Notes under the pieces: model-generated
Told to the model about the DNA's origin: nothing
What the model saw: only the letters and a program-made list of their open reading frames with translations
Databases searched by the model: none
In this document: piece by piece, positions 1-59,157 of the stretch
How positions within the stretch are numbered: position 1 is the stretch's first letter
Layout: the number at the start of each line of letters is the position of its first letter
Program-made: the position numbers and the translations under genes
Assembly: GCA_944390795.1 (NCBI GenBank)
Contig: CALXRI010000017.1
Span: forward strand, 1 to 59,157
DNA: 59,157 bases
Direction: 5' to 3'
Source of the DNA: an uncultured Victivallales bacterium
GTDB lineage: Bacteria > Verrucomicrobiota > Lentisphaeria > Victivallales > UBA1829

Positions 1-26
1 TACCTCCATTGTTTTTGCGTGAAGAT

Positions 27-55
27 AATATAGCACAAGGAGCTATTAAAATCAA
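27..55 (-). promoter_or_regulatory. Leftward promoter, proximal
   Basis: Read on the minus strand, TTGATT and TATATT are separated by 17 bases. Transcription would leave the window to the left. The first bases of the window read AATGGAGGTA on the minus strand, which contains a GGAGG ribosome binding site, so the target gene should start just outside position 1. Seen by eye only. Confidence 0.5.
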
Positions 56-76
56 TTTATTAGTTGATAAGCTCTT

Positions 77-104
77 AGTATAATCCGCATTATCCCACTT
101 TCAA
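77..104 (-). promoter_or_regulatory. Leftward promoter, distal
   Basis: Minus-strand TTGAAA, 16 bases, TATACT. It lies upstream of the proximal leftward promoter and would serve the same gene off the left edge. The bases from about 105 to 260 hold no gene I can support; the short minus-strand ORF at 90-299 overlaps this promoter and matches nothing I recognise. Confidence 0.45.
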
Positions 105-264
105 GCGGACATCATTTTTTTTTTGGAATTTTCCAAATAATGCCTTTTTAAGCGGGCAGAGAGGATCGGAACAGCCCCCGCGCATTCCCGCACCCGTCAG
201 GGAGAGGGCCATTTTGCAAGAGCGGCAGGCAATCTTTTTGTTAGAAAAAAGTTTATTTTTCATC

Positions 265-293
265 TTGAAAATACAAGATATACCACTTATATT
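265..293 (+). promoter_or_regulatory. nrdGD promoter
   Basis: TTGAAA (265-270), 17 bases, TATATT (288-293). The predicted transcript start near 300 gives a leader of about 70 bases before nrdG. A 6-bp inverted repeat, ATCTTG-N6-CAAGAT (262-279), overlaps the -35 element. Confidence 0.6.
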
Positions 294-317
294 CATCACC
301 TCTACAATATATGGTGT
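271..317 (+). promoter_or_regulatory. NrdR box pair
   Basis: The 16-mer at 302-317 (CTACAATATATGGTGT) matches the known NrdR-box form ACACAATATATTGTGT at 13 of 16 positions by my count. A weaker copy, good mainly in its left half, sits at 271-286, exactly 31 bp upstream. NrdR boxes are known to occur as pairs with about three helical turns between them. Box 1 lies in the promoter spacer and box 2 over the transcript start, as expected for repression by NrdR. The nrdR gene is not in this window. Confidence 0.6.
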
Positions 318-372
318 TTCAAGGGCTGATGCGGCAGTTTCCGGCGCCGCATTTCTTCAGGATGGGGGAATC

Positions 373-1068
373 ATGGGAAAACTTCATTTCGGACTTCAGA
401 AATTAACTTTGCTCGATTTTCCAGGCAAGGTGGCTTGCACCGTGTTCACGTTCGGATGCAACTTCCGTTGTCCCTTTTGCCACAATGCTCCGCTGGTGCG
501 CCGCGACGGCGAGGCTGGCGCATGGGATGAGGAAGCTGTTCTGGCGTTTCTGGAGCGGCGGCGCGGAATTCTGGACGGCGTCTGCGTATCCGGCGGAGAA
601 CCTCTGCTGCATCCCGAACTTCCGGACTTTCTGCGGAAAGTGCATGATGCCGGATTCGCGGTCAAGCTGGACACCAACGGTTCGTTTCCGGAGCGTCTGC
701 GCGAAGTTGTGGAGTCGCATTATGTGGATTACGTCGCGCTGGACATTAAAAACGCGCCGGAGAAATACGGGGAGACCACTGCGGAGGAGGGAATGCTCGA
801 TGCGGTGCGCAAAAGCGTCGCCTATCTGAAACAGGGAAAGATTCCGTATGAATTCCGGACCACCGTGGTCCGGCAGTTTCACGATGCCATGGATTTTGAG
901 GCGATCGGCGCCTGGATTCAGGGAGTGCCGCGTTATTTTCTGCAGGGATTCGTTGATTCCGGGCATCTTCTGGGGAAGGGATGCAGCGCGCTTTCCGGAG
1001 ATGAAATGGCGCAGTGTCTCGCGGCTGTGAGGCGTTTTGTCCCGAACGCGGGAATCCGCGGGGCGTAG
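373..1068 (+). CDS. nrdG: Anaerobic ribonucleotide reductase-activating radical SAM protein
   Basis: Radical SAM enzyme that installs the glycyl radical on the class III ribonucleotide reductase NrdD. The protein has 231 residues. The radical SAM cluster motif is Cys29-x3-Cys33-x2-Cys36 (CNFRCPFC), followed by the glycine-rich SAM-binding stretch VSGGEPLL. The reading frame stays open upstream to 214, but I chose the ATG at 373 because GGGGGA lies just before it and the homology begins there (LTLLDFPGKVACTVFTFGC). nrdD follows after 48 bp, so the two are probably one transcript under the NrdR-box promoter. The activase-first order is the reverse of the common nrdD-nrdG order. Short pyruvate formate-lyase-type activases look similar; the adjacent nrdD decides the assignment. 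Confidence 0.9.
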   Translation: MGKLHFGLQKLTLLDFPGKVACTVFTFGCNFRCPFCHNAPLVRRDGEAGAWDEEAVLAFLERRRGILDGVCVSGGEPLLHPELPDFLRKVHDAGFAVKLDTNGSFPERLREVVESHYVDYVALDIKNAPEKYGETTAEEGMLDAVRKSVAYLKQGKIPYEFRTTVVRQFHDAMDFEAIGAWIQGVPRYFLQGFVDSGHLLGKGCSALSGDEMAQCLAAVRRFVPNAGIRGA

Positions 1069-1116
1069 CAGAAGAACGGCAATTTCAATTTTAACATATG
1101 GAAAGAAAGGAACAAC

Positions 1117-3474
1117 ATGTATCAGGTCCAGAAACGTGACGGGAAAAACGTCGATTTCAATCTGCAGAAGATTTCCGACGCGATCCGGATGGCTTTTGAA
1201 GCTCAGGAAAAACAGTATCATCCGTCGGTCATCGATTTTCTCGCGCTGAAGGTAACGGCCGATTTCGAACCGAAAATCAGGGAAAGTCTGATTTCCGTCG
1301 AGGACATTCAGGACAGTGTGGAATCCGTTCTGGTGCAGGCCGGCTATGCCGATGTCGCGAAAGCCTATATTCTCTACCGGCGCCAGCGGGAGAAACTTCG
1401 TTCCATTTCCTCAACCGCGCTGGACTACAAGAGTACGGTCGACAGCTATCTCAAGATCAGCGACTGGCGCGTCAAGGAGAATTCCACCGTCACCTATTCC
1501 GTCGGCGGACTGATCCTCTCCAATTCCGGCGCCATCACTGCGAACTACTGGCTCTCCGAGGTTTACGACGACGAAATCGCCAATGCCCACCGGAATGCCG
1601 ACATCCATCTGCACGACCTCTCCATGCTGACCGGCTACTGCGCCGGCTGGTCCCTCCGGCAGCTGATCCAGGAGGGGCTCGGCGGCGTTCCCGGCAAGAT
1701 CACCAGCGCTCCGGCGCGGCACCTTGCGACGCTCTGCAACCAGATGGTCAATTTCCTCGGCATCATGCAGAACGAATGGGCGGGCGCGCAGGCCTTCTCC
1801 TCCTTCGACACCTATCTCGCCCCCTTCGTCAAGGCGGACAACCTCTCCTACGACCAGGTCAAGAAGTGCATCGAATCCTTCATTTTCGGCGTCAACACGC
1901 CCTCCCGCTGGGGAACCCAGGCGCCCTTCTCCAACATCACGCTGGACTGGGAGGTCCCCAACGACCTCGCCGAACTGAACGCGATCGTCGGCGGAAAGGA
2001 GATGCCCTTCAAATACAAGGACTGCAAGAAAGAGATGGACATGATCAACAAGGCGTTCATCGAAACGATGATCGAGGGCGACGCCAACGGACGCGGATTC
2101 CAGTATCCGATCCCGACCTATTCCATCACGCGCGATTTCGACTGGTCCGACCGCGAGAACAACCGCCTTCTTTTCGAAATGGCCTCGAAATACGGCACTC
2201 CCTATTTCTCCAATTACATCAACAGCGACATGGAGCCGAGCGACATCCGCAGCATGTGCTGCCGTCTGCGGCTCGACCTGCGCGAACTCCGCAAGAAATC
2301 CGGCGGATTCTTCGGCAGCGGCGAAAGCACCGGCTCCATCGGCGTCGTGACGATCAACATGCCGCGCATCGCCTATCTCGCGGAGAACAGGGAGAATTTC
2401 TTCAAGCGCCTCGACCATATGATGGACATTTCGGCGCGCTCGCTCAACATCAAGCGGAGAATCATCACCAAACTCCTGAACGAAGGCCTGTATCCTTACA
2501 CCAAACGCTACCTCGGCAAGTTCGACAACCACTTCTCCACCATCGGGCTGGTCGGCATGAACGAGGTCGGGCTCAACGCAAAGTGGCTGCGCGCGGACAT
2601 GACCGACAAACGGACACAGGAGTTCACAAAAGAGGTTCTCAACCACATGCGCGAGCGTCTCTCCGACTATCAGGAGAAATACGGCGATCTCTACAACCTG
2701 GAGGCGACGCCGGCGGAATCCACCAGCTACCGTCTCGCCAAGCATGACAGGAAGCGTTTTCCGGACATCATCACGGCGTCGGAAAACAGCGAAACGCCCT
2801 ACTACACCAACAGCTCGCACCTGCCCGTCGGCTATACCGACGACATCTTCAGCGCGCTTGACATTCAGGACGATCTTCAGGTCCTGTACACATCCGGCAC
2901 CGTCTTTCACGCGTTCCTCGGCGAGAAGCTCCCCGACTGGAAGAGCGCCGCCAGCCTGGTGAGGAAGATCGCGACCAACTACCGGCTGCCCTACTACACG
3001 CTCTCTCCGACCTATTCGGTCTGCAAGCAGCACGGCTATCTTCCGGGGGAAAAGCTCGAATGCCCGCACTGCGGACAGCGCACCGAGGTCTACAGCCGCA
3101 TCACCGGCTATTACCGGCCCGTCCAGAACTGGAACGACGGCAAGCTTCAGGAATACAGACAGCGCAAGGTCTACAGCGCGAAGAACATCGCGCGGCAATG
3201 CGCCGATGCGCCCGCCGAAACGAAAACGGAGGCGAAGAAAGAGGAGGAACACTTCATCCTCTTCGCCACAAAAACCTGCCCGAACTGCAAGACCGCCAAA
3301 GCGTTTCTGGATCAGGCCGGAATCACTTATGACGTGGTGTTCGCGGACGACGATCTGGAGACCGCCGAACGCTTCGGGATCCGGCAGGCGCCGACGCTGG
3401 TCGTCAGTAAAGACGGGAAATCCGAACGGATCATCAACGTTTCCAATATCCGGAAATACATTGACGCGGTCTGA
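1117..3474 (+). CDS. nrdD: Class III (anaerobic) ribonucleoside-triphosphate reductase with C-terminal glutaredoxin-like domain
   Basis: Reduces ribonucleoside triphosphates to deoxyribonucleotides without oxygen, using a glycyl radical. Order along the 785 residues: an N-terminal ATP-cone regulatory domain (about 1-95), the ten-stranded catalytic barrel with the SMCCRLRLD motif (Cys381/Cys382), a zinc-site pair (Cys649, Cys652 in CPHCG), and the glycyl radical motif RITGYY with Gly664. Residues about 712-785 form an extra thioredoxin/glutaredoxin-like domain carrying CPNC (Cys721, Cys724) and a cis-proline-like APT. This tail probably supplies or relays electrons; that role is an inference. 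The start at 1117 follows AAAGGA at a good distance. The neighbouring upstream gene is its activase. Confidence 0.95.
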   Translation: MYQVQKRDGKNVDFNLQKISDAIRMAFEAQEKQYHPSVIDFLALKVTADFEPKIRESLISVEDIQDSVESVLVQAGYADVAKAYILYRRQREKLRSISSTALDYKSTVDSYLKISDWRVKENSTVTYSVGGLILSNSGAITANYWLSEVYDDEIANAHRNADIHLHDLSMLTGYCAGWSLRQLIQEGLGGVPGKITSAPARHLATLCNQMVNFLGIMQNEWAGAQAFSSFDTYLAPFVKADNLSYDQVKKCIESFIFGVNTPSRWGTQAPFSNITLDWEVPNDLAELNAIVGGKEMPFKYKDCKKEMDMINKAFIETMIEGDANGRGFQYPIPTYSITRDFDWSDRENNRLLFEMASKYGTPYFSNYINSDMEPSDIRSMCCRLRLDLRELRKKSGGFFGSGESTGSIGVVTINMPRIAYLAENRENFFKRLDHMMDISARSLNIKRRIITKLLNEGLYPYTKRYLGKFDNHFSTIGLVGMNEVGLNAKWLRADMTDKRTQEFTKEVLNHMRERLSDYQEKYGDLYNLEATPAESTSYRLAKHDRKRFPDIITASENSETPYYTNSSHLPVGYTDDIFSALDIQDDLQVLYTSGTVFHAFLGEKLPDWKSAASLVRKIATNYRLPYYTLSPTYSVCKQHGYLPGEKLECPHCGQRTEVYSRITGYYRPVQNWNDGKLQEYRQRKVYSAKNIARQCADAPAETKTEAKKEEEHFILFATKTCPNCKTAKAFLDQAGITYDVVFADDDLETAERFGIRQAPTLVVSKDGKSERIINVSNIRKYIDAV

Positions 3475-3848
3475 AGAGGAATTTCCTCCATGCTGACGGA
3501 AGGCTGAATTTGCAACTGGCGGAAACGGTTGCCGCTGCTGTTCCGCCGGTGCCGTCAGCATTGTCTTCCCGGCCAGTCCGAGCGGAATTCCGGAGGGACA
3601 CTCCGGAGATTGAAAGCATGTCCATCGTTTTTTTTCGATCCCGGCTGTTCCGGACTTTGTAACTCAGATACCGGATTTTCTGCCGGAAAGTGCGGCTGAT
3701 CCGCCTTCCGCTTTCGGGAAGATCGCGCGGAAACGCCTTCTTTTCAGTCATTCCAGGCAGTTCTGTACACCGGATCCGTCCAGAAAGAAATCATCAGATT
3801 TACTGCCTGGCACCCTTTCTTTTTTCTGATGCAAAGCAGGAATGACGC
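3475..3848. other. Gene-free region with nested inverted repeats after nrdD
   Basis: No convincing gene. A 10-bp inverted repeat (3490-3499 with 3552-3561) encloses a 7-bp repeat, GGCGGAA/TTCCGCC (3518-3524 with 3541-3547), starting 16 bp after the nrdD stop. A second hairpin, TCCGGAG-GGACA-CTCCGGA (3589-3607), is followed 20 bases later by eight T (3628-3635). These may form a structured 3' end or loose terminator for nrdGD; neither is a textbook intrinsic terminator because the T-run is not adjacent. Confidence 0.45.
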
Positions 3849-5945
3849 TCAATGTCCGGCGGCTTTTCCCATTACTGCAATTCCCAGATTGCGGATATTG
3901 TCCCAGCATCGTTTTCCACACCAGTTCAGAGCGATATTGTTCCGGCGGTCGAGCTCACCGGCATTGACACACTGAAGGTTAAACCCGATGATTTTTCCGT
4001 CGTACAGCCTTTCCTTCATGGGGAACCTGATTTCGAGGATGTATCCCTCGGAAGTTCTGGAATATGCGCATTGAAGCGCATTGGGATCAAAACACTGGAA
4101 ATCGCGGAATTTCCCTTCAATGCCGTCCCGATCGAAAACTATCCTCGGAGGCGAGGACGGTGCGATAACCGCCCGGATTGCTGAAGAGTGATACTTTGTC
4201 GCAAAAATGCTTTTTTCAGGGGCAAAATCGAAATACAGTTCCACGGAATCGCCTGTGTATATCGGCTTGCCGGAGGGGGCCGGACGCAGCATATTGTCTT
4301 TCACGGTGACGGCAAAGCATGAAGAATCCGCTGTCCAGCCTCCATGAAGATTTGCGGAAAATTTCGGATGTTCCATGGAAATAATCGGAGAGCCATATTC
4401 CCCGGGACTGATTTTTCCGTCGACGGAAACCGGTTTGCGGAGCTCCGGAAAGACAACCGTCGGCTTTGTGCTGACAAGCGGATTCTTTTCACTCACGGAG
4501 ATGGTCGCACTGTTCCCGTCTGCGAAAACAAGCGGGGATGCGGCTGTTTGAATTTTCAACGGTGCAATTGAACCAAACCGCATCACGGATTCTCCCTGAA
4601 AAGCGCCGGATGTTTTCACCTTGAATGACCGGGGAGAAAGGCTCTGGTCCGTCAGATTGCGCAATCCGAGAAGCACTGCCGGTTTTCCGGACGGCAGATT
4701 CCCGAAGCCGGTACGCAGTTCATACTGCACGGTTCCGGTGATTTTTGCCTGGGAAAAAATATCGGCGACCTCTGCGGGTGAAGATTCCGAGACGAAATAA
4801 CATGGAGTGGATGCAAGGAGGCATGAATCGTTCTGAATGCGGACTTCGTTGCCCATGACATCGTAAAGGGACGCTTTCGCGCGCTTTTTCGGCAGGACAA
4901 GCACCGCTGATCCTTTGTTTTCAAGATTGAAATTCCAGTAAGCCGCAACAGTTTTCTTCCCCTTCTGGAAAATGAGAACCCAGGTATCGGCGCCGAGAAC
5001 GATTTTCCGATAGAAGCTGCTTCCGTCCAGAAAGCGCGCGAATGCCGCATGCGCCGGAATTCCCGGCCGCGGCGTCATGTCGTTGTTGACCAAATTCAAG
5101 CAGTGGTAGGGGAGGTTGAGGAAAAAGAGGAAATAAAAGTGTCTCTTTATTCCTAAACTCATCCGGATGATTCCCCAGCGGACCATTCGCCCGAGTGCAA
5201 CTTCCGGAGTATACCAGTCATACTCTGCTTCCAGCGGGCATTTCATCCACGGGGCTGTCGAGTTGAATATAGTGCCGCTTTCCGTATCCCATATTGGTTT
5301 TCCTCCATACTCGGAATAGAATTTCCGGATTTGAGCTTGAAGCATTTCGGGACGTGTTCCCCATCTGCCGCAGAGATGCACTTCCGGGGCTTCCCTGGCA
5401 ATGCGGGTGAGGCTGTACCCATGTCCCTGCAGATATGGATGGATATCCAGTGCATCAATATACTTTGCGAGCCCTTTTTTGAGCAGCCTGGTGATGAATG
5501 TCTGATCCGGGCCGTCTGGAAATGGAAGATTGTTGGCAGGGTAACCGGGACCCATTACAATCGTCTCCGGGGCTCTTTTCTTTACCGCGGGGTAAATTTC
5601 CCTGATCAGGTCATAATATTCGTCCGGACCGTATCCGCCGGTTTCGCTGAGCAGTGTGAACGCATTCACACGGTTTCTGAAATATCCTGCGAAGTCCGCC
5701 GCGAAGCGGGCGGCGTCTTCCGGTTTTGCCGTATATCTGACATTCGCGCTTCCCTGAAGAGGTTTTCCGGAACTGCTCCATTCAGGATAGTCCCGGTAGG
5801 AAAGCAGGTCCACATGAATGTTGAATCCCTTTTGACGGACCTGATTGACCACATTGTCCCATTTTGCAAAATCCGCCTGTCCTCTGGTTGCTTCCATGTT
5901 GTTCCAGTTGCCCGGAGGCATGAGTCGGAACCATGTGAATCCCAT
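3849..5945 (-). CDS. 5'-truncated glycosidase-like protein (TIM barrel plus CBM9-like C-terminus)
   Basis: Resembles secreted GH39/cellulase-superfamily barrels. Homology appears to begin abruptly near 5977 at KHVQFLQVCRNMGFTWFRLM, a first-strand motif, with no signal peptide or upstream part. Candidate acid/base Glu lies in LLSETGG and candidate nucleophile in PIWDTESGT. The last 180 residues (RKPVSVDGKISPGEYG onward) resemble family 9 carbohydrate-binding modules. Upstream of about 5978 the frame runs inside the isomerase gene, so its own 5' end seems lost. The ATG at 5945 is the first in-frame methionine within the homology, with no good ribosome site; the frame is open to 6053. It may be a decayed gene. 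The exact GH family is uncertain. Confidence 0.6.
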   Translation of the reverse strand: MGFTWFRLMPPGNWNNMEATRGQADFAKWDNVVNQVRQKGFNIHVDLLSYRDYPEWSSSGKPLQGSANVRYTAKPEDAARFAADFAGYFRNRVNAFTLLSETGGYGPDEYYDLIREIYPAVKKRAPETIVMGPGYPANNLPFPDGPDQTFITRLLKKGLAKYIDALDIHPYLQGHGYSLTRIAREAPEVHLCGRWGTRPEMLQAQIRKFYSEYGGKPIWDTESGTIFNSTAPWMKCPLEAEYDWYTPEVALGRMVRWGIIRMSLGIKRHFYFLFFLNLPYHCLNLVNNDMTPRPGIPAHAAFARFLDGSSFYRKIVLGADTWVLIFQKGKKTVAAYWNFNLENKGSAVLVLPKKRAKASLYDVMGNEVRIQNDSCLLASTPCYFVSESSPAEVADIFSQAKITGTVQYELRTGFGNLPSGKPAVLLGLRNLTDQSLSPRSFKVKTSGAFQGESVMRFGSIAPLKIQTAASPLVFADGNSATISVSEKNPLVSTKPTVVFPELRKPVSVDGKISPGEYGSPIISMEHPKFSANLHGGWTADSSCFAVTVKDNMLRPAPSGKPIYTGDSVELYFDFAPEKSIFATKYHSSAIRAVIAPSSPPRIVFDRDGIEGKFRDFQCFDPNALQCAYSRTSEGYILEIRFPMKERLYDGKIIGFNLQCVNAGELDRRNNIALNWCGKRCWDNIRNLGIAVMGKAAGH

Positions 5946-6822
5946 ATTTCTGCATACTTGCAGAAACTGCACATGTTTTCTCCTTTTTTTCTGCAACAGT
6001 TTTCCTCCAGACATCTTCCAGACAGGCCCGTCCCCAGACCAGTTCCCGATCAAGAGCCATTCCGCGAAGCTGCGGAATGGTTCGTTTTGCTTTGACTCCG
6101 TTTCCCGTCATTTCCATCATCAGGGGGCCGCCATAGCCGACTTCCCGGAGCGCGTCCAGAACGGAGAACCAGTCGATTCCTCCGAGTCCCGGAGCCTGAT
6201 GATCGTCGTTTTCTCCGAAATTGTCGTGCAGATGGGTTGTGATGAGGCGCGGCCCGATTCTGCGGATGACGCTGGCAAGATCATCGGTTTCCCCGCAGAA
6301 CGCGTGCCCGGTGTCGAGATTGAAGCCGACGTCCGGACGGTTCAATTCGTCGATCACCCGGATGATGAAGTCGATGTCCCCCCGGAAGGCGCAGTTTTCA
6401 ATCGCGAGACGCACCCTGTATTTTGCAGTAATATCGGCAAGATGCGACAGAATTTCCACAGCGCGCGGAAAATCAAACCGGGGTTCCAGATTCGGCAGAT
6501 GACAGACCATCACCCGGGCGTCAAGCGCATCGGCGATTTTTGCGCAGCGCTCCTGAATCCGGAAGTAGTTCTCGCGTGCGTCCCCCTCGTTCAGATGCTC
6601 CGAATGGACGGACCAGGGCACGATTCCCGCGCGGCGGCAGGATTCCCGGATTGCGGCGGCATCCTCCGCATTCAGCGCCAGGAGATGCGAAAATTCCAGA
6701 TGGCGGAATCCGTAGTCTCGATAATCGGCAATCCGTCTGAGGTAGATTTCCCTGGTATAACCGGGAATGTCGTCCACTTCGGGAGCCACAATGTTGCAGC
6801 CGATGTTGCAGTGAAATCCCAT
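5782..6822 (-). CDS. Sugar phosphate isomerase/epimerase-like TIM-barrel protein with out-of-frame tail
   Basis: AP-endonuclease-2-type TIM barrel (xylose isomerase-like fold) that probably interconverts a sugar or sugar acid. Metal-site motifs seen in order: SVHSEHL, VMVCHLPNLEP, AIENC, NLDTGHA, TTHLHDN and MMEMTG. Homology ends near residue 280, a normal length for the family. The frame then continues to residue 346 by reading the glycosidase-like gene in the wrong frame. The join falls near 5975-5985. The start at 6822 is supported by a perfect consensus promoter about 50 bp upstream. It is divergent from the GntR regulator at 7023, a likely controller. The substrate cannot be told. Confidence 0.8.
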   Translation of the reverse strand: MGFHCNIGCNIVAPEVDDIPGYTREIYLRRIADYRDYGFRHLEFSHLLALNAEDAAAIRESCRRAGIVPWSVHSEHLNEGDARENYFRIQERCAKIADALDARVMVCHLPNLEPRFDFPRAVEILSHLADITAKYRVRLAIENCAFRGDIDFIIRVIDELNRPDVGFNLDTGHAFCGETDDLASVIRRIGPRLITTHLHDNFGENDDHQAPGLGGIDWFSVLDALREVGYGGPLMMEMTGNGVKAKRTIPQLRGMALDRELVWGRACLEDVWRKTVAEKKEKTCAVSASMQKYGIHMVPTHASGQLEQHGSNQRTGGFCKMGQCGQSGPSKGIQHSCGPAFLPGLS

Positions 6823-6868
6823 GATTGCTCCAATGTTGATATATTAATAAATCCAATTTGTAAGATAG

Positions 6869-6896
6869 ATTATAATGAAAATATTGATATTGTCAA
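6869..6896 (-). promoter_or_regulatory. Isomerase promoter
   Basis: Perfect consensus on the minus strand: TTGACA, 16 bases, TATAAT. A small inverted repeat, ATTGA-N5-TCAAT (6883-6897), overlaps the -35 element and is a weak operator candidate for the divergent GntR-type regulator. Confidence 0.75.
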
Positions 6897-6971
6897 TGGA
6901 TGGAAGAAATTATTTTTCTGTTTTATTGGCCTAATCTGATATAAAAAATATGTTTTTTTCAGATTTTCCGC

Positions 6972-7001
6972 TTGCAAAGAATTCCCCGCGCGGAGTATAT
7001 T
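6972..7001 (+). promoter_or_regulatory. Promoter of the GntR/solute-binding fusion gene
   Basis: TTGCAA (6972-6977), 18 bases, TATATT (6996-7001). The transcript would start near 7008, so translation should begin at the ATG at 7023 rather than at the in-frame start upstream. Confidence 0.5.
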
Positions 7002-7022
7002 ACGGAAAAACCGGAGAGTCTT

Positions 7023-8498
7023 ATGACAGGAAAAACCTTTACGCCGCAATACATCCGGATCCGGAACGACATCATCAACCGGATCAACAACGGGGAACTG
7101 AAAAAAGATCAGCGTCTTCCCTCCGAGCGCGAGCTTGCCGACGCGTTCGGGGTTTCCCGGATCACAGTGGTCGGCGCGCTCCGGGATCTGGAGGCGCAGG
7201 GAATCATCCGCAAGGTCCGCGGGAGCGGCTCCTACATCAGCTGCTCCACCGTGGACAACGAGGAACCCGGCGAGATGTTCGGCTCCTTTTTCGGTCCCGC
7301 ACGGATTACGATCCGGCACGGCATCCTGATCTGTCCGCCCCAGACTCTCTTCATCGTCAAGACGCTTGCCGCGTTGTTCCGGATGGAGAATCCGGACATC
7401 AAGGTGGAGGTCTCGATGCTCAATCCGGAAGGGTATGTGGGAAGCGAGGACCCTTATCTCGGGCTGATCGGAGCGGGAACTCCGCCGGCGACGGGCGAAT
7501 TTTTCTTTCACTCGGATTACTCCGCGCTCAACGCGCTGCATCCGCTGGAGGAGCTTCCCGGGTTTGAAGAACTCGTGTCGCAACTGGTCCCCGGCGCGGC
7601 GTTTCCGACCATGAACATGAACGACGAACCGCATATTCACGCCATCGCATTGAAAACCAATGCGCGGCACTGCATTGTAAATACCGGATTCCTGGCGCGT
7701 GCCGGAATCCGCGATCTTCCGGAAACATTGACGTTTGAAATTGTCGACGAATGGTGTGAACGTCTGGGCGCTTATGCCGACCGCCATCCCGGGAATTACG
7801 GAACGAGCATGCCGCTGCCGTTCGGCTGGCATTATGTAATCGGTTATTTCCCGTATCTCTGGGGAGATGCGGAGAATGTCGATTCGTCCGCGCAGAGCTT
7901 TCTTGCCGTGCTGGAAAGCAAGTCCTGCCGCCGGGGACTTGAGGCGCTTGCCCGCTGGCATCGGACAAGCCGGCCCGCTCCGCCGGAAGAGGACGATCTG
8001 TTTCTGTTCGGAAGGATCGGCATGGTTTTTTCCACGACGCGTCATCCCTGTCATCTGAACGGGATGCCGTTTCGGGATTCGCCGTTCCGCTATTATCCGA
8101 TTCCGGCTGCGGCGGACGGCATGCGGAGCGCTTCCATTCTGGGAAATTTCTCCGTCGGCATTTTCCGGGGCGGCGTCCGGAACGAGGAGGAGCTGCATGC
8201 GGCATGGCGCTGGCTGAAGTTTCTTTATCAGAAACGGGCGCAGTATCCGCTCTCGCTGGAGTATGATTTCCCCGCGAGACGGGATGCCGCATGCCGTCTC
8301 GCGGAACTGCCGGCCTCTCAGAGAAACACGATCGTTTCGACCATCGCCGGAGCGCATCCGCAGTTTGATTTTAAAAACATCCGCGCGGCGCTGGGAGTTT
8401 TCGGCGAGGAACTCCGGCCATGCCTGCTGGGAAAGATTACTCCGGAACAGTGTATTGCCCGTGCGCGGGAACGCCTGCATGACATTGTCCGGCTGTAA
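7023..8498 (+). CDS. GntR-type transcriptional regulator fused to an ABC solute-binding-protein-like sensor domain
   Basis: One-component regulator of 491 residues. Residues 1-75 are a GntR winged helix (RLPSERELADAFGVSRITVV, then a GSGSYI wing). Residues about 100-491 do not look like the usual LacI-type sensor. They resemble family 1 extracellular solute-binding proteins of sugar ABC importers: an early LFRMENPDIKVEV, a late WRWLKFLYQK, SLEYDFPARRDA, and a closing LGKITPEQCIARARERL helix. There is no signal peptide, so the sensor should be cytoplasmic. GGAGAG precedes the ATG. It is divergent from the isomerase gene and probably regulates it. The ligand is unknown, presumably a sugar. Confidence 0.82.
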   Translation: MTGKTFTPQYIRIRNDIINRINNGELKKDQRLPSERELADAFGVSRITVVGALRDLEAQGIIRKVRGSGSYISCSTVDNEEPGEMFGSFFGPARITIRHGILICPPQTLFIVKTLAALFRMENPDIKVEVSMLNPEGYVGSEDPYLGLIGAGTPPATGEFFFHSDYSALNALHPLEELPGFEELVSQLVPGAAFPTMNMNDEPHIHAIALKTNARHCIVNTGFLARAGIRDLPETLTFEIVDEWCERLGAYADRHPGNYGTSMPLPFGWHYVIGYFPYLWGDAENVDSSAQSFLAVLESKSCRRGLEALARWHRTSRPAPPEEDDLFLFGRIGMVFSTTRHPCHLNGMPFRDSPFRYYPIPAAADGMRSASILGNFSVGIFRGGVRNEEELHAAWRWLKFLYQKRAQYPLSLEYDFPARRDAACRLAELPASQRNTIVSTIAGAHPQFDFKNIRAALGVFGEELRPCLLGKITPEQCIARARERLHDIVRL

Positions 8499-8551
8499 CT
8501 CTGTCCGGCGGGCGGTTCCGGAATTCCCTGCCGCAATTCCCGTCCTTCGTG

Positions 8552-8579
8552 TTGACTCCGCCGCAAGCCGTGCTATCTT
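8552..8579 (+). promoter_or_regulatory. Promoter of the first deacetylase gene
   Basis: TTGACT, 16 bases, TATCTT, with TGC directly before the -10 element (extended -10). It sits 47 bp before the start codon at 8626, so this gene has its own promoter although it follows the regulator on the same strand. Confidence 0.55.
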
Positions 8580-8625
8580 ATATCGAGTGCGGTTCGCGAA
8601 TCAGGCAGACAAGGAGACAACGGGA

Positions 8626-10053
8626 ATGATTCCGCCGGAAAAACAGCCGGAGCAGACAGAACCGGATTTCCTGCTTCCGCGTGAAAATCCTCTTGGACTG
8701 CGCGGTTATGACCAGATTGTGAAGCTGACCTATCCCGACGGGGCGTCCGCCGTCGGATGCCGGATTTCCGCCGCGCCGCTGCCTTACCGGAAAAAACTGG
8801 CGTTTTCCTGCCGCTGGGACGACAACAATCCCGCCCATCTCCGGATGCACGGCCTGATGTGTCGCTACGGATTCCGCGGGACATTTTATCTGAATGATCT
8901 CGAACTGATTCCGCCGGAAGGGATCGCGCCGGAAGTTTTTCTGGGAGAACTGCTTTCCGGGGGCTGTGCGGCCGGCGCCCACGGAGTGCGCCATGCCAGT
9001 TTGGCGGAACTGACGGATTCCGATGAGATTTTCCGTGAGCTCGGTGTCTGCCGCGCCATGCTGGAGGCCGCGTGCAGTGCGCCCGTCACCGCGCATGCCT
9101 TTGCTTACGGGGCATACTGCCGGGCCGGGGATCCCGGAGCCGGGCGCAGGATTGCCGACTGTTTTACGCGCTGCGGGTTCCTGCATGAATCCTACGGGAA
9201 TTTTCCGGCCCCGGAACGGGGACTGCGTTCCAGTGATTTTTCCGGAGAACACTGGATCCTGCCCGGAGACTGCGATACAAGTTTTTCCCTTTTCCGGCAG
9301 CGGCTGGAGGAGCGCCTTGCCGATTCCCGGGCCCTGGAGATCAATCCGAACCTGACCGTCGGGCTTCATTCCCGGCAGAACGGGGACGGCTGGAGGGAGA
9401 TGGAACAATGTTATTCCGCCTATGCGTTCCGTCCGGACTGGTGGTACTGCACCGCCGGCGATTACTGCGCTTACCGCTATGAATACCATCATGCGGAAAT
9501 CCGGCGTCTTTCCGTGTCCGGCAGAGAGGCCGTCTGGCGAGTCCGGCGTCTGCCGCCCGCCGAGCTGGGAGGCGAGGTGCCGCTGTATCTTCACTGCGGA
9601 AACGCGGTGTCCGCGGAAGCGGACACCGCTCCCGTCTCCCTGTTTCCCGGCGGCGTAATGGAACTCCGGCATGCCGCAGACAGGAAACTTCCCCGGTGGA
9701 TTTCCACAATTTCCAACCGGGACAATCGGAGCGGTTTTTCAGGAAAAACCCGGATGGATGGTTTGTCTGCGGGCCTGTCCTTCGAACCGCGGGGGAATCT
9801 CCTGCTGCTGAAAGTGCTCAACCATACCGGAGAGGAGCTGCGGAATCCCGCCCTTTCCGCCCGTTTGTCTCCGGTCTGCCGGACCGGTGTGCTTCGCCTG
9901 AGTCCGGAGGATCTGCCGCAGGGGGAAACTGTCGTCAGGATCGAACTTCCCGGCGGAAAAATTCCTTCCGGCGCCCGGCCGTTCTTCTGGTGCGAACTGG
10001 ATTTTTCCGCCGGCGGAATTCCCGGGCGGATTCACGCCCTCTGCAATGCCTGA
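8626..10053 (+). CDS. Polysaccharide deacetylase (NodB-fold) protein with C-terminal accessory region
   Basis: Carbohydrate esterase family 4-like protein of 475 residues. The NodB metal triad is visible: Asp-Asp in FSCRWDDNN and His-x3-His in AHGVRHASL. Residues about 50-270 form the deacetylase fold; the remaining 200 residues are beta-rich by appearance and unassigned. No signal peptide is seen, so it probably acts in the cytoplasm on an imported N- or O-acetylated sugar. The start at 8626 follows AAGGAG at 9 bases; the frame remains open upstream to 8263 inside the regulator gene, which I rejected. The substrate is unknown. Confidence 0.8.
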   Translation: MIPPEKQPEQTEPDFLLPRENPLGLRGYDQIVKLTYPDGASAVGCRISAAPLPYRKKLAFSCRWDDNNPAHLRMHGLMCRYGFRGTFYLNDLELIPPEGIAPEVFLGELLSGGCAAGAHGVRHASLAELTDSDEIFRELGVCRAMLEAACSAPVTAHAFAYGAYCRAGDPGAGRRIADCFTRCGFLHESYGNFPAPERGLRSSDFSGEHWILPGDCDTSFSLFRQRLEERLADSRALEINPNLTVGLHSRQNGDGWREMEQCYSAYAFRPDWWYCTAGDYCAYRYEYHHAEIRRLSVSGREAVWRVRRLPPAELGGEVPLYLHCGNAVSAEADTAPVSLFPGGVMELRHAADRKLPRWISTISNRDNRSGFSGKTRMDGLSAGLSFEPRGNLLLLKVLNHTGEELRNPALSARLSPVCRTGVLRLSPEDLPQGETVVRIELPGGKIPSGARPFFWCELDFSAGGIPGRIHALCNA

Positions 10054-10114
10054 AAAAACGCCGCCTGTTCTTCGGATCGGCAGCCGTCTGAAGAACTGCG
10101 TTCCGGCCGGGCGT
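10053..10114 (-). terminator. mutS terminator
   Basis: On the minus strand a stem GTTCTTC/GAAGAAC (10067-10096), flanked by ACGCC/GGCGT pairing, ends in six T. It lies immediately after the mutS stop codon, between the convergent deacetylase and mutS genes. Confidence 0.6.
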
Positions 10115-10118
10115 CGCG

Positions 10119-12668
10119 TCACTGATCGAACAGGGACGGCTGGATCGGACCGCCGTCTGTTCTGTCCTTCCGGTATTTCTGGCGCGAATCGCGGAGCATG
10201 TAACGCGATTTCGTGACGAGGGAGGGCTGGCCCGCTTCGGCAATGGAATTGTTCTCGAGGTTTTCCAGAATGTCCTGCGCCCGGGAGATCACCTCTTCCG
10301 GCAGCCCGGCGAGTTTTGCGACATGAATTCCGTAGCTTTTGTCCGCTCCGCCCGGAACGATCTGGCGCAGGAAGATGACCTGGTCGCCGTATTCGCGGAC
10401 GGCGACGTTGTAGTTTTTCACGCCGCGCCGGGTGATTGCCAGTTCCGTAAGTTCGTGATAATGCGTCGCGAACTGGGTTCTTGCGCGGCAGGACGGGTGG
10501 TCCAGCAGGAATTCCGCAACGGCCCAGGCGATGGAAAGTCCGTCAAACGTGCTGGTCCCGCGCCCGATTTCGTCCAGAATCACAATGCTCTTCGACGTGG
10601 CGTTGTTCAGGATGTTTGCTGTTTCGACCATCTCCACCATGAAGGTGCTCTGCCCGCGCGCGATGTCGTCGGATGCTCCGACGCGCGTGAAAATCCGGTC
10701 CGCGACGCCGATGTGCGCGCTTGCCGCGGGGAGGAAGGAGCCCATCTGCGCCATGATCGCAAGAAGCGCGGTCTGCCGGATGTAGGTGGATTTTCCCGCC
10801 ATGTTGGGACCGGTGATGATCATCATGCGGTTTTCGTCTCCGTCCAGAAGCGTGTCGTTGGGAATGAAGCGCTCCCCTTTCATGGCGCAGTCGAGCACAG
10901 GATGGCGTCCCGCGCGGATTTCCAGCAGATCGTCGTCCGCGACTTTCGGGCGGCAGTAGGAGTAGCGCTGGGCGCAGTCTCCGAGCGCGCAGAGAACGTC
11001 GATTTCCGCGAGCGCGGCGGCGCTCAGCTGAATCTGCGGCGTGAACGTTCCCGCGAATTTGCGCAGTTCCTCGAAGAGCTGGATCTCCAGCGCCTTCGCC
11101 TTGTCCTCCGCGCCGAGAATGCGGCTCTCCATCTCCTTGAGTTCGGGTGTGATGAAGCGTTCGCTGTTGGCCAGGGTCTGTTTGCGGATGTAGTCGTCCG
11201 GGATGGAGGCCAGATGGGTTTTCGTGACCTCGATGAAATAGCCGAACACGCGGTTGTAGTTGACTTTCAGCGACTTGATTCCGCTCCGCTCCTGTTCCTT
11301 CGCCTGCAGTTCCGCGACCCATCGCTTGCCGTCCGTCGCGGCGGAGCGGAACGCATCCAGTTCCGGATGGTATCCCGTGCGGATCACGCCGCCGTCGGAG
11401 ACGGTCGCGGGCGGTTCGTCGACGATCGCGCTCAGGATTTTTCCGGAAAGCTCGGGCATTTCGCAGATGTTTTCACGCAGGCGTTCCACAAGCGGGAGAT
11501 CGTAGGAGGAAAGCAGCGTCCGGATCGCGGGGATCATTTCGAGACTGTTCGCGAGCGAGAGCATGTCGCGGGGATTGACGGTTCCGACGTTGAGGCGCGC
11601 GATGATGCGTTCGAGATCGCGCACCGCGCCCATGGTTTCCCGCAGTTCCGCAAGCGTCAGCGGATCGTCCTTGAGAATGCCGACCACATCCTGCCGTTCG
11701 ACGATCCGGTCCACGTTCTTCAGCGGCTTCAGCAGCCAGCTGCGCATCAGGCGGCTTCCCATCGGCGTGCAGGTCCGGTCGAGGACGTGAAGAAGCGTGT
11801 TTTCCTTTGATGCGCCGAACATCGGCTCGACCAGTTCCAGATTGCGCTGGCAGATCGGATCAAGAGCGAGATAGTCCTCCGGACTGTGGAGTTTGAGTGA
11901 GCGGATATGCCCCACATTATGACGGAGATTTTCCGAGGCGTAGTGAATGACCGCTCCCGCAGCCTGGATTGCCAGCGTGCGCCCGCGCAGGCCGAAGCCG
12001 TCGAGCGTCATGACCTGGAACTGCCGTTTCAGCAGCTCCTCGGCGTTTTCCAGGGAAAAAACCCAGTCGTCAAGCGGTGTCCAGAGAATCTGCTTCTGCG
12101 TGTAGGGAAACGCCTTTTCCTCCTCCCAGAGACGCATCAGCGAGGCGGGCAGAAGGCATTCCCGCGCCTGAATGCTGTAGAGCTGGGATTCAAGCTCCGC
12201 CCTGGAACCGAGTTCGGAGGTCTTGAATTCCGCCGTGCTGATATCCATCCAGGCCAGTCCGAATCTGTCTTTCGCGGCGGTCAGCGCGCAGAGGAAATTG
12301 TTCCTGTGGGGATTCAGCACCGAGGAGTCGAGCACGGTGCCGGGGGTGATGATCCGGGTGATGCCGCGCTTGACGATGCCTTTGGCGAGAGCGGGATCCT
12401 CCAGCTGTTCCGCGATGGCGACTTTGACTCCGGCCTCCAGAAGTTTCGGCAGGTAACTGTCCAGCGCGTGATACGGAATGCCGCACATCGGATAGCCCGC
12501 CCGTTTGGTCAGCGCGATTTCGAGGATCGGGCTAGCCTTGTGGGCGTCCTCGTAGAACATTTCATAGAAATCGCCCATGCGGAACAGCAGAACGGCGCCC
12601 TCCGGGGTTTCCGCCTTCATCTGCATGTACTGGCGCATCGCGGGCGTAAGATTGCTGGTGTCCTGCAT
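10119..12668 (-). CDS. mutS: DNA mismatch repair ATPase MutS
   Basis: Recognises base mismatches and starts repair with MutL. The protein has 849 residues, normal for bacterial MutS. The N-terminal mismatch-binding domain carries the Phe-x-Glu motif in GDFYEMFYEDA; the ATPase has the Walker A loop GPNMAGKST at residues 620-628, a Walker B VILDEIGRGTSTFDG and the FATHYHEL motif. I chose the ATG at 12668 (preceded by GGGAGA) over the upstream in-frame start at 12860, because the added residues are not MutS-like and the promoter lies at 12760-12787. It is a single-gene unit with its own terminator; mutL is not in the window. Confidence 0.97.
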   Translation of the reverse strand: MQDTSNLTPAMRQYMQMKAETPEGAVLLFRMGDFYEMFYEDAHKASPILEIALTKRAGYPMCGIPYHALDSYLPKLLEAGVKVAIAEQLEDPALAKGIVKRGITRIITPGTVLDSSVLNPHRNNFLCALTAAKDRFGLAWMDISTAEFKTSELGSRAELESQLYSIQARECLLPASLMRLWEEEKAFPYTQKQILWTPLDDWVFSLENAEELLKRQFQVMTLDGFGLRGRTLAIQAAGAVIHYASENLRHNVGHIRSLKLHSPEDYLALDPICQRNLELVEPMFGASKENTLLHVLDRTCTPMGSRLMRSWLLKPLKNVDRIVERQDVVGILKDDPLTLAELRETMGAVRDLERIIARLNVGTVNPRDMLSLANSLEMIPAIRTLLSSYDLPLVERLRENICEMPELSGKILSAIVDEPPATVSDGGVIRTGYHPELDAFRSAATDGKRWVAELQAKEQERSGIKSLKVNYNRVFGYFIEVTKTHLASIPDDYIRKQTLANSERFITPELKEMESRILGAEDKAKALEIQLFEELRKFAGTFTPQIQLSAAALAEIDVLCALGDCAQRYSYCRPKVADDDLLEIRAGRHPVLDCAMKGERFIPNDTLLDGDENRMMIITGPNMAGKSTYIRQTALLAIMAQMGSFLPAASAHIGVADRIFTRVGASDDIARGQSTFMVEMVETANILNNATSKSIVILDEIGRGTSTFDGLSIAWAVAEFLLDHPSCRARTQFATHYHELTELAITRRGVKNYNVAVREYGDQVIFLRQIVPGGADKSYGIHVAKLAGLPEEVISRAQDILENLENNSIAEAGQPSLVTKSRYMLRDSRQKYRKDRTDGGPIQPSLFDQ

Positions 12669-12759
12669 GATTCTCCCGTCGGGTTGATTGATGGAAACGA
12701 ATTGTTCAGACGGATGCCGTCCTTTTTCCCTTCCGGCCCCGGCAGCCGTGAGACAGGAT

Positions 12760-12787
12760 ACTATAATCCGGAAACGGAATGCGTCAA
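12760..12787 (-). promoter_or_regulatory. mutS promoter
   Basis: Minus-strand TTGACG, 16 bases, TATAGT. It predicts a leader of about 85 bases and supports the start codon at 12668. Confidence 0.6.
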
Positions 12788-12807
12788 ATGAAATACGGAT
12801 ATTATCC

Positions 12808-12861
12808 GGAAAAAGACATGCGGGAACCCGGCGGGTCTGTTGCCGTTTCCTTTCCCGCATG
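12808..12861 (-). terminator. Terminator after lpoB
   Basis: Perfect 10-bp stem CATGCGGGAA/TTCCCGCATG (12817-12826 with 12852-12861), followed on the minus strand by TCTTTTTCC. It closes the leftward unit that ends with lpoB at 12886. Confidence 0.8.
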
Positions 12862-12885
12862 CGGATTCGCGCTCTGTTTCAATAA

Positions 12886-13497
12886 TCAGTCGAAAATGGA
12901 TTTTGTTCCCTGCTTGGCAAGTTCCACATTGTCTTCCCAGACCGCCAGTCCGGTGGCGAGATCGGTCAGGACCATGTGAATGAAGAAATAGGACTCCTCC
13001 GTCCGTCCGGAGCGTCTCTGCTGCTGGACGATTTCGCCGGAAAGACTCATGTCGGGCGCGATCACCGTTCCGCGCTTCTGCACGGTGGACTGATTGAAGA
13101 GATCGTCGTTTTCCAGTTCACGGACCTGGCGCACGGCGGTTTCCTCCGCCCCTTTGGCGCCGACCGCGGTCGTGACGACCGCCTGCCCGGAACGCAGAAC
13201 CGCCTGCCGGATCTTGTCGGTCAGAATGCGCGTGTTGACATTCTCGCGCGTGCTGTTTTTCACATCGCTTATCATCAGAATCGTCTTCCGTCCGTCCGCC
13301 CGTTTCATGACGCCGGACTCCAGCATGGAACTGGTTCCCTTTTCCGCCGCGATCTGCCAGTCCTTGAAATCAATCTGATGAACCGTGGTGATCCCCTGAC
13401 TGGAAGCGGTGTCGATCCTGACGGGGGCGGAACCGCAGCCCGTCATGGTCAGAAGCGCGGCGGCTCCGGCGAGCGAAAAGAAAATATTGCGTCTCAT
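12886..13497 (-). CDS. lpoB: LpoB-like outer-membrane lipoprotein, penicillin-binding-protein activator
   Basis: Family known to span the periplasm from the outer membrane and stimulate the peptidoglycan synthase PBP1b. The protein has 203 residues with a lipoprotein signal peptide and lipobox LTMTGC (Cys21). The core shows the LpoB pattern: KTILMISDVKNSTRENVNTRILTDKIRQAVL, then SLSGEIVQQ, then a strand ending in LAVWEDNVELAKQGTK. An AAAGGA site precedes the ATG. ycfL lies 26 bp upstream on the same strand, the same neighbour pairing as in enterobacteria. The PBP partner is not in the window. A general lipoprotein role cannot be excluded. Confidence 0.85.
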   Translation of the reverse strand: MRRNIFFSLAGAAALLTMTGCGSAPVRIDTASSQGITTVHQIDFKDWQIAAEKGTSSMLESGVMKRADGRKTILMISDVKNSTRENVNTRILTDKIRQAVLRSGQAVVTTAVGAKGAEETAVRQVRELENDDLFNQSTVQKRGTVIAPDMSLSGEIVQQQRRSGRTEESYFFIHMVLTDLATGLAVWEDNVELAKQGTKSIFD

Positions 13498-13523
13498 CGT
13501 GCAGTCCTTTCCTTAGATGAAGT

Positions 13524-13988
13524 TCAGTTTTCCTTGAAGCTGATGAAGAAATCCCTGCAGTTCGCATTCGGGGCGACGGCCTGGATGAATTTCACTTCGC
13601 CCGGCATCAGGATTTCGGGAAGCCAGACGCTGGTCGCGGTGTTGATCTTCATGCCTTTTGCGTCAAGCCAGTCCACGCGGTAGGAGATGCGGTAGGGATT
13701 CGCCCCCATGATGTCGCTCCAGAGTTCGGACCAGAATCCATAGCGGTTGCTCCGGATCTGCACCTGAAGCTTCATCAGCCCCGCGTCGGTCTGGGTTTTG
13801 CTGATTCCCAGAATCGTGATGCGGTCCCGGCAGTAGGAATCCGTTGAGAAATACCGGCTGTTGACATATTCCGGCCGGGCGGTCCTGTCGGTGTTTTCCA
13901 GCGTGTTCACGGAATCCTGACAGGCGCACAGCGCCATCAGTCCCGCCAGTGCAGCGGGCAGAAAGACTGCTTTTCCGCGTTTTTTCAT
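13524..13988 (-). CDS. ycfL: YcfL-family (DUF1425) lipoprotein
   Basis: Small secreted lipoprotein of 154 residues with a signal peptide ending near LCAC (Cys23 as lipid site). The body matches the DUF1425/YcfL pattern: VQIRSNRYGFWSELW, YRVDWLDAKG, then a closing strand rich in aromatic residues. Biochemical function is unknown; the conserved pairing with lpoB suggests a cell-envelope role. AAGGAGG precedes the start. It begins 48 bp after the ABC permease stop, so it may be read through from the sugar transporter promoter; I saw no separate promoter in the gap. Confidence 0.8.
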   Translation of the reverse strand: MKKRGKAVFLPAALAGLMALCACQDSVNTLENTDRTARPEYVNSRYFSTDSYCRDRITILGISKTQTDAGLMKLQVQIRSNRYGFWSELWSDIMGANPYRISYRVDWLDAKGMKINTATSVWLPEILMPGEVKFIQAVAPNANCRDFFISFKEN

Positions 13989-14036
13989 AAAAGGCCCCTC
14001 CTTTTCGATGTTTTCCGTGACAGTTCCCTTTTCCCG

Positions 14037-15011
14037 TCAGGCGTTTTTCTGGCGCTGGATCAGAACGGCGATGATGATGATCGAACCTTTGACCAGTCCC
14101 TGCAGGTTGACCGGCGCCCCCCACATGTCCAGCGCGTTGGAAATGATGCCGAGAATGAATACGCCGGCGACGGTTCCGGCGATGGATCCGCGTCCTCCGT
14201 TCATGGCGGTTCCGCCGATGATCGCGGCGGCGATGGCGTCCAGTTCATAGGAGAGTCCCGCGTCCGTGGAACTGATGGAGTTCAGACGCGTGCTGAAGAG
14301 AAAGGCGGAAACTCCCGCCGTGAGTCCGGCGATCGCGTAGGTGATGAAACGGACCGTTCCGGTTTTGATTGCCGCGTATTCGGCGGCTTTCGCGTTTGCG
14401 CCCGTTGCGCAGATATGCCGCCCGAGCGACGTCTGACGCAGGATGACGCCGAACACGACCGCCAGGCCGAAGAAGACCCATGCCGGAAGCGGCAGCCCGA
14501 GAAAATCCGCGCTGCCGAGTGCGCGGAACATGTCGTTGGAACTGCTGACCGTTCCCGCGTCCGCCATGTACAGGGAGAGCGAGCGGTAGATGGAGAGCGT
14601 GCCGAGCGTCGCGATGAAGGAGGGGACTTTGCCGAGCGTAATGATCGCGCCGTTCACGACGCCGCCCAGAATTCCGATTGCGAGCGTCGCGGCGAAGGCC
14701 GCCAGAACCGCTGCCGCCGGATCCGCGATTTTTCCCATGAGCATGATGCCGGAAACTCCCGCAAGCGCGAGAAGCGATCCGATGGAGAGATCAATTCCTC
14801 CGGCGATGATGACAAAGGTCATGCCGAGCGCGACGATTCCCGTGTAGGAGACCTGGCGCGTGATGTTGATCAGATTCTGCGGGCTCCGGAAATGCTCGTT
14901 GGAAATGATGCAAACGAGCAGCAGCGCCGCAAGCGCGAGAAAAGGTTTGCTTTCATTGAGAATGTCCGTCCATGCCCGCTGTTTCCGAAGCGTTGTCTGA
15001 TTCCGATTCAT
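14037..15011 (-). CDS. Sugar ABC transporter permease (RbsC/XylH type)
   Basis: Inner-membrane permease of 324 residues for ribose/xylose/galactose-type substrates. Many hydrophobic helices are visible, plus family motifs MTFVIIAGGIDLSIGS near the N-terminus and AAAIIGGTAMNGGRGS near the C-terminus. The start at 15011 overlaps the ATPase stop by four bases (ATGA), so translation is coupled; the frame is open further upstream but only inside the ATPase gene. No periplasmic binding protein gene accompanies the pair in this window, so substrate capture must depend on a protein encoded elsewhere. Confidence 0.92.
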   Translation of the reverse strand: MNRNQTTLRKQRAWTDILNESKPFLALAALLLVCIISNEHFRSPQNLINITRQVSYTGIVALGMTFVIIAGGIDLSIGSLLALAGVSGIMLMGKIADPAAAVLAAFAATLAIGILGGVVNGAIITLGKVPSFIATLGTLSIYRSLSLYMADAGTVSSSNDMFRALGSADFLGLPLPAWVFFGLAVVFGVILRQTSLGRHICATGANAKAAEYAAIKTGTVRFITYAIAGLTAGVSAFLFSTRLNSISSTDAGLSYELDAIAAAIIGGTAMNGGRGSIAGTVAGVFILGIISNALDMWGAPVNLQGLVKGSIIIIAVLIQRQKNA

Positions 15012-16510
15012 TTTACACCTGTAGCCAAATACATGATTTCTTTTTCGTTGACGTGTTCGTCCTCCAGAATGCCCGCGACCGTTCCCCCGCGCATGACCGC
15101 GACCTTCCGGCAGAGCCCGATCACCTCTTCCAGATCGGACGATATGATGAGGCACGCCATGCCCCGGCGCGCCAGTTCGCCGATGAAGGAATAGATGTCG
15201 CCTCTGGACTTGATGTCGATTCCGCGCGTGGGTTCGTCGAAAATGAAAATTTCCGGCGAATGATCGAGGCTTTTGGCAATCGCCCCTTTCTGCTGGTTGC
15301 CGCCGCTGAGCTCTCCGATCGGCGTCGCTCCGGAGTTCGTCTTGATCCGGAACCTGCGGATATACTCTTCCGCCGCGGCGTTTTCCTTTTTTTTCCGGAT
15401 GAATGAGGCGAGGCAGTATTTCCGCAGGGAGATCAGGGAACAGTTCCAAGCAAGCGGGAAAGTCTGGATGATGCCGGAACTCTGCCTGTCCTCTGTCAGG
15501 TATGCGATGCCGGATGCGACCGCCTGCGCAGGAGAGTGAATCCGGACCTCCCGGCCGTTCACGAGAATCCGTCCGGACACGGTTTTCCGGATGCCGTACA
15601 CTGCCTCGGCCAGTTCGGTCCGGCCTGATCCTCCCAGTCCGGCAAGTCCCAGAATCTCCCCGCGGTGCAGTTTCAAAGACGCGTGATGCACCAGTTTTTC
15701 CAGCGTGACGCCGTCCAGTTCCAGAGCGGGCGGCGCGTCTTCCGCGGGCGGCGCGGGTTTCGGCGGAAAAATCCGGCTGAGTTCGCGGCCCACCATCAGA
15801 CTGGCCATATCCCTGGCTGTGAGTTCCGCAGTCGGCTTTTCACATACGAATTCTCCGTCGCGCAGAACGGCGACCGTGTCGCAGACGGTCTTGACTTCGT
15901 TGAGCTTATGGGATACGTAGATGATGCTGATTCCGTCGCCGCGCATGGCGCGCATGATCCGGAACAGATTCTCCACTTCCGGCGGATTCAGGACCGTGGA
16001 CGGTTCGTCCATAATCAGAAGACGGCAGGCGCGGTTGAGCGCGCGCGCGATTTCGACAATCTGTTTTTCCGCGATGCTCAGCGTGGAGACCTCCGCATCG
16101 GGGGAGATCCGGCTTTCCAGACGTTCCAGCAGTTCCGCCGTGCGTTTCCGCATGGCGGAGTGATTCAGAAAGACGCCTCCGTGTTTCAGCTCATGGCCGA
16201 GGAAGATGTTTTCGCGTACGGTCATCTCATTGGCGAGATTGAATTCCTGCGGGATGGTCACGATTCCCCGGCGCAGCGCGGATTCGATTGTCGTCCGGCG
16301 CAGCGTTTCCCCGGCGAAGAGGATTTCTCCTGCGTCGGGACGCGTCACACCGTTGATGCATTTGATGAGGGTGGATTTTCCCGCCCCGTTTTCCCCAATG
16401 AGACCGGTGACGGAGCCCTTCCGCACGGACAGCGAAACGCTGTTCAGCACCCTGACTCCCGAATAGGATTTGGAGAGTCCTCTGATCTCAAGAAGCATTT
16501 CCGCGCTCAT
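15008..16510 (-). CDS. Sugar ABC transporter ATP-binding protein (RbsA/XylG/MglA type)
   Basis: Duplicated ABC ATPase of 500 residues. The first half has a canonical Walker A (GENGAGKSTLIKCI), an atypical signature region (STLSIAEKQ) and Walker B (LLIMDEPS). The second half has a degenerate Walker A (GLAGLGGSGRTEL), a good signature (ELSGGNQQKGAIAKSL) and Walker B (IFIFDEPTRGID). This asymmetry is typical of the sugar-importer family. I chose ATG 16510 because GGAGGT lies about ten bases upstream; a GTG at 16522 is also in frame but overlaps that site. It is followed by the coupled permease gene. The transported sugar is not evident. Confidence 0.93.
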   Translation of the reverse strand: MSAEMLLEIRGLSKSYSGVRVLNSVSLSVRKGSVTGLIGENGAGKSTLIKCINGVTRPDAGEILFAGETLRRTTIESALRRGIVTIPQEFNLANEMTVRENIFLGHELKHGGVFLNHSAMRKRTAELLERLESRISPDAEVSTLSIAEKQIVEIARALNRACRLLIMDEPSTVLNPPEVENLFRIMRAMRGDGISIIYVSHKLNEVKTVCDTVAVLRDGEFVCEKPTAELTARDMASLMVGRELSRIFPPKPAPPAEDAPPALELDGVTLEKLVHHASLKLHRGEILGLAGLGGSGRTELAEAVYGIRKTVSGRILVNGREVRIHSPAQAVASGIAYLTEDRQSSGIIQTFPLAWNCSLISLRKYCLASFIRKKKENAAAEEYIRRFRIKTNSGATPIGELSGGNQQKGAIAKSLDHSPEIFIFDEPTRGIDIKSRGDIYSFIGELARRGMACLIISSDLEEVIGLCRKVAVMRGGTVAGILEDEHVNEKEIMYLATGVK

Positions 16511-16546
16511 ACGACGTTCCACCTCCGACTTGACTGCAACTGCCGT

Positions 16547-16574
16547 AATTTACACTGGGACAGGCTGAATGCAA
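16547..16574 (-). promoter_or_regulatory. Sugar ABC operon promoter
   Basis: Minus-strand TTGCAT, 16 bases, TAAATT, about 37 bp upstream of the ATPase start. It may also serve the downstream ycfL and lpoB genes. Confidence 0.5.
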
Positions 16575-16596
16575 GCCGTCGTCCGGCGGCATTTCC

Positions 16597-16630
16597 GGAA
16601 AAAGCCCCGTTCCGGACCGGCCCTTTTTCC
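16597..16630. other. Inverted repeat between divergent ABC and rnf promoters
   Basis: GGAAAAAG (16597-16604) pairs with CTTTTTCC (16623-16630), with further GC pairing possible inside. The symmetric T and A runs would let it act as a small bidirectional insulator-like terminator between the two promoters. The rest of the 16511-16827 gap holds only promoter elements and the rnf leader. Confidence 0.35.
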
Positions 16631-16650
16631 CATTCCGGAGAAAAAGAGGC

Positions 16651-16679
16651 TTGCAATTCAGGGAAAGATGTAATATATT
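16651..16679 (+). promoter_or_regulatory. rnf operon promoter
   Basis: TTGCAA, 17 bases, TATATT. It implies a leader of about 140 bases before rnfA. The AT-rich stretch at 16760-16815 could hold a second promoter, but I could not find one with good spacing. Confidence 0.5.
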
Positions 16680-16827
16680 ATGAAATATGTTCAGGATATT
16701 TTACCGGATCCGGGCGCGTGTTCCGTTCATGACGTCGGCTGCGGCGTTCCGGGGGTCCGCATATTGCATGTTTTTATATATGAAAAATGATACCGTATTG
16801 TTTGCAACATAAAAAAGGGAGAAAGTC

Positions 16828-17451
16828 ATGCCTTCCAGTGAATGGCTGTTGATTACAGTCGGCGCCGTTCTGGTGAACAACATCGTTTTATCCAGAATTC
16901 TCGGAATCTGCCCGTTCCTGGGCGTATCCAAAAAAATCAAAACCGCGCTCGGCATGGCCGGCGCCGTGATTTTCGTCATGGGAATCGCGTCCTTCGCCAC
17001 TTCAGTGCTGTATCACCTGATGCTTTCCGCGAAGATCAGCATCCGGATCGGTTCGTTCCAGATTCAGGATCTGGACATTGCGTTCACGAAGATTCTGATC
17101 TTCATCGTCGTGATCGCCGGACTCGTGCAGATCGTCGAGATTCTGCTTCAGAAGTTCAGTCCGGCGCTGTACGGCGCGCTCGGCATTTATCTGCCGCTCA
17201 TCACGACCAACTGCGCCGTGCTCGGTGCGGCGGAGCTCAACGCGGCGAGCGGTCGTTCCATTCTCGCTTCGACGGTGTACGGCATCTGTTCGGGCGTCGG
17301 GTTCGGCCTTGCGCTGATCCTGTTTGCCAGCATCCGGGAGCGTCTGGAGCTTTCGCGGATTCCGAAAATGTTCCAGGGGACGGCAATCGCCCTGATTACG
17401 GCGGGAATTCTCGCGCTGGCGTTCATGGGTTTCTCCGGACTGGTCAAATAA
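16828..17451 (+). CDS. rnfA: Rnf complex subunit RnfA
   Basis: Integral membrane subunit of the ferredoxin:NAD+ oxidoreductase that couples electron transfer to Na+ or H+ export. The protein has 207 residues and six predicted membrane helices. Family motifs include NNIVLSRILGICPFLGVSKK and YLPLITTNCAVLGAA, each carrying one of the two conserved membrane cysteines proposed to hold an iron-sulfur cluster. GGGAG precedes the ATG. It heads six tightly packed genes in the order A-B-C-D-G-E, the order seen in proteobacteria rather than the C-D-G-E-A-B order of clostridia. Confidence 0.95.
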   Translation: MPSSEWLLITVGAVLVNNIVLSRILGICPFLGVSKKIKTALGMAGAVIFVMGIASFATSVLYHLMLSAKISIRIGSFQIQDLDIAFTKILIFIVVIAGLVQIVEILLQKFSPALYGALGIYLPLITTNCAVLGAAELNAASGRSILASTVYGICSGVGFGLALILFASIRERLELSRIPKMFQGTAIALITAGILALAFMGFSGLVK

Positions 17452-17470
17452 CCGCAAAAGGGGATAAGTT

Positions 17471-18313
17471 ATGGAAAGTGTGCTTGTCGCCGTCGGAGTG
17501 GTTGCTCTGGTGGGGTTGATTCTCGGAGTTCTGATCGGGTTTGCGGCAAAGAAATTCGCGGTGGCGTCCGATCCGCGCATCGAGGAGGTCGCGGAGCTTC
17601 TGCCGGGCGCGAACTGCGGCGGATGCGGTTACGCCGGCTGCGGTGATCTGGCCAAGGCCATTGTCACGAGCGGCGCCGATCCGGCGCTCTGCGCGGTCTG
17701 TTCCGCGGAAAATGTTGCGAAAATCTGCGCCGTCATGGGCGTGGAGGCCGGAGCGAAGGAAAGGAAAGTCGCCGTTGTCTACTGTTCCGGCGACCGCAGT
17801 CATGCAAAGATGATTGCGCAGTACAACGGGCTCAACGACTGCCGTGCGGCAGCCTCGCTGCATGGCGGCGGAAAGGGGTGCCGCTTCGGCTGCATCGGGC
17901 TCGGGTCCTGTGCGCGGAGCTGTCCGTTCGGCGCGATCGAGATCCGCAACGGCCTTGCGATCGTGCATCCGGAGACCTGCGTCGGATGCGGCAAATGTGT
18001 GGACATCTGCCCGCGCAAGCTGATCCGTCTGGTCCCCGCCGTTTCCAAAGGACACGTTTACTGCAACTCACTCCTGAAGGGTCCGCAGAAAAAGAAATAC
18101 TGTTCGATCCCCTGCATTGCCTGCCGCAAGTGCGTGAAGGCTGCGCCGGAGGTCTTCAATCCGCAGGGATTCCTGGTCCGCGCGGTCAAGCCGGAGCTGG
18201 TTGACGCCGAACTGGTGAAGAGCGCGGGCTGTCCCACGGGCGCGCTTCAGACGGTGGAAGACCATCTGGCGCTCGGACAGGCCGCCGGGAAGGAAAAGGA
18301 AGGTGCCGCATGA
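17471..18313 (+). CDS. rnfB: Rnf complex subunit RnfB (polyferredoxin)
   Basis: Membrane-anchored iron-sulfur subunit, the likely entry point for electrons from ferredoxin. The 280 residues begin with one membrane helix (about 5-25), then a 4Fe-4S domain (NCGGCGYAGCGDLA with a distal Cys), then ferredoxin-type clusters including CARSCPF and CVGCGKCVDICP, and a final CSIPCIACRKCVKAAPE motif. The spacing matches six-transmembrane-free RnfB rather than the water-soluble NqrF. AGGGGA lies seven bases before the start. It overlaps rnfC by four bases. Confidence 0.95.
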   Translation: MESVLVAVGVVALVGLILGVLIGFAAKKFAVASDPRIEEVAELLPGANCGGCGYAGCGDLAKAIVTSGADPALCAVCSAENVAKICAVMGVEAGAKERKVAVVYCSGDRSHAKMIAQYNGLNDCRAAASLHGGGKGCRFGCIGLGSCARSCPFGAIEIRNGLAIVHPETCVGCGKCVDICPRKLIRLVPAVSKGHVYCNSLLKGPQKKKYCSIPCIACRKCVKAAPEVFNPQGFLVRAVKPELVDAELVKSAGCPTGALQTVEDHLALGQAAGKEKEGAA

Positions 18314-19644
18314 TTTCATCCATTCATCCGAAAAGGTTCACGGGCGGAATTCATCCGCAGAACGAGGGCAAGGAACTCTCCGCGAACGAGCCGCTGCGCG
18401 TTCCGCCGCTGCTGGAAAAATATACGCTTCCGATTCATCAGAACATCGGTGCGCCGCCGAAACTGATCGTCAAAAAAGGCGATGAGGTCAGGAAGGGGCA
18501 GTGCATTGCCGAGGCGGACGGCTTTATTTCCGTGCCGCTTCACGCGCCGACCAGCGGAAAAATCGGGGATGCCGTTGAAATCCCCGGCGCAAACGGCGCG
18601 GCGGTTCCCGCCATCGAGATTCTCTCCGACGGCGCAGACGAGTGGGGCGTGTGCCTCGAACCGTATCCGGACTGGAAAAACACCGACCGGGACAAACTGA
18701 AAAAACGGATTCAGGAAGCGGGCATCGTCGGTATGGGCGGCGCGGCCTTCCCGACGCATGCGAAACTCTCTCCCCCGCCTGAAAAAATCGTCGACACGCT
18801 GATTGTCAACGCCGCCGAATGCGAACCGTATCTGACCGCGGACGACCGTCTGCTCCGGGATTCCGCGGAAAAGGTGCTCACGGGCGCGGCAATCGCGGCC
18901 AAGATCCTGAAGATTTCGCGTATTCTGGTCGGGATTGAAAACAACAAGCCCGAAGCGATCGAAGCGCTTTCCGCCGTATCGGAAAAATTCTCCGCGGAGA
19001 TTGTCCCGCTGCACGTGCGCTATCCGCAGGGCGGCGAAAAACAGCTGATTTACGCGCTGACCGGACGCAAGGTGGTTGCGGGAGGGCTTCCGATGGACGT
19101 CGGATGCGTGGTGCAGAACGTCGGCACGCTCGCGGCGATCTGCGAGGCCGTGACCGAAGGGCACCCCCTGATCGAGCGTCTTGTCACCGTGACGGGTACG
19201 CCGCTGGTGCGTCCGGGGAACTTTGTTCTGCGGCTCGGCACGCCGGTCGGAAAGGCGCTGGAATTTGCCGGCGGAATCAAAGGCCCGGTGGGAAAACTGA
19301 TTCTCGGCGGACCGATGATGGGATTCGCGCAGTCCTCGCTGGAGGTGGCGGTCTCGAAGAACACTTCGGGCATTCTGCTGCTGGCTCCGGAGGAGGTCAG
19401 GCAGTTCGAGGCGGGGCCCTGTCTGAGCTGCGGACGCTGTGTCGACGCCTGTCCGATGCGCCTCCTTGTGAGCACGCTGAGCAAGGTCTGCGAGAACGAA
19501 CGCTACGATCTTGCCGAGGAAAATTATGTCATGAGCTGCCTGGAATGCGGGATCTGCACCTACGTGTGTCCCGCAGGACGCCCGAACGTCCAGCATTTCC
19601 GGCGGGCCAAAGCGGAAATCAACGCGCGCAGGCGCAAAAAATAA
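18310..19644 (+). CDS. rnfC: Rnf complex subunit RnfC
   Basis: Peripheral subunit of 444 residues holding the NADH/FMN site and two 4Fe-4S clusters. Seen in order: N-terminal barrel-sandwich segment (PLLEKYTLPIHQNIG), the Complex I 51-kDa-like fold with GIVGMGGAAFPTHAK and NAAECEPYLTADDRLL, and two cluster motifs, CLSCGRCVDACP and CLECGICTYVCP. Length is close to clostridial RnfC, without the long Ala/Lys tail of enterobacterial forms. It is coupled to rnfB by an ATGA overlap and followed one base later by rnfD. Confidence 0.95.
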   Translation: MISSIHPKRFTGGIHPQNEGKELSANEPLRVPPLLEKYTLPIHQNIGAPPKLIVKKGDEVRKGQCIAEADGFISVPLHAPTSGKIGDAVEIPGANGAAVPAIEILSDGADEWGVCLEPYPDWKNTDRDKLKKRIQEAGIVGMGGAAFPTHAKLSPPPEKIVDTLIVNAAECEPYLTADDRLLRDSAEKVLTGAAIAAKILKISRILVGIENNKPEAIEALSAVSEKFSAEIVPLHVRYPQGGEKQLIYALTGRKVVAGGLPMDVGCVVQNVGTLAAICEAVTEGHPLIERLVTVTGTPLVRPGNFVLRLGTPVGKALEFAGGIKGPVGKLILGGPMMGFAQSSLEVAVSKNTSGILLLAPEEVRQFEAGPCLSCGRCVDACPMRLLVSTLSKVCENERYDLAEENYVMSCLECGICTYVCPAGRPNVQHFRRAKAEINARRRKK

Positions 19645-19645
19645 G

Positions 19646-20746
19646 ATGGTGTTGAGAATGAGTGAAAATGAAATGAAACGTGAGGAAGGCAAGGTGCGGC
19701 TTCCCCCGGAAGGCACCCTGATTCTGAGTTCCTCCCCGCATATCCGCACGGAGGATTCCACGCGCAAGGTCATGCTGCTGGTGATTCTGACGCTGATCCC
19801 GGCCGTTCTGGCGTCCGTGTGGTTTTTCGGACTGCACGCGCTCCGCGTGGTGATTTACTGCATGGCGTTCTGTGCGCTCTTCGAGTATCTCTGGTGCGTG
19901 CTGGCGAAGACGAAGTCGACGCTCTCCAATCTCAGCGCGCTGGTGACGGGGCTGATTCTCGCTCTGAATGTGAGTCCGCTGACGCCGTGGTGGCTCTGCC
20001 TGGCGGGCGCGTTCATCGCGATCGTGGTGGCCAAGCAGGTGTTCGGCGGCCTGGGGCAGAATCCGTTCAATCCGGCGGCGGTCGCCCGCGTCGCGATGCT
20101 GGTCGGCGCGACGGGACCGATGACGACCTGGATGGATCCCGCGCCGGGCGCGGTGTTCGGTCTGGCGGACAAGGTGGACGCGGTTGCGTCCGCGACGCCG
20201 CTTGCCGCCGCAAAGGCGGTTGCGGGGAATGCCGCTGAGATCGCCTACTACAACTCCTGGGATTTTCTCTGGAACGCCTTTCTCGGCAATGTCGGGGGAA
20301 GTCTCGGCGAAACTTCCGCGCTGGCGATTCTGATCGGCGGTATCGCGCTGATTGCACTCCGCGTCATTCACTGCTACATTCCGCTGGCGATTTTTGTCAC
20401 GATCACGGTGTTTGTCTGGATCGTGAACCTTGCGAGCCCCGGGCTGACACCCGGACCGCTGTTCCATCTCCTGACCGGCGGCGTGATGATCGGCGCATTC
20501 TTCATGGCGACCGACATGGTGACTTCGCCGGTAACCCATCTCGGCGGAGTTGTCTTCGGCATCGGAATCGGCGTCATCGTCTGCGTGATCCGCATCTGGG
20601 GCTCGTTCCCGGAGGGGATGAGTTTCGCCATCCTGATTATGAACGCGCTGGTGCCTCTGATTGACAAGATGTGCTACAAGCGTCCGTTCGGCTGGCATCC
20701 GTCCTCGATCAACATTCTTCAGCCGCGCAGAGGAGAGATCAAATGA
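19646..20746 (+). CDS. rnfD: Rnf complex subunit RnfD
   Basis: Integral membrane subunit of 366 residues with covalently bound FMN. The flavinylation motif is SATPLA with Thr184 as the expected attachment site. About eight to ten hydrophobic helices are present, with the family motif GGLGQNPFNPAAVARV. The N-terminal 30 residues are polar and charged. The start is uncertain: ATG 19646 gives the longest form, while ATG 19658 has a slightly better upstream site (TTGAGA). It overlaps rnfG by four bases. Confidence 0.93.
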   Translation: MVLRMSENEMKREEGKVRLPPEGTLILSSSPHIRTEDSTRKVMLLVILTLIPAVLASVWFFGLHALRVVIYCMAFCALFEYLWCVLAKTKSTLSNLSALVTGLILALNVSPLTPWWLCLAGAFIAIVVAKQVFGGLGQNPFNPAAVARVAMLVGATGPMTTWMDPAPGAVFGLADKVDAVASATPLAAAKAVAGNAAEIAYYNSWDFLWNAFLGNVGGSLGETSALAILIGGIALIALRVIHCYIPLAIFVTITVFVWIVNLASPGLTPGPLFHLLTGGVMIGAFFMATDMVTSPVTHLGGVVFGIGIGVIVCVIRIWGSFPEGMSFAILIMNALVPLIDKMCYKRPFGWHPSSINILQPRRGEIK

Positions 20747-21429
20747 ATCAGAAATCGGTGAATATGGTTTATCTGGGCGTGTTTCTCTGTCTGGTGTGCG
20801 CGGTCGCCGCCGGCGTGATGGGAAGCGTCGCCGTCATGACGAAGGAGCCGATCGCCAAGGCGAAGGTGCAGAAGATCTCCGACGGACTCCGCGCCGTTCT
20901 TCCGCCGTTCAACAACAATCCGATGGAGGATGTCCGGACATACCGGGAGGATGACGGTTCCGAAGCGGAATTCTACCGTGCGTTTCAGGACGGGAAACTG
21001 GTCGGCGTGGTCGCGAAGGTCGCAACCGCGATCGGGTACGGCGGACGCATGGACGGGCTTGTCTCCTTTACGCCGGACGGAAAAATCCGCACCGTGATCG
21101 TGACAGGGCACAACGAGACGCCGGGACTCGGCACCAATCTGACCGACCGGAAAAATGAAAAGCGTCTCTCCGATCTCTTCTCCGGGAAAAAACCGAAGGA
21201 GGGACTGCCCGCGAATCCGTATCTGGATCAGTTCGCCTCGCACAGCGCGGGCGACGCCTGGTCGACTCCGTGGAAAATCAAGAAGGACGGCGGCAACGCC
21301 GATTACATCAGCGGAGCGACTCTGAGCTCCCGCGCGGTGACCGACCTGGCATGGCGCGCCGCGTCCGCATTCAGGAAACACGCCGCGGAGCTTCTTGCGC
21401 CCGCGTCCGGAAAGGAGAGTGGGAAATGA
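20743..21429 (+). CDS. rnfG: Rnf complex subunit RnfG
   Basis: Membrane-anchored flavoprotein of 228 residues: one N-terminal helix (about 9-32), then an extracytoplasmic FMN-binding domain with the attachment motif SGATLSS (Thr193) and the conserved GHNETPGLG loop. GAGGAGAG precedes the ATG, which shares four bases with the rnfD stop codon. The frame is open upstream into rnfD, which I rejected as overlap. Confidence 0.95.
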   Translation: MNQKSVNMVYLGVFLCLVCAVAAGVMGSVAVMTKEPIAKAKVQKISDGLRAVLPPFNNNPMEDVRTYREDDGSEAEFYRAFQDGKLVGVVAKVATAIGYGGRMDGLVSFTPDGKIRTVIVTGHNETPGLGTNLTDRKNEKRLSDLFSGKKPKEGLPANPYLDQFASHSAGDAWSTPWKIKKDGGNADYISGATLSSRAVTDLAWRAASAFRKHAAELLAPASGKESGK

Positions 21430-22103
21430 AGCTTTCGGAGGAATTTTTCAAGGGAATCTGGCGTGAAAATCCGGTTCTTGTGCTGATTCTGGGCATGTGT
21501 CCGTCGCTTGCGACCTCCTCGAACGCAACCAACGGCATGGGCATGGGACTGGCGACGACCTTTGTGCTGCTTTGCAGCAATGTGGTGATCTCCGCCGTCC
21601 GGAATCTGGTGCCGACCAAAATCCGCATTCCCTGCTATATCGTCGTGATCGCGACCTTCGTGACGGTCGTGGATCTTCTGATGCAGGCCTACACGCAGAC
21701 GCTTTACAATGCACTGGGAATCTTCATTCCGCTGATCGTCGTGAACTGCATCGTGCTCGGACGCGCCGAGGCGTTCGCCTCGAAGAACTCGATGCTCTAT
21801 TCCGCGATGGACGGTCTCGGCATGGGAATCGGCTTCACGCTTGCCTTGACCTTCATCGGTCTGATCCGGGAGTTCCTCGCGGCGGGCACGCTGTTTGATG
21901 TGAAGATCATCTCCGCATGGCCGGGTTTCTCCGTGATGGGGCAGGCGCCGGGCGGGTTCATCGTCATGGGCTTTATCCTTGCCGGGATGAACTTCTACAA
22001 CATGCGCCGTGCGGCGAAGGCGGGAAAAACCTACGACCTTCCGCAGGAACTGGACTGCCGCCACTGCAACATCTGCCGTCTCGGGGAAGAGAACAAGGAC
22101 TGA
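21426..22103 (+). CDS. rnfE: Rnf complex subunit RnfE with Cys-rich C-terminal tail
   Basis: Integral membrane partner of RnfA, 225 residues and six predicted helices. Motifs NPVLVLILGMCPSLATSS and FIPLIVVNCIVLGRAEAFAS include the conserved membrane cysteines. The last 18 residues carry CRHCNIC (Cys-x2-Cys-x2-Cys), an addition I do not associate with the standard RnfE, possibly a metal or extra cluster site facing the cytoplasm. The start overlaps the rnfG stop by four bases. It ends the operon; the following GC-rich palindrome near 22130 lacks a proper loop and T-run. Confidence 0.93.
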   Translation: MKLSEEFFKGIWRENPVLVLILGMCPSLATSSNATNGMGMGLATTFVLLCSNVVISAVRNLVPTKIRIPCYIVVIATFVTVVDLLMQAYTQTLYNALGIFIPLIVVNCIVLGRAEAFASKNSMLYSAMDGLGMGIGFTLALTFIGLIREFLAAGTLFDVKIISAWPGFSVMGQAPGGFIVMGFILAGMNFYNMRRAAKAGKTYDLPQELDCRHCNICRLGEENKD

Positions 22104-22155
22104 CAAGGCATCTCTCCGCGGCGGCCCCCCCGGGGGATTTCTTCCGCTCAGTTCA

Positions 22156-23364
22156 TCAGATATAGTCGGAAATATAGGCTTTCTTTTTCGGAATGAGAGT
22201 TTCGAGCAGATGCAGCGTATCCGGATCAGTTGTCAATCTTCCCATTTTCTCCAGGTAGGAGGGCGACTTGTAACTGAGGAGAAGCGCAGTCAGTGTGCCG
22301 ATGTCCAGTTCTACGCGGCGGGATGATTCCTTCTCGGCGGGATGAACCGATCCATCGGCAGCAATCCGGATTGGAAAAGCCCGGTCGTTCCATTCCAGGA
22401 AAGGGTCATGCACATGCAGGTCGAGCGACTCTTCCCCGTGGCTGCTCATAAAACGGTACTGTTCCAGAAAGGAAACCACATCGACAATCCGTCCCATGAT
22501 ATAGGGGCGGATGGTTTCCCTGATATCGCTGTCCTCAAGCCAGAATGCAATGGATTCATTGGAATAGTTGCTGCCTGTCACTTCGTCAACCATGGATTCA
22601 TGGGCGGCGATATATTTCCAGAGGCCTTTCCACGCATTGATGTCAAGATAGATCATTTCCTTGATGTGCATCACATTGTCTTTCAGCAGATATACCATAT
22701 AGCCCGTTGGACTGCCGGAGTCATCGTAATAAATTGCAACGGTCGTGTCGTCCACATCCCAGCGCCAGTATTCACCCCAGGCAAGTTCATTGCGCACAAG
22801 ACAGCCGTGCGTTTGTGCGGCGAAAATGTTATGCAGCCGCATCAGATCGGAATGAGTCGGTTCCACTCTGCGCACACAGCCGCCGACGCGGATTTTACGG
22901 GGCAGCTGACGGTCTTTGATGCGGAAAGACATTTTGTCTGAAATGATTTCCCATCCGCGATGGCGGTACAGCGGAATGGAAAAGGGAAACAGAATCGCCA
23001 GACATTCCCCCTGCCTCCGCATTTCCTCCAGACTGTGACGCATCAATCCGGACATCAGCCCAAGTCCGGTGTATTCGGGATAAGTCGCCACGCTGGTGAT
23101 GAAACCAATTCTGCAGATGCGGTTGAAAATATTCATTTTCAATGGATATACGGCGAACTGTGAAGCGAGGCGTCCTCCGTCAAACCAGCCGACCACCCGC
23201 GCCTTTTCCAGCACCGGAAGCTTTGACTGGCGTATGTCTTCATTTTCCCATCCATAGTCCAGAAGCTGCTTCTCCGTTACCTGAAAAGCATAACGCAAAA
23301 GATCATTGTATTGTTCCAGATCATTTTCCGGCGTCAATTTTCTGAGCCGCATTTTTTCTGACAT
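22156..23364 (-). CDS. Eis-like GNAT acetyltransferase
   Basis: Acetyl-CoA-dependent N-acetyltransferase of the Eis family, 402 residues. The N-terminal GNAT domain (about 1-150) opens with MRLRKLTPENDLEQYNDLLR and holds the acetyl-CoA region TSVATYPEYTGLGLMSGLM. A second degenerate GNAT domain and a C-terminal SCP2-like domain follow, ending in the family-typical free C-terminal residues. Eis proteins acetylate aminoglycosides or protein lysines; the substrate here is unknown. ATG 23364 is preceded by GGAGG; an in-frame start at 23391 is less likely. It has its own promoter. Confidence 0.82.
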   Translation of the reverse strand: MSEKMRLRKLTPENDLEQYNDLLRYAFQVTEKQLLDYGWENEDIRQSKLPVLEKARVVGWFDGGRLASQFAVYPLKMNIFNRICRIGFITSVATYPEYTGLGLMSGLMRHSLEEMRRQGECLAILFPFSIPLYRHRGWEIISDKMSFRIKDRQLPRKIRVGGCVRRVEPTHSDLMRLHNIFAAQTHGCLVRNELAWGEYWRWDVDDTTVAIYYDDSGSPTGYMVYLLKDNVMHIKEMIYLDINAWKGLWKYIAAHESMVDEVTGSNYSNESIAFWLEDSDIRETIRPYIMGRIVDVVSFLEQYRFMSSHGEESLDLHVHDPFLEWNDRAFPIRIAADGSVHPAEKESSRRVELDIGTLTALLLSYKSPSYLEKMGRLTTDPDTLHLLETLIPKKKAYISDYI

Positions 23365-23405
23365 GCTCCACCTCCCTCCTTTTTCAGGCAATATCCGGAA
23401 GGCTT

Positions 23406-23434
23406 ACTATATCACAGTGGGGCAGGGAAGTCAA
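23406..23434 (-). promoter_or_regulatory. Promoter of the Eis-like gene
   Basis: Minus-strand TTGACT, 17 bases, TATAGT, starting directly after the terminator of the upstream deacetylase gene. Confidence 0.6.
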
Positions 23435-23438
23435 GATA

Positions 23439-23485
23439 CGGAAAAACTCCGGAGAGAGGGAAGCACTCTTTCCGGAGTTTTTCCG
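23439..23485 (-). terminator. Strong terminator after the second deacetylase
   Basis: Perfect 15-bp stem, 23439-23453 with 23471-23485, with A/T runs at the stem base (AAAAACTCCGGA/TCCGGAGTTTTT) and a 17-base loop that can pair further (AGAG/CTCT). It lies 16 bp after the deacetylase stop codon. Confidence 0.85.
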
Positions 23486-23501
23486 CGTGAACGGGAAAAA
23501 C

Positions 23502-24170
23502 TTATTTCACAAGGTCGATGACGTCCACCCAGACGACATCCGGGTCTTCGGAGAGGAATCGGATGTTCTCCTCGGTCTGCGCCCAGAGCTGCCTGTCGTC
23601 CATCATCTCGTAGCTGTGGCCCCAGAAATAAAAGACGCCGCTGGAGTTTTTCGCCTTTTCGAAGATCTTCCGGAAATCGGGATTCAGAAAGTGGCAGGAG
23701 GAGTCGAGCGCCATCGTGTCCTTGCAGGGAACGACGCAGTCGGTATTGCCCGTCGTCCTTCCGTAGGCGAAGCCGGCCTCATGCATTCTGCGCCTGGTTT
23801 CCGGTGTATGGCGTCCGCAGGGCCAGGCGAAGCCGCGGCATTCGCGCTGGAAACGGTCCTCCAGATATTTGCGTGCGTCGAGGGCATCCGCCATGAATTC
23901 ATCGTCGGGAACCTGCCCGGCATTCTTGTGAAGCATTCCATGAGAAGCGACCTGAAACCCCTCGTAGACATCGGTCAGTTCATCGAGGGAAAGCTTTCCG
24001 GTAAAGTAAACATCCTTGAACTTGTGCCCCCGGTCGGTGATGCGCCGGGATTTTTCATGCAGTCCCGGATTGAGATTGAAGGTTGCTTTCGCATTGTATT
24101 TGCGAAGGAGTTCGGTCAGGCGGACGTCATTCAGGACGCCGTCGTCCCAGCATTGTGCCACTTTCACCAT
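23502..24170 (-). CDS. Polysaccharide deacetylase (NodB-fold) family protein
   Basis: Compact NodB-fold protein of 222 residues. Metal and catalytic motifs: VAQCWDDGV near the N-terminus (catalytic Asp plus metal Asp), VASHGMLHKN (metal His pair), GFAWPCGRHTP and a late FYFWGHSYEM. Without a signal peptide it should be cytoplasmic, acting on small imported acetylated sugars or on intermediates. AAGGAG precedes the ATG. It has its own promoter and strong terminator, so it forms a single-gene unit. The substrate is unknown. Confidence 0.85.
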   Translation of the reverse strand: MVKVAQCWDDGVLNDVRLTELLRKYNAKATFNLNPGLHEKSRRITDRGHKFKDVYFTGKLSLDELTDVYEGFQVASHGMLHKNAGQVPDDEFMADALDARKYLEDRFQRECRGFAWPCGRHTPETRRRMHEAGFAYGRTTGNTDCVVPCKDTMALDSSCHFLNPDFRKIFEKAKNSSGVFYFWGHSYEMMDDRQLWAQTEENIRFLSEDPDVVWVDVIDLVK

Positions 24171-24207
24171 TTTTCAAATGCTCCTTGTTGAATGAATGGA
24201 CTGTATT

Positions 24208-24235
24208 ACAATATCTCTGTTTTCCGGAAACGCAA
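24208..24235 (-). promoter_or_regulatory. Promoter of the second deacetylase
   Basis: Minus-strand TTGCGT, 16 bases, TATTGT, about 38 bp upstream of the start at 24170. Confidence 0.45.
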
Positions 24236-24261
24236 CGGGAGAAAAAGCGATTCCGGCGGAT

Positions 24262-25251
24262 TTACTGATTCAATGTTTCTTCGATCCGTGCAAGTTCCTC
24301 CGCGCTGAAGACGAGATTTTCTCCCGTTTTCGCCAGTTCGGCGATCTGCTCCGGACGGCTGGCCCCGATCAGGACGGAGGTGACGCCGTTCAATCGGAGA
24401 ATCCAGGCGAGCGCCATCTGGGCGAGGCTCTGCCCGCGTTCTTTTGCGATCTCATTGAGTGACGCGATCTTCGCCACCAGTTCCGGCGTGATGCTTGATT
24501 CTTTGAGAAAATGGTTACGCGTCGCCCGCGATCCCGCGGGAATGCCGTGCAGATACTTGTCCGTCAGGAGTCCCTGTGCGAGCGGCGAGAAGACAATCGA
24601 TCCGACACCGGCTCCCGCAAGCCAGGAGAACATGCCCGTTTCCTCATGCTGACGGTTCAGCATGTTGAAGCGGATCTGATGGATCAGGCAGGGCACCCGC
24701 ATCTCCCGGAGCATCGCGACGGCGCGCTGCGCCCGTTCCAGCGGGTAATTGGAAATTCCCGCGTAAAGCGCCCTGCCGGAACGGACGATGTCCGCCAGCG
24801 CGGTCATGGATTCCTCCAGCGGCGTTTTCTCGTCGGGACGGTGGTGATAGAAGATGTCCACGTAGTCCACGCCGAGGCGTTTCAGGCTCTGATCGCAGCT
24901 TGCGATCAGATTCTTGCGCGATCCCCACTCTCCGTAGGGGCCGGGCCACATGAGGTATCCCGCCTTGGTCGAGAGGATGATTTCGTCGCGGTGGCGGTGA
25001 AGGCCGTTTTTCAGGATGCGCCCGAAATTGGTTTCGGCGGAACCCGGTTCGGGGCCGTAGTTGTTCGCCAGGTCGAAATGGGTGATTCCGAGATCAAATG
25101 CGGTATACGCCATTTTCTGCGCGTTGCCGAAATCGTCGATGCTTCCGAAGTTGTGCCAGAGTCCGAGCGAGATGAGGGGAAGGTCGATGCCGCTGCTGCC
25201 GCATCTGCGGTATGTCATTGCGCTGTAACGGTTTTCTTTCGCCTGATACAT
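24262..25251 (-). CDS. Aldo/keto reductase (YghZ / glyceraldehyde 3-phosphate reductase-like)
   Basis: NADPH-dependent aldo/keto reductase, 329 residues. The catalytic tetrad is visible: Asp and Tyr in THFDLANNYG, Lys in LSTKAGYLMW and His in DIFYHHRPD. The MWPGPYGEWGSRK insertion is typical of the YghZ/AKR14 branch, which reduces L-glyceraldehyde 3-phosphate and methylglyoxal. AAAGGA lies seven bases before ATG 25251; the longer frame to 25395 runs into the promoter and was rejected. It is divergent from trxB. Confidence 0.9.
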   Translation of the reverse strand: MYQAKENRYSAMTYRRCGSSGIDLPLISLGLWHNFGSIDDFGNAQKMAYTAFDLGITHFDLANNYGPEPGSAETNFGRILKNGLHRHRDEIILSTKAGYLMWPGPYGEWGSRKNLIASCDQSLKRLGVDYVDIFYHHRPDEKTPLEESMTALADIVRSGRALYAGISNYPLERAQRAVAMLREMRVPCLIHQIRFNMLNRQHEETGMFSWLAGAGVGSIVFSPLAQGLLTDKYLHGIPAGSRATRNHFLKESSITPELVAKIASLNEIAKERGQSLAQMALAWILRLNGVTSVLIGASRPEQIAELAKTGENLVFSAEELARIEETLNQ

Positions 25252-25284
25252 GACGGAAATCCTTTCGTGTTGCAGATTTCCTGT

Positions 25285-25313
25285 AATGTATGGGCGGGGG
25301 GCGGGCTTTTCAA
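25285..25313 (-). promoter_or_regulatory. Aldo/keto reductase promoter
   Basis: Minus-strand TTGAAA, 17 bases, TACATT, about 34 bp upstream of the start at 25251. Confidence 0.45.
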
Positions 25314-25369
25314 GTCCCGTGCGGAGCATTGCGGAGATTTCCGGGAAAAAAGTTTTTTCGCGAAAACCC

Positions 25370-25398
25370 TTGCCGGAATGGGAATGGCGTGGCATATT
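25370..25398 (+). promoter_or_regulatory. trxB promoter
   Basis: TTGCCG, 17 bases, CATATT. The transcript would start near 25405, supporting the start codon at 25443. Confidence 0.5.
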
Positions 25399-25442
25399 AC
25401 CGTGTCAGGAGGAAGAATCAACCAGAAACGAGGGGGAACCCG

Positions 25443-26363
25443 ATGAAACAAGATCTGATTATTGTCGGAGGCGGCGCCGCGGGGCTGACCGCCGCAATTT
25501 ACGCGTCAAGAGCAAGCCTGCATCCGGTCGTTCTGGCCGGTCCGCTTCCCGGCGGGCTGCTGACACAGACCACCGACGTGGAAAACTTTCCCGGTTTTCC
25601 CGACGCCGTCAACGGCTACGAACTGATGTTCAAATTCCAGCAGCAGGCCGAGAAATTCGGTGCGAAAATCGTGAACGAGACCGTCCAGAGCGTGAAGCTT
25701 GCCGACGGCGGTCCGCAGGAACTGACGCTCGGAAGCGGAGAGATTGCCGAATGCCGGGCATTGATTATCGCAACCGGCGCCGCGCCGCGCTGGCTCGGAA
25801 TTCCTTCGGAGGAGAAATTCCTCAACAAGGGCGTTTCCGCGTGCGCGACCTGCGACGGAGCGTTCTACCGCAATGTTCCCGTGGCTGTTGTCGGCGGCGG
25901 CGACAGCGCGATGGAGGAGGCGACTTTCCTGACCCGTTTCGCCAGCGAGGTGCATCTGATCCACCGCCGCGACGCATTCCGCGCCTCCAGAATCATGGTC
26001 GAACGCGTCAAGTCCAATCCGAAGATTCATATCCACTGGAATTCGACCGTCGTTGAAATTTTCGGAGAATCGGAGATGGACGGTCTGGAGATCCGGAATG
26101 TCGTCACCGGCGAACAGACGCGGATTCCATGCAAAGGATACTTCGCCGCGCTCGGACATATCCCGAACACGGGACTGTTCAAAGGGCAGCTTGCCATGAA
26201 CGAGGCGGGCTACATCGAGCTCGAGGGCGCGAGTTCCCGCACCAGTGTGAACGGCGTCTTCTGCGCGGGAGACTGCGCCGACCACGTCTACCGTCAGGCG
26301 ATTACCGCCGCCGGGATGGGCGCGCGTGCCGCGATTGACGCGGAACGCTGGCTGGTCGGATAA
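25443..26363 (+). CDS. trxB: Thioredoxin-disulfide reductase
   Basis: FAD-dependent reductase that keeps thioredoxin reduced with NADPH, 306 residues. Seen in order: FAD-binding GGGAAGLTAAIYASRA, TTDVENFPGF, the redox-active CATC (Cys134, Cys137), the NADPH-binding GGGDSAMEEATFL with HRRD, and the closing FAD motif GVFCAGDCAD, then the conserved YRQAITAAGMG. The CATC motif and domain order are typical of low-molecular-weight TrxR. It is a single-gene unit with promoter and terminator. Ferredoxin-dependent relatives exist, but the HRRD motif favours NADPH. Confidence 0.95.
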   Translation: MKQDLIIVGGGAAGLTAAIYASRASLHPVVLAGPLPGGLLTQTTDVENFPGFPDAVNGYELMFKFQQQAEKFGAKIVNETVQSVKLADGGPQELTLGSGEIAECRALIIATGAAPRWLGIPSEEKFLNKGVSACATCDGAFYRNVPVAVVGGGDSAMEEATFLTRFASEVHLIHRRDAFRASRIMVERVKSNPKIHIHWNSTVVEIFGESEMDGLEIRNVVTGEQTRIPCKGYFAALGHIPNTGLFKGQLAMNEAGYIELEGASSRTSVNGVFCAGDCADHVYRQAITAAGMGARAAIDAERWLVG

Positions 26364-26399
26364 GTTCCTCCGACTGCGCAGGACCGTCCGCATCGGCTT

Positions 26400-26443
26400 C
26401 GGGAATGCGGGAGGCATGAAGTCTTCCCCGTTCCCGTTTTTTT
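26400..26443 (+). terminator. trxB terminator
   Basis: Stem CGGGAA/TTCCCG (26400-26405 with 26431-26436) with an inner CGGG/CCCG pairing, followed directly by seven T. It ends the trxB transcript 37 bp after the stop codon. Confidence 0.8.
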
Positions 26444-26540
26444 CCGTTCCGCAATCCGGCTTCCGGAATTTTTTTCCCGCCTTCCGATTCCGATTTTCAT
26501 TCCCGGCGGAATTTTTTCCTCGGAAAATGCAGTTTTTCTC

Positions 26541-26568
26541 TTGACAATCAGCGGAAACGTGTTAAAAT
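26541..26568 (+). promoter_or_regulatory. Promoter of the TetR-controlled operon
   Basis: TTGACA (26541-26546), 16 bases, TAAAAT (26563-26568). The predicted start of transcription falls inside the inverted repeat at 26566-26591. This and the next two elements fill most of the gap between trxB and the operon. Confidence 0.7.
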
Positions 26569-26591
26569 AAAACCAAATGGTTGGTTTTATT
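26566..26591. promoter_or_regulatory. Palindromic operator candidate
   Basis: Perfect inverted repeat of two 11-bp arms, AATAAAACCAA and TTGGTTTTATT, around the four bases ATGG. It covers the end of the -10 element and the expected transcript start, where a bound repressor would block initiation. Size and symmetry fit TetR-family operators, and a TetR gene lies in the operon, so autoregulation is likely (inference). Confidence 0.7.
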
Positions 26592-26608
26592 GAGAATCAG
26601 GTTCATCT

Positions 26609-26631
26609 CGCGATGCTCTGCATGCATCGCG
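26609..26631 (+). other. Leader hairpin in the TetR-operon transcript
   Basis: Perfect 8-bp stem CGCGATGC/GCATCGCG around a seven-base loop, inside the untranslated leader and 54 bp before the first gene. There is no T-run after it, so it is not a simple attenuator; it may stabilise the messenger or bind a protein. Confidence 0.4.
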
Positions 26632-26685
26632 GCAATTCATTGACTGCTAAATCATGCCGCCCCTCGGGACGGAAGGAGGAGAAGG

Positions 26686-27720
26686 ATGGAAAATCCGGAA
26701 CGGATCGGAAGTGTGGAGGAACTGGAAAATCTTCTGTCGAGACCGACGGAAGGCCTGATTGAAATGATGAAGCGGATCGACGGGGATGTCATGATTCTCG
26801 GGATCGCGGGAAAGATGGGCGTTACGATGGGGCGTCAGGCGCTGAATGCGGTCCGGGCCGCCGGCGTATCGAAAAAAGTGATCGGCGTTTCCCGTTTTTC
26901 GAAGCAGGAGGAGCGCGAAAAACTCGAATCGTGGGGAATCGAGACGATAGCCTGCGACCTTCTGGACCGGGAATCCGTCGAAAAGCTGCCGCAGGTGAAG
27001 AACATTGTGTTTCTCGCCGGGCGCAAGTTCGGAACCGGCGGGAGCGAGGCGCAGACCTGGGCCATGAACATTCTTGCTCCGTCGTATGTCGGAGCGCATT
27101 TCCGGGACAGCCGGATTGTCGCCTTTTCCACCGGATGCGTGTATCCGCTGGTCGGGATCGCCACATGCGGCTGCACGGAGGAGGTCGTTCCGGAGCCCGT
27201 GGGCGAATATTCGCAGTCCTGCCTCGGGCGGGAGCGCATTTTCCAGTACTGTTCGCAGAAATACGGGACGAAGGTTCTGCTGTTCCGTTTGAATTATGCG
27301 ATTGATCTGCGCTACGGCGTGCTGCACGACATCGCGCGGAGCGTCTGGGAGGAGCGGCCCGTGGACAATACGGTCGGTTATTTCAATGTGATCTGGCAGG
27401 GCGATGCCAACTCCAATGCGCTGCGCGCGCTGGAGCTCTGCGATTCTCCGGCGGCTGTTCTGAACGTGACCGGACCTGAGATCGCCTCGGTCGAACAGAC
27501 CGCGCTGCAGTTCGGGCGTCTGTTCGGGAAGAGCGTCGCCTTCAAGGGCGTGCCGGGAAGCGCCTGCTATCTCAACAATTCCGCGCGGATGTGCCGGACG
27601 TTCGGCTATCCGAACGTTTCGCTTGAGAGAATGATCCGCTGGCAGGCGGACTGGATCCGTTCCGGCGGCATCTCCATCGGAAAACCCACTCATTTTGAAG
27701 TCAACAACGGGAAATTCTGA
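26686..27720 (+). CDS. NAD-dependent epimerase/dehydratase-like (extended SDR) protein
   Basis: Rossmann-fold protein of 344 residues. The nucleotide-binding loop is GIAGKMGVTMG (about 39-49). The segment FSTGCVYP matches the Ser/Thr active-site strand of extended short-chain dehydrogenases. The next motif is degenerate: YSQSCLGRE keeps the Tyr but has no Lys four positions later, so normal SDR catalysis may be altered. A strong AAGGAGG precedes the start. It is the first gene of an operon with a DapA-like lyase, a TetR regulator and L-serine dehydratase. Substrate unknown; a keto- or amino-acid-linked sugar pathway is a guess. Confidence 0.75.
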   Translation: MENPERIGSVEELENLLSRPTEGLIEMMKRIDGDVMILGIAGKMGVTMGRQALNAVRAAGVSKKVIGVSRFSKQEEREKLESWGIETIACDLLDRESVEKLPQVKNIVFLAGRKFGTGGSEAQTWAMNILAPSYVGAHFRDSRIVAFSTGCVYPLVGIATCGCTEEVVPEPVGEYSQSCLGRERIFQYCSQKYGTKVLLFRLNYAIDLRYGVLHDIARSVWEERPVDNTVGYFNVIWQGDANSNALRALELCDSPAAVLNVTGPEIASVEQTALQFGRLFGKSVAFKGVPGSACYLNNSARMCRTFGYPNVSLERMIRWQADWIRSGGISIGKPTHFEVNNGKF

Positions 27721-27721
27721 G

Positions 27722-28783
27722 ATGAAGACCATTGCGGATATTGACAGTTCGGTTCTGACGGCGGTGCGCCGCGGAACAGTCATCCCGGCGCAGCCTCTGG
27801 CTCTGGATGCCGAGCGGCATTTCGCCCCCCGTTACCAGCGCGCGCTCTGCCGTTATTACATTGATGCGGGGGCGGGGGGAATCGCCGTCGGCGTGCACTC
27901 GACGCAGTTTGCGATCCGGAACAGGGAAATCGGGCTCTTTGAACCTGTTCTGCGCGAGACTTCGCGTTTCATTGACGAATGGTGCGCGCGCACCGGGCGT
28001 TCCATCCTGAAGGTCGCGGGCATCTGCGGACGGACGGAACAGGCGCTTTACGAGGCGGATTTCGCCGTCGGGAGCGGATACGACGCGGGACTTCTCAGTC
28101 TGAGCGCCTTTGCCGGAGATTCGGTCGAGGCGATGCTGGCGCACTGCCGCGCGGTCGCCGGGCATCTTCCCGTGATCGGCTTCTATCTCCAGCCGAGCGT
28201 CGGCGGACGCATTCTTCCCTATGAGTTCTGGAAGGAGTTTGCGCAGATCGACAATGTGCTGGCGATCAAGATGGCGCCGTTCAACCGCTACTGCACGCTG
28301 GACGTGGTCCGCGCGGTCGCCGAATCGGGACGCGACATCACGCTCTATACCGGGAATGACGACAACATCGTGATCGACCTCCTGACCGGATACGACTTCG
28401 GCGGGAGGAAGATGCGCATCCGGGGCGGTCTGCTCGGCCACTGGTGCTGCTGGACGAAAAAGGCGGTGGAACTTCTGGAGGAAATTCACAATGTCACGGA
28501 ACATTCTGCGGACATTCCCGCCGAACTTCTGACGCGCAATGTCCAGATCACCGACTGCAATGCGGCGTTTTTCGACCCGCAGCACGGCTTTGCCGGATGC
28601 ATTCCGGGGATCCATGAAGTGCTTCACCGCCAGGGACTGCTCCCCGGCATCTGGTGTCTGGACCCCGCCGAAACGCTTTCGGAAGGGCAGGCTGCGGAGA
28701 TCACACGCGTGCATGACGCGTATCCGCATCTGCATGACGACGCTTTTGTCAGGGAAAACCTTGAAAAATGGCTGAATGACTGA
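27722..28783 (+). CDS. DapA/NAL-superfamily aldolase-like protein
   Basis: Class I aldolase barrel related to dihydrodipicolinate synthase and N-acetylneuraminate lyase, 353 residues (somewhat longer than the usual 290-300). The Schiff-base lysine is probably Lys183 in VLAIKMAPFN, and GFYLQPSVGG is the strand that normally carries the catalytic Tyr. Such enzymes typically make or cleave pyruvate adducts, which would fit the serine dehydratase (a pyruvate producer) in the same operon. It starts one base after the epimerase-like gene ends; the ribosome site is weak, suggesting coupled translation. True DapA function is unlikely because of the divergence. Confidence 0.8.
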   Translation: MKTIADIDSSVLTAVRRGTVIPAQPLALDAERHFAPRYQRALCRYYIDAGAGGIAVGVHSTQFAIRNREIGLFEPVLRETSRFIDEWCARTGRSILKVAGICGRTEQALYEADFAVGSGYDAGLLSLSAFAGDSVEAMLAHCRAVAGHLPVIGFYLQPSVGGRILPYEFWKEFAQIDNVLAIKMAPFNRYCTLDVVRAVAESGRDITLYTGNDDNIVIDLLTGYDFGGRKMRIRGGLLGHWCCWTKKAVELLEEIHNVTEHSADIPAELLTRNVQITDCNAAFFDPQHGFAGCIPGIHEVLHRQGLLPGIWCLDPAETLSEGQAAEITRVHDAYPHLHDDAFVRENLEKWLND

Positions 28784-28821
28784 TATCTTATTTTCCGTTA
28801 TTGCGGAAAGGATGTTTGTTT

Positions 28822-29415
28822 ATGCAGCGGAGAGCCATGGAAACCAAACGCCGGATCCTGGAGGCCGCCGTTGCGGTTTTCGCCAGGAAAGGCATGAACG
28901 GCGCCACGGTCGATGAAATTGCGGCGGAAGGCGGCGTCAACAAACAGCGCCTTTATGCCTACTACGGTTCGAAAACGGGACTGTTCGAGGCCGCGCTGCT
29001 GCATGTCTTCCGCCAGGTGGAGCTTTTTTCGCGCGCCACGGTCCGGCAGGCGGAGGAGCATCCGGAACTGCTGACGGAAATTCTGCTGCGGGGATTCCTC
29101 GGCGTACATGCCGCGCATCCCTCTTTCTGGCGCCTTCTCTCCTGGGCGAACCTGGAGGGCGCGTCATGCGTGAAGGCGCTGGATCAGGCGCGCAAAACCG
29201 AAAACGAGGCGCTGCGCGTGATCTTCGACCGGGCGATCCGGGATGGCGTTCTGAAGGAGGTCCGGTTCGAAACCTATCTCTTCACGCTGCTTGCCGTCTC
29301 CTATTTTTACTATTCCAACCGCATGACGCTTTCCCATACGCTCGACGTGAATCTCACCGGAGCCGAGTGGGAAAGCCGTCTCTGCGACGATTTGAACGGA
29401 GTGTTCCGGTCATGA
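28822..29415 (+). CDS. TetR/AcrR-family transcriptional regulator
   Basis: Regulator of 197 residues. The N-terminal TetR helix-turn-helix (about residues 8-55) reads RRILEAAVAVFARKGMNGATVDEIAAEGGVNKQRLYAYYGSK. The C-terminal ligand domain is helical and unassigned. AAAGGA lies nine bases before ATG 28822; a TTG at 28801 is in frame but overlaps that site. It is the third gene of its operon, overlaps sdaA by four bases, and probably binds the palindrome at 26566-26591. The inducer is unknown, perhaps the substrate of the operon enzymes. Confidence 0.9.
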   Translation: MQRRAMETKRRILEAAVAVFARKGMNGATVDEIAAEGGVNKQRLYAYYGSKTGLFEAALLHVFRQVELFSRATVRQAEEHPELLTEILLRGFLGVHAAHPSFWRLLSWANLEGASCVKALDQARKTENEALRVIFDRAIRDGVLKEVRFETYLFTLLAVSYFYYSNRMTLSHTLDVNLTGAEWESRLCDDLNGVFRS

Positions 29416-30779
29416 ACTGCATTGCCACCAGTCTGTTTGACATCTTTAAAATCGGTCCCGGGCCGTCGAGCTCGCATACGATCGGACCGATGCGCGCCGG
29501 CGCGGATTTCCTGAAAAGGCTTGCGTCGCTTCCCGCCGGACAACTCTCCGCCGCGCACCATATCGAAGTCGAACTTTTCGGCTCGCTCGCCCTGACCGGA
29601 AAGGGGCACGGCACCGATCGCGCCGTTGCCGCCGGGCTGCTGGGGGATCGTCCGGAATGCTGTGATACAGAACGGCTTGCGTCGCTTCTTTCCGATCCGG
29701 AAAAAGTCTATAGGGCTTCCTTCGGTCCGCATGATGCGATATTTACGAAACAGTCGATCCGCTTTCATTCGGGAAAGCATGATTTCCCCTACAGCAACAC
29801 GCTTGCCTTGCGCCTTTTCTCCGAAACGGACGAACTGCTTGCCGAGGAAATTTATTATTCCGTCGGCGGCGGTTTCCTGCTGCGGGAAGGCGAGACGGTT
29901 CCGGAGGGAAACCCGGTGCCGTACCGCTACCGGAATTTCGAGTCGTTCCGGCGTCTGACGGAAAAATACGCAATGACACCGGCGGAGATCATTCTGGAAA
30001 ACGAGGCGGCCCTTTCGGGACTTTCGGGGGAGGAGATCCGCGCGCGTCTCTCCACGGTTATTGAGGCGATGTGCGATTCCGTGCGGCGGGGCCTTGATGC
30101 TTCGGGCGTGCTGCCCGGCCCGATCCGGCTGTCCCGCCGCGCGGCGGAAGTTTACCGCAGGGCGATGTCGCCGGATACGGATGACACGCGCTTTCTGCTG
30201 CTTCTGGACGCCTTCGCGCTTGCCGCCGCGGAGGAGAACGCCGCCGGGCATCTGGTTGTGACCGCGCCGACTTCCGGTTCCGCCGGTCTGCTGCCGGGCA
30301 TCGTGTATTTCCTGCGCGGGATCCGGGGCGTCCGCATGGAAAAACTGGTCGACGGCATGCTGATTGCGGGATTGATCGCGATGATCGCCCGGCGCAATGC
30401 AAGCATTTCCGGCGCGGAGGTCGGCTGTCAGGGCGAGATCGGCGTTGCCGCCGCAATGAGTGCGGGATTTCTTGCCGCCGTTCACGGATATTCCCTTGAC
30501 GTGATCGGATGCGCGGCCGAAATTGCCCTCGAACATCATCTCGGCTTGAGCTGCGATCCCGTGGACGGCTATGTGCAGATTCCCTGCATCGAACGCAACG
30601 CGGTCGGCGCCGTGACGGCCTGGAACGCTTATATGATCGCGTCCGTGAGCAATCCGGACAAGCAGAAGGTCGGATTCGACGAGGTGCTCGAAGCGATGCT
30701 TCAGACCGGACGCAGCATGTCCCCCGCCTTCAAGGAGACCGCGCTCGGCGGACTTGCGGTCTGCACCCTCTGCGGCTGA
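29412..30779 (+). CDS. sdaA: L-serine ammonia-lyase (iron-sulfur dependent, single-chain)
   Basis: Converts L-serine to pyruvate and ammonia with an oxygen-sensitive 4Fe-4S cluster. The 455 residues comprise a beta domain opening with SLFDIFKIGPGPSSSHTIGPM and an alpha domain with APTSGSAGLLPG. Likely cluster cysteines are Cys339 (EVGCQGEIG), Cys381 (LSCDPVDG) and a C-terminal Cys451 or Cys454 (CTLCG tail, which acts as an inhibitory fourth ligand in the family). Translation is coupled to the TetR gene (ATGA). Its place in a TetR-controlled operon with aldolase- and epimerase-like proteins suggests a dedicated catabolic route rather than housekeeping. Confidence 0.93.
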   Translation: MNCIATSLFDIFKIGPGPSSSHTIGPMRAGADFLKRLASLPAGQLSAAHHIEVELFGSLALTGKGHGTDRAVAAGLLGDRPECCDTERLASLLSDPEKVYRASFGPHDAIFTKQSIRFHSGKHDFPYSNTLALRLFSETDELLAEEIYYSVGGGFLLREGETVPEGNPVPYRYRNFESFRRLTEKYAMTPAEIILENEAALSGLSGEEIRARLSTVIEAMCDSVRRGLDASGVLPGPIRLSRRAAEVYRRAMSPDTDDTRFLLLLDAFALAAAEENAAGHLVVTAPTSGSAGLLPGIVYFLRGIRGVRMEKLVDGMLIAGLIAMIARRNASISGAEVGCQGEIGVAAAMSAGFLAAVHGYSLDVIGCAAEIALEHHLGLSCDPVDGYVQIPCIERNAVGAVTAWNAYMIASVSNPDKQKVGFDEVLEAMLQTGRSMSPAFKETALGGLAVCTLCG

Positions 30780-30950
30780 CCGTTCGGAATCGGAAAAGGG
30801 AATGATCCTTTCCGCGGATGCGGCGCACAGCGAGCGGGGATTCCGTCTGCGGCGACCGCCTTGCGCAGCCGGACCGCGCAGGACTCACAAGCACGAAACA
30901 ATTTCCGCGATGCGGAACATCGCACTGTCAACCTGTTTTTTTAAAATGAA

Positions 30951-30990
30951 AAATGCGGGAAGGGAAATACTTTTCCGCTTCCCGCGCCGC
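30951..30990 (-). terminator. Aconitase terminator
   Basis: 8-bp stem GCGGGAAG/CTTCCCGC (30955-30962 with 30978-30985), with further GGAAA/TTTCC pairing inside, followed on the minus strand by ATTTTTCATTTT. It lies 20 bp after the aconitase stop and may also stop transcripts coming from sdaA. Confidence 0.7.
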
Positions 30991-31005
30991 CTGTTTTTCC
31001 GGGCG

Positions 31006-32958
31006 TTACTTCACATTCAGTCTGCCTCCGGCGAGAATGATCCGGATATCCTCGTCGGAAAGATGGCAGTTGAGCTTGATTTCCGCCTGCGAGCCGTCCT
31101 TTTTCCTCAGGATCGCGCAGATCGGCATTTCCTTCTTTGCGAGCTTCTCCCGCAGGCCCTCGATCACAAGCGAATCGCCCTGTTCGATTTTGTCATAGTC
31201 CGCCTTGTCCGCAAACGTGAACGGCACAATGCCGAAGTTGACGAGATTTGCGGCATGAATGCGCTCGACCGCCATGGCGATCAGCGCTTTGACGCCGAGG
31301 TACATCGGACAGATCGCCGCGTGCTCGCGGGAGGAACCCTGCCCGTAGCTGTCGCGTCCGACGATGATGCCGTGGCCGCCCGCATCCCGGACTGCCGCCG
31401 CGCGCTGGGCGAAGGTCGGTTTCCCTTCCTCGTTGAAACGTTCGAAGACGACTTTGGCATACTCCGGAATGTTGCTGCGGTGCTTCAGGTGGACTCCCGC
31501 AGGCATGATGTCGTCCGTGCTGGTCTTGTCGCCGACCTTGATGACCACCGTTCCGTTGATCGTATCCGGAAGCGCCCCGTTGACGGGCGGGCTGCCGATG
31601 GTTTTCTTGCGGATGATTTCAATTCCGCTGCCGCAGCAGGGGGGCGGAATCATCATGGAGTCGTCGATCAGGAATTTTTCGGCGTCCCGGACATCGGGAT
31701 AGGGGAAGCCGAGCGTTGCCGGATCGGTGATCCTCCCGGTCAGCGCCGCGGCGGCCGCGACTTCCGGGCTGACCAGATACGCCTGATCGCCTTTGGTTCC
31801 GGTGCGTCCGGGGAAGTTGCGGTTGAAGGTGCGGAGCGTGACCGTGTCGTTCGCCGGGCTCTGCCCCTGTCCGATGCACGGGCCGCAGCCGCTTTCCAGA
31901 ATGCGCGCGCCGGCGGAAATGATGTCGGCAAGGGAGCCGTTGCGCGCGAGCATCTCGAGAACCTGACGGCTTCCTGGCGCGATCGCGAGCGTCACGTCCG
32001 GGCTGATCTTGCGGCCGCGGAGCATTGCCGCCACGATGGAGAGATCGCGGTAGGAGCTGTTCGTGCAGGAGCCGATGATGACCTGCCCGACGGGAATGCC
32101 GGCAAGTTCCGCAATCGGGCGGATGTTGTCGGGGCTGGAGGGACATGCCGCCAGCGGTTTCAGCGCGGAAAGATCGATCTCGACAAGCTTGTCGTATTCC
32201 GCGTCGTCATCGGCCTTGAGTTCGATCCAGGATTCCCCGCGCCCCTGCTTTTCCAGAAACTCCTTTGTCATTTCGTCGGAGGGGAAGATCGAACAGGTGA
32301 CGCCGAGTTCCGCGCCCATGTTGGTGATGGTGGCGCGCTGGGGGACGGTCAGGGTCTTCACGCCGGGACCGAAGTATTCGACCATGCACCCGACGTTGCC
32401 TTTCGTCGTGAGGATTTCCAGCATCTTGAGAATGATGTCCTTGGCGGCGACCCACGGAGAGAGTTTTCCCGTCAGCTTCACGCCGATGATTTTCGGATAG
32501 GCCATGCGGAAGGGCTGTCCCGCCATTGCGAGCGCCACGTCAAGCCCCCCGGCGCCGATCGCCATCATGCCGATTCCGCCGTTGGTCGGGGTATGGGAGT
32601 CGGAGCCGAGCAGCGTTTTTCCGGGAACGCCGAACCGCTCCAGATGCACCTGATGGCAGATGCCGTTTCCGGGGCGGGAGAAGATCACGCCCTTTGCCGC
32701 CGCAACGCTTTGCAGATAGAGGTGGTCGTTGCGGTTTTCGGGTCCGTTCTGCATCATGTTGTGGTCGACGTAGGAGACGGAGAGTTCCGTTTTCACTTTG
32801 TCGATTCCCATCGCTTCCAGTTCGAGATATGCCATTGTGCCCGTGGCATCCTGTGTCAGTGTCTGGTCGATGCGGATTGCGACGGGTTCTCCGGGGACGG
32901 CTTTGCCGGATACGATATGATTGCTCAGGATTTTCTGGACAACGGTGTTCTTCGCCAT
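31006..32958 (-). CDS. Aconitate hydratase (short, Aquifex/clostridial type)
   Basis: Isomerises citrate and isocitrate through aconitate using a 4Fe-4S cluster. At 650 residues it is the short aconitase type, built like fused LeuC and LeuD. Cluster cysteines: GSCTNSSYRDL and the pair in ESGCGPCIGQG. Substrate-side motifs include GSDSHTPTNGG and, in the swivelling C-terminal domain, GRDSYGQGSSREHAA. GGAGAG precedes the start. The small basic protein gene and its strong terminator lie directly upstream, and I see no promoter in the 39 bp between terminator and start. A homoaconitase/LeuCD-like specificity is possible but the sequence favours aconitase. Confidence 0.92.
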   Translation of the reverse strand: MAKNTVVQKILSNHIVSGKAVPGEPVAIRIDQTLTQDATGTMAYLELEAMGIDKVKTELSVSYVDHNMMQNGPENRNDHLYLQSVAAAKGVIFSRPGNGICHQVHLERFGVPGKTLLGSDSHTPTNGGIGMMAIGAGGLDVALAMAGQPFRMAYPKIIGVKLTGKLSPWVAAKDIILKMLEILTTKGNVGCMVEYFGPGVKTLTVPQRATITNMGAELGVTCSIFPSDEMTKEFLEKQGRGESWIELKADDDAEYDKLVEIDLSALKPLAACPSSPDNIRPIAELAGIPVGQVIIGSCTNSSYRDLSIVAAMLRGRKISPDVTLAIAPGSRQVLEMLARNGSLADIISAGARILESGCGPCIGQGQSPANDTVTLRTFNRNFPGRTGTKGDQAYLVSPEVAAAAALTGRITDPATLGFPYPDVRDAEKFLIDDSMMIPPPCCGSGIEIIRKKTIGSPPVNGALPDTINGTVVIKVGDKTSTDDIMPAGVHLKHRSNIPEYAKVVFERFNEEGKPTFAQRAAAVRDAGGHGIIVGRDSYGQGSSREHAAICPMYLGVKALIAMAVERIHAANLVNFGIVPFTFADKADYDKIEQGDSLVIEGLREKLAKKEMPICAILRKKDGSQAEIKLNCHLSDEDIRIILAGGRLNVK

Positions 32959-32991
32959 GTTTCTCTCTCCAGGTGGGGTTGGAATTTTCTG

Positions 32992-33030
32992 AAAAAAAAA
33001 CGGGGCGGTCGCAGAAGAGACGCCCCGTTT
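32992..33030 (-). terminator. Terminator after the small basic protein gene
   Basis: Textbook intrinsic terminator on the minus strand: AAACGGGGCG, 13-base loop, CGCCCCGTTT, then T continuing to nine in a row (paired arms 32998-33007 and 33021-33030). It separates the small basic protein gene from the aconitase gene. Confidence 0.88.
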
Positions 33031-33051
33031 CGGATCAAGCCGTTTCGACGG

Positions 33052-33210
33052 TCAGTCGAGGGGCTTGGTTTTCGGAAGGCCGCTGAGAACCTTCTGCCCC
33101 GGTTTCCAGCGTCCGTCGGCGGTAAGGAGGTTCACGCGTTCGAATTTCTTCAGAACGTTTCTTTTCTTGCGGATTTTTCCTGTTGATTTCAAGCTCGGAT
33201 GTCTGGACAT
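33052..33210 (-). CDS. Small basic protein (Chlamydiae/Verrucomicrobia type)
   Basis: Protein of 52 residues starting MSRHPSLKSTGKIRKKRNVL and ending SGLPKTKPLD, rich in Lys and Arg. It matches the small basic protein family described for Chlamydiae, Verrucomicrobia and relatives (TIGR04137). The function is not established; the charge and ribosomal-protein-like look suggest RNA or ribosome association. GGGAGAAGG precedes the ATG. The gene is monocistronic, with a good promoter (33275-33302) and a very strong terminator, suggesting high expression. It is valuable as a lineage marker. Confidence 0.88.
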   Translation of the reverse strand: MSRHPSLKSTGKIRKKRNVLKKFERVNLLTADGRWKPGQKVLSGLPKTKPLD

Positions 33211-33274
33211 CTTGCCTTCTCCCGTTTATGTATTTTTCATGTTCAATATGATCTGCCCGCTGTTGAAACTGTGA

Positions 33275-33302
33275 AATATAATGTCTTTTTTCAGAAAGTC
33301 AA
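33275..33302 (-). promoter_or_regulatory. Small basic protein promoter
   Basis: Minus-strand TTGACT, 16 bases, TATATT. The leader would be about 58 bases. Confidence 0.65.
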
Positions 33303-33351
33303 GAAAAATAACGGAAAGGGGAGCTGTTTTTTTACGCCCGGAAGCCGGGAA

Positions 33352-35310
33352 CTATTGTTTTCCCGGTGTCCAGACACTGTAAATCTTCGGAATCAGGTAC
33401 TTGATGACCGCCGCCGCCGGGACGGCGAAAATCATTCCCGTGATTCCCGCGAACAGTCCGCCCAGCAGCACCACGATGATGGTTTCCAGAGTGGTGAGTC
33501 CGATGGCGTTTCCGACCAGGGAGGGATACAGGATCAGCTGCTCCAGGATGCCGTTGATGATCGAATAGGTGAGAACGACGCCGATCAGAGTGGTTGCCAG
33601 ATGGGCGTCTCCGAAGGCGAGGCAGATCAGTGCGGTCAGGGCGAAGCTGGCGACCGGCCCGATGAACGGCAGCAGGATCGTCAGTCCGGCGATGATTCCG
33701 AGCGGTACCGCGTAGGGGACTGAAAAGATCGAGAACGCCGTGATGTAAAGCACGGTTTCAATCAGGATGATGGAAATGTAGCCGCGGATCCACGCGTCAA
33801 ACATATGGCAGATCCGGTTGATGATTTCCGCGGCCTCCTGCCGGCTTGCCCTGGAGGTTTCCGGAAGCCATTTGGAGTCGAAGACGCTTTTCACGCACCA
33901 GTCGCCGACGCTTTCGCCGTTCGCTTTGGCAGTCGCGCGGAACGAGTTCGAGAAGAGCGCCATCTTCTGGATGAAATACAGGAAGAAGAAAATGCAGAGA
34001 AGCACGTCGAACACGAAAGTTCCAAGCGTTGTCACAACGGCCGCGAGCGTGGCAAGAATGCCGCGGCTGCGGGAGAAGAGAATTCCCGCGATGTCTTTGC
34101 TGTTCTCCTGGATGTATGCGCGCAGTTCCGGACGGAGCCATTCCAGAAATTCTTTGACGGAACGGATTTCCGGTTCCTTCAGTCCTTCCGGTTCTGCATT
34201 TTCCGCGGAGGGGACTGCTTCCGGTTCCTTCAGTCCTTCCGGTTCTGCATTTTCTGCGTAGGGGACTGCTTCCGGTTCCTTCAGTCCTTCCGGTTCTGCA
34301 TTTTCCGCGGAGGGGGCTGCTTCCGGGGCATTCTTTGTCCGGATGACCGCGGGGGAGTCTTCATGACTGATCCATGCGGCGATTGTTTTCTCCAGATGTC
34401 CCAGCACGGGACTTGAGTTTGCCCACTGGTTGACGGAACGTCCCATGTTGATTGCCGCCGGGATGAGGAAGGATACGATCAGCAGCAGCGCCAGCAGGGC
34501 CCCCGCGGCGACCGTGATCAGCGCAGCGACGGAGGATTTCATGACCAGGAGTTTGCGCGCGGCGAGAATCTGTTCCTGTTCGGTCTGTTCCTTTTCCGGC
34601 GAGAAAAATGCGCTGATCCTGCGGAAGGGCCGGCAGAACAGGGAAAGGAATGCTGAAACGGCAGTCACGATTTTCGTATTGAAGAAGTGTTTTTCAAAAT
34701 ATTTTTCCAGGGGCAGAAGGAAATACGCGAGAATGATTCCGAAAATCAGGGATTTCAGGAAAGTCGCGGCAAGGAGGAAAACGAGAATGACGACAAGGGC
34801 GACCGCGAGTCCGGCGCCGGAATTCAGCACTTTCGCAGCCGTTGCGCGCCGCGCCGCCTCCTTTGCGATCAGCTCCTGAATGAGGCGTGATTCGATTCCC
34901 AGAGCTTCGGCAAATTCCGTGAAGCTTTTCCGGCTTTTTTCCGTGAGAGGCGTGACTGTCTTGTCCAGTTCCAGCAGCGCGGAGGCCAGCGGAAGGCGGT
35001 CTCCCAGGGGAAGTGCCGAGAGAACCCGCGCTGCCTCCAGCGCATCGGCATTTCCTGCGGCGTGTTTCGCACCGCGCAGCAGTTCCGCGGAATCCTGTTC
35101 CGGAAGCGTTTTCGCAAGAATCAGTTCAAGCTCTTCCAGATCATTTTCCGGCGGCATGATTCCGTTGACGGCCGCATAAGCGGAGAGGAGCAGGGTCAGA
35201 AGCGCCTGCGCCCTGTCTTTTGGAACAGTGTCCAGATATTTGGAGGTCAGATCCAGAAAAACGGAACTTCTCCGGTTCCGGAAAAATCGAGTGATGTCCT
35301 TCAGATTCAT
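33352..35310 (-). CDS. AI-2E/PerM-family membrane permease with repeat insertion
   Basis: Integral membrane protein of 652 residues, almost twice the usual 350 of the AI-2E transporter family. About 170 N-terminal residues are soluble and helical (reminiscent of a TerB-like or regulatory domain, not assigned). The membrane part begins near LAVALVVILVFLLAATF. The extracytoplasmic loop contains three 17-residue repeats of the form AVPSAENAEPEGLKEPE. The C-terminal half carries the family signatures LPFIGPVAS and LVGNAIGLTTLETIIVVLLGGLFAGITGM. GGAGAG supports ATG 35310. Family members export AI-2, indole-related or other small molecules or ions; the substrate here is unknown. Confidence 0.85.
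   Translation of the reverse strand: MNLKDITRFFRNRRSSVFLDLTSKYLDTVPKDRAQALLTLLLSAYAAVNGIMPPENDLEELELILAKTLPEQDSAELLRGAKHAAGNADALEAARVLSALPLGDRLPLASALLELDKTVTPLTEKSRKSFTEFAEALGIESRLIQELIAKEAARRATAAKVLNSGAGLAVALVVILVFLLAATFLKSLIFGIILAYFLLPLEKYFEKHFFNTKIVTAVSAFLSLFCRPFRRISAFFSPEKEQTEQEQILAARKLLVMKSSVAALITVAAGALLALLLIVSFLIPAAINMGRSVNQWANSSPVLGHLEKTIAAWISHEDSPAVIRTKNAPEAAPSAENAEPEGLKEPEAVPYAENAEPEGLKEPEAVPSAENAEPEGLKEPEIRSVKEFLEWLRPELRAYIQENSKDIAGILFSRSRGILATLAAVVTTLGTFVFDVLLCIFFFLYFIQKMALFSNSFRATAKANGESVGDWCVKSVFDSKWLPETSRASRQEAAEIINRICHMFDAWIRGYISIILIETVLYITAFSIFSVPYAVPLGIIAGLTILLPFIGPVASFALTALICLAFGDAHLATTLIGVVLTYSIINGILEQLILYPSLVGNAIGLTTLETIIVVLLGGLFAGITGMIFAVPAAAVIKYLIPKIYSVWTPGKQ
34168..34320 (-). 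repeat. Three 51-bp in-frame tandem repeats within the PerM-like gene
   Basis: Units begin at 34168, 34219 and 34270, nearly identical at base level. Each encodes 17 residues, acidic and proline-rich, in a loop before the PerM core. The near-identity points to recent expansion by slippage, and copy number may vary between strains. Confidence 0.95.
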
Positions 35311-35473
35311 TGTCTTGTCTCTCCGCTGCATGTTGACACAATATAGCACGGGCCGCGCATTTTACGAGCGGGGAAAACGCCGCTTCCCCGGAAAATGTTC
35401 TGCGGACGGGGCGGACGCCCGCATTTTTTCCTGTTCGGGAACGGATTTCCCGGGGAATATCTGAAAATTAGGT

Positions 35474-35502
35474 TTGCCAAAAAGGAAAACATATGCTATA
35501 TT
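35474..35502 (+). promoter_or_regulatory. HPr-trk operon promoter
   Basis: TTGCCA (35474-35479), 17 bases, TATATT (35497-35502), giving a leader of about 80 bases. It lies between the divergent PerM-like gene and the HPr gene. Confidence 0.65.
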
Positions 35503-35589
35503 ATATGCCGTTATTTTTCCGGAGCCTTGAAACTTTTAACTTTACAGCATGTTCCCTTTTTGCAGAAAACAATTCGGAGAAGACATTCT

Positions 35590-35862
35590 ATGTTTGAGAA
35601 GAAAGTCCAGATACGGAACAAGGCAGGGATCCACTGCCGTCCGTCGAGCATGATCATGGGAGCGGTTGAACTGTATCCCGGACATGAGTTCTGTGTCGAG
35701 TCGGATCGCGGGAAATCGAACCTTCAGAGCATCCTGGATCTTCTCGCGCTCGGGCTGCAGTGCAATGACCTTGTCACCCTGCGCGTCACGGGGCCGAAGG
35801 AACAGGAGGCGGGTGAGAAGGTCGCCGAGCTTTTCGAGCATGTTTACGATTTTCATTCCTGA
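35590..35862 (+). CDS. HPr-family phosphocarrier protein
   Basis: Small PTS phosphocarrier, 90 residues. The active-site His is His15 in KAGIHCRPSSM (the family pattern is GLHARPA). A serine equivalent to Ser46, the HPr-kinase site, is present as Ser47 in NLQSILDLLALG. GGAGAAG precedes the ATG. It lies 14 bp before trkA and 1.4 kb before trkH, all on one strand, so it is probably co-transcribed with potassium uptake genes. No enzyme I, HPr kinase or PTS permease gene is in the window. It may act as a regulator rather than a sugar-transport carrier (inference). Confidence 0.9.
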   Translation: MFEKKVQIRNKAGIHCRPSSMIMGAVELYPGHEFCVESDRGKSNLQSILDLLALGLQCNDLVTLRVTGPKEQEAGEKVAELFEHVYDFHS

Positions 35863-35876
35863 GAAAGGAGATCCTC

Positions 35877-37241
35877 ATGAGAATCATCATCGCCGGCGCG
35901 GGCGAACTTGGCAGACTGCTGGCTTTCACGCTCAGCACGGCCGACCATGATGTGACCATCATCGACGCAGACGGCGGAATGCTTGAGCATATCAACGACA
36001 ATATGGACATCAAGGTCGTTGAAGGCAGCTGCGTCAGCATCCGCACGCTGAAGGACGCCGGAGTCAAAAACGCGGACGCGCTGCTTGCCGTCAGCGGGGA
36101 CGAGGCGGCCAACATTCTGAGCTGTCAGCTCGCCGCGAAACTCGGCGTCCGGAAAACGGTCTGCCGTGTGAATTCGCCGGATTGTTTTTCCGAAAGCGAC
36201 GGTGTCACGCCGGACAAGCTCGGCATTTGGAAATGTGTCTCTCCCTCGGAGGAGTGTGTCGGAAAAATCCGGAGCGTTCTGCGGAACCGTCTGCTTGTGG
36301 AAAAAATCCGTTTTTCGAATCCCGACGCCGTCATGGAGGTGTTCCGCGTCACGCCTTCGTCCCTGCTCGCCGGAACGCGCGTCAAGGACATTCCGACCGA
36401 TTCCGGACTTCTGAACTCCGTCCGGTTTGCCGCGATTGTCCGGCAGAAACAGTTCCTGATCCCCCACGGCGACACGATCTTCGTTCCGGGGGACAAGGTC
36501 TACATCGCAGGATCCAACCGGGACGTCAACAACTTCATCGCGTGGATCTCGGAGGAATCGATTTCCGTGCAGGCCTCGCGCATTGTCATCGCCGGCGCGA
36601 CCGCGACGGGAAAACTGCTCGCCTCGGCCCTCTGCACCGCCGGCTACGATATCCGTTTTGTGGAGAAAAACCAGCAGAAGGGGGAAAAGCTGCTTGACAC
36701 GCTTCCTCCCGGCGTGCTGGTCATCAACGGCGATCCCACGGACGAGGAGGTGCTCGAGGAGGCCGGCATCCGCGACTGCGAAGGTTTTGTAGGCGCCGCG
36801 CAGGATGACGAGGACAATATTCTGAGCTGCATCATGGCCAAGCGCCTGGGTGCGAAGAAGACTGTGGCGGTCACATCGAAGCCCGAGTACATCCGCATTG
36901 TTCCGACGATGGATATGATTGACTGCGGATTCAGCACCACTCTGACGGCGGTCAATTCGATTCTGCGGATGCTGGAAAGCGGAACCATGCGCATTGACGC
37001 GTTTCTGCAGATGTTTCATGCGCGCCTTACCGAGTTCCGGGTATCCAATTCGTCCCCGCTCTGCGGAAAGGAGCTGGCCGCCTGCAATCTGCCATCCTCC
37101 ACGCTGCTTGCGCTGGCGTTCCGGAAGGACGAGATTTTCGCGCCGTCCGGCAATACCGTCTTTCAGCCGGGCGACACGGTTGTGGCGGTCGTGACTCCTG
37201 ATGTGGAAAGGGAACTGGAACCGCTTTTTCCGGAAAAGTGA
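35877..37241 (+). CDS. trkA: Trk system potassium uptake protein TrkA
   Basis: Cytoplasmic NAD(H)-binding regulator of the TrkH potassium channel, 454 residues. Two tandem RCK_N/RCK_C units are visible: the first Rossmann motif is GAGELGRLLA at residues about 6-15, the second is IAGATATGKLLA near residue 240. Each half ends in a TrkA_C-like segment. AAAGGAG lies close to the start. It follows the HPr gene and overlaps none of its neighbours; trkH begins 6 bp after it. Confidence 0.95.
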   Translation: MRIIIAGAGELGRLLAFTLSTADHDVTIIDADGGMLEHINDNMDIKVVEGSCVSIRTLKDAGVKNADALLAVSGDEAANILSCQLAAKLGVRKTVCRVNSPDCFSESDGVTPDKLGIWKCVSPSEECVGKIRSVLRNRLLVEKIRFSNPDAVMEVFRVTPSSLLAGTRVKDIPTDSGLLNSVRFAAIVRQKQFLIPHGDTIFVPGDKVYIAGSNRDVNNFIAWISEESISVQASRIVIAGATATGKLLASALCTAGYDIRFVEKNQQKGEKLLDTLPPGVLVINGDPTDEEVLEEAGIRDCEGFVGAAQDDEDNILSCIMAKRLGAKKTVAVTSKPEYIRIVPTMDMIDCGFSTTLTAVNSILRMLESGTMRIDAFLQMFHARLTEFRVSNSSPLCGKELAACNLPSSTLLALAFRKDEIFAPSGNTVFQPGDTVVAVVTPDVERELEPLFPEK

Positions 37242-37247
37242 CGTCTT

Positions 37248-38780
37248 ATGAATCTGAAAATCGTCGTCTATCTGATTTCCATCCTGATTCTGCTGGAGGG
37301 GCTTGCCGTCGCTTCCTGCGCCGGAGTCGCCCTGATGATGGGAGATGCCCCTCATGAAATTCTTCTGATGCTCTGCTGCGCCGTGATCACCTCGCTTTCC
37401 GGAGCGCTCGGCGTCATTCTCCTGCGGCCCGGATCGAAGAATATTCAGACGGGGGTCCGCGAGGGGTTCGCAATTGTCGCGGGCGGCTGGCTGGCGGTTT
37501 CCCTTTTCGGTTCGCTTCCGTTCATCACCATTACCGGGATGCAGGTGCACGACGCCTTTTTCGAGACCGTGTCCGGCTTTACCACCACGGGCGCGTCCGT
37601 CATTGACAGCGCCTTGAAGCTCCGCGACGGGTCGACGCTTCCCGAAGGGATTGAAAGCCTCTCTTACGGGATTCTTTTCTGGAGATCCCTGACGCACTGG
37701 ATCGGCGGCATGGGGATTGTCGTGCTCTCTCTGGCGATCCTGCCGATGCTCGGCGTGGGCGGGCAGGCCCTGTTCAACGCGGAAGTTCCCGGCGTCAAAA
37801 CCAACGACGACCAGCTTACGCCGCGGATTGCGAGCACTGCGAAGATTCTTTTTCTGGTCTATTTTGTCCTGACGCTGCTCGAGACAATTCTCCTCTGGAT
37901 CGGCGGCATGCATCTTTTCGACGCGGTCTGCCACTCCTTCAGCACGATCGCAACCGGCGGATTCTCCACCAAGAACAACAGCATCGCCTATTACAACAGC
38001 TCCTACATTCAGGTCGTCATCACGATCTTCATGTTTCTTTCGGGCTGCAACTTCATTCTTCACTACCGCGCCCTGAGAGGACTGCCGCTCAAGCAGTATC
38101 TCTCCGAGGAATACCGCTTTTTCACGGGCATTCTGATTGTCGTGACGCTCGTGATCGCCGCAACGCTGTTCTTTTCCCATGTGAAGGATCCGATCAGCGG
38201 CGACCAGTATCACATGTCCCCGTGGCTCTGCCTGCGCGCCGCGGCATTTCAGGTTGTCGCGCTTTCCACGACGACGGGATTCACCACAGCGGACTATACG
38301 CTGTGGCCCGGCGCATGCGGAATGCTTCTTCTCGGTCTGATTTTCATGGGAGCCTGCGGGGGGTCGACCGCGGGCGGCATGAAATGCGTCCGGCTGCTTC
38401 TCTTCCTGAAATACAGTTTTTCCGAGCTGCGGCGCTGCATTTTTCCCCGTTCCCTTCAGGATATCCGCCTGGACGGAAAGCGCATGGATACGGCTGTTCT
38501 CAACAAGGCATTCGGATTCCTGGCCATTTACATGCTGACGGTATTTCTGTTCGCCACTCTTCTTCCGGCCGTCTGCGAAATGGATATGGTTACCGCGATT
38601 TCCGCTTCGGCGACCTGCTTCAGCAACGTTGGCCCGGGTTTCGGGCAGCTTGCCCCGGTCTACACCTTTTCCTGGATGAATCCGGCGGCGAAACTGCTTC
38701 TTGCTCTGGAGATGCTGGTCGGGCGTCTGGAACTTTACACCATTCTGATCATTTTCCTGCCGTCCTTCTGGAAAAAATGA
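37248..38780 (+). CDS. trkH: Trk potassium uptake transmembrane protein TrkH
   Basis: Potassium-translocating membrane subunit, 510 residues, close to the usual 480-490. The four pore-loop repeats are recognisable: SGFTTTGASV, FSTIATGGFST, LSTTTGFTT and a final CFSNVGPGFG, each with the filter glycine. The HWIGGMGIVVL helix is also typical. It starts 6 bp after trkA with only a weak ribosome site, suggesting coupled translation. It ends about 40 bp before the convergent murC-ispD gene. Confidence 0.95.
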   Translation: MNLKIVVYLISILILLEGLAVASCAGVALMMGDAPHEILLMLCCAVITSLSGALGVILLRPGSKNIQTGVREGFAIVAGGWLAVSLFGSLPFITITGMQVHDAFFETVSGFTTTGASVIDSALKLRDGSTLPEGIESLSYGILFWRSLTHWIGGMGIVVLSLAILPMLGVGGQALFNAEVPGVKTNDDQLTPRIASTAKILFLVYFVLTLLETILLWIGGMHLFDAVCHSFSTIATGGFSTKNNSIAYYNSSYIQVVITIFMFLSGCNFILHYRALRGLPLKQYLSEEYRFFTGILIVVTLVIAATLFFSHVKDPISGDQYHMSPWLCLRAAAFQVVALSTTTGFTTADYTLWPGACGMLLLGLIFMGACGGSTAGGMKCVRLLLFLKYSFSELRRCIFPRSLQDIRLDGKRMDTAVLNKAFGFLAIYMLTVFLFATLLPAVCEMDMVTAISASATCFSNVGPGFGQLAPVYTFSWMNPAAKLLLALEMLVGRLELYTILIIFLPSFWKK

Positions 38781-38821
38781 ACCCGGAATTCCCCTGCGCG
38801 AAGGAAGGATGATCTTCCGGT

Positions 38822-40825
38822 TCAGCGTCCGCGGCGTTCTTTCAGACAGGCCTCCGCAAAGAGAAGATCGCCCGGATAGGTGATCTTGATGTTTTCCGTC
38901 CGGTTTTCCACCAGATGGACTTTTGCGCGGGTGAAGGTTTCCACCAGAGACGCGTCATCTGTGAAGGTTCCTCCTTGTTTTTCCGCTGCGAGGCAGGCGT
39001 TCCGGAGCAGGGGAAGGCGGAACACCTGCGGGGTCTGCACCGTCCAGAGATTCCCGCGCGGAAGCGTCCGTATGACAATCCCGTTGTCATCGGTCTCCTT
39101 GATCGTGTCCGAAGCGCGGCGCGCTGAAACCGCGCCGCCGCATATCCGGCATGCCCGGACGCAGTCCGCCAGCGCTTCGGCGGTGATGAGCGGCCGCGCC
39201 GCGTCATGAACCGCGACGATCTCCGCGTCTTCCGGGAGCGCGGCAAGGGCGTTTCTCACGGATTGCGTCCGCGTTTCGCCTCCGGGGGCGAAACGGAGGA
39301 CTTTCAGCGCCTCGGGAAAATGCTGGCGCAGCGCTTCGATGAACTTGTCCCGTTTGGTCTCCGGCACCGCCATCACTGCGTATCCGGCGCGGACGCACGG
39401 AAGCAGTGCGCGCAGCGCGTGGAGGAAGACCGGTTCACCGTTCAGCTGGGCGAAGAGCTTGTCGCCGTTTCCGAAGCGGCGCGAGGAGCCGCCCGCCGCG
39501 AATACAAGGGCAAGGTCGGGAATCCGGCGGATTTTCTCCTTCAGAAACGGAAGGATTTCCTTCACGTCTCCCGCTCCGATGACTGCGACGAGATCGTTTT
39601 CCCGCAGCAGGGGGAAGATCTCATCCGCCATCGCCTCCCATGATCCGTTCAGCGTGCGCGCCCTGCTGCCGATTGCCCGCGCGAGATCCTTCGAATCCAG
39701 CGAGTCGGTTTCCGTCCATGCGGCGAAGACGGGCGTTACGAAAACGGCGTCCGCCGCCGCAAGCTCCCGGACGAACTCGCGGAAATACCGTTTCAGCCTG
39801 GCGTAGCGGTGCGGCTGGAAGATTACGACGAGACGTTTTCCGGGATGAAGTTCCCGGAGTGTCCGGATGGATGCGGCGATTTCCGTCGGATGGTGGGCGT
39901 AATCCTCAATCAGCAGCTGTTTTTCTCCGGCGCAGTGGATTTGAAGTCTTCTTCCGACGCCGGGAAAGGAGAGAAGCGCCTCCAGCGCGGTTTCACGATC
40001 CAGCAGTCCGCTGCGCGCCACTGCCTCCAGGGCAAGCGCGGCATTGATTCTCCGGTAGTGCCCGAATGCGGCGAAACGCGGATCGTCCGGCACGGTTCCC
40101 GGCGGAATGGCGCAGGCGTCGGGATGTTCCCGGAAAAGCGTTTCCGCGGGCGGCGCGTCCGTATAGACCAGTTTTTCCCCCTGAAACGCAAACTTGCGGA
40201 AGTTCTCCGGCAGGATTTCCGGAGAGGCGAAGTTCCATGCGTGATCGTCCTCGATGTTGGTTACGACGGCGACCGAGGAACGGATTGCGGTATGGGTTCC
40301 GTCGCTTTCGTCTGCCTCGCAGACAAAGATTTTTCCGCCGCCCGCACTGCCGGAATCCTCCCAGGAGACCACGTCCGCCCCGATCAGATAACCGGGATTG
40401 AGCCCGGCGGTCTTGAGAATATGCGCGATCATCGCCGATACGCTGGTTTTCCCGTGCGAGCCGCTGACGGCGATCACATGGGGAAAAAGGTCCGCGAGCA
40501 GGCCGAGCGCCTCGCCCCTCCGGATGCACTGCGCTCCGATCCTGCGCGCCTCGGCAAGCTCCGGATTCCTTTCCGTGACCGCGGAACTGTAGACGAGAAG
40601 CAGTTTCGTTCCGTCCGCGGTCGGCAGATGCGTTTTGTCGTGCCCCGCGAACACTTTCAGTCCGAGTCCGCGCAGACGCTCCAGCGACTCCGATTCCGCC
40701 AGATCGGATCCGGAAACGGTGAATCCGAGTTCATGAAAAATCCGCATCAGGGGCCTTGTTCCCGCCCCTCCGCAGCCGATGAAATGCACAAAACCGTCCG
40801 TTCTGTATGATAAAAGTTCCGTCAT
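38822..40825 (-). CDS. Bifunctional MurC-IspD: UDP-N-acetylmuramate--L-alanine ligase / MEP cytidylyltransferase
   Basis: One uninterrupted frame of 667 residues with two complete enzymes. Residues 1 to about 432 are MurC, which adds L-alanine to UDP-MurNAc: N-terminal GCGGAGTRPLMRIF, ATP loop GSHGKTSVS (122-130), EADESDGTHT, DYAHHPTEI and a final IGAGD. Residues about 436-667 are IspD, which makes CDP-ME in the non-mevalonate isoprenoid pathway: AAGGSSRRFGNGDKL (443-457), VHDAARPLI, TVQTPQVFR and TDDASLVE. Both have their key motifs, so both are probably active. The linker is short. The gene is alone, without the usual mur cluster or ispF. The fusion would join peptidoglycan precursor and isoprenoid (lipid carrier) supply on one chain. 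Confidence 0.93.
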   Translation of the reverse strand: MTELLSYRTDGFVHFIGCGGAGTRPLMRIFHELGFTVSGSDLAESESLERLRGLGLKVFAGHDKTHLPTADGTKLLLVYSSAVTERNPELAEARRIGAQCIRRGEALGLLADLFPHVIAVSGSHGKTSVSAMIAHILKTAGLNPGYLIGADVVSWEDSGSAGGGKIFVCEADESDGTHTAIRSSVAVVTNIEDDHAWNFASPEILPENFRKFAFQGEKLVYTDAPPAETLFREHPDACAIPPGTVPDDPRFAAFGHYRRINAALALEAVARSGLLDRETALEALLSFPGVGRRLQIHCAGEKQLLIEDYAHHPTEIAASIRTLRELHPGKRLVVIFQPHRYARLKRYFREFVRELAAADAVFVTPVFAAWTETDSLDSKDLARAIGSRARTLNGSWEAMADEIFPLLRENDLVAVIGAGDVKEILPFLKEKIRRIPDLALVFAAGGSSRRFGNGDKLFAQLNGEPVFLHALRALLPCVRAGYAVMAVPETKRDKFIEALRQHFPEALKVLRFAPGGETRTQSVRNALAALPEDAEIVAVHDAARPLITAEALADCVRACRICGGAVSARRASDTIKETDDNGIVIRTLPRGNLWTVQTPQVFRLPLLRNACLAAEKQGGTFTDDASLVETFTRAKVHLVENRTENIKITYPGDLLFAEACLKERRGR

Positions 40826-40943
40826 GGCCCATTTCCAGAATGATTACCGGGACTCCGCGGGAGAATTTCCACATCCTTCCCTCTTTCCGCAGGAGGCACT
40901 GCTAATATCGCCTGTTTTTCGCAAAATTCAAAAAAAGTCCGGA

Positions 40944-40971
40944 TTGAATTCGGAAATAATTCATGTATTGT
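40944..40971 (+). promoter_or_regulatory. Cupin-phosphatase promoter
   Basis: TTGAAT, 16 bases, TATTGT. The -10 element ends at 40971, so an ATG at 40973 would precede the transcript start; translation must begin at 41000. Confidence 0.55.
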
Positions 40972-40999
40972 AATGAAAAAAGGAGAGGATTTTCGGAAG

Positions 41000-41494
41000 A
41001 TGCCGGATGCGGATGAAATCATACGGGCGCTTGCGATGAGCCCGCACTCGGAAGAGGGCGGATATTTCCGCGAGACGTTCCGCTCGATCGTCAAAACCGA
41101 AGCGACAAAACAGCGCCGTGCCGGAACTTCGATCCTCTATCTGCTGAAAGGAGCGGAGGTGTCGAGATGGCACCAGGTCCGCTCGGACGAGATCTGGATG
41201 TATCACGCGGGCAGTCCGGCGCTTCAGATTCTGCTTTTTCCGGACGGAAGCTGGACGGAACGCATCGTCGGCCCGGACATTCTGAGCGGGGAGATGCCGC
41301 AGAGCCTGATTCCCGCATGGACATGGCAGGCGACGGTTCTTATCGACCGCTCGGCGGATTCCTGGGGGCTTTTCGGCGCGGTCGTGATCCCGGGATTTGA
41401 ATACGAGGATTTCAAGGAAGGTCATGCGGAGGATCTGATCGCACGGTATCCGGACGCGGAGGAGAGCATCCGGGCGGCAGGACTGTTTCTCTGA
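41000..41494 (+). CDS. Cupin-superfamily protein (DUF985)
   Basis: Single-domain cupin of 164 residues. It matches the DUF985 pattern: SPHSEEGGYFRETFRS near the N-terminus, TSILYLLKGAEVSRWHQVRSDEIW (cupin motif 1) and a second, more degenerate motif around VVIPGFEYEDF. Members of this family have no firm biochemical role; small-molecule binding has been proposed. I chose ATG 41000, preceded by AGGAGAGG, over ATG 40973, which lies against the -10 element of the promoter. The alkaline phosphatase gene follows after 33 bp, so the two are probably one transcript. Confidence 0.85.
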   Translation: MPDADEIIRALAMSPHSEEGGYFRETFRSIVKTEATKQRRAGTSILYLLKGAEVSRWHQVRSDEIWMYHAGSPALQILLFPDGSWTERIVGPDILSGEMPQSLIPAWTWQATVLIDRSADSWGLFGAVVIPGFEYEDFKEGHAEDLIARYPDAEESIRAAGLFL

Positions 41495-41527
41495 GGATTT
41501 TTCCGGCAAGCATCAAACGGAGGTGTC

Positions 41528-42934
41528 ATGATGAAAAAATACGGAAGGGTTGTTTTTCTGCCGGCGGCGGTGTTTCTGATGCTGTTTCTTCAGGCGTGCG
41601 CCATGACTGCGCCGTCGGATGCGGATCCGCCGAAATATGTTTTCCTGCTGATCGGCGACGGCATGGGGCCGAACCAGATCCGGCTTGCCCGGGAATTCGG
41701 AAAACTGAGCATGGACACCATGCCGGTCCGGGGGGAACTCCGGACCGACAATGTTTTCGGCAAGACCACCGATTCGGCGGCTGCGGCGACCGCGCTTGCC
41801 TGCGGCGTCAAGACTTACAACGGAGCCATTGGCCTGGACAAGGACGGAAAACCGGTGGAGTCCTCCGCCGCGCTGGCGAAAAGAAACGGCCGCAGAGTCG
41901 GGCTTCTCACGTCCGTGACCTTCAATCATGCCACGCCGGGCGCATTCTACGCGCATGTTCCGAAACGCTCCGAGTATGCGGAAATTGCCGCGCAGGCCTG
42001 CGGCGCGGGTTATGATCTCATTATGGGATACGGCGTGTCCGTCATCAAGGGAGAGACTGTGGTGAAAGATGCGAAAAAGGCGGGGCTTGCCGTCTTCCAT
42101 CAGGATCAGGATGCGTTTTTTGCCCTGCATGCTCTTCTCAGGCCGACGCTTGTCTTCAAACAGTTCGGATACGAGATGGACCGCCGTCCGGATACGGATG
42201 ATTCGGGCCGGACGCTGAATGAAGCGGTGGAGCTTCTTTCCGTGGAGCATCCGTCTGCGGTCCTCCGCACTTCCCCTTATGCTTCCGGCGGCGTCGTCCG
42301 CCCGCTGAATGAGTATGCCGCAAAAGCGATTGATCTGCTTTACAAAAACAATCCGAAGGGTTTTTTCCTGATGATCGAGGGCGGAAAAATTGATGTCGGC
42401 GCCCATGCGAACAACACTTATGCGGCAATGACCGAACTTCTCGAGTTCGACCGGGCGGTCGGCCGCGCGCTTGATTTCTACCGGCGGCATCCGGAGGACA
42501 CGCTGATTGTCGTTACGGCGGATCATGACACCGGCGGCCTGATGCTGCCGGAAACGCTTCCCGCCGGAATTGCGGAGAAGATCAGGGAGAACCATGTCCG
42601 TTTCAACGGCAGAACATTTTCCTTCCGGGATGATGAGACGCTTCAATCCGTCCGGGAAAAGCTCGCCGGGCGGGGAATTGCAAATCTGACCGCGCGGGAG
42701 ACGGAGAGTTTTGAAAAAATTCTGAAGTCGAAGGCCGGGAACAAACGCAGCCAGCTGAACCGGAACGCGCTGCGCATCGCGGATGCGCGGCTTGGCGTCA
42801 CATGGACTTCAAAGGGACATACGGCGCAGAACGTTTTCCTTTTTGCTATCGGCAGGAACGCCGGACTGTTTTCCGGCGTCCGTCCCAATTCCGATGTCGG
42901 GAGAATCATGAAGAGCTTTTATGAGAAACACTGA
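41528..42934 (+). CDS. Alkaline phosphatase family lipoprotein
   Basis: Secreted phosphomonoesterase of the PhoA fold, 468 residues, with a lipoprotein signal peptide and lipobox LFLQAC (Cys24), so it should be anchored on the periplasmic or outer face. Metal and catalytic motifs: IGDGMG (Asp44), TTDSAAAATALACG (nucleophile Ser83), EGGKIDVGAHANN and TADHDTGG. GGAGGTGTC precedes two adjacent ATGs (41528 and 41531); either may be used. It is probably co-transcribed with the DUF985 cupin. No pho box was identified. Confidence 0.92.
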   Translation: MMKKYGRVVFLPAAVFLMLFLQACAMTAPSDADPPKYVFLLIGDGMGPNQIRLAREFGKLSMDTMPVRGELRTDNVFGKTTDSAAAATALACGVKTYNGAIGLDKDGKPVESSAALAKRNGRRVGLLTSVTFNHATPGAFYAHVPKRSEYAEIAAQACGAGYDLIMGYGVSVIKGETVVKDAKKAGLAVFHQDQDAFFALHALLRPTLVFKQFGYEMDRRPDTDDSGRTLNEAVELLSVEHPSAVLRTSPYASGGVVRPLNEYAAKAIDLLYKNNPKGFFLMIEGGKIDVGAHANNTYAAMTELLEFDRAVGRALDFYRRHPEDTLIVVTADHDTGGLMLPETLPAGIAEKIRENHVRFNGRTFSFRDDETLQSVREKLAGRGIANLTARETESFEKILKSKAGNKRSQLNRNALRIADARLGVTWTSKGHTAQNVFLFAIGRNAGLFSGVRPNSDVGRIMKSFYEKH

Positions 42935-43025
42935 GTTTCTCCTCTCCCGGGAAGCGGGAAGATGAATTTCATGCAGTGCAGCCGTAATACAAAAAAAACA
43001 TATTGGAGAGAGTAAGGAGATCCGT

Positions 43026-43865
43026 ATGAAGAAGAACCGTTCCATGGAACTCGGCGTTCTTTCGAGATTCGCCGACGACGATTCCAACCCGTTTGACGTC
43101 ATCGCGCGCTACGGCGTGGCGACGACTCAGCTCTGCAACTGGGACATGACAAAATGGACAGCCGAAAATGCACGGAAGGTCAGGCGCGACTTGAAATCAA
43201 GCGGCGTCCGTCTTGCGGCTCTCTGGACCGGATACTCTGGAACGGTGATCTGGGATTTGATCGACGGGCCGGACACAATGGGAATTGTTCCGGAGTATAC
43301 GCGGAAAAAACGGATTGCGGATCTCAAGGCCGGCGCGGATTTCGCCGCCCGGGTCGGCGCGCCGGCGATTATCACCCACTGCGGTTTCATTCCGGAAACT
43401 CCCAAATCCCATCTTTACATGGAGGTGCTCGACGCGCTCGGGGAGATCGGCGAATACTGTCGGAAGCTCGGACTTGAGTTCTGGTTTGAGACCGGACAGG
43501 AGACGCCCGTCACGCTGCTGCGGACGATCGAGGACCTCGCGCTGCCGAATCTCGGCATCAATCTCGACACGGCGAACATCATTCTTTACGGGAAAGGCAA
43601 TCCGCTTGACGCGCTTGATGTGTTCGGGAAATATGTCCGCAATCTGCATGTGAAGGACGGCGTATATCCGGTTGACGGGCACAAGCTCGGGCGCGAGGTG
43701 CCGATCGGAAGCGGAAAGGTCGATTTCAAGCGGATCATACCGAAACTTCATGAACTCGGTTTCCGCGGCGAGCTCGTCATTGAACGGGAAATCAGCGGCG
43801 AACAGCAGGCAAAGGACATCATGGCGTCCCTGAAATACATCGGCAGACTTGTCGACAAGCTGTGA
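43026..43865 (+). CDS. Sugar phosphate isomerase/epimerase-like TIM-barrel protein
   Basis: AP-endonuclease-2-type barrel of 279 residues, probably a sugar or inositol isomerase/epimerase. Metal-site motifs are in family order: AALWTGY, AIITHCGFIP, FWFETGQE, GINLDTANII, RNLHVKDGVYP and ELVIEREI. AAGGAG precedes the start. It follows the phosphatase by 91 bp and precedes the RRM gene by 29 bp. It is only distantly like the isomerase at 5782-6822. The substrate is unknown. Confidence 0.85.
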   Translation: MKKNRSMELGVLSRFADDDSNPFDVIARYGVATTQLCNWDMTKWTAENARKVRRDLKSSGVRLAALWTGYSGTVIWDLIDGPDTMGIVPEYTRKKRIADLKAGADFAARVGAPAIITHCGFIPETPKSHLYMEVLDALGEIGEYCRKLGLEFWFETGQETPVTLLRTIEDLALPNLGINLDTANIILYGKGNPLDALDVFGKYVRNLHVKDGVYPVDGHKLGREVPIGSGKVDFKRIIPKLHELGFRGELVIEREISGEQQAKDIMASLKYIGRLVDKL

Positions 43866-43894
43866 AGGACAACCGGAACCGGGGATTTCAGACG

Positions 43895-44527
43895 ATGAAA
43901 AGTGTGTTTGTCGGCAATTTGCCGTATGCGGCCACGGAGGCGGAGCTCCGGGAACTGTTTGAACGGCATGGAAAGGTATACGACGCGAAAATCAAGAAAG
44001 ACCGTGAAACGGGACGTCCGCTTGGATACGGTTTTGTGCTGCTGGATGACGAAGAGGCTCCGCGCGTGATGGAAGCCCTCGACGGTTTCTGTTTCGGCGG
44101 GCGCAGTCTCCGGGTCAATGAATCGAAGGAACGCGGAAGACCGCCCCGGGTGCAGGGGGACCGGAAAGCTGACCGGGAATTCCGCCGTCCTTTTTCCCGG
44201 GAGGATGCTGCCGGAGAAAAGGATCGCCCGGTACGGAGATTTCAGGAAGATTCCGGAGAACGGCGCCCCTTTCGTCCGAAACGGCCTTTTTCCGGAAATT
44301 TTTCCCGGGATGGCCGTTTCCGGCGGGAAGATCGGAATGACGGAACCGAACGGATGCGCTCTTTTTCCCGTCGTGAGTCTGAAAATGAATCTGACGGAAC
44401 TTTGACGGGAAAACGCCGCAGTTATGACGGAAAGCGTTTTCAGAGAGGCGGACACCGGGAGTTTCATCGGGACGACCGGTTCCGGGACCGCCGTCCGCGG
44501 AATTTCCGGGACCGGGACTCTTTCTGA
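43895..44527 (+). CDS. RRM-domain RNA-binding protein with Arg/Asp/Phe-rich disordered tail
   Basis: One RNA recognition motif at residues 1-78: RNP2 VFVGNL (4-9) and RNP1 LGYGFVLL (43-50), both with the aromatic residues that stack on RNA bases. The remaining 130 residues (81-210) have low complexity, dominated by Arg, Asp, Phe, Ser and Gly, with repeated RRPF, GRFRRED and RFRDRRPRNF blocks. Bacterial RRM proteins are usually 80-110 residues with a short Gly-rich tail, so this tail is unusually long. It could drive condensate formation or bind RNA non-specifically (inference). ATG 43895 is chosen because the RRM starts there. GGGGA lies 11 bases upstream. Confidence 0.9.
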   Translation: MKSVFVGNLPYAATEAELRELFERHGKVYDAKIKKDRETGRPLGYGFVLLDDEEAPRVMEALDGFCFGGRSLRVNESKERGRPPRVQGDRKADREFRRPFSREDAAGEKDRPVRRFQEDSGERRPFRPKRPFSGNFSRDGRFRREDRNDGTERMRSFSRRESENESDGTLTGKRRSYDGKRFQRGGHREFHRDDRFRDRRPRNFRDRDSF

Positions 44528-44556
44528 CCGGATTTCCGCAAGGTTCCGCGGCCGGA

Positions 44557-45189
44557 TCAGATGCCTTTTTTCCGCGCAAAAGTGACAAGATGCTCTTCGG
44601 GGAGCTGGTCCTGGATCATCCTCAGGATGACGAATCCGCTGCGAACCAGTTCTGTGCGGTACTCTTCCATGGAAAGCGTTGAATAGTGGAACTCCACGCC
44701 GTGCATCATGCCGGAGACGCGTCCTTTTCTGCTTCCGCTTGTCATCAGGAAGATTCCGTCCGGTTTCAGGAGCTGCCCCATGTGTTTCAGCATCGGGCGG
44801 TGGCGGTCCGGAGGAAGATGAAACAGCGAATCCCATGCCAGGATCGCGTCGAACGTTTCGTCCGTGCGGAATTCGACGGCATCCGTCAGTGCCAGATGCG
44901 CTTCCGGGACATATTCCGAAGCGAGACGGAGCATTTCTCCGGATACGTCCACGCCTGTCACGCGGAATCCCCGGTCAAGCAGGATGCGCGTCATCCGTCC
45001 GAATCCGCATCCCGCGTCGAGCACGTGCGCATGTTCCGGCAGCAGGGAAAGCAGTTCTTCCAGAAATGGCATCCCGCATGGACTGTTCCGCGTCTCGCTC
45101 CGGAACCATGCGGCAATCCGGTCATAGGCTTTGCCCGTTTCGGAAGGCGACGGGAAGGAGGAGCAGCTGTCCGGGGCTATCTCTGCCAT
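44557..45189 (-). CDS. Class I SAM-dependent methyltransferase
   Basis: Methyltransferase of 210 residues with a Rossmann fold: motif I HVLDAGCGFGRM, motif II GVDVSGEML, ALTDAVEF, then FDAILAWDSLFHLP and a post-motif LKPDGIFLMTSGS. The closest general type is the Methyltransf_11/25 group; the substrate cannot be inferred. ATG 45189 overlaps the end of the SH3b gene by 13 bases and is preceded by AAAGGA, so the two are co-transcribed. The frame is open upstream to 45573 but that part lies within the SH3b gene. Confidence 0.88.
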   Translation of the reverse strand: MAEIAPDSCSSFPSPSETGKAYDRIAAWFRSETRNSPCGMPFLEELLSLLPEHAHVLDAGCGFGRMTRILLDRGFRVTGVDVSGEMLRLASEYVPEAHLALTDAVEFRTDETFDAILAWDSLFHLPPDRHRPMLKHMGQLLKPDGIFLMTSGSRKGRVSGMMHGVEFHYSTLSMEEYRTELVRSGFVILRMIQDQLPEEHLVTFARKKGI

Positions 45190-45941
45190 GCTGGAATGAT
45201 CCTTTCCACGGCGATCAGCGGGCGGTTGCGTCCGCGCAGCCACTGTCCGGTTCCGCTGACCCGGACCCTGCGGTTTTCCCAGAGCTTCAGATTGAGCCCG
45301 GGCGCGACAAGATAGGCTGCGATGAAGTCTTCGGCGTTCACCGGCACCACGAGAGTATGCGTTGCCTCGTTTCCCGGCGGATTCAGGCGTTTCACGATTC
45401 CTTCCGCCGTGGCGGGAGCGGCGGATTCTCTGATCCGTTCCAGCGCATGTGCTGTTTTCGACGCGGCTTTTTCCCGTGGGGCATGCATTCCCTCCTTCTC
45501 TCCCTTTCCGATTTTCAAGTAGGCTGTGCTTACATAGGCCGCGAGCCCCTTCTGCGGTTTTATGCGGAGCCATTTCCCGTTTTTTGCCGTTTCACGGATC
45601 TCGATTTTTTCCGGAGACGCCCGCCCGATTTTCTCATACGCCGCACCGGGTCCGGAACGGAAAACGGCGTCCGGAAGCGGAATGCCGGCGGCATTCACCA
45701 TCGAGGCCGCAATCCAGACTGATGCGCTGTCCGGCATGGCGACGCGGCACCACTCTCCGTCGGCGGGCGGAAGGATCCGGACGGTTTCACCGGCGTGGAG
45801 CTTGCCGATGATCCTGCTTGCGCGGCCTGGAGCCGAACGGATGTTCAGCGTGTCCGGGATTACCGTTGCGGGGACGGGCGAAGCGTCCGTCCGAAGGCAG
45901 ACAGCGGCGGTCCCGAAAAGCAGAAAAAGGATTTTCTTCAT
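45177..45941 (-). CDS. Secreted protein with two bacterial SH3 (SH3b) domains
   Basis: Exported protein of 254 residues with a signal peptide (MKKILFLLFGTAAVCLRTDA). Two SH3b domains follow: DTLNIRSAPGRASRIIGKLHAGETVRILP (about 30-85) and a second around VFRSGPGAAYEKIGRASPEKIEI (about 92-145). The last 100 residues include an OB-like strand set (ENRRVRVSGTGQWLRG) that I cannot assign. SH3b domains usually bind cell-wall peptides or mediate envelope contacts. GGAG lies four bases before ATG 45941. The coupled methyltransferase gene follows. Confidence 0.82.
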   Translation of the reverse strand: MKKILFLLFGTAAVCLRTDASPVPATVIPDTLNIRSAPGRASRIIGKLHAGETVRILPPADGEWCRVAMPDSASVWIAASMVNAAGIPLPDAVFRSGPGAAYEKIGRASPEKIEIRETAKNGKWLRIKPQKGLAAYVSTAYLKIGKGEKEGMHAPREKAASKTAHALERIRESAAPATAEGIVKRLNPPGNEATHTLVVPVNAEDFIAAYLVAPGLNLKLWENRRVRVSGTGQWLRGRNRPLIAVERIIPAWQR

Positions 45942-46014
45942 AGGTCTCCGGAAAGTCATTTGCGCATTCCTGCGGAAAATGTAATTTCGCCGGGGACAAA
46001 ATGCAAACCGCGGA

Positions 46015-46042
46015 TTGAAAATATGCGGATATTATGTATACT
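46015..46042 (+). promoter_or_regulatory. Promoter of the AmpG-like permease gene
   Basis: TTGAAA, 16 bases, TATACT. The leader to ATG 46119 would be about 70 bases. Confidence 0.6.
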
Positions 46043-46118
46043 ATCGGAGCGGCCTGTGCCGTTTCCGCGTTCTTCCGTCGGAAAAGCATTGCCTTTTACA
46101 GAAAGGAGCAGAGTCAGA

Positions 46119-47459
46119 ATGTCAGGAAAGAGCCCGTGGGTCTGGGTGCCGACTCTGTATGCGGCCGAAGGATTTCCCTATGCGATCGTCACGACACTTT
46201 CCGTCGTGCTTTTCAAGACGCTCGGGTCCGGCGTCAGCGATACGGCGATTGCATTCTGGAGCAGTCTGCTCGGACTTCCGTGGGTGCTGAAGCCTTTCTG
46301 GGCTCCCTGCATTGACCTGTTCGGGAAAAAGCGGACATGGATTCTCGCCTGCCAGGCGCTGATGACGTTCCTGCTGATCCTGATGGCGCCTTCTGTTGCC
46401 TCCTCCTCCGGCATGCCGTATCTGATCGCCCTCCTGTTTTTCGGCGCGTTCGTTTCCGCAACCCATGACGCGGCGGCAGACGGATTTTACATTATCGGAC
46501 TCTCCGAACATGAACAGGCGCTGTTTTCGGGGATCCGCAACACATTCTACCGTCTTTCCCTGCTTGCCGCGCAGGGAGTTCTGCTCTCGTTTGTTTTTTC
46601 CCTGACGAAGCGCTGGGCGCTTTCCGTGCAGTGGGCGGTATTTTTCACCGTATCCGGAGGACTCTTCGCCGCGCTCTTCTGCCATCATCTCCTTTTCCTG
46701 CCGCATGCGCTGACGGATCTGCCCCGGAAAGGCGGCTCGTTCCGGGAACTTGCGCACTCCTTCGGGGAATCGGTTCTCTCGTTTTTCCGCAAGAGGCACG
46801 TCATTCCGGCAATCCTCTTTCTGCTGTTCTACCGTTTTGCCGAGGCGCAGCTTGCCAAGGTTGCTGCTTTGTTTCTCGTGGCGGAACGCTCCGCCGGCGG
46901 CATTGCGCTGGATCCGGCGCAGTACGCGGATGTCTACGGAAGCGCGGGAATGCTGTCGCTGCTGGCCGGCGGAGTTTGCGGAGGTTGCCTGATTGCCAGG
47001 TGCGGGCTCGGAAAAATGCTTCTGCCGATGGCGCTTCTGATCAATCTGCCGGATGCGGTTTACGTGTATCTCGCCTTCGCACAGCCGCTTTCGCTCTGGA
47101 ATGCGGGCGTTTGCGTTGCGCTGGAACAGTTCGGATACGGATTCGGATTTACCGCCTATACGGTTTTCATGCTTCATTTCGCCGAAGACAGCGGACGCTT
47201 CCGCACGACGCATTACGCGTTCATGACCGGAATCATGGCATTGAGCCTGATGCTGCCGGGCATGGTGTCGGGGGCTCTTCTCGAACACATGAAGCTCATT
47301 CTTTCACGGTTTGCCCCTTTTCTGCCAAAGGATTGCGGCAGCTACGAGCTCTTTTTTCTCTGGGTCATGGTCTGCACGATCCCGAGCATCCTCACGATCT
47401 TCCTGATCCGGCCTTTCATCCGTCCGGATTTCGGGAGGAAGCTTTCCGGAAAAAAATGA
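46119..47459 (+). CDS. Major facilitator permease, AmpG/PAT-like
   Basis: Membrane transporter of 446 residues with about twelve hydrophobic helices. The N-terminus WVWVPTLYAAEGFPYAIVTTLSVVLFK and the sequence LGLPWVLKPFWAPCIDLFGKKRTWIL fit AmpG and other peptide-acetyl-CoA transporter family members. ATHDAAADGFYI is the family signature on helix 4. AmpG imports anhydromuropeptides for cell-wall recycling; Bacteroidetes and related bacteria also have sugar-linked members, so muropeptide uptake is only the leading guess. AAAGGAG lies close to the ATG. It is monocistronic. Confidence 0.85.
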   Translation: MSGKSPWVWVPTLYAAEGFPYAIVTTLSVVLFKTLGSGVSDTAIAFWSSLLGLPWVLKPFWAPCIDLFGKKRTWILACQALMTFLLILMAPSVASSSGMPYLIALLFFGAFVSATHDAAADGFYIIGLSEHEQALFSGIRNTFYRLSLLAAQGVLLSFVFSLTKRWALSVQWAVFFTVSGGLFAALFCHHLLFLPHALTDLPRKGGSFRELAHSFGESVLSFFRKRHVIPAILFLLFYRFAEAQLAKVAALFLVAERSAGGIALDPAQYADVYGSAGMLSLLAGGVCGGCLIARCGLGKMLLPMALLINLPDAVYVYLAFAQPLSLWNAGVCVALEQFGYGFGFTAYTVFMLHFAEDSGRFRTTHYAFMTGIMALSLMLPGMVSGALLEHMKLILSRFAPFLPKDCGSYELFFLWVMVCTIPSILTIFLIRPFIRPDFGRKLSGKK

Positions 47460-47463
47460 GCCG

Positions 47464-47548
47464 GGAAGTCCCGGCCCTTTTTCCGGGACTTCCGCCGTCC
47501 GCCGCGTTTCCGGCGGAATCAGCCGGGATGTCCCGTTTCCCGTTTTTT
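47464..47548 (+). terminator. Terminator region between convergent genes
   Basis: Perfect 11-bp stem GGAAGTCCCGG/CCGGGACTTCC (47464-47474 with 47483-47493), followed downstream by CGGGA/TCCCG with six T (47543-47548). Together they stop the permease transcript and separate it from the convergent oxidoreductase gene. Confidence 0.6.
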
Positions 47549-47553
47549 CTGTT

Positions 47554-48636
47554 TCATTTCATTTTCGGGAAGGGATTCTGCCGGTGGCACTCCTCAATCA
47601 CCATGATCTGGCGGCGCACCTGGTCGAGCGTGACCTCCATGGGTTTTCCGCTGACGATGGCGTCATAGACCTGTTCATAGTATTTTGTGCCCCATGCGTC
47701 AAAGCTGAGCGCATAGTCCGGCGCGGTCCATTTTTCTTCATAGAAATGGAGTTTCTCTCCGCAGTAGCGCGGCAGACGGCCCGGCCCTTCGAGCGGTTCG
47801 CGCACCAGATGCTGTTCCGGCGCTTCCGATGGCAGGAAATATTTCCATACAGCTTCCGCGCCGGACGCCTTGAGTCCGCCGTTCGTGCCGTAGATTTCAT
47901 AGGTGTTTCCCGGGAACATGCAGCAGCGTGAGACTTCCAGATCAATGGTCGGACGGCCTTTTCCGACCAGAAGAAGCTTGACATGGTCTTCCGCGTCTCC
48001 GAAGCTGTTGGCGCGGTCCATCGTGCAGACGATCTTTTCCGGATCCGCGTCTCCGTAGAACTGGAGCGCCTGGTCAAGCGGATGCGGGCCCGTGTTCAGA
48101 AGTTCGCCCGCGCACATGTCCTGAATGGTCTGCCAGTCCCAGCGGCGGCCGAAGCCGTTGTATGCGATTTTCACCATGACAATGCGTCCGAGGATTCCGG
48201 AGTTCATGACCTCCAGCGATTTGCGGAAGAGCGGGCGGAAACGGGACTGCTGGAAAACGGCGAAGAATTTTCCTGTCCGCCGCGCGGCTTCGGCGACCTT
48301 GTCCACATCCGCCACATGGCGTGCCAGCGGCTTTTCGCAGACCACGTCATGTCCGGCTTCCATTGCCTCAATGCTGACGGGGATATGATCCATGCTCCGG
48401 GTTGAATTGACGATCAGCTCGATGCCGGAATCCTTCAGCATCTCTTTATAGTCGCTGTATTTCCGGAAGTCGGGAGAGGGGGTGATCCCTTCGATTTCGC
48501 AGCGTTCGGGAATGTAGTCGGCGACCGCGACGACTTCGAAGCGCGCCTTCAGCGCATCCTGCGTTTCGAAAAGATGGCGGTGAATGTCGCGTCCGCTCCG
48601 CCCCTGACCGATGATTCCGACTCTGATTCGTTTCAT
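47554..48636 (-). CDS. Gfo/Idh/MocA-family oxidoreductase
   Basis: NAD(P)-dependent sugar or cyclitol oxidoreductase, 360 residues. Rossmann motif GIIGQGRSGRDIH at the N-terminus, the conserved CEKPLARHV (Lys of the EKP motif), and C-terminal AMDRANSFGDAEDHVKLLL-type strands with GTNGGLK. AAAGGA precedes the start. It is the second gene of a leftward pair with a related oxidoreductase 38 bp upstream. The pair is divergent from the GntR/LacI-type regulator at 50026. Substrate unknown; inositol, glucose or sugar-acid oxidation is typical of the family. Confidence 0.9.
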   Translation of the reverse strand: MKRIRVGIIGQGRSGRDIHRHLFETQDALKARFEVVAVADYIPERCEIEGITPSPDFRKYSDYKEMLKDSGIELIVNSTRSMDHIPVSIEAMEAGHDVVCEKPLARHVADVDKVAEAARRTGKFFAVFQQSRFRPLFRKSLEVMNSGILGRIVMVKIAYNGFGRRWDWQTIQDMCAGELLNTGPHPLDQALQFYGDADPEKIVCTMDRANSFGDAEDHVKLLLVGKGRPTIDLEVSRCCMFPGNTYEIYGTNGGLKASGAEAVWKYFLPSEAPEQHLVREPLEGPGRLPRYCGEKLHFYEEKWTAPDYALSFDAWGTKYYEQVYDAIVSGKPMEVTLDQVRRQIMVIEECHRQNPFPKMK

Positions 48637-48674
48637 GGGAGAATCCTTTCTGTAAATTTGTGACGGCGTTTGAA

Positions 48675-49577
48675 TTATTTCACATAGACGGGTTCGGGTC
48701 TTCCGGTTGCCGCGGAGCGGTCGGCCGCGGCGAGCATCGCCATGACCTCGAACGAATCCTCCAGCGGAACGATCTGGCTTTCCCCTTTGAAGAACTTGAC
48801 GATCTCAAGGATGAGCATCTGATAGAACGGAATGCGGCAGGAGACCTGGAACATGATTTCCTTTGCGCGGTTGTCGCGAATGACGCCGCCATACCGGTAA
48901 GAGCCGTAAGTGAGTTCCACGACACCTCTGCGCCCGTCGTTGTAGACGACGTGGCAGACATGGCCTTTGCGGTCGGAGGAAACGCACACGCTGACTGCGC
49001 CGCGTCCCATGACGCGCTGCAGCATTTCAAAGGTGTGCACGCCGTACCAGACAATCGACGATCCTGCCGGAGCACGGCCGACCGGCCCCCAGATCACCGC
49101 GGATTCCGGTTTGACATCCTGCGCGACGGCTTCGGTGAAGTCGACGTCGAACCGGAGCGAGGACGCCGTGAAGAAGCGCACGCTGTTTTCCGCGGCGATC
49201 CGCAGGATTTCCGCCGTATTGTCGAGCGTGTCCGCAAACGGCTTGTCCAGAAAGACCGGCTTGCCAAGCTTCGCGCACTTTTCGAAATATTCCAGATGTC
49301 TTGCCGGATCGTTGATTTCAATCATGACTGCGTCGCAGTCCGCGACGGCGGTGTCGAAATCCTCCGTCACCATGACGCCGATGCTTTCCAGATACGCCTG
49401 GCGCTTGTCGAGCCCCGTCTTGTTCTGGAACGGAGTTTCGAAGCGGAGGCACCGGGTGGCGACAAGATCGTGAACCTGATTTTTTTCGGGAACGGCGGGA
49501 TCCTGCATCAGTTTCGGGAACTCCACCGCGTGGCTGGTGTCAAGCCCCACGATTGCGACCTTGATTCTGTTTTCCAT
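48675..49577 (-). CDS. Gfo/Idh/MocA-family oxidoreductase, short form
   Basis: Rossmann-fold oxidoreductase of 300 residues, somewhat shorter than the family norm. Nucleotide-binding region VAIVGLDTSHAVEF is atypical: it lacks the usual GxGxxG. The DKP motif (FLDKPFADT) corresponds to EKP. The C-terminal half is the alpha/beta sheet domain (GVHTFEMLQRVMG, YGSYRYGGV). AAGGATG precedes ATG 49577; an in-frame start at 49610 is less likely. It is the first gene of the pair and has a promoter at 49636-49663. Whether it binds a nucleotide normally is uncertain. Confidence 0.85.
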   Translation of the reverse strand: MENRIKVAIVGLDTSHAVEFPKLMQDPAVPEKNQVHDLVATRCLRFETPFQNKTGLDKRQAYLESIGVMVTEDFDTAVADCDAVMIEINDPARHLEYFEKCAKLGKPVFLDKPFADTLDNTAEILRIAAENSVRFFTASSLRFDVDFTEAVAQDVKPESAVIWGPVGRAPAGSSIVWYGVHTFEMLQRVMGRGAVSVCVSSDRKGHVCHVVYNDGRRGVVELTYGSYRYGGVIRDNRAKEIMFQVSCRIPFYQMLILEIVKFFKGESQIVPLEDSFEVMAMLAAADRSAATGRPEPVYVK

Positions 49578-49599
49578 TGCAATCATCCTTATCTGTTTG

Positions 49600-49696
49600 T
49601 TTTGATACAACAGGGAAATCCGGGTTTCTTCCGGAAAAATACAGCAGATGCGGCTTTTTCCAATGTTTTTTTTGATGAACCCATGTCTTTTTTGAT
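49600..49696. promoter_or_regulatory. TTTTGAT repeats over the oxidoreductase promoter
   Basis: TTTTGAT occurs at 49600-49606, 49670-49676 and 49690-49696. The last two sit in longer direct repeats of the form ATGTYTTTTTTGATSA exactly 20 bp apart, upstream of the -35 element at 49658-49663; the first lies downstream of the promoter in TTTGTTTTGATACAAC, an imperfect palindrome. They may bind the divergent regulator at 50026. The rest of the 49578-50025 gap is AT-rich and holds no gene. Confidence 0.35.
49636..49663 (-). promoter_or_regulatory. Promoter of the oxidoreductase pair
   Basis: Minus-strand TTGGAA, 16 bases, TATTTT, about 58 bp upstream of the start at 49577. Confidence 0.45.
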
Positions 49697-49950
49697 CATT
49701 TGTTCCGCGGAACGGAATGCTGCGCAGTTTTTGTGGCGGAATCTGTAAAAAGCGCTTTTTGTATTTTGTCCCGGCTTGATAATATCTGTCCGCCCGTGAT
49801 TTTATTGTTCCAAGTTCTGTTACGATAAATGCAAGCTATTATATTTTATCATCTTGTGACTTTTTATCTGGAGTGTTTCCTTCTTTTCGGAAAAGTTTTT
49901 TTGTCCTGGGTTCATGTGGAAATAGGCGCCTTGCCAATGCCCTGAGACTA

Positions 49951-49978
49951 TTGACATTGTCCCGGATTCGCTTATAAT
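49951..49978 (+). promoter_or_regulatory. Promoter of the regulator-pseudopilin-glycosidase operon
   Basis: Perfect consensus: TTGACA, 16 bases, TATAAT. The leader to ATG 50026 is about 40 bases. Strong basal promoters of this kind usually need a repressor to be controlled. Confidence 0.75.
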
Positions 49979-50025
49979 ATAAGAACAGAAAGAAAACGCA
50001 TGAACCTGATTTCGGAGAGTCCATT

Positions 50026-51096
50026 ATGAGCAGTTCGAGATATCCAAGTCTTGCGGCGGTTCTGGAAAAACGGATCGCGCACGGGATCTATCGCGATAAA
50101 CTTCCGACCGTTCGGAATCTTGCCGCGGAATTTCAGGTTTCCAAGCAGACCGTGACCCTTGCCCTGCGCCCGCTGATTCAGAGCGGCCTTCTGAAATCCG
50201 ACGGACGGCGGGGAATCCGGATCGCCTCGCAGGAAACCTCCTCCGGAATCATCGCCATTGTCGGGAAGGGCGATCTGAGCATTCTGGAAACCGACCGCCG
50301 CTTGAAGGAACTGCAGGCCCAGATCAATCGCGACGGTTTCGAGTCCATTCTGATCGGTGTGACAGACTGGATCAGTTCCCGCAATCTCTGCAAACTGCTC
50401 GGCAATCACTTCTCCGGAATCATTTTCACGAACAGCACTTTGTCCTATGAAATCGCGGAATATCTCGACGGTGCCGGAATTCCGTTTGTCTCCTGCAACC
50501 GTCTCCCGGTTTATCCGCGGATCAATTACGTCGAAACGAACTGGGCAGGGACCATCCGCCAGATCGTCCGCGACTTTGCCGGGCGCGGCTTGCGGAAAAT
50601 GGCGCTTTTCTTTCACGGGCGTCTGGAAGGATACAATGTGATTGTCCGGAAGGAATGGAAGAAAATCAAGGAGGAGTGTGGACTCCCGCTGCTGCCGGCC
50701 GACCGGATCCGCCTGGACTACAGCGCGTCCACGCTTGACAATCTCCGCAGATATCTGGAAATTCTCCGCGGACAGAAGGAATATCCGGAACTTCTGATCT
50801 TCTGGCCCGGTCTGGATGAAGAGAAGCTCGGGCTGCTTACGGAAGGACCGCTTCGCGTGCCGGCATCGACAAGGATTCTTGCCTGCGCCAGAATCGGTGT
50901 GCATTATCCGGAACAGGTCATGACCTTCAGCGAGGGCGACTGCTATCATGAGATCCTCTCCGCCGCCTATGAGGCGTTGCGCGAGGTCATGATCGCCCCG
51001 ACGACGAGAAAGATTCACCGTTCAGTGGAATACCCGGTGATTTACAATGATTTCACCAACAGCAAGGAGGAAGTGAGACATGTCTCGAATTATTGA
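50026..51096 (+). CDS. GntR-type regulator with LacI/PBP1-like sugar-sensing domain
   Basis: One-component regulator of 356 residues. Residues 1-65 are a GntR winged helix ([25 protein letters not shown], then a short GRRGIRI wing). Residues about 70-345 form a periplasmic-binding-protein type 1 sensor as in LacI/GalR ([55 protein letters not shown]). The lack of a signal peptide places it in the cytoplasm. It overlaps the pseudopilin gene by 17 bases, and the pseudopilin ribosome site AAGGAGG lies in its last codons. It probably represses its own operon and perhaps the divergent oxidoreductases. Confidence 0.88.
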
Positions 51097-51823
51097 TGGA
51101 AGGAAAAGATTTACATTGATCGAACTTCTGGTTGTAATTGCAATCATCGCGATTCTCGCGAGCATGCTGCTGCCTGCACTCAGTAAGGCTAGGGAAAGAG
51201 GGAGAAGTGCTCAATGTATGGGAAATCTGAGACAGCTGGGATTGGCAATCCAGCAATATTGTGTGGATTCCGATTTTATTCCTGCGGTACAATATAAAAA
51301 CGGTGAGTGGTGGTATTATCTCTTGGACGGATATATAAAAGGAGCGGAAAGAGTAAATGGAAAATTCAATACCGGAGCCTCAGACTACAACAGTTTACTG
51401 TTTTTTTCCAAAACGGCATTTCGCTGTCCCTCAGATACAAAACCTTATATGACTACATCAAGCAACGGTGGTGGATTGAGTTTTGGAATGAATGGATTTT
51501 TAGGTAATTGTGCTGGTGCGGATCCCCGTTTGCAGGCTTGGGTAAAGGGAAGTCAGGTCCGTTATCCGTCACTGATGGCTGTTCTGGTTGAAACTTCCTA
51601 TTATCCGACAACCAATACATGGGGAAACGGTAAAGATCCATTGGCAGTTCTTCCGAATCATCCGGGAGTAATGGAAAACAACAGTAACTATATTGTGAAA
51701 TATCATACAGGTGCCACTAATCTTCTCTATTTTGATGGTCATGTTGCTGCAAGACGCGAATTGAGAAAATGCAATATGGGATCAGAATGGGAAAAACTCT
51801 GGATGCCGAAAGGTTCTTATTAA
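51080..51823 (+). CDS. Prepilin-type (H-X9-DG) pseudopilin
   Basis: Type IV pilin-like protein of 247 residues. The processing site reads [20 protein letters not shown], with the conserved Glu at +5 but Arg instead of Gly at -1. A helical stalk with KARERG follows. The C-terminal motif His209-x9-Asp219-Gly220 matches the prepilin-processing-associated H-X9-DG domain, which is greatly expanded in Planctomycetes and Lentisphaerota. The gene looks clearly more AT-rich than its neighbours. Translation is coupled to the regulator gene and the next gene starts 34 bp after it. No pilus ATPase or prepilin peptidase is in the window. Its part in polysaccharide use is unknown. Confidence 0.93.
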
Positions 51824-51857
51824 TCATATGATTTTGAAAAAGGGAAGGGAAAGAAAT

Positions 51858-52904
51858 ATGAAGAATGTTCTGGTTTTGCTGAGTTCGTTCTGTCTTGCGC
51901 TCGGAGCGCAGGAAAGCACGTCGGCGGAGGGCGCACCGCAGGCGCCGCAGGGAGGAATTCTCCTCAAGAGTCTGAATTTTGAGAGCAATGCGGGATTCTC
52001 GAAGTGGCCGGGAGACGCCCAGGTCGAACTGGATCCGGAGGAGTTCAAGGAGGGAAAATCCTCGATCGTCTTTACGCCGGACAACAACTATGTCGCCTAC
52101 TTCTTCCAGAAACTTGTTCCCGGCCACGAGTATGTGATCACCTGCTGGGCGAAGATGGATGCCGAGCCGATCAAACGCTGCGGAATCGGCGTGAATTTTG
52201 CAAAGCAGGGCGGCGGCAACAGCAGTGCGGGAAGTGTCATCTTCCCGTTTGCCGAACTCATGCCCGCCGACAATGAGTGGCATTTCTGCAAAGTGACTTT
52301 CAAGGCCCCCGAGGGCGCAGTGCGCGGACAGGTCATGCTCTCGCTTCTCCGCACGAACGCCACGGTGTTCGTCGACGACTTCCGTCTGTATGACATGAGC
52401 GCGAAATCGGTCGCAAAGGGCACGACCGTCACAAAAGGCAAGGTCCTCAGGAAACTCGATTTCGCTTCAACGGCCGGGTTGAACAGCGATCCGAAAGGAA
52501 AGATCGCCCTCGGGAAGCCGGAGAACAACGACGGGCGCGCCTGCATTGAATTCATCCCGAACAACGACAAGGACTGTCTCGCTTACACCGCCTATTTCTA
52601 TCAGCGGCTTTTCCCCGGAGACTATGTCATTGAATTCGACTACCGGACGCCCGCCGAGCCGATTGCCCGCGCCGCCCTCATGATTCAGTTCGGAGGTCCC
52701 GGAAAGAAGCTCGGGGAACTCGGCACCGTGACGAAGAAGGTTTCCGAATTCGGCGTCTGCGACGGCAGCTGGCAGCATGCGGTGATTCCCGTCAAGGTTC
52801 CGCAGGGGGTCAACAATGCGAGAATCCTTTTTGCCTTCTACCGTACGAACGTGCCGATCCGGATTGCAGATTTCCAGATCATCAGAACTGCTTCCGGAAA
52901 CTGA
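51858..52904 (+). CDS. Secreted protein with two carbohydrate-binding-like beta-sandwich modules
   Basis: Exported protein of 348 residues with a signal peptide (MKNVLVLLSSFCLALGAQES). Two related modules follow, about 35-185 and 195-345. Each has a LKSLNFES/LRKLDFAST opening strand, an FFQKLVPGHEYVI/FYQRLFPGDYVIEF central strand and a closing FVDDFRLYD/RIADFQII strand. This resembles CBM4/9-type carbohydrate-binding modules. No catalytic domain is present, so it probably binds polysaccharide at or outside the envelope. GGGAAAG precedes the ATG. It is the third gene of the regulator-led operon. Confidence 0.78.
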   Translation: MKNVLVLLSSFCLALGAQESTSAEGAPQAPQGGILLKSLNFESNAGFSKWPGDAQVELDPEEFKEGKSSIVFTPDNNYVAYFFQKLVPGHEYVITCWAKMDAEPIKRCGIGVNFAKQGGGNSSAGSVIFPFAELMPADNEWHFCKVTFKAPEGAVRGQVMLSLLRTNATVFVDDFRLYDMSAKSVAKGTTVTKGKVLRKLDFASTAGLNSDPKGKIALGKPENNDGRACIEFIPNNDKDCLAYTAYFYQRLFPGDYVIEFDYRTPAEPIARAALMIQFGGPGKKLGELGTVTKKVSEFGVCDGSWQHAVIPVKVPQGVNNARILFAFYRTNVPIRIADFQIIRTASGN

Positions 52905-52921
52905 ATCGAGGAGGACTTTTC

Positions 52922-54808
52922 ATGCGTCGACTCAAACAGATTGCCGCTGCATTTCTTATGACGGCGTCCGCCGTTCTTCCGCTGGCTTCCGCGCTGGAGG
53001 CGCAGGAGACGTCCGGCTCCGTCGTGACAACCATGCCGCCGCTTACGACAAAACGGCCCTATCTGCCGCGCCGCCAGTCCGGTTTCGCATTTGCGAGCAA
53101 TATCGAAAAAACCGCATATGTCGCGCCGGAACAGTTCTCCATGATTCATTTCATGCCTGTGAATCCCTCCCGCAAGCCGGAACTCCATATTGCCCTGCCT
53201 CCGGAGATCCGGCTTGAAGGCGGGTTCCGAGACTTCTCCATCGGGAAGGCCGGGAAATACACATACAACAACAGGGAACTGAACCTCTATCATATCGCAC
53301 CGGGACCGCGCGCCTCCAAATACACGTTTTTCTGGAAGCTGGAAAAGGCGCTTCCCGAAGGAACGGAGCTCGAAGGCTGTTACTGGGGGCAGTGGTCCAA
53401 AGGAAAACAGCCGCCGCAGAACCTGAAAATCAAGGTTGTCTCCATTCCGGAGGCGAAACCGTTCCGGAGCCTTCCGGTTTATCTCTCCATGCCGAACGAC
53501 TTCTATGCGGAGTATCCGGATGTGGCGGGACTTCGCCGCTGCGGATTCAACTATCTCGACATCTGGACGTATCTCTCCGACGACGAGATCGACTGGGGGG
53601 CCCCGATGCTGGACGCCACGCGCGAAAAGGCGCGAAAGGCCGGGATCGGGGAAATCGTCTGGATCCGCGAATGGTGGTGGCACAACGCGCGGAAGGAGCC
53701 CGACGGCATGGCCGAGCTGATCGACGGGAAAAAGGTTGACAGCATGCTCTGCCTCTCCTATCGCGGCAAATGGCATCGGCGTCTGATCGAGCAGGGGAAA
53801 TATCTGATCGACCGCGGATATTATTTCCACAGCACCGATCCGGAGATGTACGGCGCAGGCGACACGATCTGCTTCTGCGGAAAATGCCGGGACCGTTTCA
53901 AGGCATATCTGGCGGAAAAGGCGCCGGAGGTCTCCTATGTGGATCCGCGTGTATTTGAAAAGGACCCGGGGCGGAACGCGGAACTGCACAAGCTCTGGAA
54001 CGCCTTCAAATGCTGGAGCTACGTCGAATTCTTCGGAGAATACCGCCGCGCGATGGAATCCTACATGAAGGAGAAGGGAATTTCTGCCCCGTTCCTCTTC
54101 ATGATCTATTCCTCTTATCACCGTTCCTTCCCAGGGTTCTCCGCATACAGGGATTACCGGACGAGTCACTCCTATCTCAAGACGCTGGAGGATCCGCAGA
54201 CGTTCATCGGCGTGTTTGATTTCGTCGGACCGATGGTTTACATGGACGTCTACGCGAACTACAAGGACTACGACATGCTTCTTCCCTGGCGCGACACCAT
54301 GACGCTGCGGAAGATTACCGGAGGGAAGGTTCCGATCGTGCCGATTCTCTGTGCGGGCTATCCGTATGTCTTTGCATTCGGTTCGGACCTGAATGCGGAA
54401 ATGCTTAAATACAATATGCTTGAGGTCATTGCGGGCGGCGGAAAAGGTTTCGGCTTCTGGGGCGAGTGTCCCGTGGACGCTGCGGATCTGAAGTCCGTTG
54501 CGCAGGTGGTCCGGATGCTCGGACCGTATGAGGATATCATTTTGAACGGACAGGCGGATGCGGAGGTCAGGGCCGTTTCCGGCAACGCCGTCGTCAAGCG
54601 CGTCCGTTCGAAACGCGGCTCGCTGGTGCTGGTCTCCGAATATTCGCGCAGGCCGCTCTCCGTCAAGGTTGAGTGTCCCGTCACGGAGCGGTCCTGCGTC
54701 GTTGACCTTTCGACAGGGAGGCAGATCGGCGAAGTCACCCCCGGGAATCCCGTATTTACGATGAACTTGAAACAGGACCGCGCCGTCATGCTTTATGTCG
54801 GACGCTGA
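52922..54808 (+). CDS. Secreted glycosidase-like TIM-barrel protein
   Basis: Exported protein of 628 residues with a signal peptide (MRRLKQIAAAFLMTASAVLPLASA). A beta-rich N-terminal part (about 45-170) precedes a barrel (about 175-540) with FNYLDIWTYLSDDEIDWG, WIREWWWHN, STDPEMYG and CFCGKCRDRFKAYL, the last like the Cys pattern in GH42-like hydrolases; a small C-terminal beta domain follows. Candidate acidic residues are in REWWW and TDPEM, but I cannot assign a GH family or name catalytic residues safely. GAGGAGG precedes the ATG. The next gene starts 31 bp after it. Confidence 0.72.
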   Translation: MRRLKQIAAAFLMTASAVLPLASALEAQETSGSVVTTMPPLTTKRPYLPRRQSGFAFASNIEKTAYVAPEQFSMIHFMPVNPSRKPELHIALPPEIRLEGGFRDFSIGKAGKYTYNNRELNLYHIAPGPRASKYTFFWKLEKALPEGTELEGCYWGQWSKGKQPPQNLKIKVVSIPEAKPFRSLPVYLSMPNDFYAEYPDVAGLRRCGFNYLDIWTYLSDDEIDWGAPMLDATREKARKAGIGEIVWIREWWWHNARKEPDGMAELIDGKKVDSMLCLSYRGKWHRRLIEQGKYLIDRGYYFHSTDPEMYGAGDTICFCGKCRDRFKAYLAEKAPEVSYVDPRVFEKDPGRNAELHKLWNAFKCWSYVEFFGEYRRAMESYMKEKGISAPFLFMIYSSYHRSFPGFSAYRDYRTSHSYLKTLEDPQTFIGVFDFVGPMVYMDVYANYKDYDMLLPWRDTMTLRKITGGKVPIVPILCAGYPYVFAFGSDLNAEMLKYNMLEVIAGGGKGFGFWGECPVDAADLKSVAQVVRMLGPYEDIILNGQADAEVRAVSGNAVVKRVRSKRGSLVLVSEYSRRPLSVKVECPVTERSCVVDLSTGRQIGEVTPGNPVFTMNLKQDRAVMLYVGR

Positions 54809-54839
54809 GAACGCACAGTCCGAACCGGGGAGAATGGAC

Positions 54840-56912
54840 ATGCATCCAGAAGAAAAGATCAGGGCGGCAAGCTGGTGGCTCACATGGAAGGATCTCCAGT
54901 GGCCGGACGACGATGTCGCCGAAGCCATTGAACGGCGTGCGGACGCGTTCGTCTCATCCGGTGCGAACTGGGCGGTTGTTTTCGGCGCACATTTCCGCTG
55001 GGACTATCTTCCGCTCTGGCTCAATCTGCATGATCTCATCGGAACGATCGCCGATGCGCTTCACCGCCGCGGCGTGAAACTCTTCGACCATCACTCCTCG
55101 GTTCTGACACACCGTTACGCTTCGATCGCCGAAGCGCGGACGATGCGGCGCTGCAACCGCCATCATATCCCGTTCGCCCCGAGCAGGGACGTCGCCTCGA
55201 CCTGGAGTTTCAACGGAGAGCTTCTGGACAGCTGGCGCATGATCGATGTCGCCACCGGAAAACCCGTTTTTCTTCCGGCTTATACCGCCGAGGAGTTCTG
55301 CATCAACAATCCCGGATTCCGCGCGGCATACGCAAAATATGTGAAGATGCTGCTGGATTCCACCGGAATCGACGGGCTGATGAGCGATGACGGATTCTTC
55401 TACGCGGGCTGGTCCGCCTGCGGCTGCCGGTGGTGCCGGAAGAAATTCCGCGAACAGTACGGGCGTGAACTGCCTCCCGTCACCGATCTGACATTCTGGG
55501 GGAATTATGCGAGCGACGCATTCAAGGACTGGATCGAGATGCGTTATGCCTCCACCCGTGAATTTCTGGAGAACGTGCGGGATGCTGTCGGACCGGATTT
55601 CCCGCTGATGTCCTGCTGCTCGAGCAGCGCCGATCATGCGATGGCGCGCTTTGCTCTGACCTATCAGGAGTTCTGTCTTCCGTGCAACTGCATCATGCTC
55701 GAGATGACCGGCAATACTCCCGGACTGGATGGAACCTGGAACACGCATTTTCCCGAGCAGGCGCTGCATCTCGGAATTGCCGCACGGCGTCATTTCCCCT
55801 GTCTCGGACTCGGCTACGGCTACGCGGAGGACACCGCCGAATTCATCTGGGCATTCAACAAGTTCCTCGGCAGTTCCACGTGGGTCAGCACGCTGAAAGG
55901 CCGTCTCGGACTGCCGGATTCGAAAATGACGGCGCTCAGGGATGACCCGGAACTGGTCGTGCGCGCCTACAACTGGGAAAAACAGCATCCCGGTCTGTTT
56001 GCCGGAGAAACCGATACGCATACGGCACTTTTCTTCTCCCGATGGACCCGCGATTTTTACGGCATGACGCCGGAGGATTACACGGCCGATTACAACCATG
56101 CCTGCATTGAGCTCCTGAATCACAATGTCACATTCGATGTGGTGACGGATATTCCGGAGCCGTGCGGGAAATACCATACCCTTGTCATCTGCTCCGCTCA
56201 ATGCCTGAGCGATGAGGAATACGGAGCGCTGAACCGTTTTCTCGCTTCCGGCGGATGTGTGATCGCCTCCGGTCCGGTAGGAAGACGGGAGCGGCGCGCG
56301 GAAATGCGTCATTCCCCCTGGCTGGCGCAATTCGGGATCGAATGCGAAATGATGGATGCCGTGCATCCCGGCTCGTTTCCGCCGGGACCGGGGGGAAGCG
56401 GGGAAGTCATCCCCTGCCGCGGCGTTTTTGACGGGCGGGAACGGAAAGCGTCGGAGTGGGTTCGTATCGAACGGAATGACGGCGTTCTGCTCTGGACTCC
56501 CGGCAGAATGCAGTGCAATGCGCGGGAACTGGATCTTGCCGGCGCAATCCGGAGCATGGAGCGCTTTCCCGTTGACGCCGAGCGTGCGGACAACTGGCGC
56601 TTCCGCTGTTTCCGCGGGCGGAATGGAGAACGGATCGTCCATGGGCTTGCTTCGTCATTCACGGTTTCGCTGATGGAGGAACTTGAGAAACAGCGGCAGA
56701 ATCCGCGCGGCAACAATCTGATTTCCGCCATCCGCAGGAAGAATTCCGCTTCTGAGATCGTTCTGAAAACAGAAGGATCGTCACTTCGTGCCCGGCTGTA
56801 TTTCCCGCTTGCCGGATCTGAATCGGAGATTCCTGTCCGGGATGGGTCTGTGATATTTTCCGTTCCTCCGGCCGTCTATTATTTCATCGTGAAGTTTCCC
56901 GGCGCGGAATGA
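54840..56912 (+). CDS. Beta-galactosidase-like (GH42/GHL-type) protein
   Basis: Protein of 690 residues. Residues about 10-400 form a glycosidase barrel: SGANWAVVFGAHFRWDY, KLFDHHSSVL, GIDGLMSDDGFFYAGW and CGCRWCRKKFREQYG. Residues about 410-520 look like the glutamine-amidotransferase-like trimerisation domain of GH42 enzymes (YHTLVICSAQCLSDEEYGALNRF). A small beta domain ends the chain. No signal peptide is seen, so it may be cytoplasmic. ATG 54840 is chosen because GGGGAG lies seven bases upstream; ATG 54795 would overlap the previous gene. It ends the operon, before a probable terminator. Confidence 0.75.
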   Translation: MHPEEKIRAASWWLTWKDLQWPDDDVAEAIERRADAFVSSGANWAVVFGAHFRWDYLPLWLNLHDLIGTIADALHRRGVKLFDHHSSVLTHRYASIAEARTMRRCNRHHIPFAPSRDVASTWSFNGELLDSWRMIDVATGKPVFLPAYTAEEFCINNPGFRAAYAKYVKMLLDSTGIDGLMSDDGFFYAGWSACGCRWCRKKFREQYGRELPPVTDLTFWGNYASDAFKDWIEMRYASTREFLENVRDAVGPDFPLMSCCSSSADHAMARFALTYQEFCLPCNCIMLEMTGNTPGLDGTWNTHFPEQALHLGIAARRHFPCLGLGYGYAEDTAEFIWAFNKFLGSSTWVSTLKGRLGLPDSKMTALRDDPELVVRAYNWEKQHPGLFAGETDTHTALFFSRWTRDFYGMTPEDYTADYNHACIELLNHNVTFDVVTDIPEPCGKYHTLVICSAQCLSDEEYGALNRFLASGGCVIASGPVGRRERRAEMRHSPWLAQFGIECEMMDAVHPGSFPPGPGGSGEVIPCRGVFDGRERKASEWVRIERNDGVLLWTPGRMQCNARELDLAGAIRSMERFPVDAERADNWRFRCFRGRNGERIVHGLASSFTVSLMEELEKQRQNPRGNNLISAIRRKNSASEIVLKTEGSSLRARLYFPLAGSESEIPVRDGSVIFSVPPAVYYFIVKFPGAE

Positions 56913-56962
56913 CGGCGCTTCCCCGAGCGTTTTCCTCCTGATCCTTCCGCACGGGGGAAAAT

Positions 56963-56995
56963 CTCCGCCGCCGTCCGGCGCGGAGGACATTTTTT
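56963..56995 (+). terminator. Terminator of the regulator-pseudopilin-glycosidase operon
   Basis: CTCCGC/GCGGAG stem (56963-56968 with 56980-56985) with inner CCG/CGG pairing, then six T after four bases (56990-56995). Confidence 0.5.
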
Positions 56996-57016
56996 CCCGG
57001 GACGCAGGATTTTCAT

Positions 57017-57044
57017 TTGACAAAGTGCCGTCCCTGAGTATATT
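57017..57044 (+). promoter_or_regulatory. Promoter of the CBM9-like lipoprotein gene
   Basis: TTGACA, 16 bases, TATATT. It gives a leader of about 38 bases to ATG 57088 and shows this gene is a separate unit from the operon before it. Confidence 0.65.
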
Positions 57045-57087
57045 TTTATTTCACCAAACACCTAAATTACAGGGAGAATCTGAAATC

Positions 57088-57888
57088 ATGAAGGCTTTTT
57101 CGCTCCTGGTCCGCGGACTCGTTCCGGCATTTGCAGCAGTCCTGTTTGTCTCCTGCGCACATGAAAACGATGATTTTGAAAAGCGGTTCGGCGCGGATGC
57201 TCCGCGTGAAAAGATTGTGGCGGTAAAGGCGTCGGGGAAAGTTACGCTTGACGGAAACCTGAACGAAGGCGCCTGGGCGAAGGCGCCCGCCTACACCTTT
57301 CAGGCGCCCGCCCGCAATTACGGCACCGTGATGCCGAAGGTTGCGAAGAATCCCGATCCTTTTGAGTCCGGCACGGTCAAGCTTGTTTACGACGACAAAT
57401 ATCTGTACATCGGCGCCGTTCTGCAGGATTCCGATGTGGTGCATTACGGAAAAGAGAATCAGGCTCACCTCTATCAGCAGGGGGATACGTTTGAAATCTT
57501 TTTGAAATCCGAGAAATGTCCGAAATACTGGGAACTCTATGCCACGCCGATCGGCAGGAAGACCACTTTTATTTTCGAATCCCGCGGATATGCCCGTCTC
57601 GACTGGGGAAAGCTGGATCCTTCCTTTCTGACGTCCGCCACGGTTCAGGGAACGCTGAACAATTACAACGATACGGACAAGACCTGGACTGTCGAGGTTG
57701 CGGTTCCCCTGACGATGCTGGAAGGGCTGACCGGTGTGAAATTTGACGGGAAGGGAAGATGGACCATCCTTCTTGCCAGATACAACTACACTTACGGGCA
57801 GAAGGCGCTCCAGCTGAGCACCGTCCCGCAGCTTCCGCAGGGCAATTACCACCTGAACGAGTATTACGGCGCGCTGGAGCTCAGGTAA
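57088..57888 (+). CDS. CBM9-like carbohydrate-binding lipoprotein
   Basis: Exported lipoprotein of 266 residues with signal peptide and lipobox FVSC (Cys23). From about residue 45 it follows the family 9 carbohydrate-binding/DOMON-like pattern: KVTLDGNLNEGAWAKAP, VKLVYDDKYLYIGAVLQDSDV, GDTFEIFLK, and a final WTVEVAVPLTML and QLPQGNYHLNEYYGALEL. Such modules bind sugar ends or heme; in a lipoprotein with no enzyme domain, sugar binding at the cell surface is most likely. AGGGAGA precedes the ATG. It is convergent with the truncated glycosidase-like gene at the right edge. Confidence 0.85.
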   Translation: MKAFSLLVRGLVPAFAAVLFVSCAHENDDFEKRFGADAPREKIVAVKASGKVTLDGNLNEGAWAKAPAYTFQAPARNYGTVMPKVAKNPDPFESGTVKLVYDDKYLYIGAVLQDSDVVHYGKENQAHLYQQGDTFEIFLKSEKCPKYWELYATPIGRKTTFIFESRGYARLDWGKLDPSFLTSATVQGTLNNYNDTDKTWTVEVAVPLTMLEGLTGVKFDGKGRWTILLARYNYTYGQKALQLSTVPQLPQGNYHLNEYYGALELR

Positions 57889-57963
57889 GGGTTCCGTTCT
57901 GTTTCGTCTGGGAGGAGTGTTCCATTTTCCGGTTTTTCTCCCCCCAGTCACAGGGCTTTCCTG

Positions 57964-59097
57964 TTATTTCAACTCGACTGCGGTTTTTGCTGCAAGACCG
58001 CTGTTGACATTTTTTACAAGAAGAGTCCATGTCCCCTTCGGGTCATTGAATGCGGTTTGAAATTCATAGGCGCCCCTTCCATTTTCAAATCTGAGATTTT
58101 TCGCATAGACAGGCACTTCCTTTCCGTCCGGTCCGAGGAATTCCAGGTGGAATACCTGACTGCCGCTTCCGGCACCGATTTCCACGGGCAGAACGGCGCC
58201 GCGTGCAATTTGTCCGGGCGCTTTGATCCGGACGGATTCCACTTTGTCTTTCAGGATCGTGAAGAGCTGCGCCTGACCGGGAACAAGTTTTGTCCGGATC
58301 GTGCTGCCGCTGCCGCAATAGATGCCGTTTCTGACGTCGTAAATGTGCCCGTCCGTCGGCAGATTGACGGTAACCGGAACGGCTTTTGAACGATCAAAAC
58401 GCCTTCCTTCCAGGGAATGTTTCAGAATGCCGAAGACGGAATTTCCGCCATCCTGCCGGAATGCCGTCAGACATGGATAAGTCTTGCCTTTCGCGTCGGT
58501 GACCTTGCAGATTCCGGATACGGGGATGATTTCGGAAACAAGGCTTCTCAGCGCGCGGCAGAGCGCTTCCGGGCCGTTTTTCGTGGTGGAAATTTCACCG
58601 CCCACTCCGGCAAGTTCGATATTCTGATATCCGCTGAGCACGAGATTCATGAGAACGGCTTTTCCCTTGCCGATGTTTTTGATCCGCATGATCGGCGCGT
58701 TTGCGTCCGCCGTGCGGAAACGGCCTGAAACTGCGCCGCGTTTGACTTCAAGCGGTACGATTTCGATGCGTTCCGGCTGCTTGCCGAACAGTTCGGCAAG
58801 CACGGGCGAAGCGGATTTCTTCCCGTGTTCGTCGAACCAGCCGGGGAGGATGTCCGCTATTACCGTTCCGCCCGCTTCGGCGAATTTCAGGATCTGTTCC
58901 GTTTCCTTCCGGGAAAGAGAAAGGGCGGAGGGAAGAATCAGAACCTTTGCGGGAATCCGTCCTGCCGCGAGATCCTCGTAGGAGAGAAAGCGGTAACGGT
59001 ATTTCAGGTCGCTCAGAAGAGAATTCCAGCCGTTCTGCGCATTCTGCCACTCGCTGTTTCCGATCGTTGCCAATGAGGCGAATAAGCAAAGTTGCAT
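57964..59097 (-). CDS. C-terminal part of a GH42-like glycosidase, 5' end truncated or off the edge
   Basis: About 377 residues. The recognisable part starts near GNSEWQNAQNGWNSLLSDLK and runs into a trimerisation-type domain (AKVLILPSALSLSRKETEQILKF, GGTVIADILPG) and C-terminal beta domains (FHLEFLGPDGKEVPVYAKN). The catalytic barrel expected before it is absent. Upstream of about 59065 the sequence turns AT-rich and the protein no longer looks like the family. ATG 59097 has no ribosome site; the frame remains open to the right edge, so a longer form is possible. It may be a remnant left by a rearrangement. Confidence 0.6.
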   Translation of the reverse strand: MQLCLFASLATIGNSEWQNAQNGWNSLLSDLKYRYRFLSYEDLAAGRIPAKVLILPSALSLSRKETEQILKFAEAGGTVIADILPGWFDEHGKKSASPVLAELFGKQPERIEIVPLEVKRGAVSGRFRTADANAPIMRIKNIGKGKAVLMNLVLSGYQNIELAGVGGEISTTKNGPEALCRALRSLVSEIIPVSGICKVTDAKGKTYPCLTAFRQDGGNSVFGILKHSLEGRRFDRSKAVPVTVNLPTDGHIYDVRNGIYCGSGSTIRTKLVPGQAQLFTILKDKVESVRIKAPGQIARGAVLPVEIGAGSGSQVFHLEFLGPDGKEVPVYAKNLRFENGRGAYEFQTAFNDPKGTWTLLVKNVNSGLAAKTAVELK

Positions 59098-59157
59098 AAA
59101 TTTATATTGTAATATTGAAAAGGTGTGGTATGTTATCTGTAACTCCAACAGAAGAGG

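Follow-up and report, generated by a model that had tools for sequence, protein, structure and literature searches.

Why should the gene for an HPr-type protein of the PTS stand at the head of a potassium uptake operon, directly before trkA and trkH? The window analysed here is one entire contig (C17) of 59,157 nucleotides from an uncultured Victivallales bacterium (genome G000), the assembly of which comprises 3.44 Mb in 66 contigs and is 95.02% complete; in a scan of genome contigs, the close relatives that carry names are metagenome assemblies of Lentisphaeria or Victivallales. An earlier sequence-only reading had described a complete HPr upstream of trkA under one promoter and had proposed a dedicated HPr switch for K+ uptake. 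The block consists of the following features:

35474..35502, + strand, sigma-70-like promoter site, hexamers TTGCCA and TATATT 17 bp apart, the second preceded by TG (scan and genus alignment)
35590..35862, + strand, second HPr (HPr2), 90 aa, with His15, Cys16, Ser47 and a C-terminal D87-F88 (open reading frame, profiles, predicted fold)
35877..37241, + strand, trkA, 454 aa, two TrkA-N/TrkA-C repeats (open reading frame, profiles)
37248..38780, + strand, trkH, 510 aa, K+ channel subunit (open reading frame, profiles)

The reading frames agree with the spacing given before, 14 bp between the HPr2 gene and trkA and 6 bp between trkA and trkH. The HPr2 frame is open upstream as far as 35395, and its start was placed at the ATG at 35590 because orthologues begin at the equivalent position. 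With regard to the single promoter, the site at 35474-35502 is weak on its own, since the scan of the stretch found three sites against 0.9 (sd 1.0) expected by chance, although its pattern, TTGnCA...TGCTATAnTAT, is conserved in all four genus genomes aligned. TrkA reached 325.7 bits with NF007039 (cut-off 293) and TrkH 239.8 bits with the Pfam TrkH profile PF02386 (cut-off 27), the latter falling below two stricter NCBIfam cut-offs (TIGR00933, 299.9 against 331.15; NF008020, 347.2 against 866); as a two-repeat TrkA with a TrkH, the pair encoded at 35877-38780 constitutes a Trk K+ uptake system. The remark that no PTS enzyme lies nearby also held, as none of the PTS domains searched for on the contig (PF00381, PF05524, PF00359, PF02378, PF03610 and PF02302) was found besides HPr2, and no known RNA family reached its gathering score in the stretch.

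Two neighbours flank the block. An AI-2E family transporter gene (33352-35349, minus strand; Pfam) is divergent from the HPr2 gene, and its translation contains a threefold Glu/Pro-rich repeat around AENAEPEGLKEPE. Downstream, 38822-40825 (minus strand) encodes a 667-aa fusion of a Mur ligase (residues 13-419) and IspD (residues 439-662; Pfam), which is full-length in three other genomes of the genus at 73-95% identity.

HPr2 scored 62.8 bits with the Pfam profile PTS-HPr PF00381 (cut-off 23) and 61.4 with TIGR01003 (cut-off 47.9), its His15 lies in an H-x-R-P motif, and its AlphaFold2 model (pLDDT 96.3) takes the HPr fold; in a Foldseek search of the PDB, the best 40 matches were all HPr, Crh or NPr, some of them in complexes with partners. 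By profile and predicted fold, HPr2 is a member of the HPr phosphocarrier family, as previously recognized, and phosphorylation of His15 by enzyme I is predicted. Its fold and active-site loop resemble those of HPr proteins in the PDB (E. coli, Thermoanaerobacter, Crh and others), whereas its identity to the 20 best structural matches is about 23-31%, and it carries a GIHCRP[SA] loop and a C-terminal D-F motif. Among 35 aligned representatives of 59 HPr2 orthologues, G13-I14-H15-C16-R17-P18 and D87 are invariant; H15-C16-R17-P18 is also invariant in another 48 HPr2, a collection retrieved in part with the motif itself. Judged by these conserved residues, HPr2 (35590-35862) belongs to a distinct HPr subfamily marked by GIHCRP and the C-terminal D-F. 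This subfamily was found in 59 of the 61 genomes searched, being absent from G023 (56% complete) and G028 (94% complete). A scan of genome contigs for NxAGIHCRP gave 202 stretches, of which 184 were confirmed and 80 kept, and the groups named in the titles were Lentisphaeria/Lentisphaerae, Victivallales, Kiritimatiellota/Kiritimatiellales and Verrucomicrobia. At a threshold of 1e-12, the HPr2 alignment finds matches in 229 of the phylum's 288 genomes, the weaker of these matches possibly being ordinary HPr.

The source genome carries another HPr on contig C3, directly before the sole enzyme I found, and this copy scores 93.3 bits against 62 for HPr2; in relatives, 31 of the 35 weaker HPr matches likewise adjoin enzyme I. 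The enzyme I itself (605 aa) consists of three PTS domains only, the first starting at residue 22, and profile search detected no GAF domain of the PtsP type. HPr2 does not lie beside ptsI as a PtsH of a sugar PTS would. PTS_EIIC (PF02378), the EIIC family that the search covered, was found neither in the source genome nor in its family and in two of 61 genomes overall; PTS_IIB (PF02302) was not detected in the source genome, and EIIA-man (PF03610) in none of the 61 genomes, including the source. Thus, the sugar EIIB and EIIC that would accompany a PtsH were not found among PF02378, PF02302 and PF03610. The possibility that HPr2 is the only HPr of the genome and serves a sugar PTS, which the sequence-only reading had named as fatal to its proposal, was rejected because the second HPr adjoins enzyme I and neither PF02378 EIIC nor PF02302 EIIB was found in the genome. 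What the genome does contain is four EIIA_2 domains (PF00359), in the following genes:

source genome, two frames of 209 aa and 171 aa, EIIA alone (profile search)
contig C12, locus L114 4118-5104, - strand, EIIA with two CBS domains, 329 aa (profile search)
contig C12, locus L114 2300-4060, - strand, CitMHS-type transporter, after the EIIA-CBS gene
contig C15, locus L113 4427-6556, - strand, CPA2 cation:proton antiporter with a C-terminal EIIA, 709 aa (Pfam)

Sequences similar to the CPA2-EIIA protein occur in G011 (57% identity over residues 84-705), where the fusion recurs, and in G006 (54% over residues 242-706), where it recurs at least partly; in G036, an antiporter-like frame comes after an EIIA frame. 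From this gene content, the PTS of the source genome appears to lack a sugar transporter of the PF02378, PF02302 and PF03610 families and seems to be connected to ion transport.

To see how widely the gene order is kept, the regions of the 58 other HPr2 orthologues were retrieved and their neighbours mapped by tblastn; neighbour gene calls are longest open reading frames and include shadow frames in G+C-rich DNA. Families (f1 to f8) and genera are labelled as in the search tool, f1 being the family of the source genome (36 genomes including the source). HPr2-trkA-trkH in one direction is present at 36 of the 58 other loci, which with the source genome makes 37 of the 59 HPr2-bearing genomes and 37 of the 61 searched, and a recurrence of this extent places the order beyond chance. 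The arrangement is found in 33 of 34 loci in f1, two of two in f5 and two of two in f7, and in none of 21 in f2, f3, f4, f6 and f8. In these three families, 37 of the 38 genomes with HPr2 therefore have the trio, but the outer neighbours vary: the AI-2E transporter gene was seen at one and the Mur ligase-IspD gene at three (all within the genus) of the 36 other linked loci, both counts being lower bounds because some loci end near contig edges. Gaps in linked loci are 5-93 bp between HPr2 and trkA, with 41-93 bp in genus g5, which leaves room for separate signals, and -4 to 34 bp between trkA and trkH, except in G006 (314 bp), where the TrkH match contains one internal stop; in G018, the contig ends within trkH. 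In the NxAGIHCRP scan, 33 of the 80 loci kept are linked; the two sets of loci (L034-L091 and L117-L196) share some contigs, and their counts are kept separate.

In the other 22 genomes, HPr2 lies away from trkA. The unlinked member of f1 (G004) has a TrkH match only of the shorter kind, and in G044, HPr2 is followed by 904 bp of readable sequence, the trkA-trkH pair being on a different contig. Traced on a tree of the enzyme I sequences from 35 genomes, which was built without G055 (a 763-aa PtsP-length frame, 30% identity), linkage requires at least three changes; two genera of f1 fall apart on this one-gene tree. Linkage may have arisen once or a few times, with losses possible, and one gain followed by losses would be compatible with the tree. 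Two other notions were set aside: many independent captures of the linkage, as the tree calls for as few as three changes, and a common partner gene for unlinked HPr2, as the neighbours vary from family to family.

A TrkH match is present in 53 of the 61 genomes, and six genomes retain HPr2 without any (G042, G049, G051, G056, G058 and G059). G028 lacks both HPr2 and TrkH, a single case that one deletion could explain. Extra TrkH copies outside the HPr2 operon occur in G020, G032, G041, G046 and G048. That of G020 is of the shorter type and precedes a gene encoding an NAD-binding protein of 219 aa, and the shorter TrkH genes of G036 and G045 likewise precede genes for 216-217-aa NAD-binding proteins; we take these pairs to be KtrB-KtrA. 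The extra copy of G032 belongs to an incomplete trkA-trkH pair where a contig ends, the upstream side lying beyond the contig, and G053 has trkH without trkA beside it. No HPr was found near the trkA-trkH pairs of other families in the five cases examined (G037, G040, G044, G047 and G054). A patch of TrkA specific to linked operons was sought and rejected, as just two of 91 positions conserved in the linked set are specific to it (37 linked against five unlinked sequences).

Several precedents bear on what this operon may do. In E. coli, according to PMC13104625 and PMC11808508, the targets of unphosphorylated PtsN include TrkA, KdpD and YcgO, and in some alpha-proteobacteria a second ptsN lies inside the kdp operon (PMC13104625). 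Rhizobium leguminosarum, as described in PMC3665714, has a transporter-less regulatory PTS with NPr and two EIIA-Ntr, in which the NPr histidine is needed for transport control and which is linked with K+ limitation; Chlamydiales and Planctomycetes are described as having enzyme I without PTS transporters (PMC2405797). With these precedents and the wiring to ion transport, the reading we favour, and to which we give about an even chance, is that HPr2 serves a regulatory PTS as its second phosphocarrier, is co-expressed with TrkAH and controls Trk via EIIA. Enzyme I would phosphorylate HPr2 at His15 from PEP, and HPr2~P would hand the phosphate to the EIIA proteins, the phosphorylation state of which would set Trk activity via TrkA in the manner of unphosphorylated EIIA-Ntr in E. 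coli. Co-expression with TrkAH would scale the relay to the transporter, and K+ uptake would thereby be coupled to the PEP level. The presence of two HPr genes, of which the non-HPr2 copy alone adjoins enzyme I, and the EIIA domains fused to a CPA2 antiporter or to CBS domains beside a CitMHS transporter argue for such a relay. Also in its favour are the invariant active site of HPr2, the trio that persists as its outer neighbours change, the five trkA-trkH pairs of other families without HPr, the lack of detected EIIB, EIIC and EIIA-man, and the joint absence of HPr2 and TrkH from G028. Against it count the lack of an EIIA gene in the HPr2-trkA-trkH operon, the 22 genomes that keep HPr2 without a trk neighbour (six of them without a TrkH match), the small number of link-specific TrkA positions, the long gaps in g5 and the possibility that linkage stems from one or few events. 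For the same reason, namely the 22 genomes and the six without TrkH, "dedicated" is too strong a word for the proposed switch. The proposal is supported in part: the recurrence of the operon in relatives and the second HPr beside enzyme I speak for it, the lack of a visible kinase and of a link-specific TrkA patch against it.

The main rival, which is appreciably less probable but deserves serious attention, is co-transcription without control: HPr2 would be a general second phosphocarrier that shares the trkAH promoter for suitable expression and has no action on Trk. The other, family-dependent settings of HPr2 in 22 of 59 genomes, its retention where TrkH has no match, a TrkA without a signature of linkage and the few changes on the enzyme I tree all fit this explanation, whereas the near-constant trio of three families despite changing outer neighbours, and the attachment of EIIA domains to ion transporters or their position beside them in the source genome, argue against it.

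It is unlikely, in our estimate, that HPr2 instead binds TrkA and gates Trk through its own phosphorylation state with no EIIA. HPr2 would then be a regulatory subunit on the TrkA ring, gating by PEP or energy state, while the CPA2-EIIA protein would act on cation efflux, so that one relay would oppose K+ import and cation export. It is HPr2 and not an EIIA that neighbours trkA, and partners outside the PTS are known for HPr proteins, as the Foldseek matches include solved structures with Rsd and with glycogen phosphorylase. On the other hand, the TrkA partner known in E. coli is EIIA-Ntr (PMC13104625), TrkA lacks a link-specific patch, and the HPr2 motifs are kept where TrkH is absent.

With regard to Ser47, which had been likened to the Ser46 of HPr, the residue is indeed present in HPr2, and a search for HPr kinase had been suggested. 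None scored over cut-off in the 36 genomes of f1, the source genome being empty with Pfam as well, a negative that is not absolute because neither search's control list names Bacillus subtilis, which has HprK; sub-cut-off matches were weak in G002 and G008. Ser47 thus stands without a visible kinase. That Ser47 works as a switch of the kind known from HPr kinase or Crh is highly improbable. Although 90% or more of the 35 HPr2 aligned have a serine here, kinases over cut-off occur in five of 61 genomes, all of f3, and the residue is Gly in the linked HPr2 of G006, G009, G016 and G022.

The favoured relay through EIIA resembles the PTS-Ntr of Proteobacteria (PtsP-PtsO/NPr-PtsN) in being a PTS relay without sugar transport that is tied to K+ transport. 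It differs in that the phosphocarrier gene, not an EIIA gene, lies inside the K+ operon, in that this operon is trk, and in that the enzyme I has no detected GAF domain; moreover, HPr2 reached 35 bits with the NPr equivalog NF008146 (cut-off 119), and the four EIIA proteins reached 44.4-68.5 bits with the PtsN equivalog TIGR01419 (cut-off 138.7). The regulatory PTS of Rhizobium leguminosarum likewise lacks PTS transporters, but in the description of PMC3665714 its NPr is not placed with trkAH, and its operon has hprK and manX, homologues of which were not found in the source genome. In the papers that literature searches listed, an HPr gene in a trk operon is unreported as far as titles, the beginnings of abstracts and the passages cited here show. 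PtsN control of TrkA is thus a known precedent, and the HPr-trk operon is apparently a new form.

Most of what is known about how the PTS controls K+ transport comes from Proteobacteria and concerns EIIA. The bacteria described here belong to another phylum, carry a phosphocarrier gene in their trk operon and have EIIA domains joined to ion transporters or encoded next to them, with no sugar PTS detected. Should the link prove real, their PTS would have ion transport as a main output. The position of HPr2 at the head of the operon makes a connection between energy state and K+ uptake directly testable, and since the set of parts found is small (one enzyme I, two HPr and four EIIA), the relay could be rebuilt in vitro.

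Unlinked HPr2 genes occur in settings of their own. In 11 loci, some being the same contigs (L071, L072, L074, L079, L084 and L088, of f3 and f6, and L148, L149, L150, L158 and L159), the gene after HPr2 encodes a protein of about 810 aa, and next to it comes an ABC-ATPase-like gene in nine of the 11 and an ABC-2-permease-like gene in seven (names read from the sequence). In addition, HPr2 relatives stand directly before a gene resembling class II fructose-bisphosphate aldolase (name likewise read from the sequence) at L174, L186, L188, L190 and L191, by title Kiritimatiellales and a Verrucomicrobia bacterium, which points to another possible metabolic setting of HPr2.

Follow-up and report, generated by a model that had tools for sequence, protein, structure and literature searches.

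Within a single uninterrupted reading frame, an uncultured bacterium of the Victivallales (Lentisphaerota) encodes a MurC-type ligase joined directly to IspD, and we consider it very probable that the product is a genuine bifunctional enzyme: one that stems from a single fusion, is obligate, carries two independent sites and provides both the sole IspD and the sole orthologous MurC of these cells. Its N-terminal half would ligate L-alanine to UDP-MurNAc, as MurC does, and its C-terminal half would convert MEP and CTP to CDP-methylerythritol, as IspD does, with the two active sites most likely working independently, sharing no intermediate and channelling nothing from one to the other. The gene fusion behind this protein would have taken place once, in the ancestor shared by three genera that belong to one Victivallales family. 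The only consequence that would be certain to follow from such an architecture is the 1:1 co-synthesis of two essential enzymes; a regulatory benefit, in which the supply of the nucleotide precursor would be matched to that of the undecaprenyl carrier, is possible and would be secondary. The usual enzyme fusions unite steps of one pathway, whereas MurC and IspD belong to two pathways whose only meeting point is lipid II.

The fused frame and its two halves

The gene lies in a stretch of 59,157 nucleotides (the whole of the DNA analysed, here called the window), in which it is alone on its strand and flanked by oppositely oriented genes. Its features are as follows:

38822..40825, minus strand: MurC-IspD fusion gene, 667 aa; continuous frame, with the same architecture in nine other genomes
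39527..40792, minus strand: MurC half, residues ~12-433; TIGR01082 and Pfam Mur_ligase, Mur_ligase_M and Mur_ligase_C
40442..40462, minus strand: ATP-binding P-loop GSHGKTS, residues 122-128; aligns with E. coli MurC GTHGKTTT 126-133
40241..40318, minus strand: Mur ligase metal/substrate motifs EADESD (170-175) and NIEDDH (190-195); align with E. coli MurC EADESDAS 174-181 and NIEADH 194-199
39797..39907, minus strand: C-terminal domain motifs EDYAHHP (307-313) and QPHRYAR (337-343); EDYAHHP aligns with E. coli MurC DDYGHHP 350-356
39515..39526, minus strand: linker of ~4 residues, about residues 434-437, from AlphaFold2 secondary structure
38840..39511, minus strand: IspD half, residues 439-662 (~438-662); PF01128 179.5 bits, TIGR00453 196.5 bits; AlphaFold2 model with TM 0.90 to the solved B. 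subtilis IspD (5hs2)
39458..39499, minus strand: IspD nucleotide-binding loop AAGGSSRRFGNGDK, residues 443-456; aligns with E. coli IspD R20 and K27
38879..39208, minus strand: other IspD active-site motifs HDAARP (540-545), TPQV (598-601), TDDAS (622-626) and NIKIT (645-649); align with E. coli IspD D106/R109, the T165 region, T189 and K213

The first-pass annotation had read this frame as MurC and IspD in a single 667-residue protein, with a domain boundary at residues 432/436, a very short linker and the key motifs of both enzymes, and each of these points held. The frame runs from ATG to stop through 667 codons with zero interruptions at exactly the span then assigned to it, and Pfam, NCBIfam and PDB matches are found for both halves. 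Specifically, Pfam places Mur_ligase at residues 13-114, Mur_ligase_M at 120-203, Mur_ligase_C at 292-419 and IspD at 439-662, all above curated cut-offs (in the MurC half PF01225, PF08245 and PF02875 all exceed their gathering scores), and the closest relatives in the PDB are MurC structures for the N-terminal half (E ~1e-59) and IspD structures for the C-terminal half (E ~1e-37). The boundary fits a GAGD motif at residues 417-420, and in an AlphaFold2 model the final helix of MurC (419-433) is followed after some four residues by the opening strand of IspD (438-443), with no extra domain between the halves. This model was built on a shallow alignment of 9 sequences, has a mean pLDDT of 67.5 and lies mostly below 50 in the MurC central domain, so that it is uninformative on domain packing; the best structural matches of its MurC half are MurC, though the model is weak there.

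The N-terminal half is most likely a MurC-type ligase, and MurC proper. The NCBIfam murC profile TIGR01082 matches it with 307 bits in two pieces, just below the equivalog cut-off of 335.1, and is by far the best of the single-enzyme Mur families (Mpl 107, MurE 48 and MurD 38 bits); the MurC regions of all other scanned MurC-type proteins of the class likewise fall below that cut-off. When aligned with E. coli MurC, EDYAHHP is kept in all ten fusions, and QPHRYAR aligns to QPHRYTR of a solved MurC structure. In the C-terminal half the cut-offs of both TIGR00453 (181.3 bits) and PF01128 (27 bits) are exceeded, and alignment with E. coli IspD shows that the equivalents of R20, K27, D106, R109, R157, T165, T189 and K213, its CTP- and MEP-binding residues, are all retained in the window protein. 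Across all ten fusions the catalytic motifs of both halves are kept with one exception, a Pro at the T189 equivalent in one genome (G020). Furthermore, comparison of the window protein with those of three other genomes (G002, G003 and G001) puts the dN/dS of the MurC half at 0.10-0.13 and that of the IspD half at 0.12-0.17, and both are therefore under purifying selection. The two other MEP enzymes searched, Dxr and IspF, score above cut-off in the window genome (G000), and MurE and MurF are also present there.

Release of a free IspD from an internal start was considered and rejected: a candidate ATG lies near the junction in g8 (G010 and G023), is absent from G017, and no start is conserved across the three genera. 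The chain, of some 73 kDa, presumably stays uncleaved and active at both ends; IspD enzymes are normally dimers.

Distribution and origin of the fusion

An uninterrupted fusion is present in 10 of the 36 genomes of the family, namely all four of the window genus (g1), three of g3 and three of g8, and in the remaining seven genera murC and ispD are two genes. The fusion proteins of the three genera share ~48-95% identity and contain no internal stop (stops flagged in the matches from G001 and G023 are terminal). Of the nine genomes other than that of the window, three are also represented by named public records, CALXSJ010000024.1 (L009, 95% identity), CASEFP010000219.1 (L010, 83%) and SUWI01000010.1 (L011, 54%), labelled Victivallales, Lentisphaeria or Lentisphaerae. 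These named records are metagenome assemblies, which might raise the suspicion that two neighbouring genes had been run together through a missed stop or in a chimeric contig; since ten genomes from three genera show the same join, and at least three of these were submitted to public databases separately, such an artefact is vanishingly improbable, and we regard it as refuted by these independent genomes. Likewise, a missed stop near position 39520, the flaw that the first-pass annotation had itself named, is ruled out by the nine other genomes in which the same continuous frame crosses the junction. The flanking genes also differ by genus: TrkA/TrkH-like and cupin-like neighbours, identified by eye, are common to g1 and other neighbours are found in g3 and g8, so the join is not a single contig copied around.

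In these three genera the fusion has taken the place of the separate genes. IspD scores above cut-off in every one of the 36 family genomes, as a fused copy in 10, as a separate gene in 26 and as both in none. A separate ispD would have escaped notice in all ten fused genomes with a probability of ~3e-10, as estimated from their completeness with missing parts assumed independent, and the fused copy is the sole IspD. A possible second IspD at C10:70284-70493 is a 65-residue match within a 433-aa frame that reaches 22 bits against a cut-off of 27, and it is not an IspD. The expectation that a separate murC would also be lacking stood in part: no separate orthologous murC occurs in any of the ten, but a divergent MurC-like ligase is carried by fused and unfused genomes alike (see below). 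Profile search for Mpl gave no match above cut-off.

Placed within the PVC group, as the first-pass annotation had proposed, the fusion is restricted by lineage to three related genera. Searches across the order (137 genomes in all) gave no fusion in any other family, a sampling of 388 genomes from the phylum gave none either, and no relatives were found among viral contigs. The ten fused proteins form one clade in the MurC tree, with support 100/100, and the fused genomes form one clade in the rpoB tree, also with support 100/100 (a usable rpoB was available from 8 of the 10, one of them partial); because both trees cluster the fused genomes, a single origin of the fusion followed by vertical inheritance is most likely. 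A tree of the IspD half, which is shorter, recovers this grouping as well, the fused clade being weakly supported (68/19). In the unfused relatives examined, murC and ispD are far apart or on different contigs, and no murC-ispD adjacency was found there that could have been the source of the fusion. What looks like a MurC tail before IspD in one genome (G004, GDMAKLLESI) is taken as chance, and the upstream gene looks MurQ/SIS-like by eye.

As a separate observation, a few genomes of the order (G021, G030, G051 and G054 among them), some of them more than 90% complete, give no MurC match at E <= 1e-60; murC in these would appear to be missing, split or very divergent.

A second MurC-like ligase

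The divergent ligase of the window genome is encoded as follows:

G000 C2:168870-170252 (L003:1417-2922): second MurC-like ligase, ~500 aa; best family MurC, 233 bits

This gene is found in every g1 genome and across the order, in both fused and unfused genomes, and hence it has neither replaced the fusion nor been replaced by it. Its motifs are altered, reading GTCGKT, DDYAHNV (thus HNV) and QPHGYKP (thus QPHGY), whereas the fused half keeps GxHGKT, HHP and QPHRY; on account of this divergence, and of its equal presence in unfused genomes, it was rejected as a displaced murC. Its existence nonetheless means that the description "only MurC" holds for the orthologue and not for all possible MurC activity. 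The second ligase could have some MurC activity, and it is a candidate enzyme for some other ligation, of UDP-MurNAc or of a peptide.

One could take this further and propose that the paralogue ligates the alanine, and that one half of the fusion, most likely MurC, is no longer a true enzyme and has another or a structural role. The presence of the ~500-aa paralogue across the order would be in keeping with this, as would the position of the fused half below the MurC equivalog cut-off. Yet it is the fused half that retains the canonical motifs and the paralogue that scores lower (233 vs 307 bits), the dN/dS of the MurC half is ~0.1, and unfused relatives retain the same ortholog as a stand-alone MurC; loss of the MurC function from the fusion is accordingly improbable.

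Known fusions and the possible role of the join

It is informative to compare the fusion with enzymes already described. Verrucomicrobium spinosum has a MurB/MurC fusion that can complement E. coli mutants in murB and in murC (PMC4803751) and is essential (PMC12283558). It too comes from the PVC group and joins MurC to another essential enzyme in one gene, but there the partner is MurB, which acts one step earlier in the same pathway, and here it is an isoprenoid enzyme; Pfam finds no MurB domain on the fusion chain, and the MurB of the window genome sits on another contig (C59), fused to Ddl. The MurC-Ddl of Chlamydia (McCoy and Maurelli 2005), which the first-pass annotation had offered as a precedent, is cited in PMC12283558. 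It shares the arrangement of an N-terminal MurC and a C-terminal partner enzyme, although that partner is the D-Ala-D-Ala ligase of the same pathway. Against NF011171, the family of Chlamydia-type MurC-Ddl, the fusion scores 242 vs a cut-off of 1015, its C-terminal domain being IspD with no Ddl on the chain. IspDF (NCBIfam NF006899; PDB 1w55) likewise joins IspD to another enzyme, but with IspD at the N-terminus and a partner, IspF, from the same pathway. A C-terminal IspF domain is absent from the fusion; IspF is encoded separately (L174; G000 C19:16226-16687), by a gene that adjoins the murE-murF genes in convergent orientation. MurC-Ddl, MurB/C and IspDF are thus already known, and the MurC-IspD pairing is apparently new: the open literature searched yielded no report of it, in agreement with the first-pass annotation, which named none, and a mention may exist in Pilhofer et al. 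2008.

Further fusions of wall enzymes occur in the same class:

G000, contig C59 (L173:600-2576): MurB-Ddl, single 658-aa protein
L085, L086, L087, L088, L089, L090, L092, L093, L094 and L095 (e.g. L095:3222-6302, minus strand): MurC-MurB-Ddl triple proteins, 1027-1145 aa
L091: triple-type frame with a degenerate MurB region
L097:1871-3907 (plus strand), L098:3535-5508 (minus strand) and L099:1988-4105 (plus strand): thiamine diphosphokinase (TPK) joined to MurC

MurB and Ddl are fused in most of the order and are two adjacent separate frames in one genome (G006). The triple proteins come from ten sampled genomes in other families of the class, and a further triple-type frame in G215 has a MurB region that is degenerate or unrecognised by profiles (domain scans covered three triple proteins and G215). 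TPK-MurC was found in three genomes of two genera, in family f10. Both types have a MurC domain related to that of MurC-IspD and other partners, TPK being N-terminal of MurC, and for neither did the open literature searched yield a report. In the MurC tree the triple proteins fall to either side of the separate MurC of the order, and TPK-MurC and the triples stand apart from MurC-IspD. Tentatively, given the long branches, the triple fusion may be ancestral and may have broken up in the order prior to the joining of MurC to IspD.

Since MurC is fused in this class even to TPK, from an unrelated pathway, it seems to tolerate fusion easily. It is quite conceivable, if somewhat short of an even prospect, that the MurC-IspD fusion is itself neutral or merely tolerated: MurC would readily take partners at either end, IspD would have been joined once by rearrangement, and the halves would work while the join has no role. 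Such an origin would account for the existence of the fusion and does not conflict with the bifunctional enzyme as a description of what it does. It would sit well with the MurC-MurB-Ddl proteins of ten sampled genomes and G215, with TPK-MurC in three and MurB-Ddl in most of the order, and with a linker of ~4 residues that holds no extra domain; it sits less well with the lack of any loss or fission in ten genomes of three genera, when fission is known elsewhere in the family (the adjacent separate MurB and Ddl frames of G006).

The first-pass annotation had instead stressed a link between wall-precursor synthesis and undecaprenyl supply, which is biochemically sensible and possible, and which is weakened by the repeated fusion of MurC to other partners in the class (MurC-MurB-Ddl, TPK-MurC). 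Under such functional coupling, MurC output (UDP-MurNAc-peptide) would be matched to IspD output (isoprenoids leading to undecaprenyl phosphate) by co-regulation or allosteric cross-talk. The products of both enzymes do ultimately feed lipid II, there has been no fission through deep divergence (10/10 genomes, ~48-95% identity), and the ispF gene next to murE-murF in the window genome, as a single convergent pair, adds weak evidence. However, the two reactions have no shared intermediate, the gene neighbours in g1 are unlike those in g3 and g8, murC and ispD lie apart in the unfused relatives examined, and the MurC of other relatives is fused to TPK, an enzyme without a wall role, so that we consider coupling unlikely. 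More doubtful still is the idea of a regulatory junction between wall-precursor and isoprenoid synthesis, at which one half of the fusion would sense or gate the other, in a lineage whose wall enzymes have time and again been assembled around MurC into multi-enzyme chains.

Should the halves of the bifunctional enzyme influence each other, they would offer a direct test of co-control between carrier-lipid and wall-precursor supply; even without cross-talk, MurC-IspD, MurC-MurB-Ddl, TPK-MurC and MurB-Ddl form a natural fusion series in which to ask why MurC is so often fused. Annotation pipelines may label such chains by one half alone.
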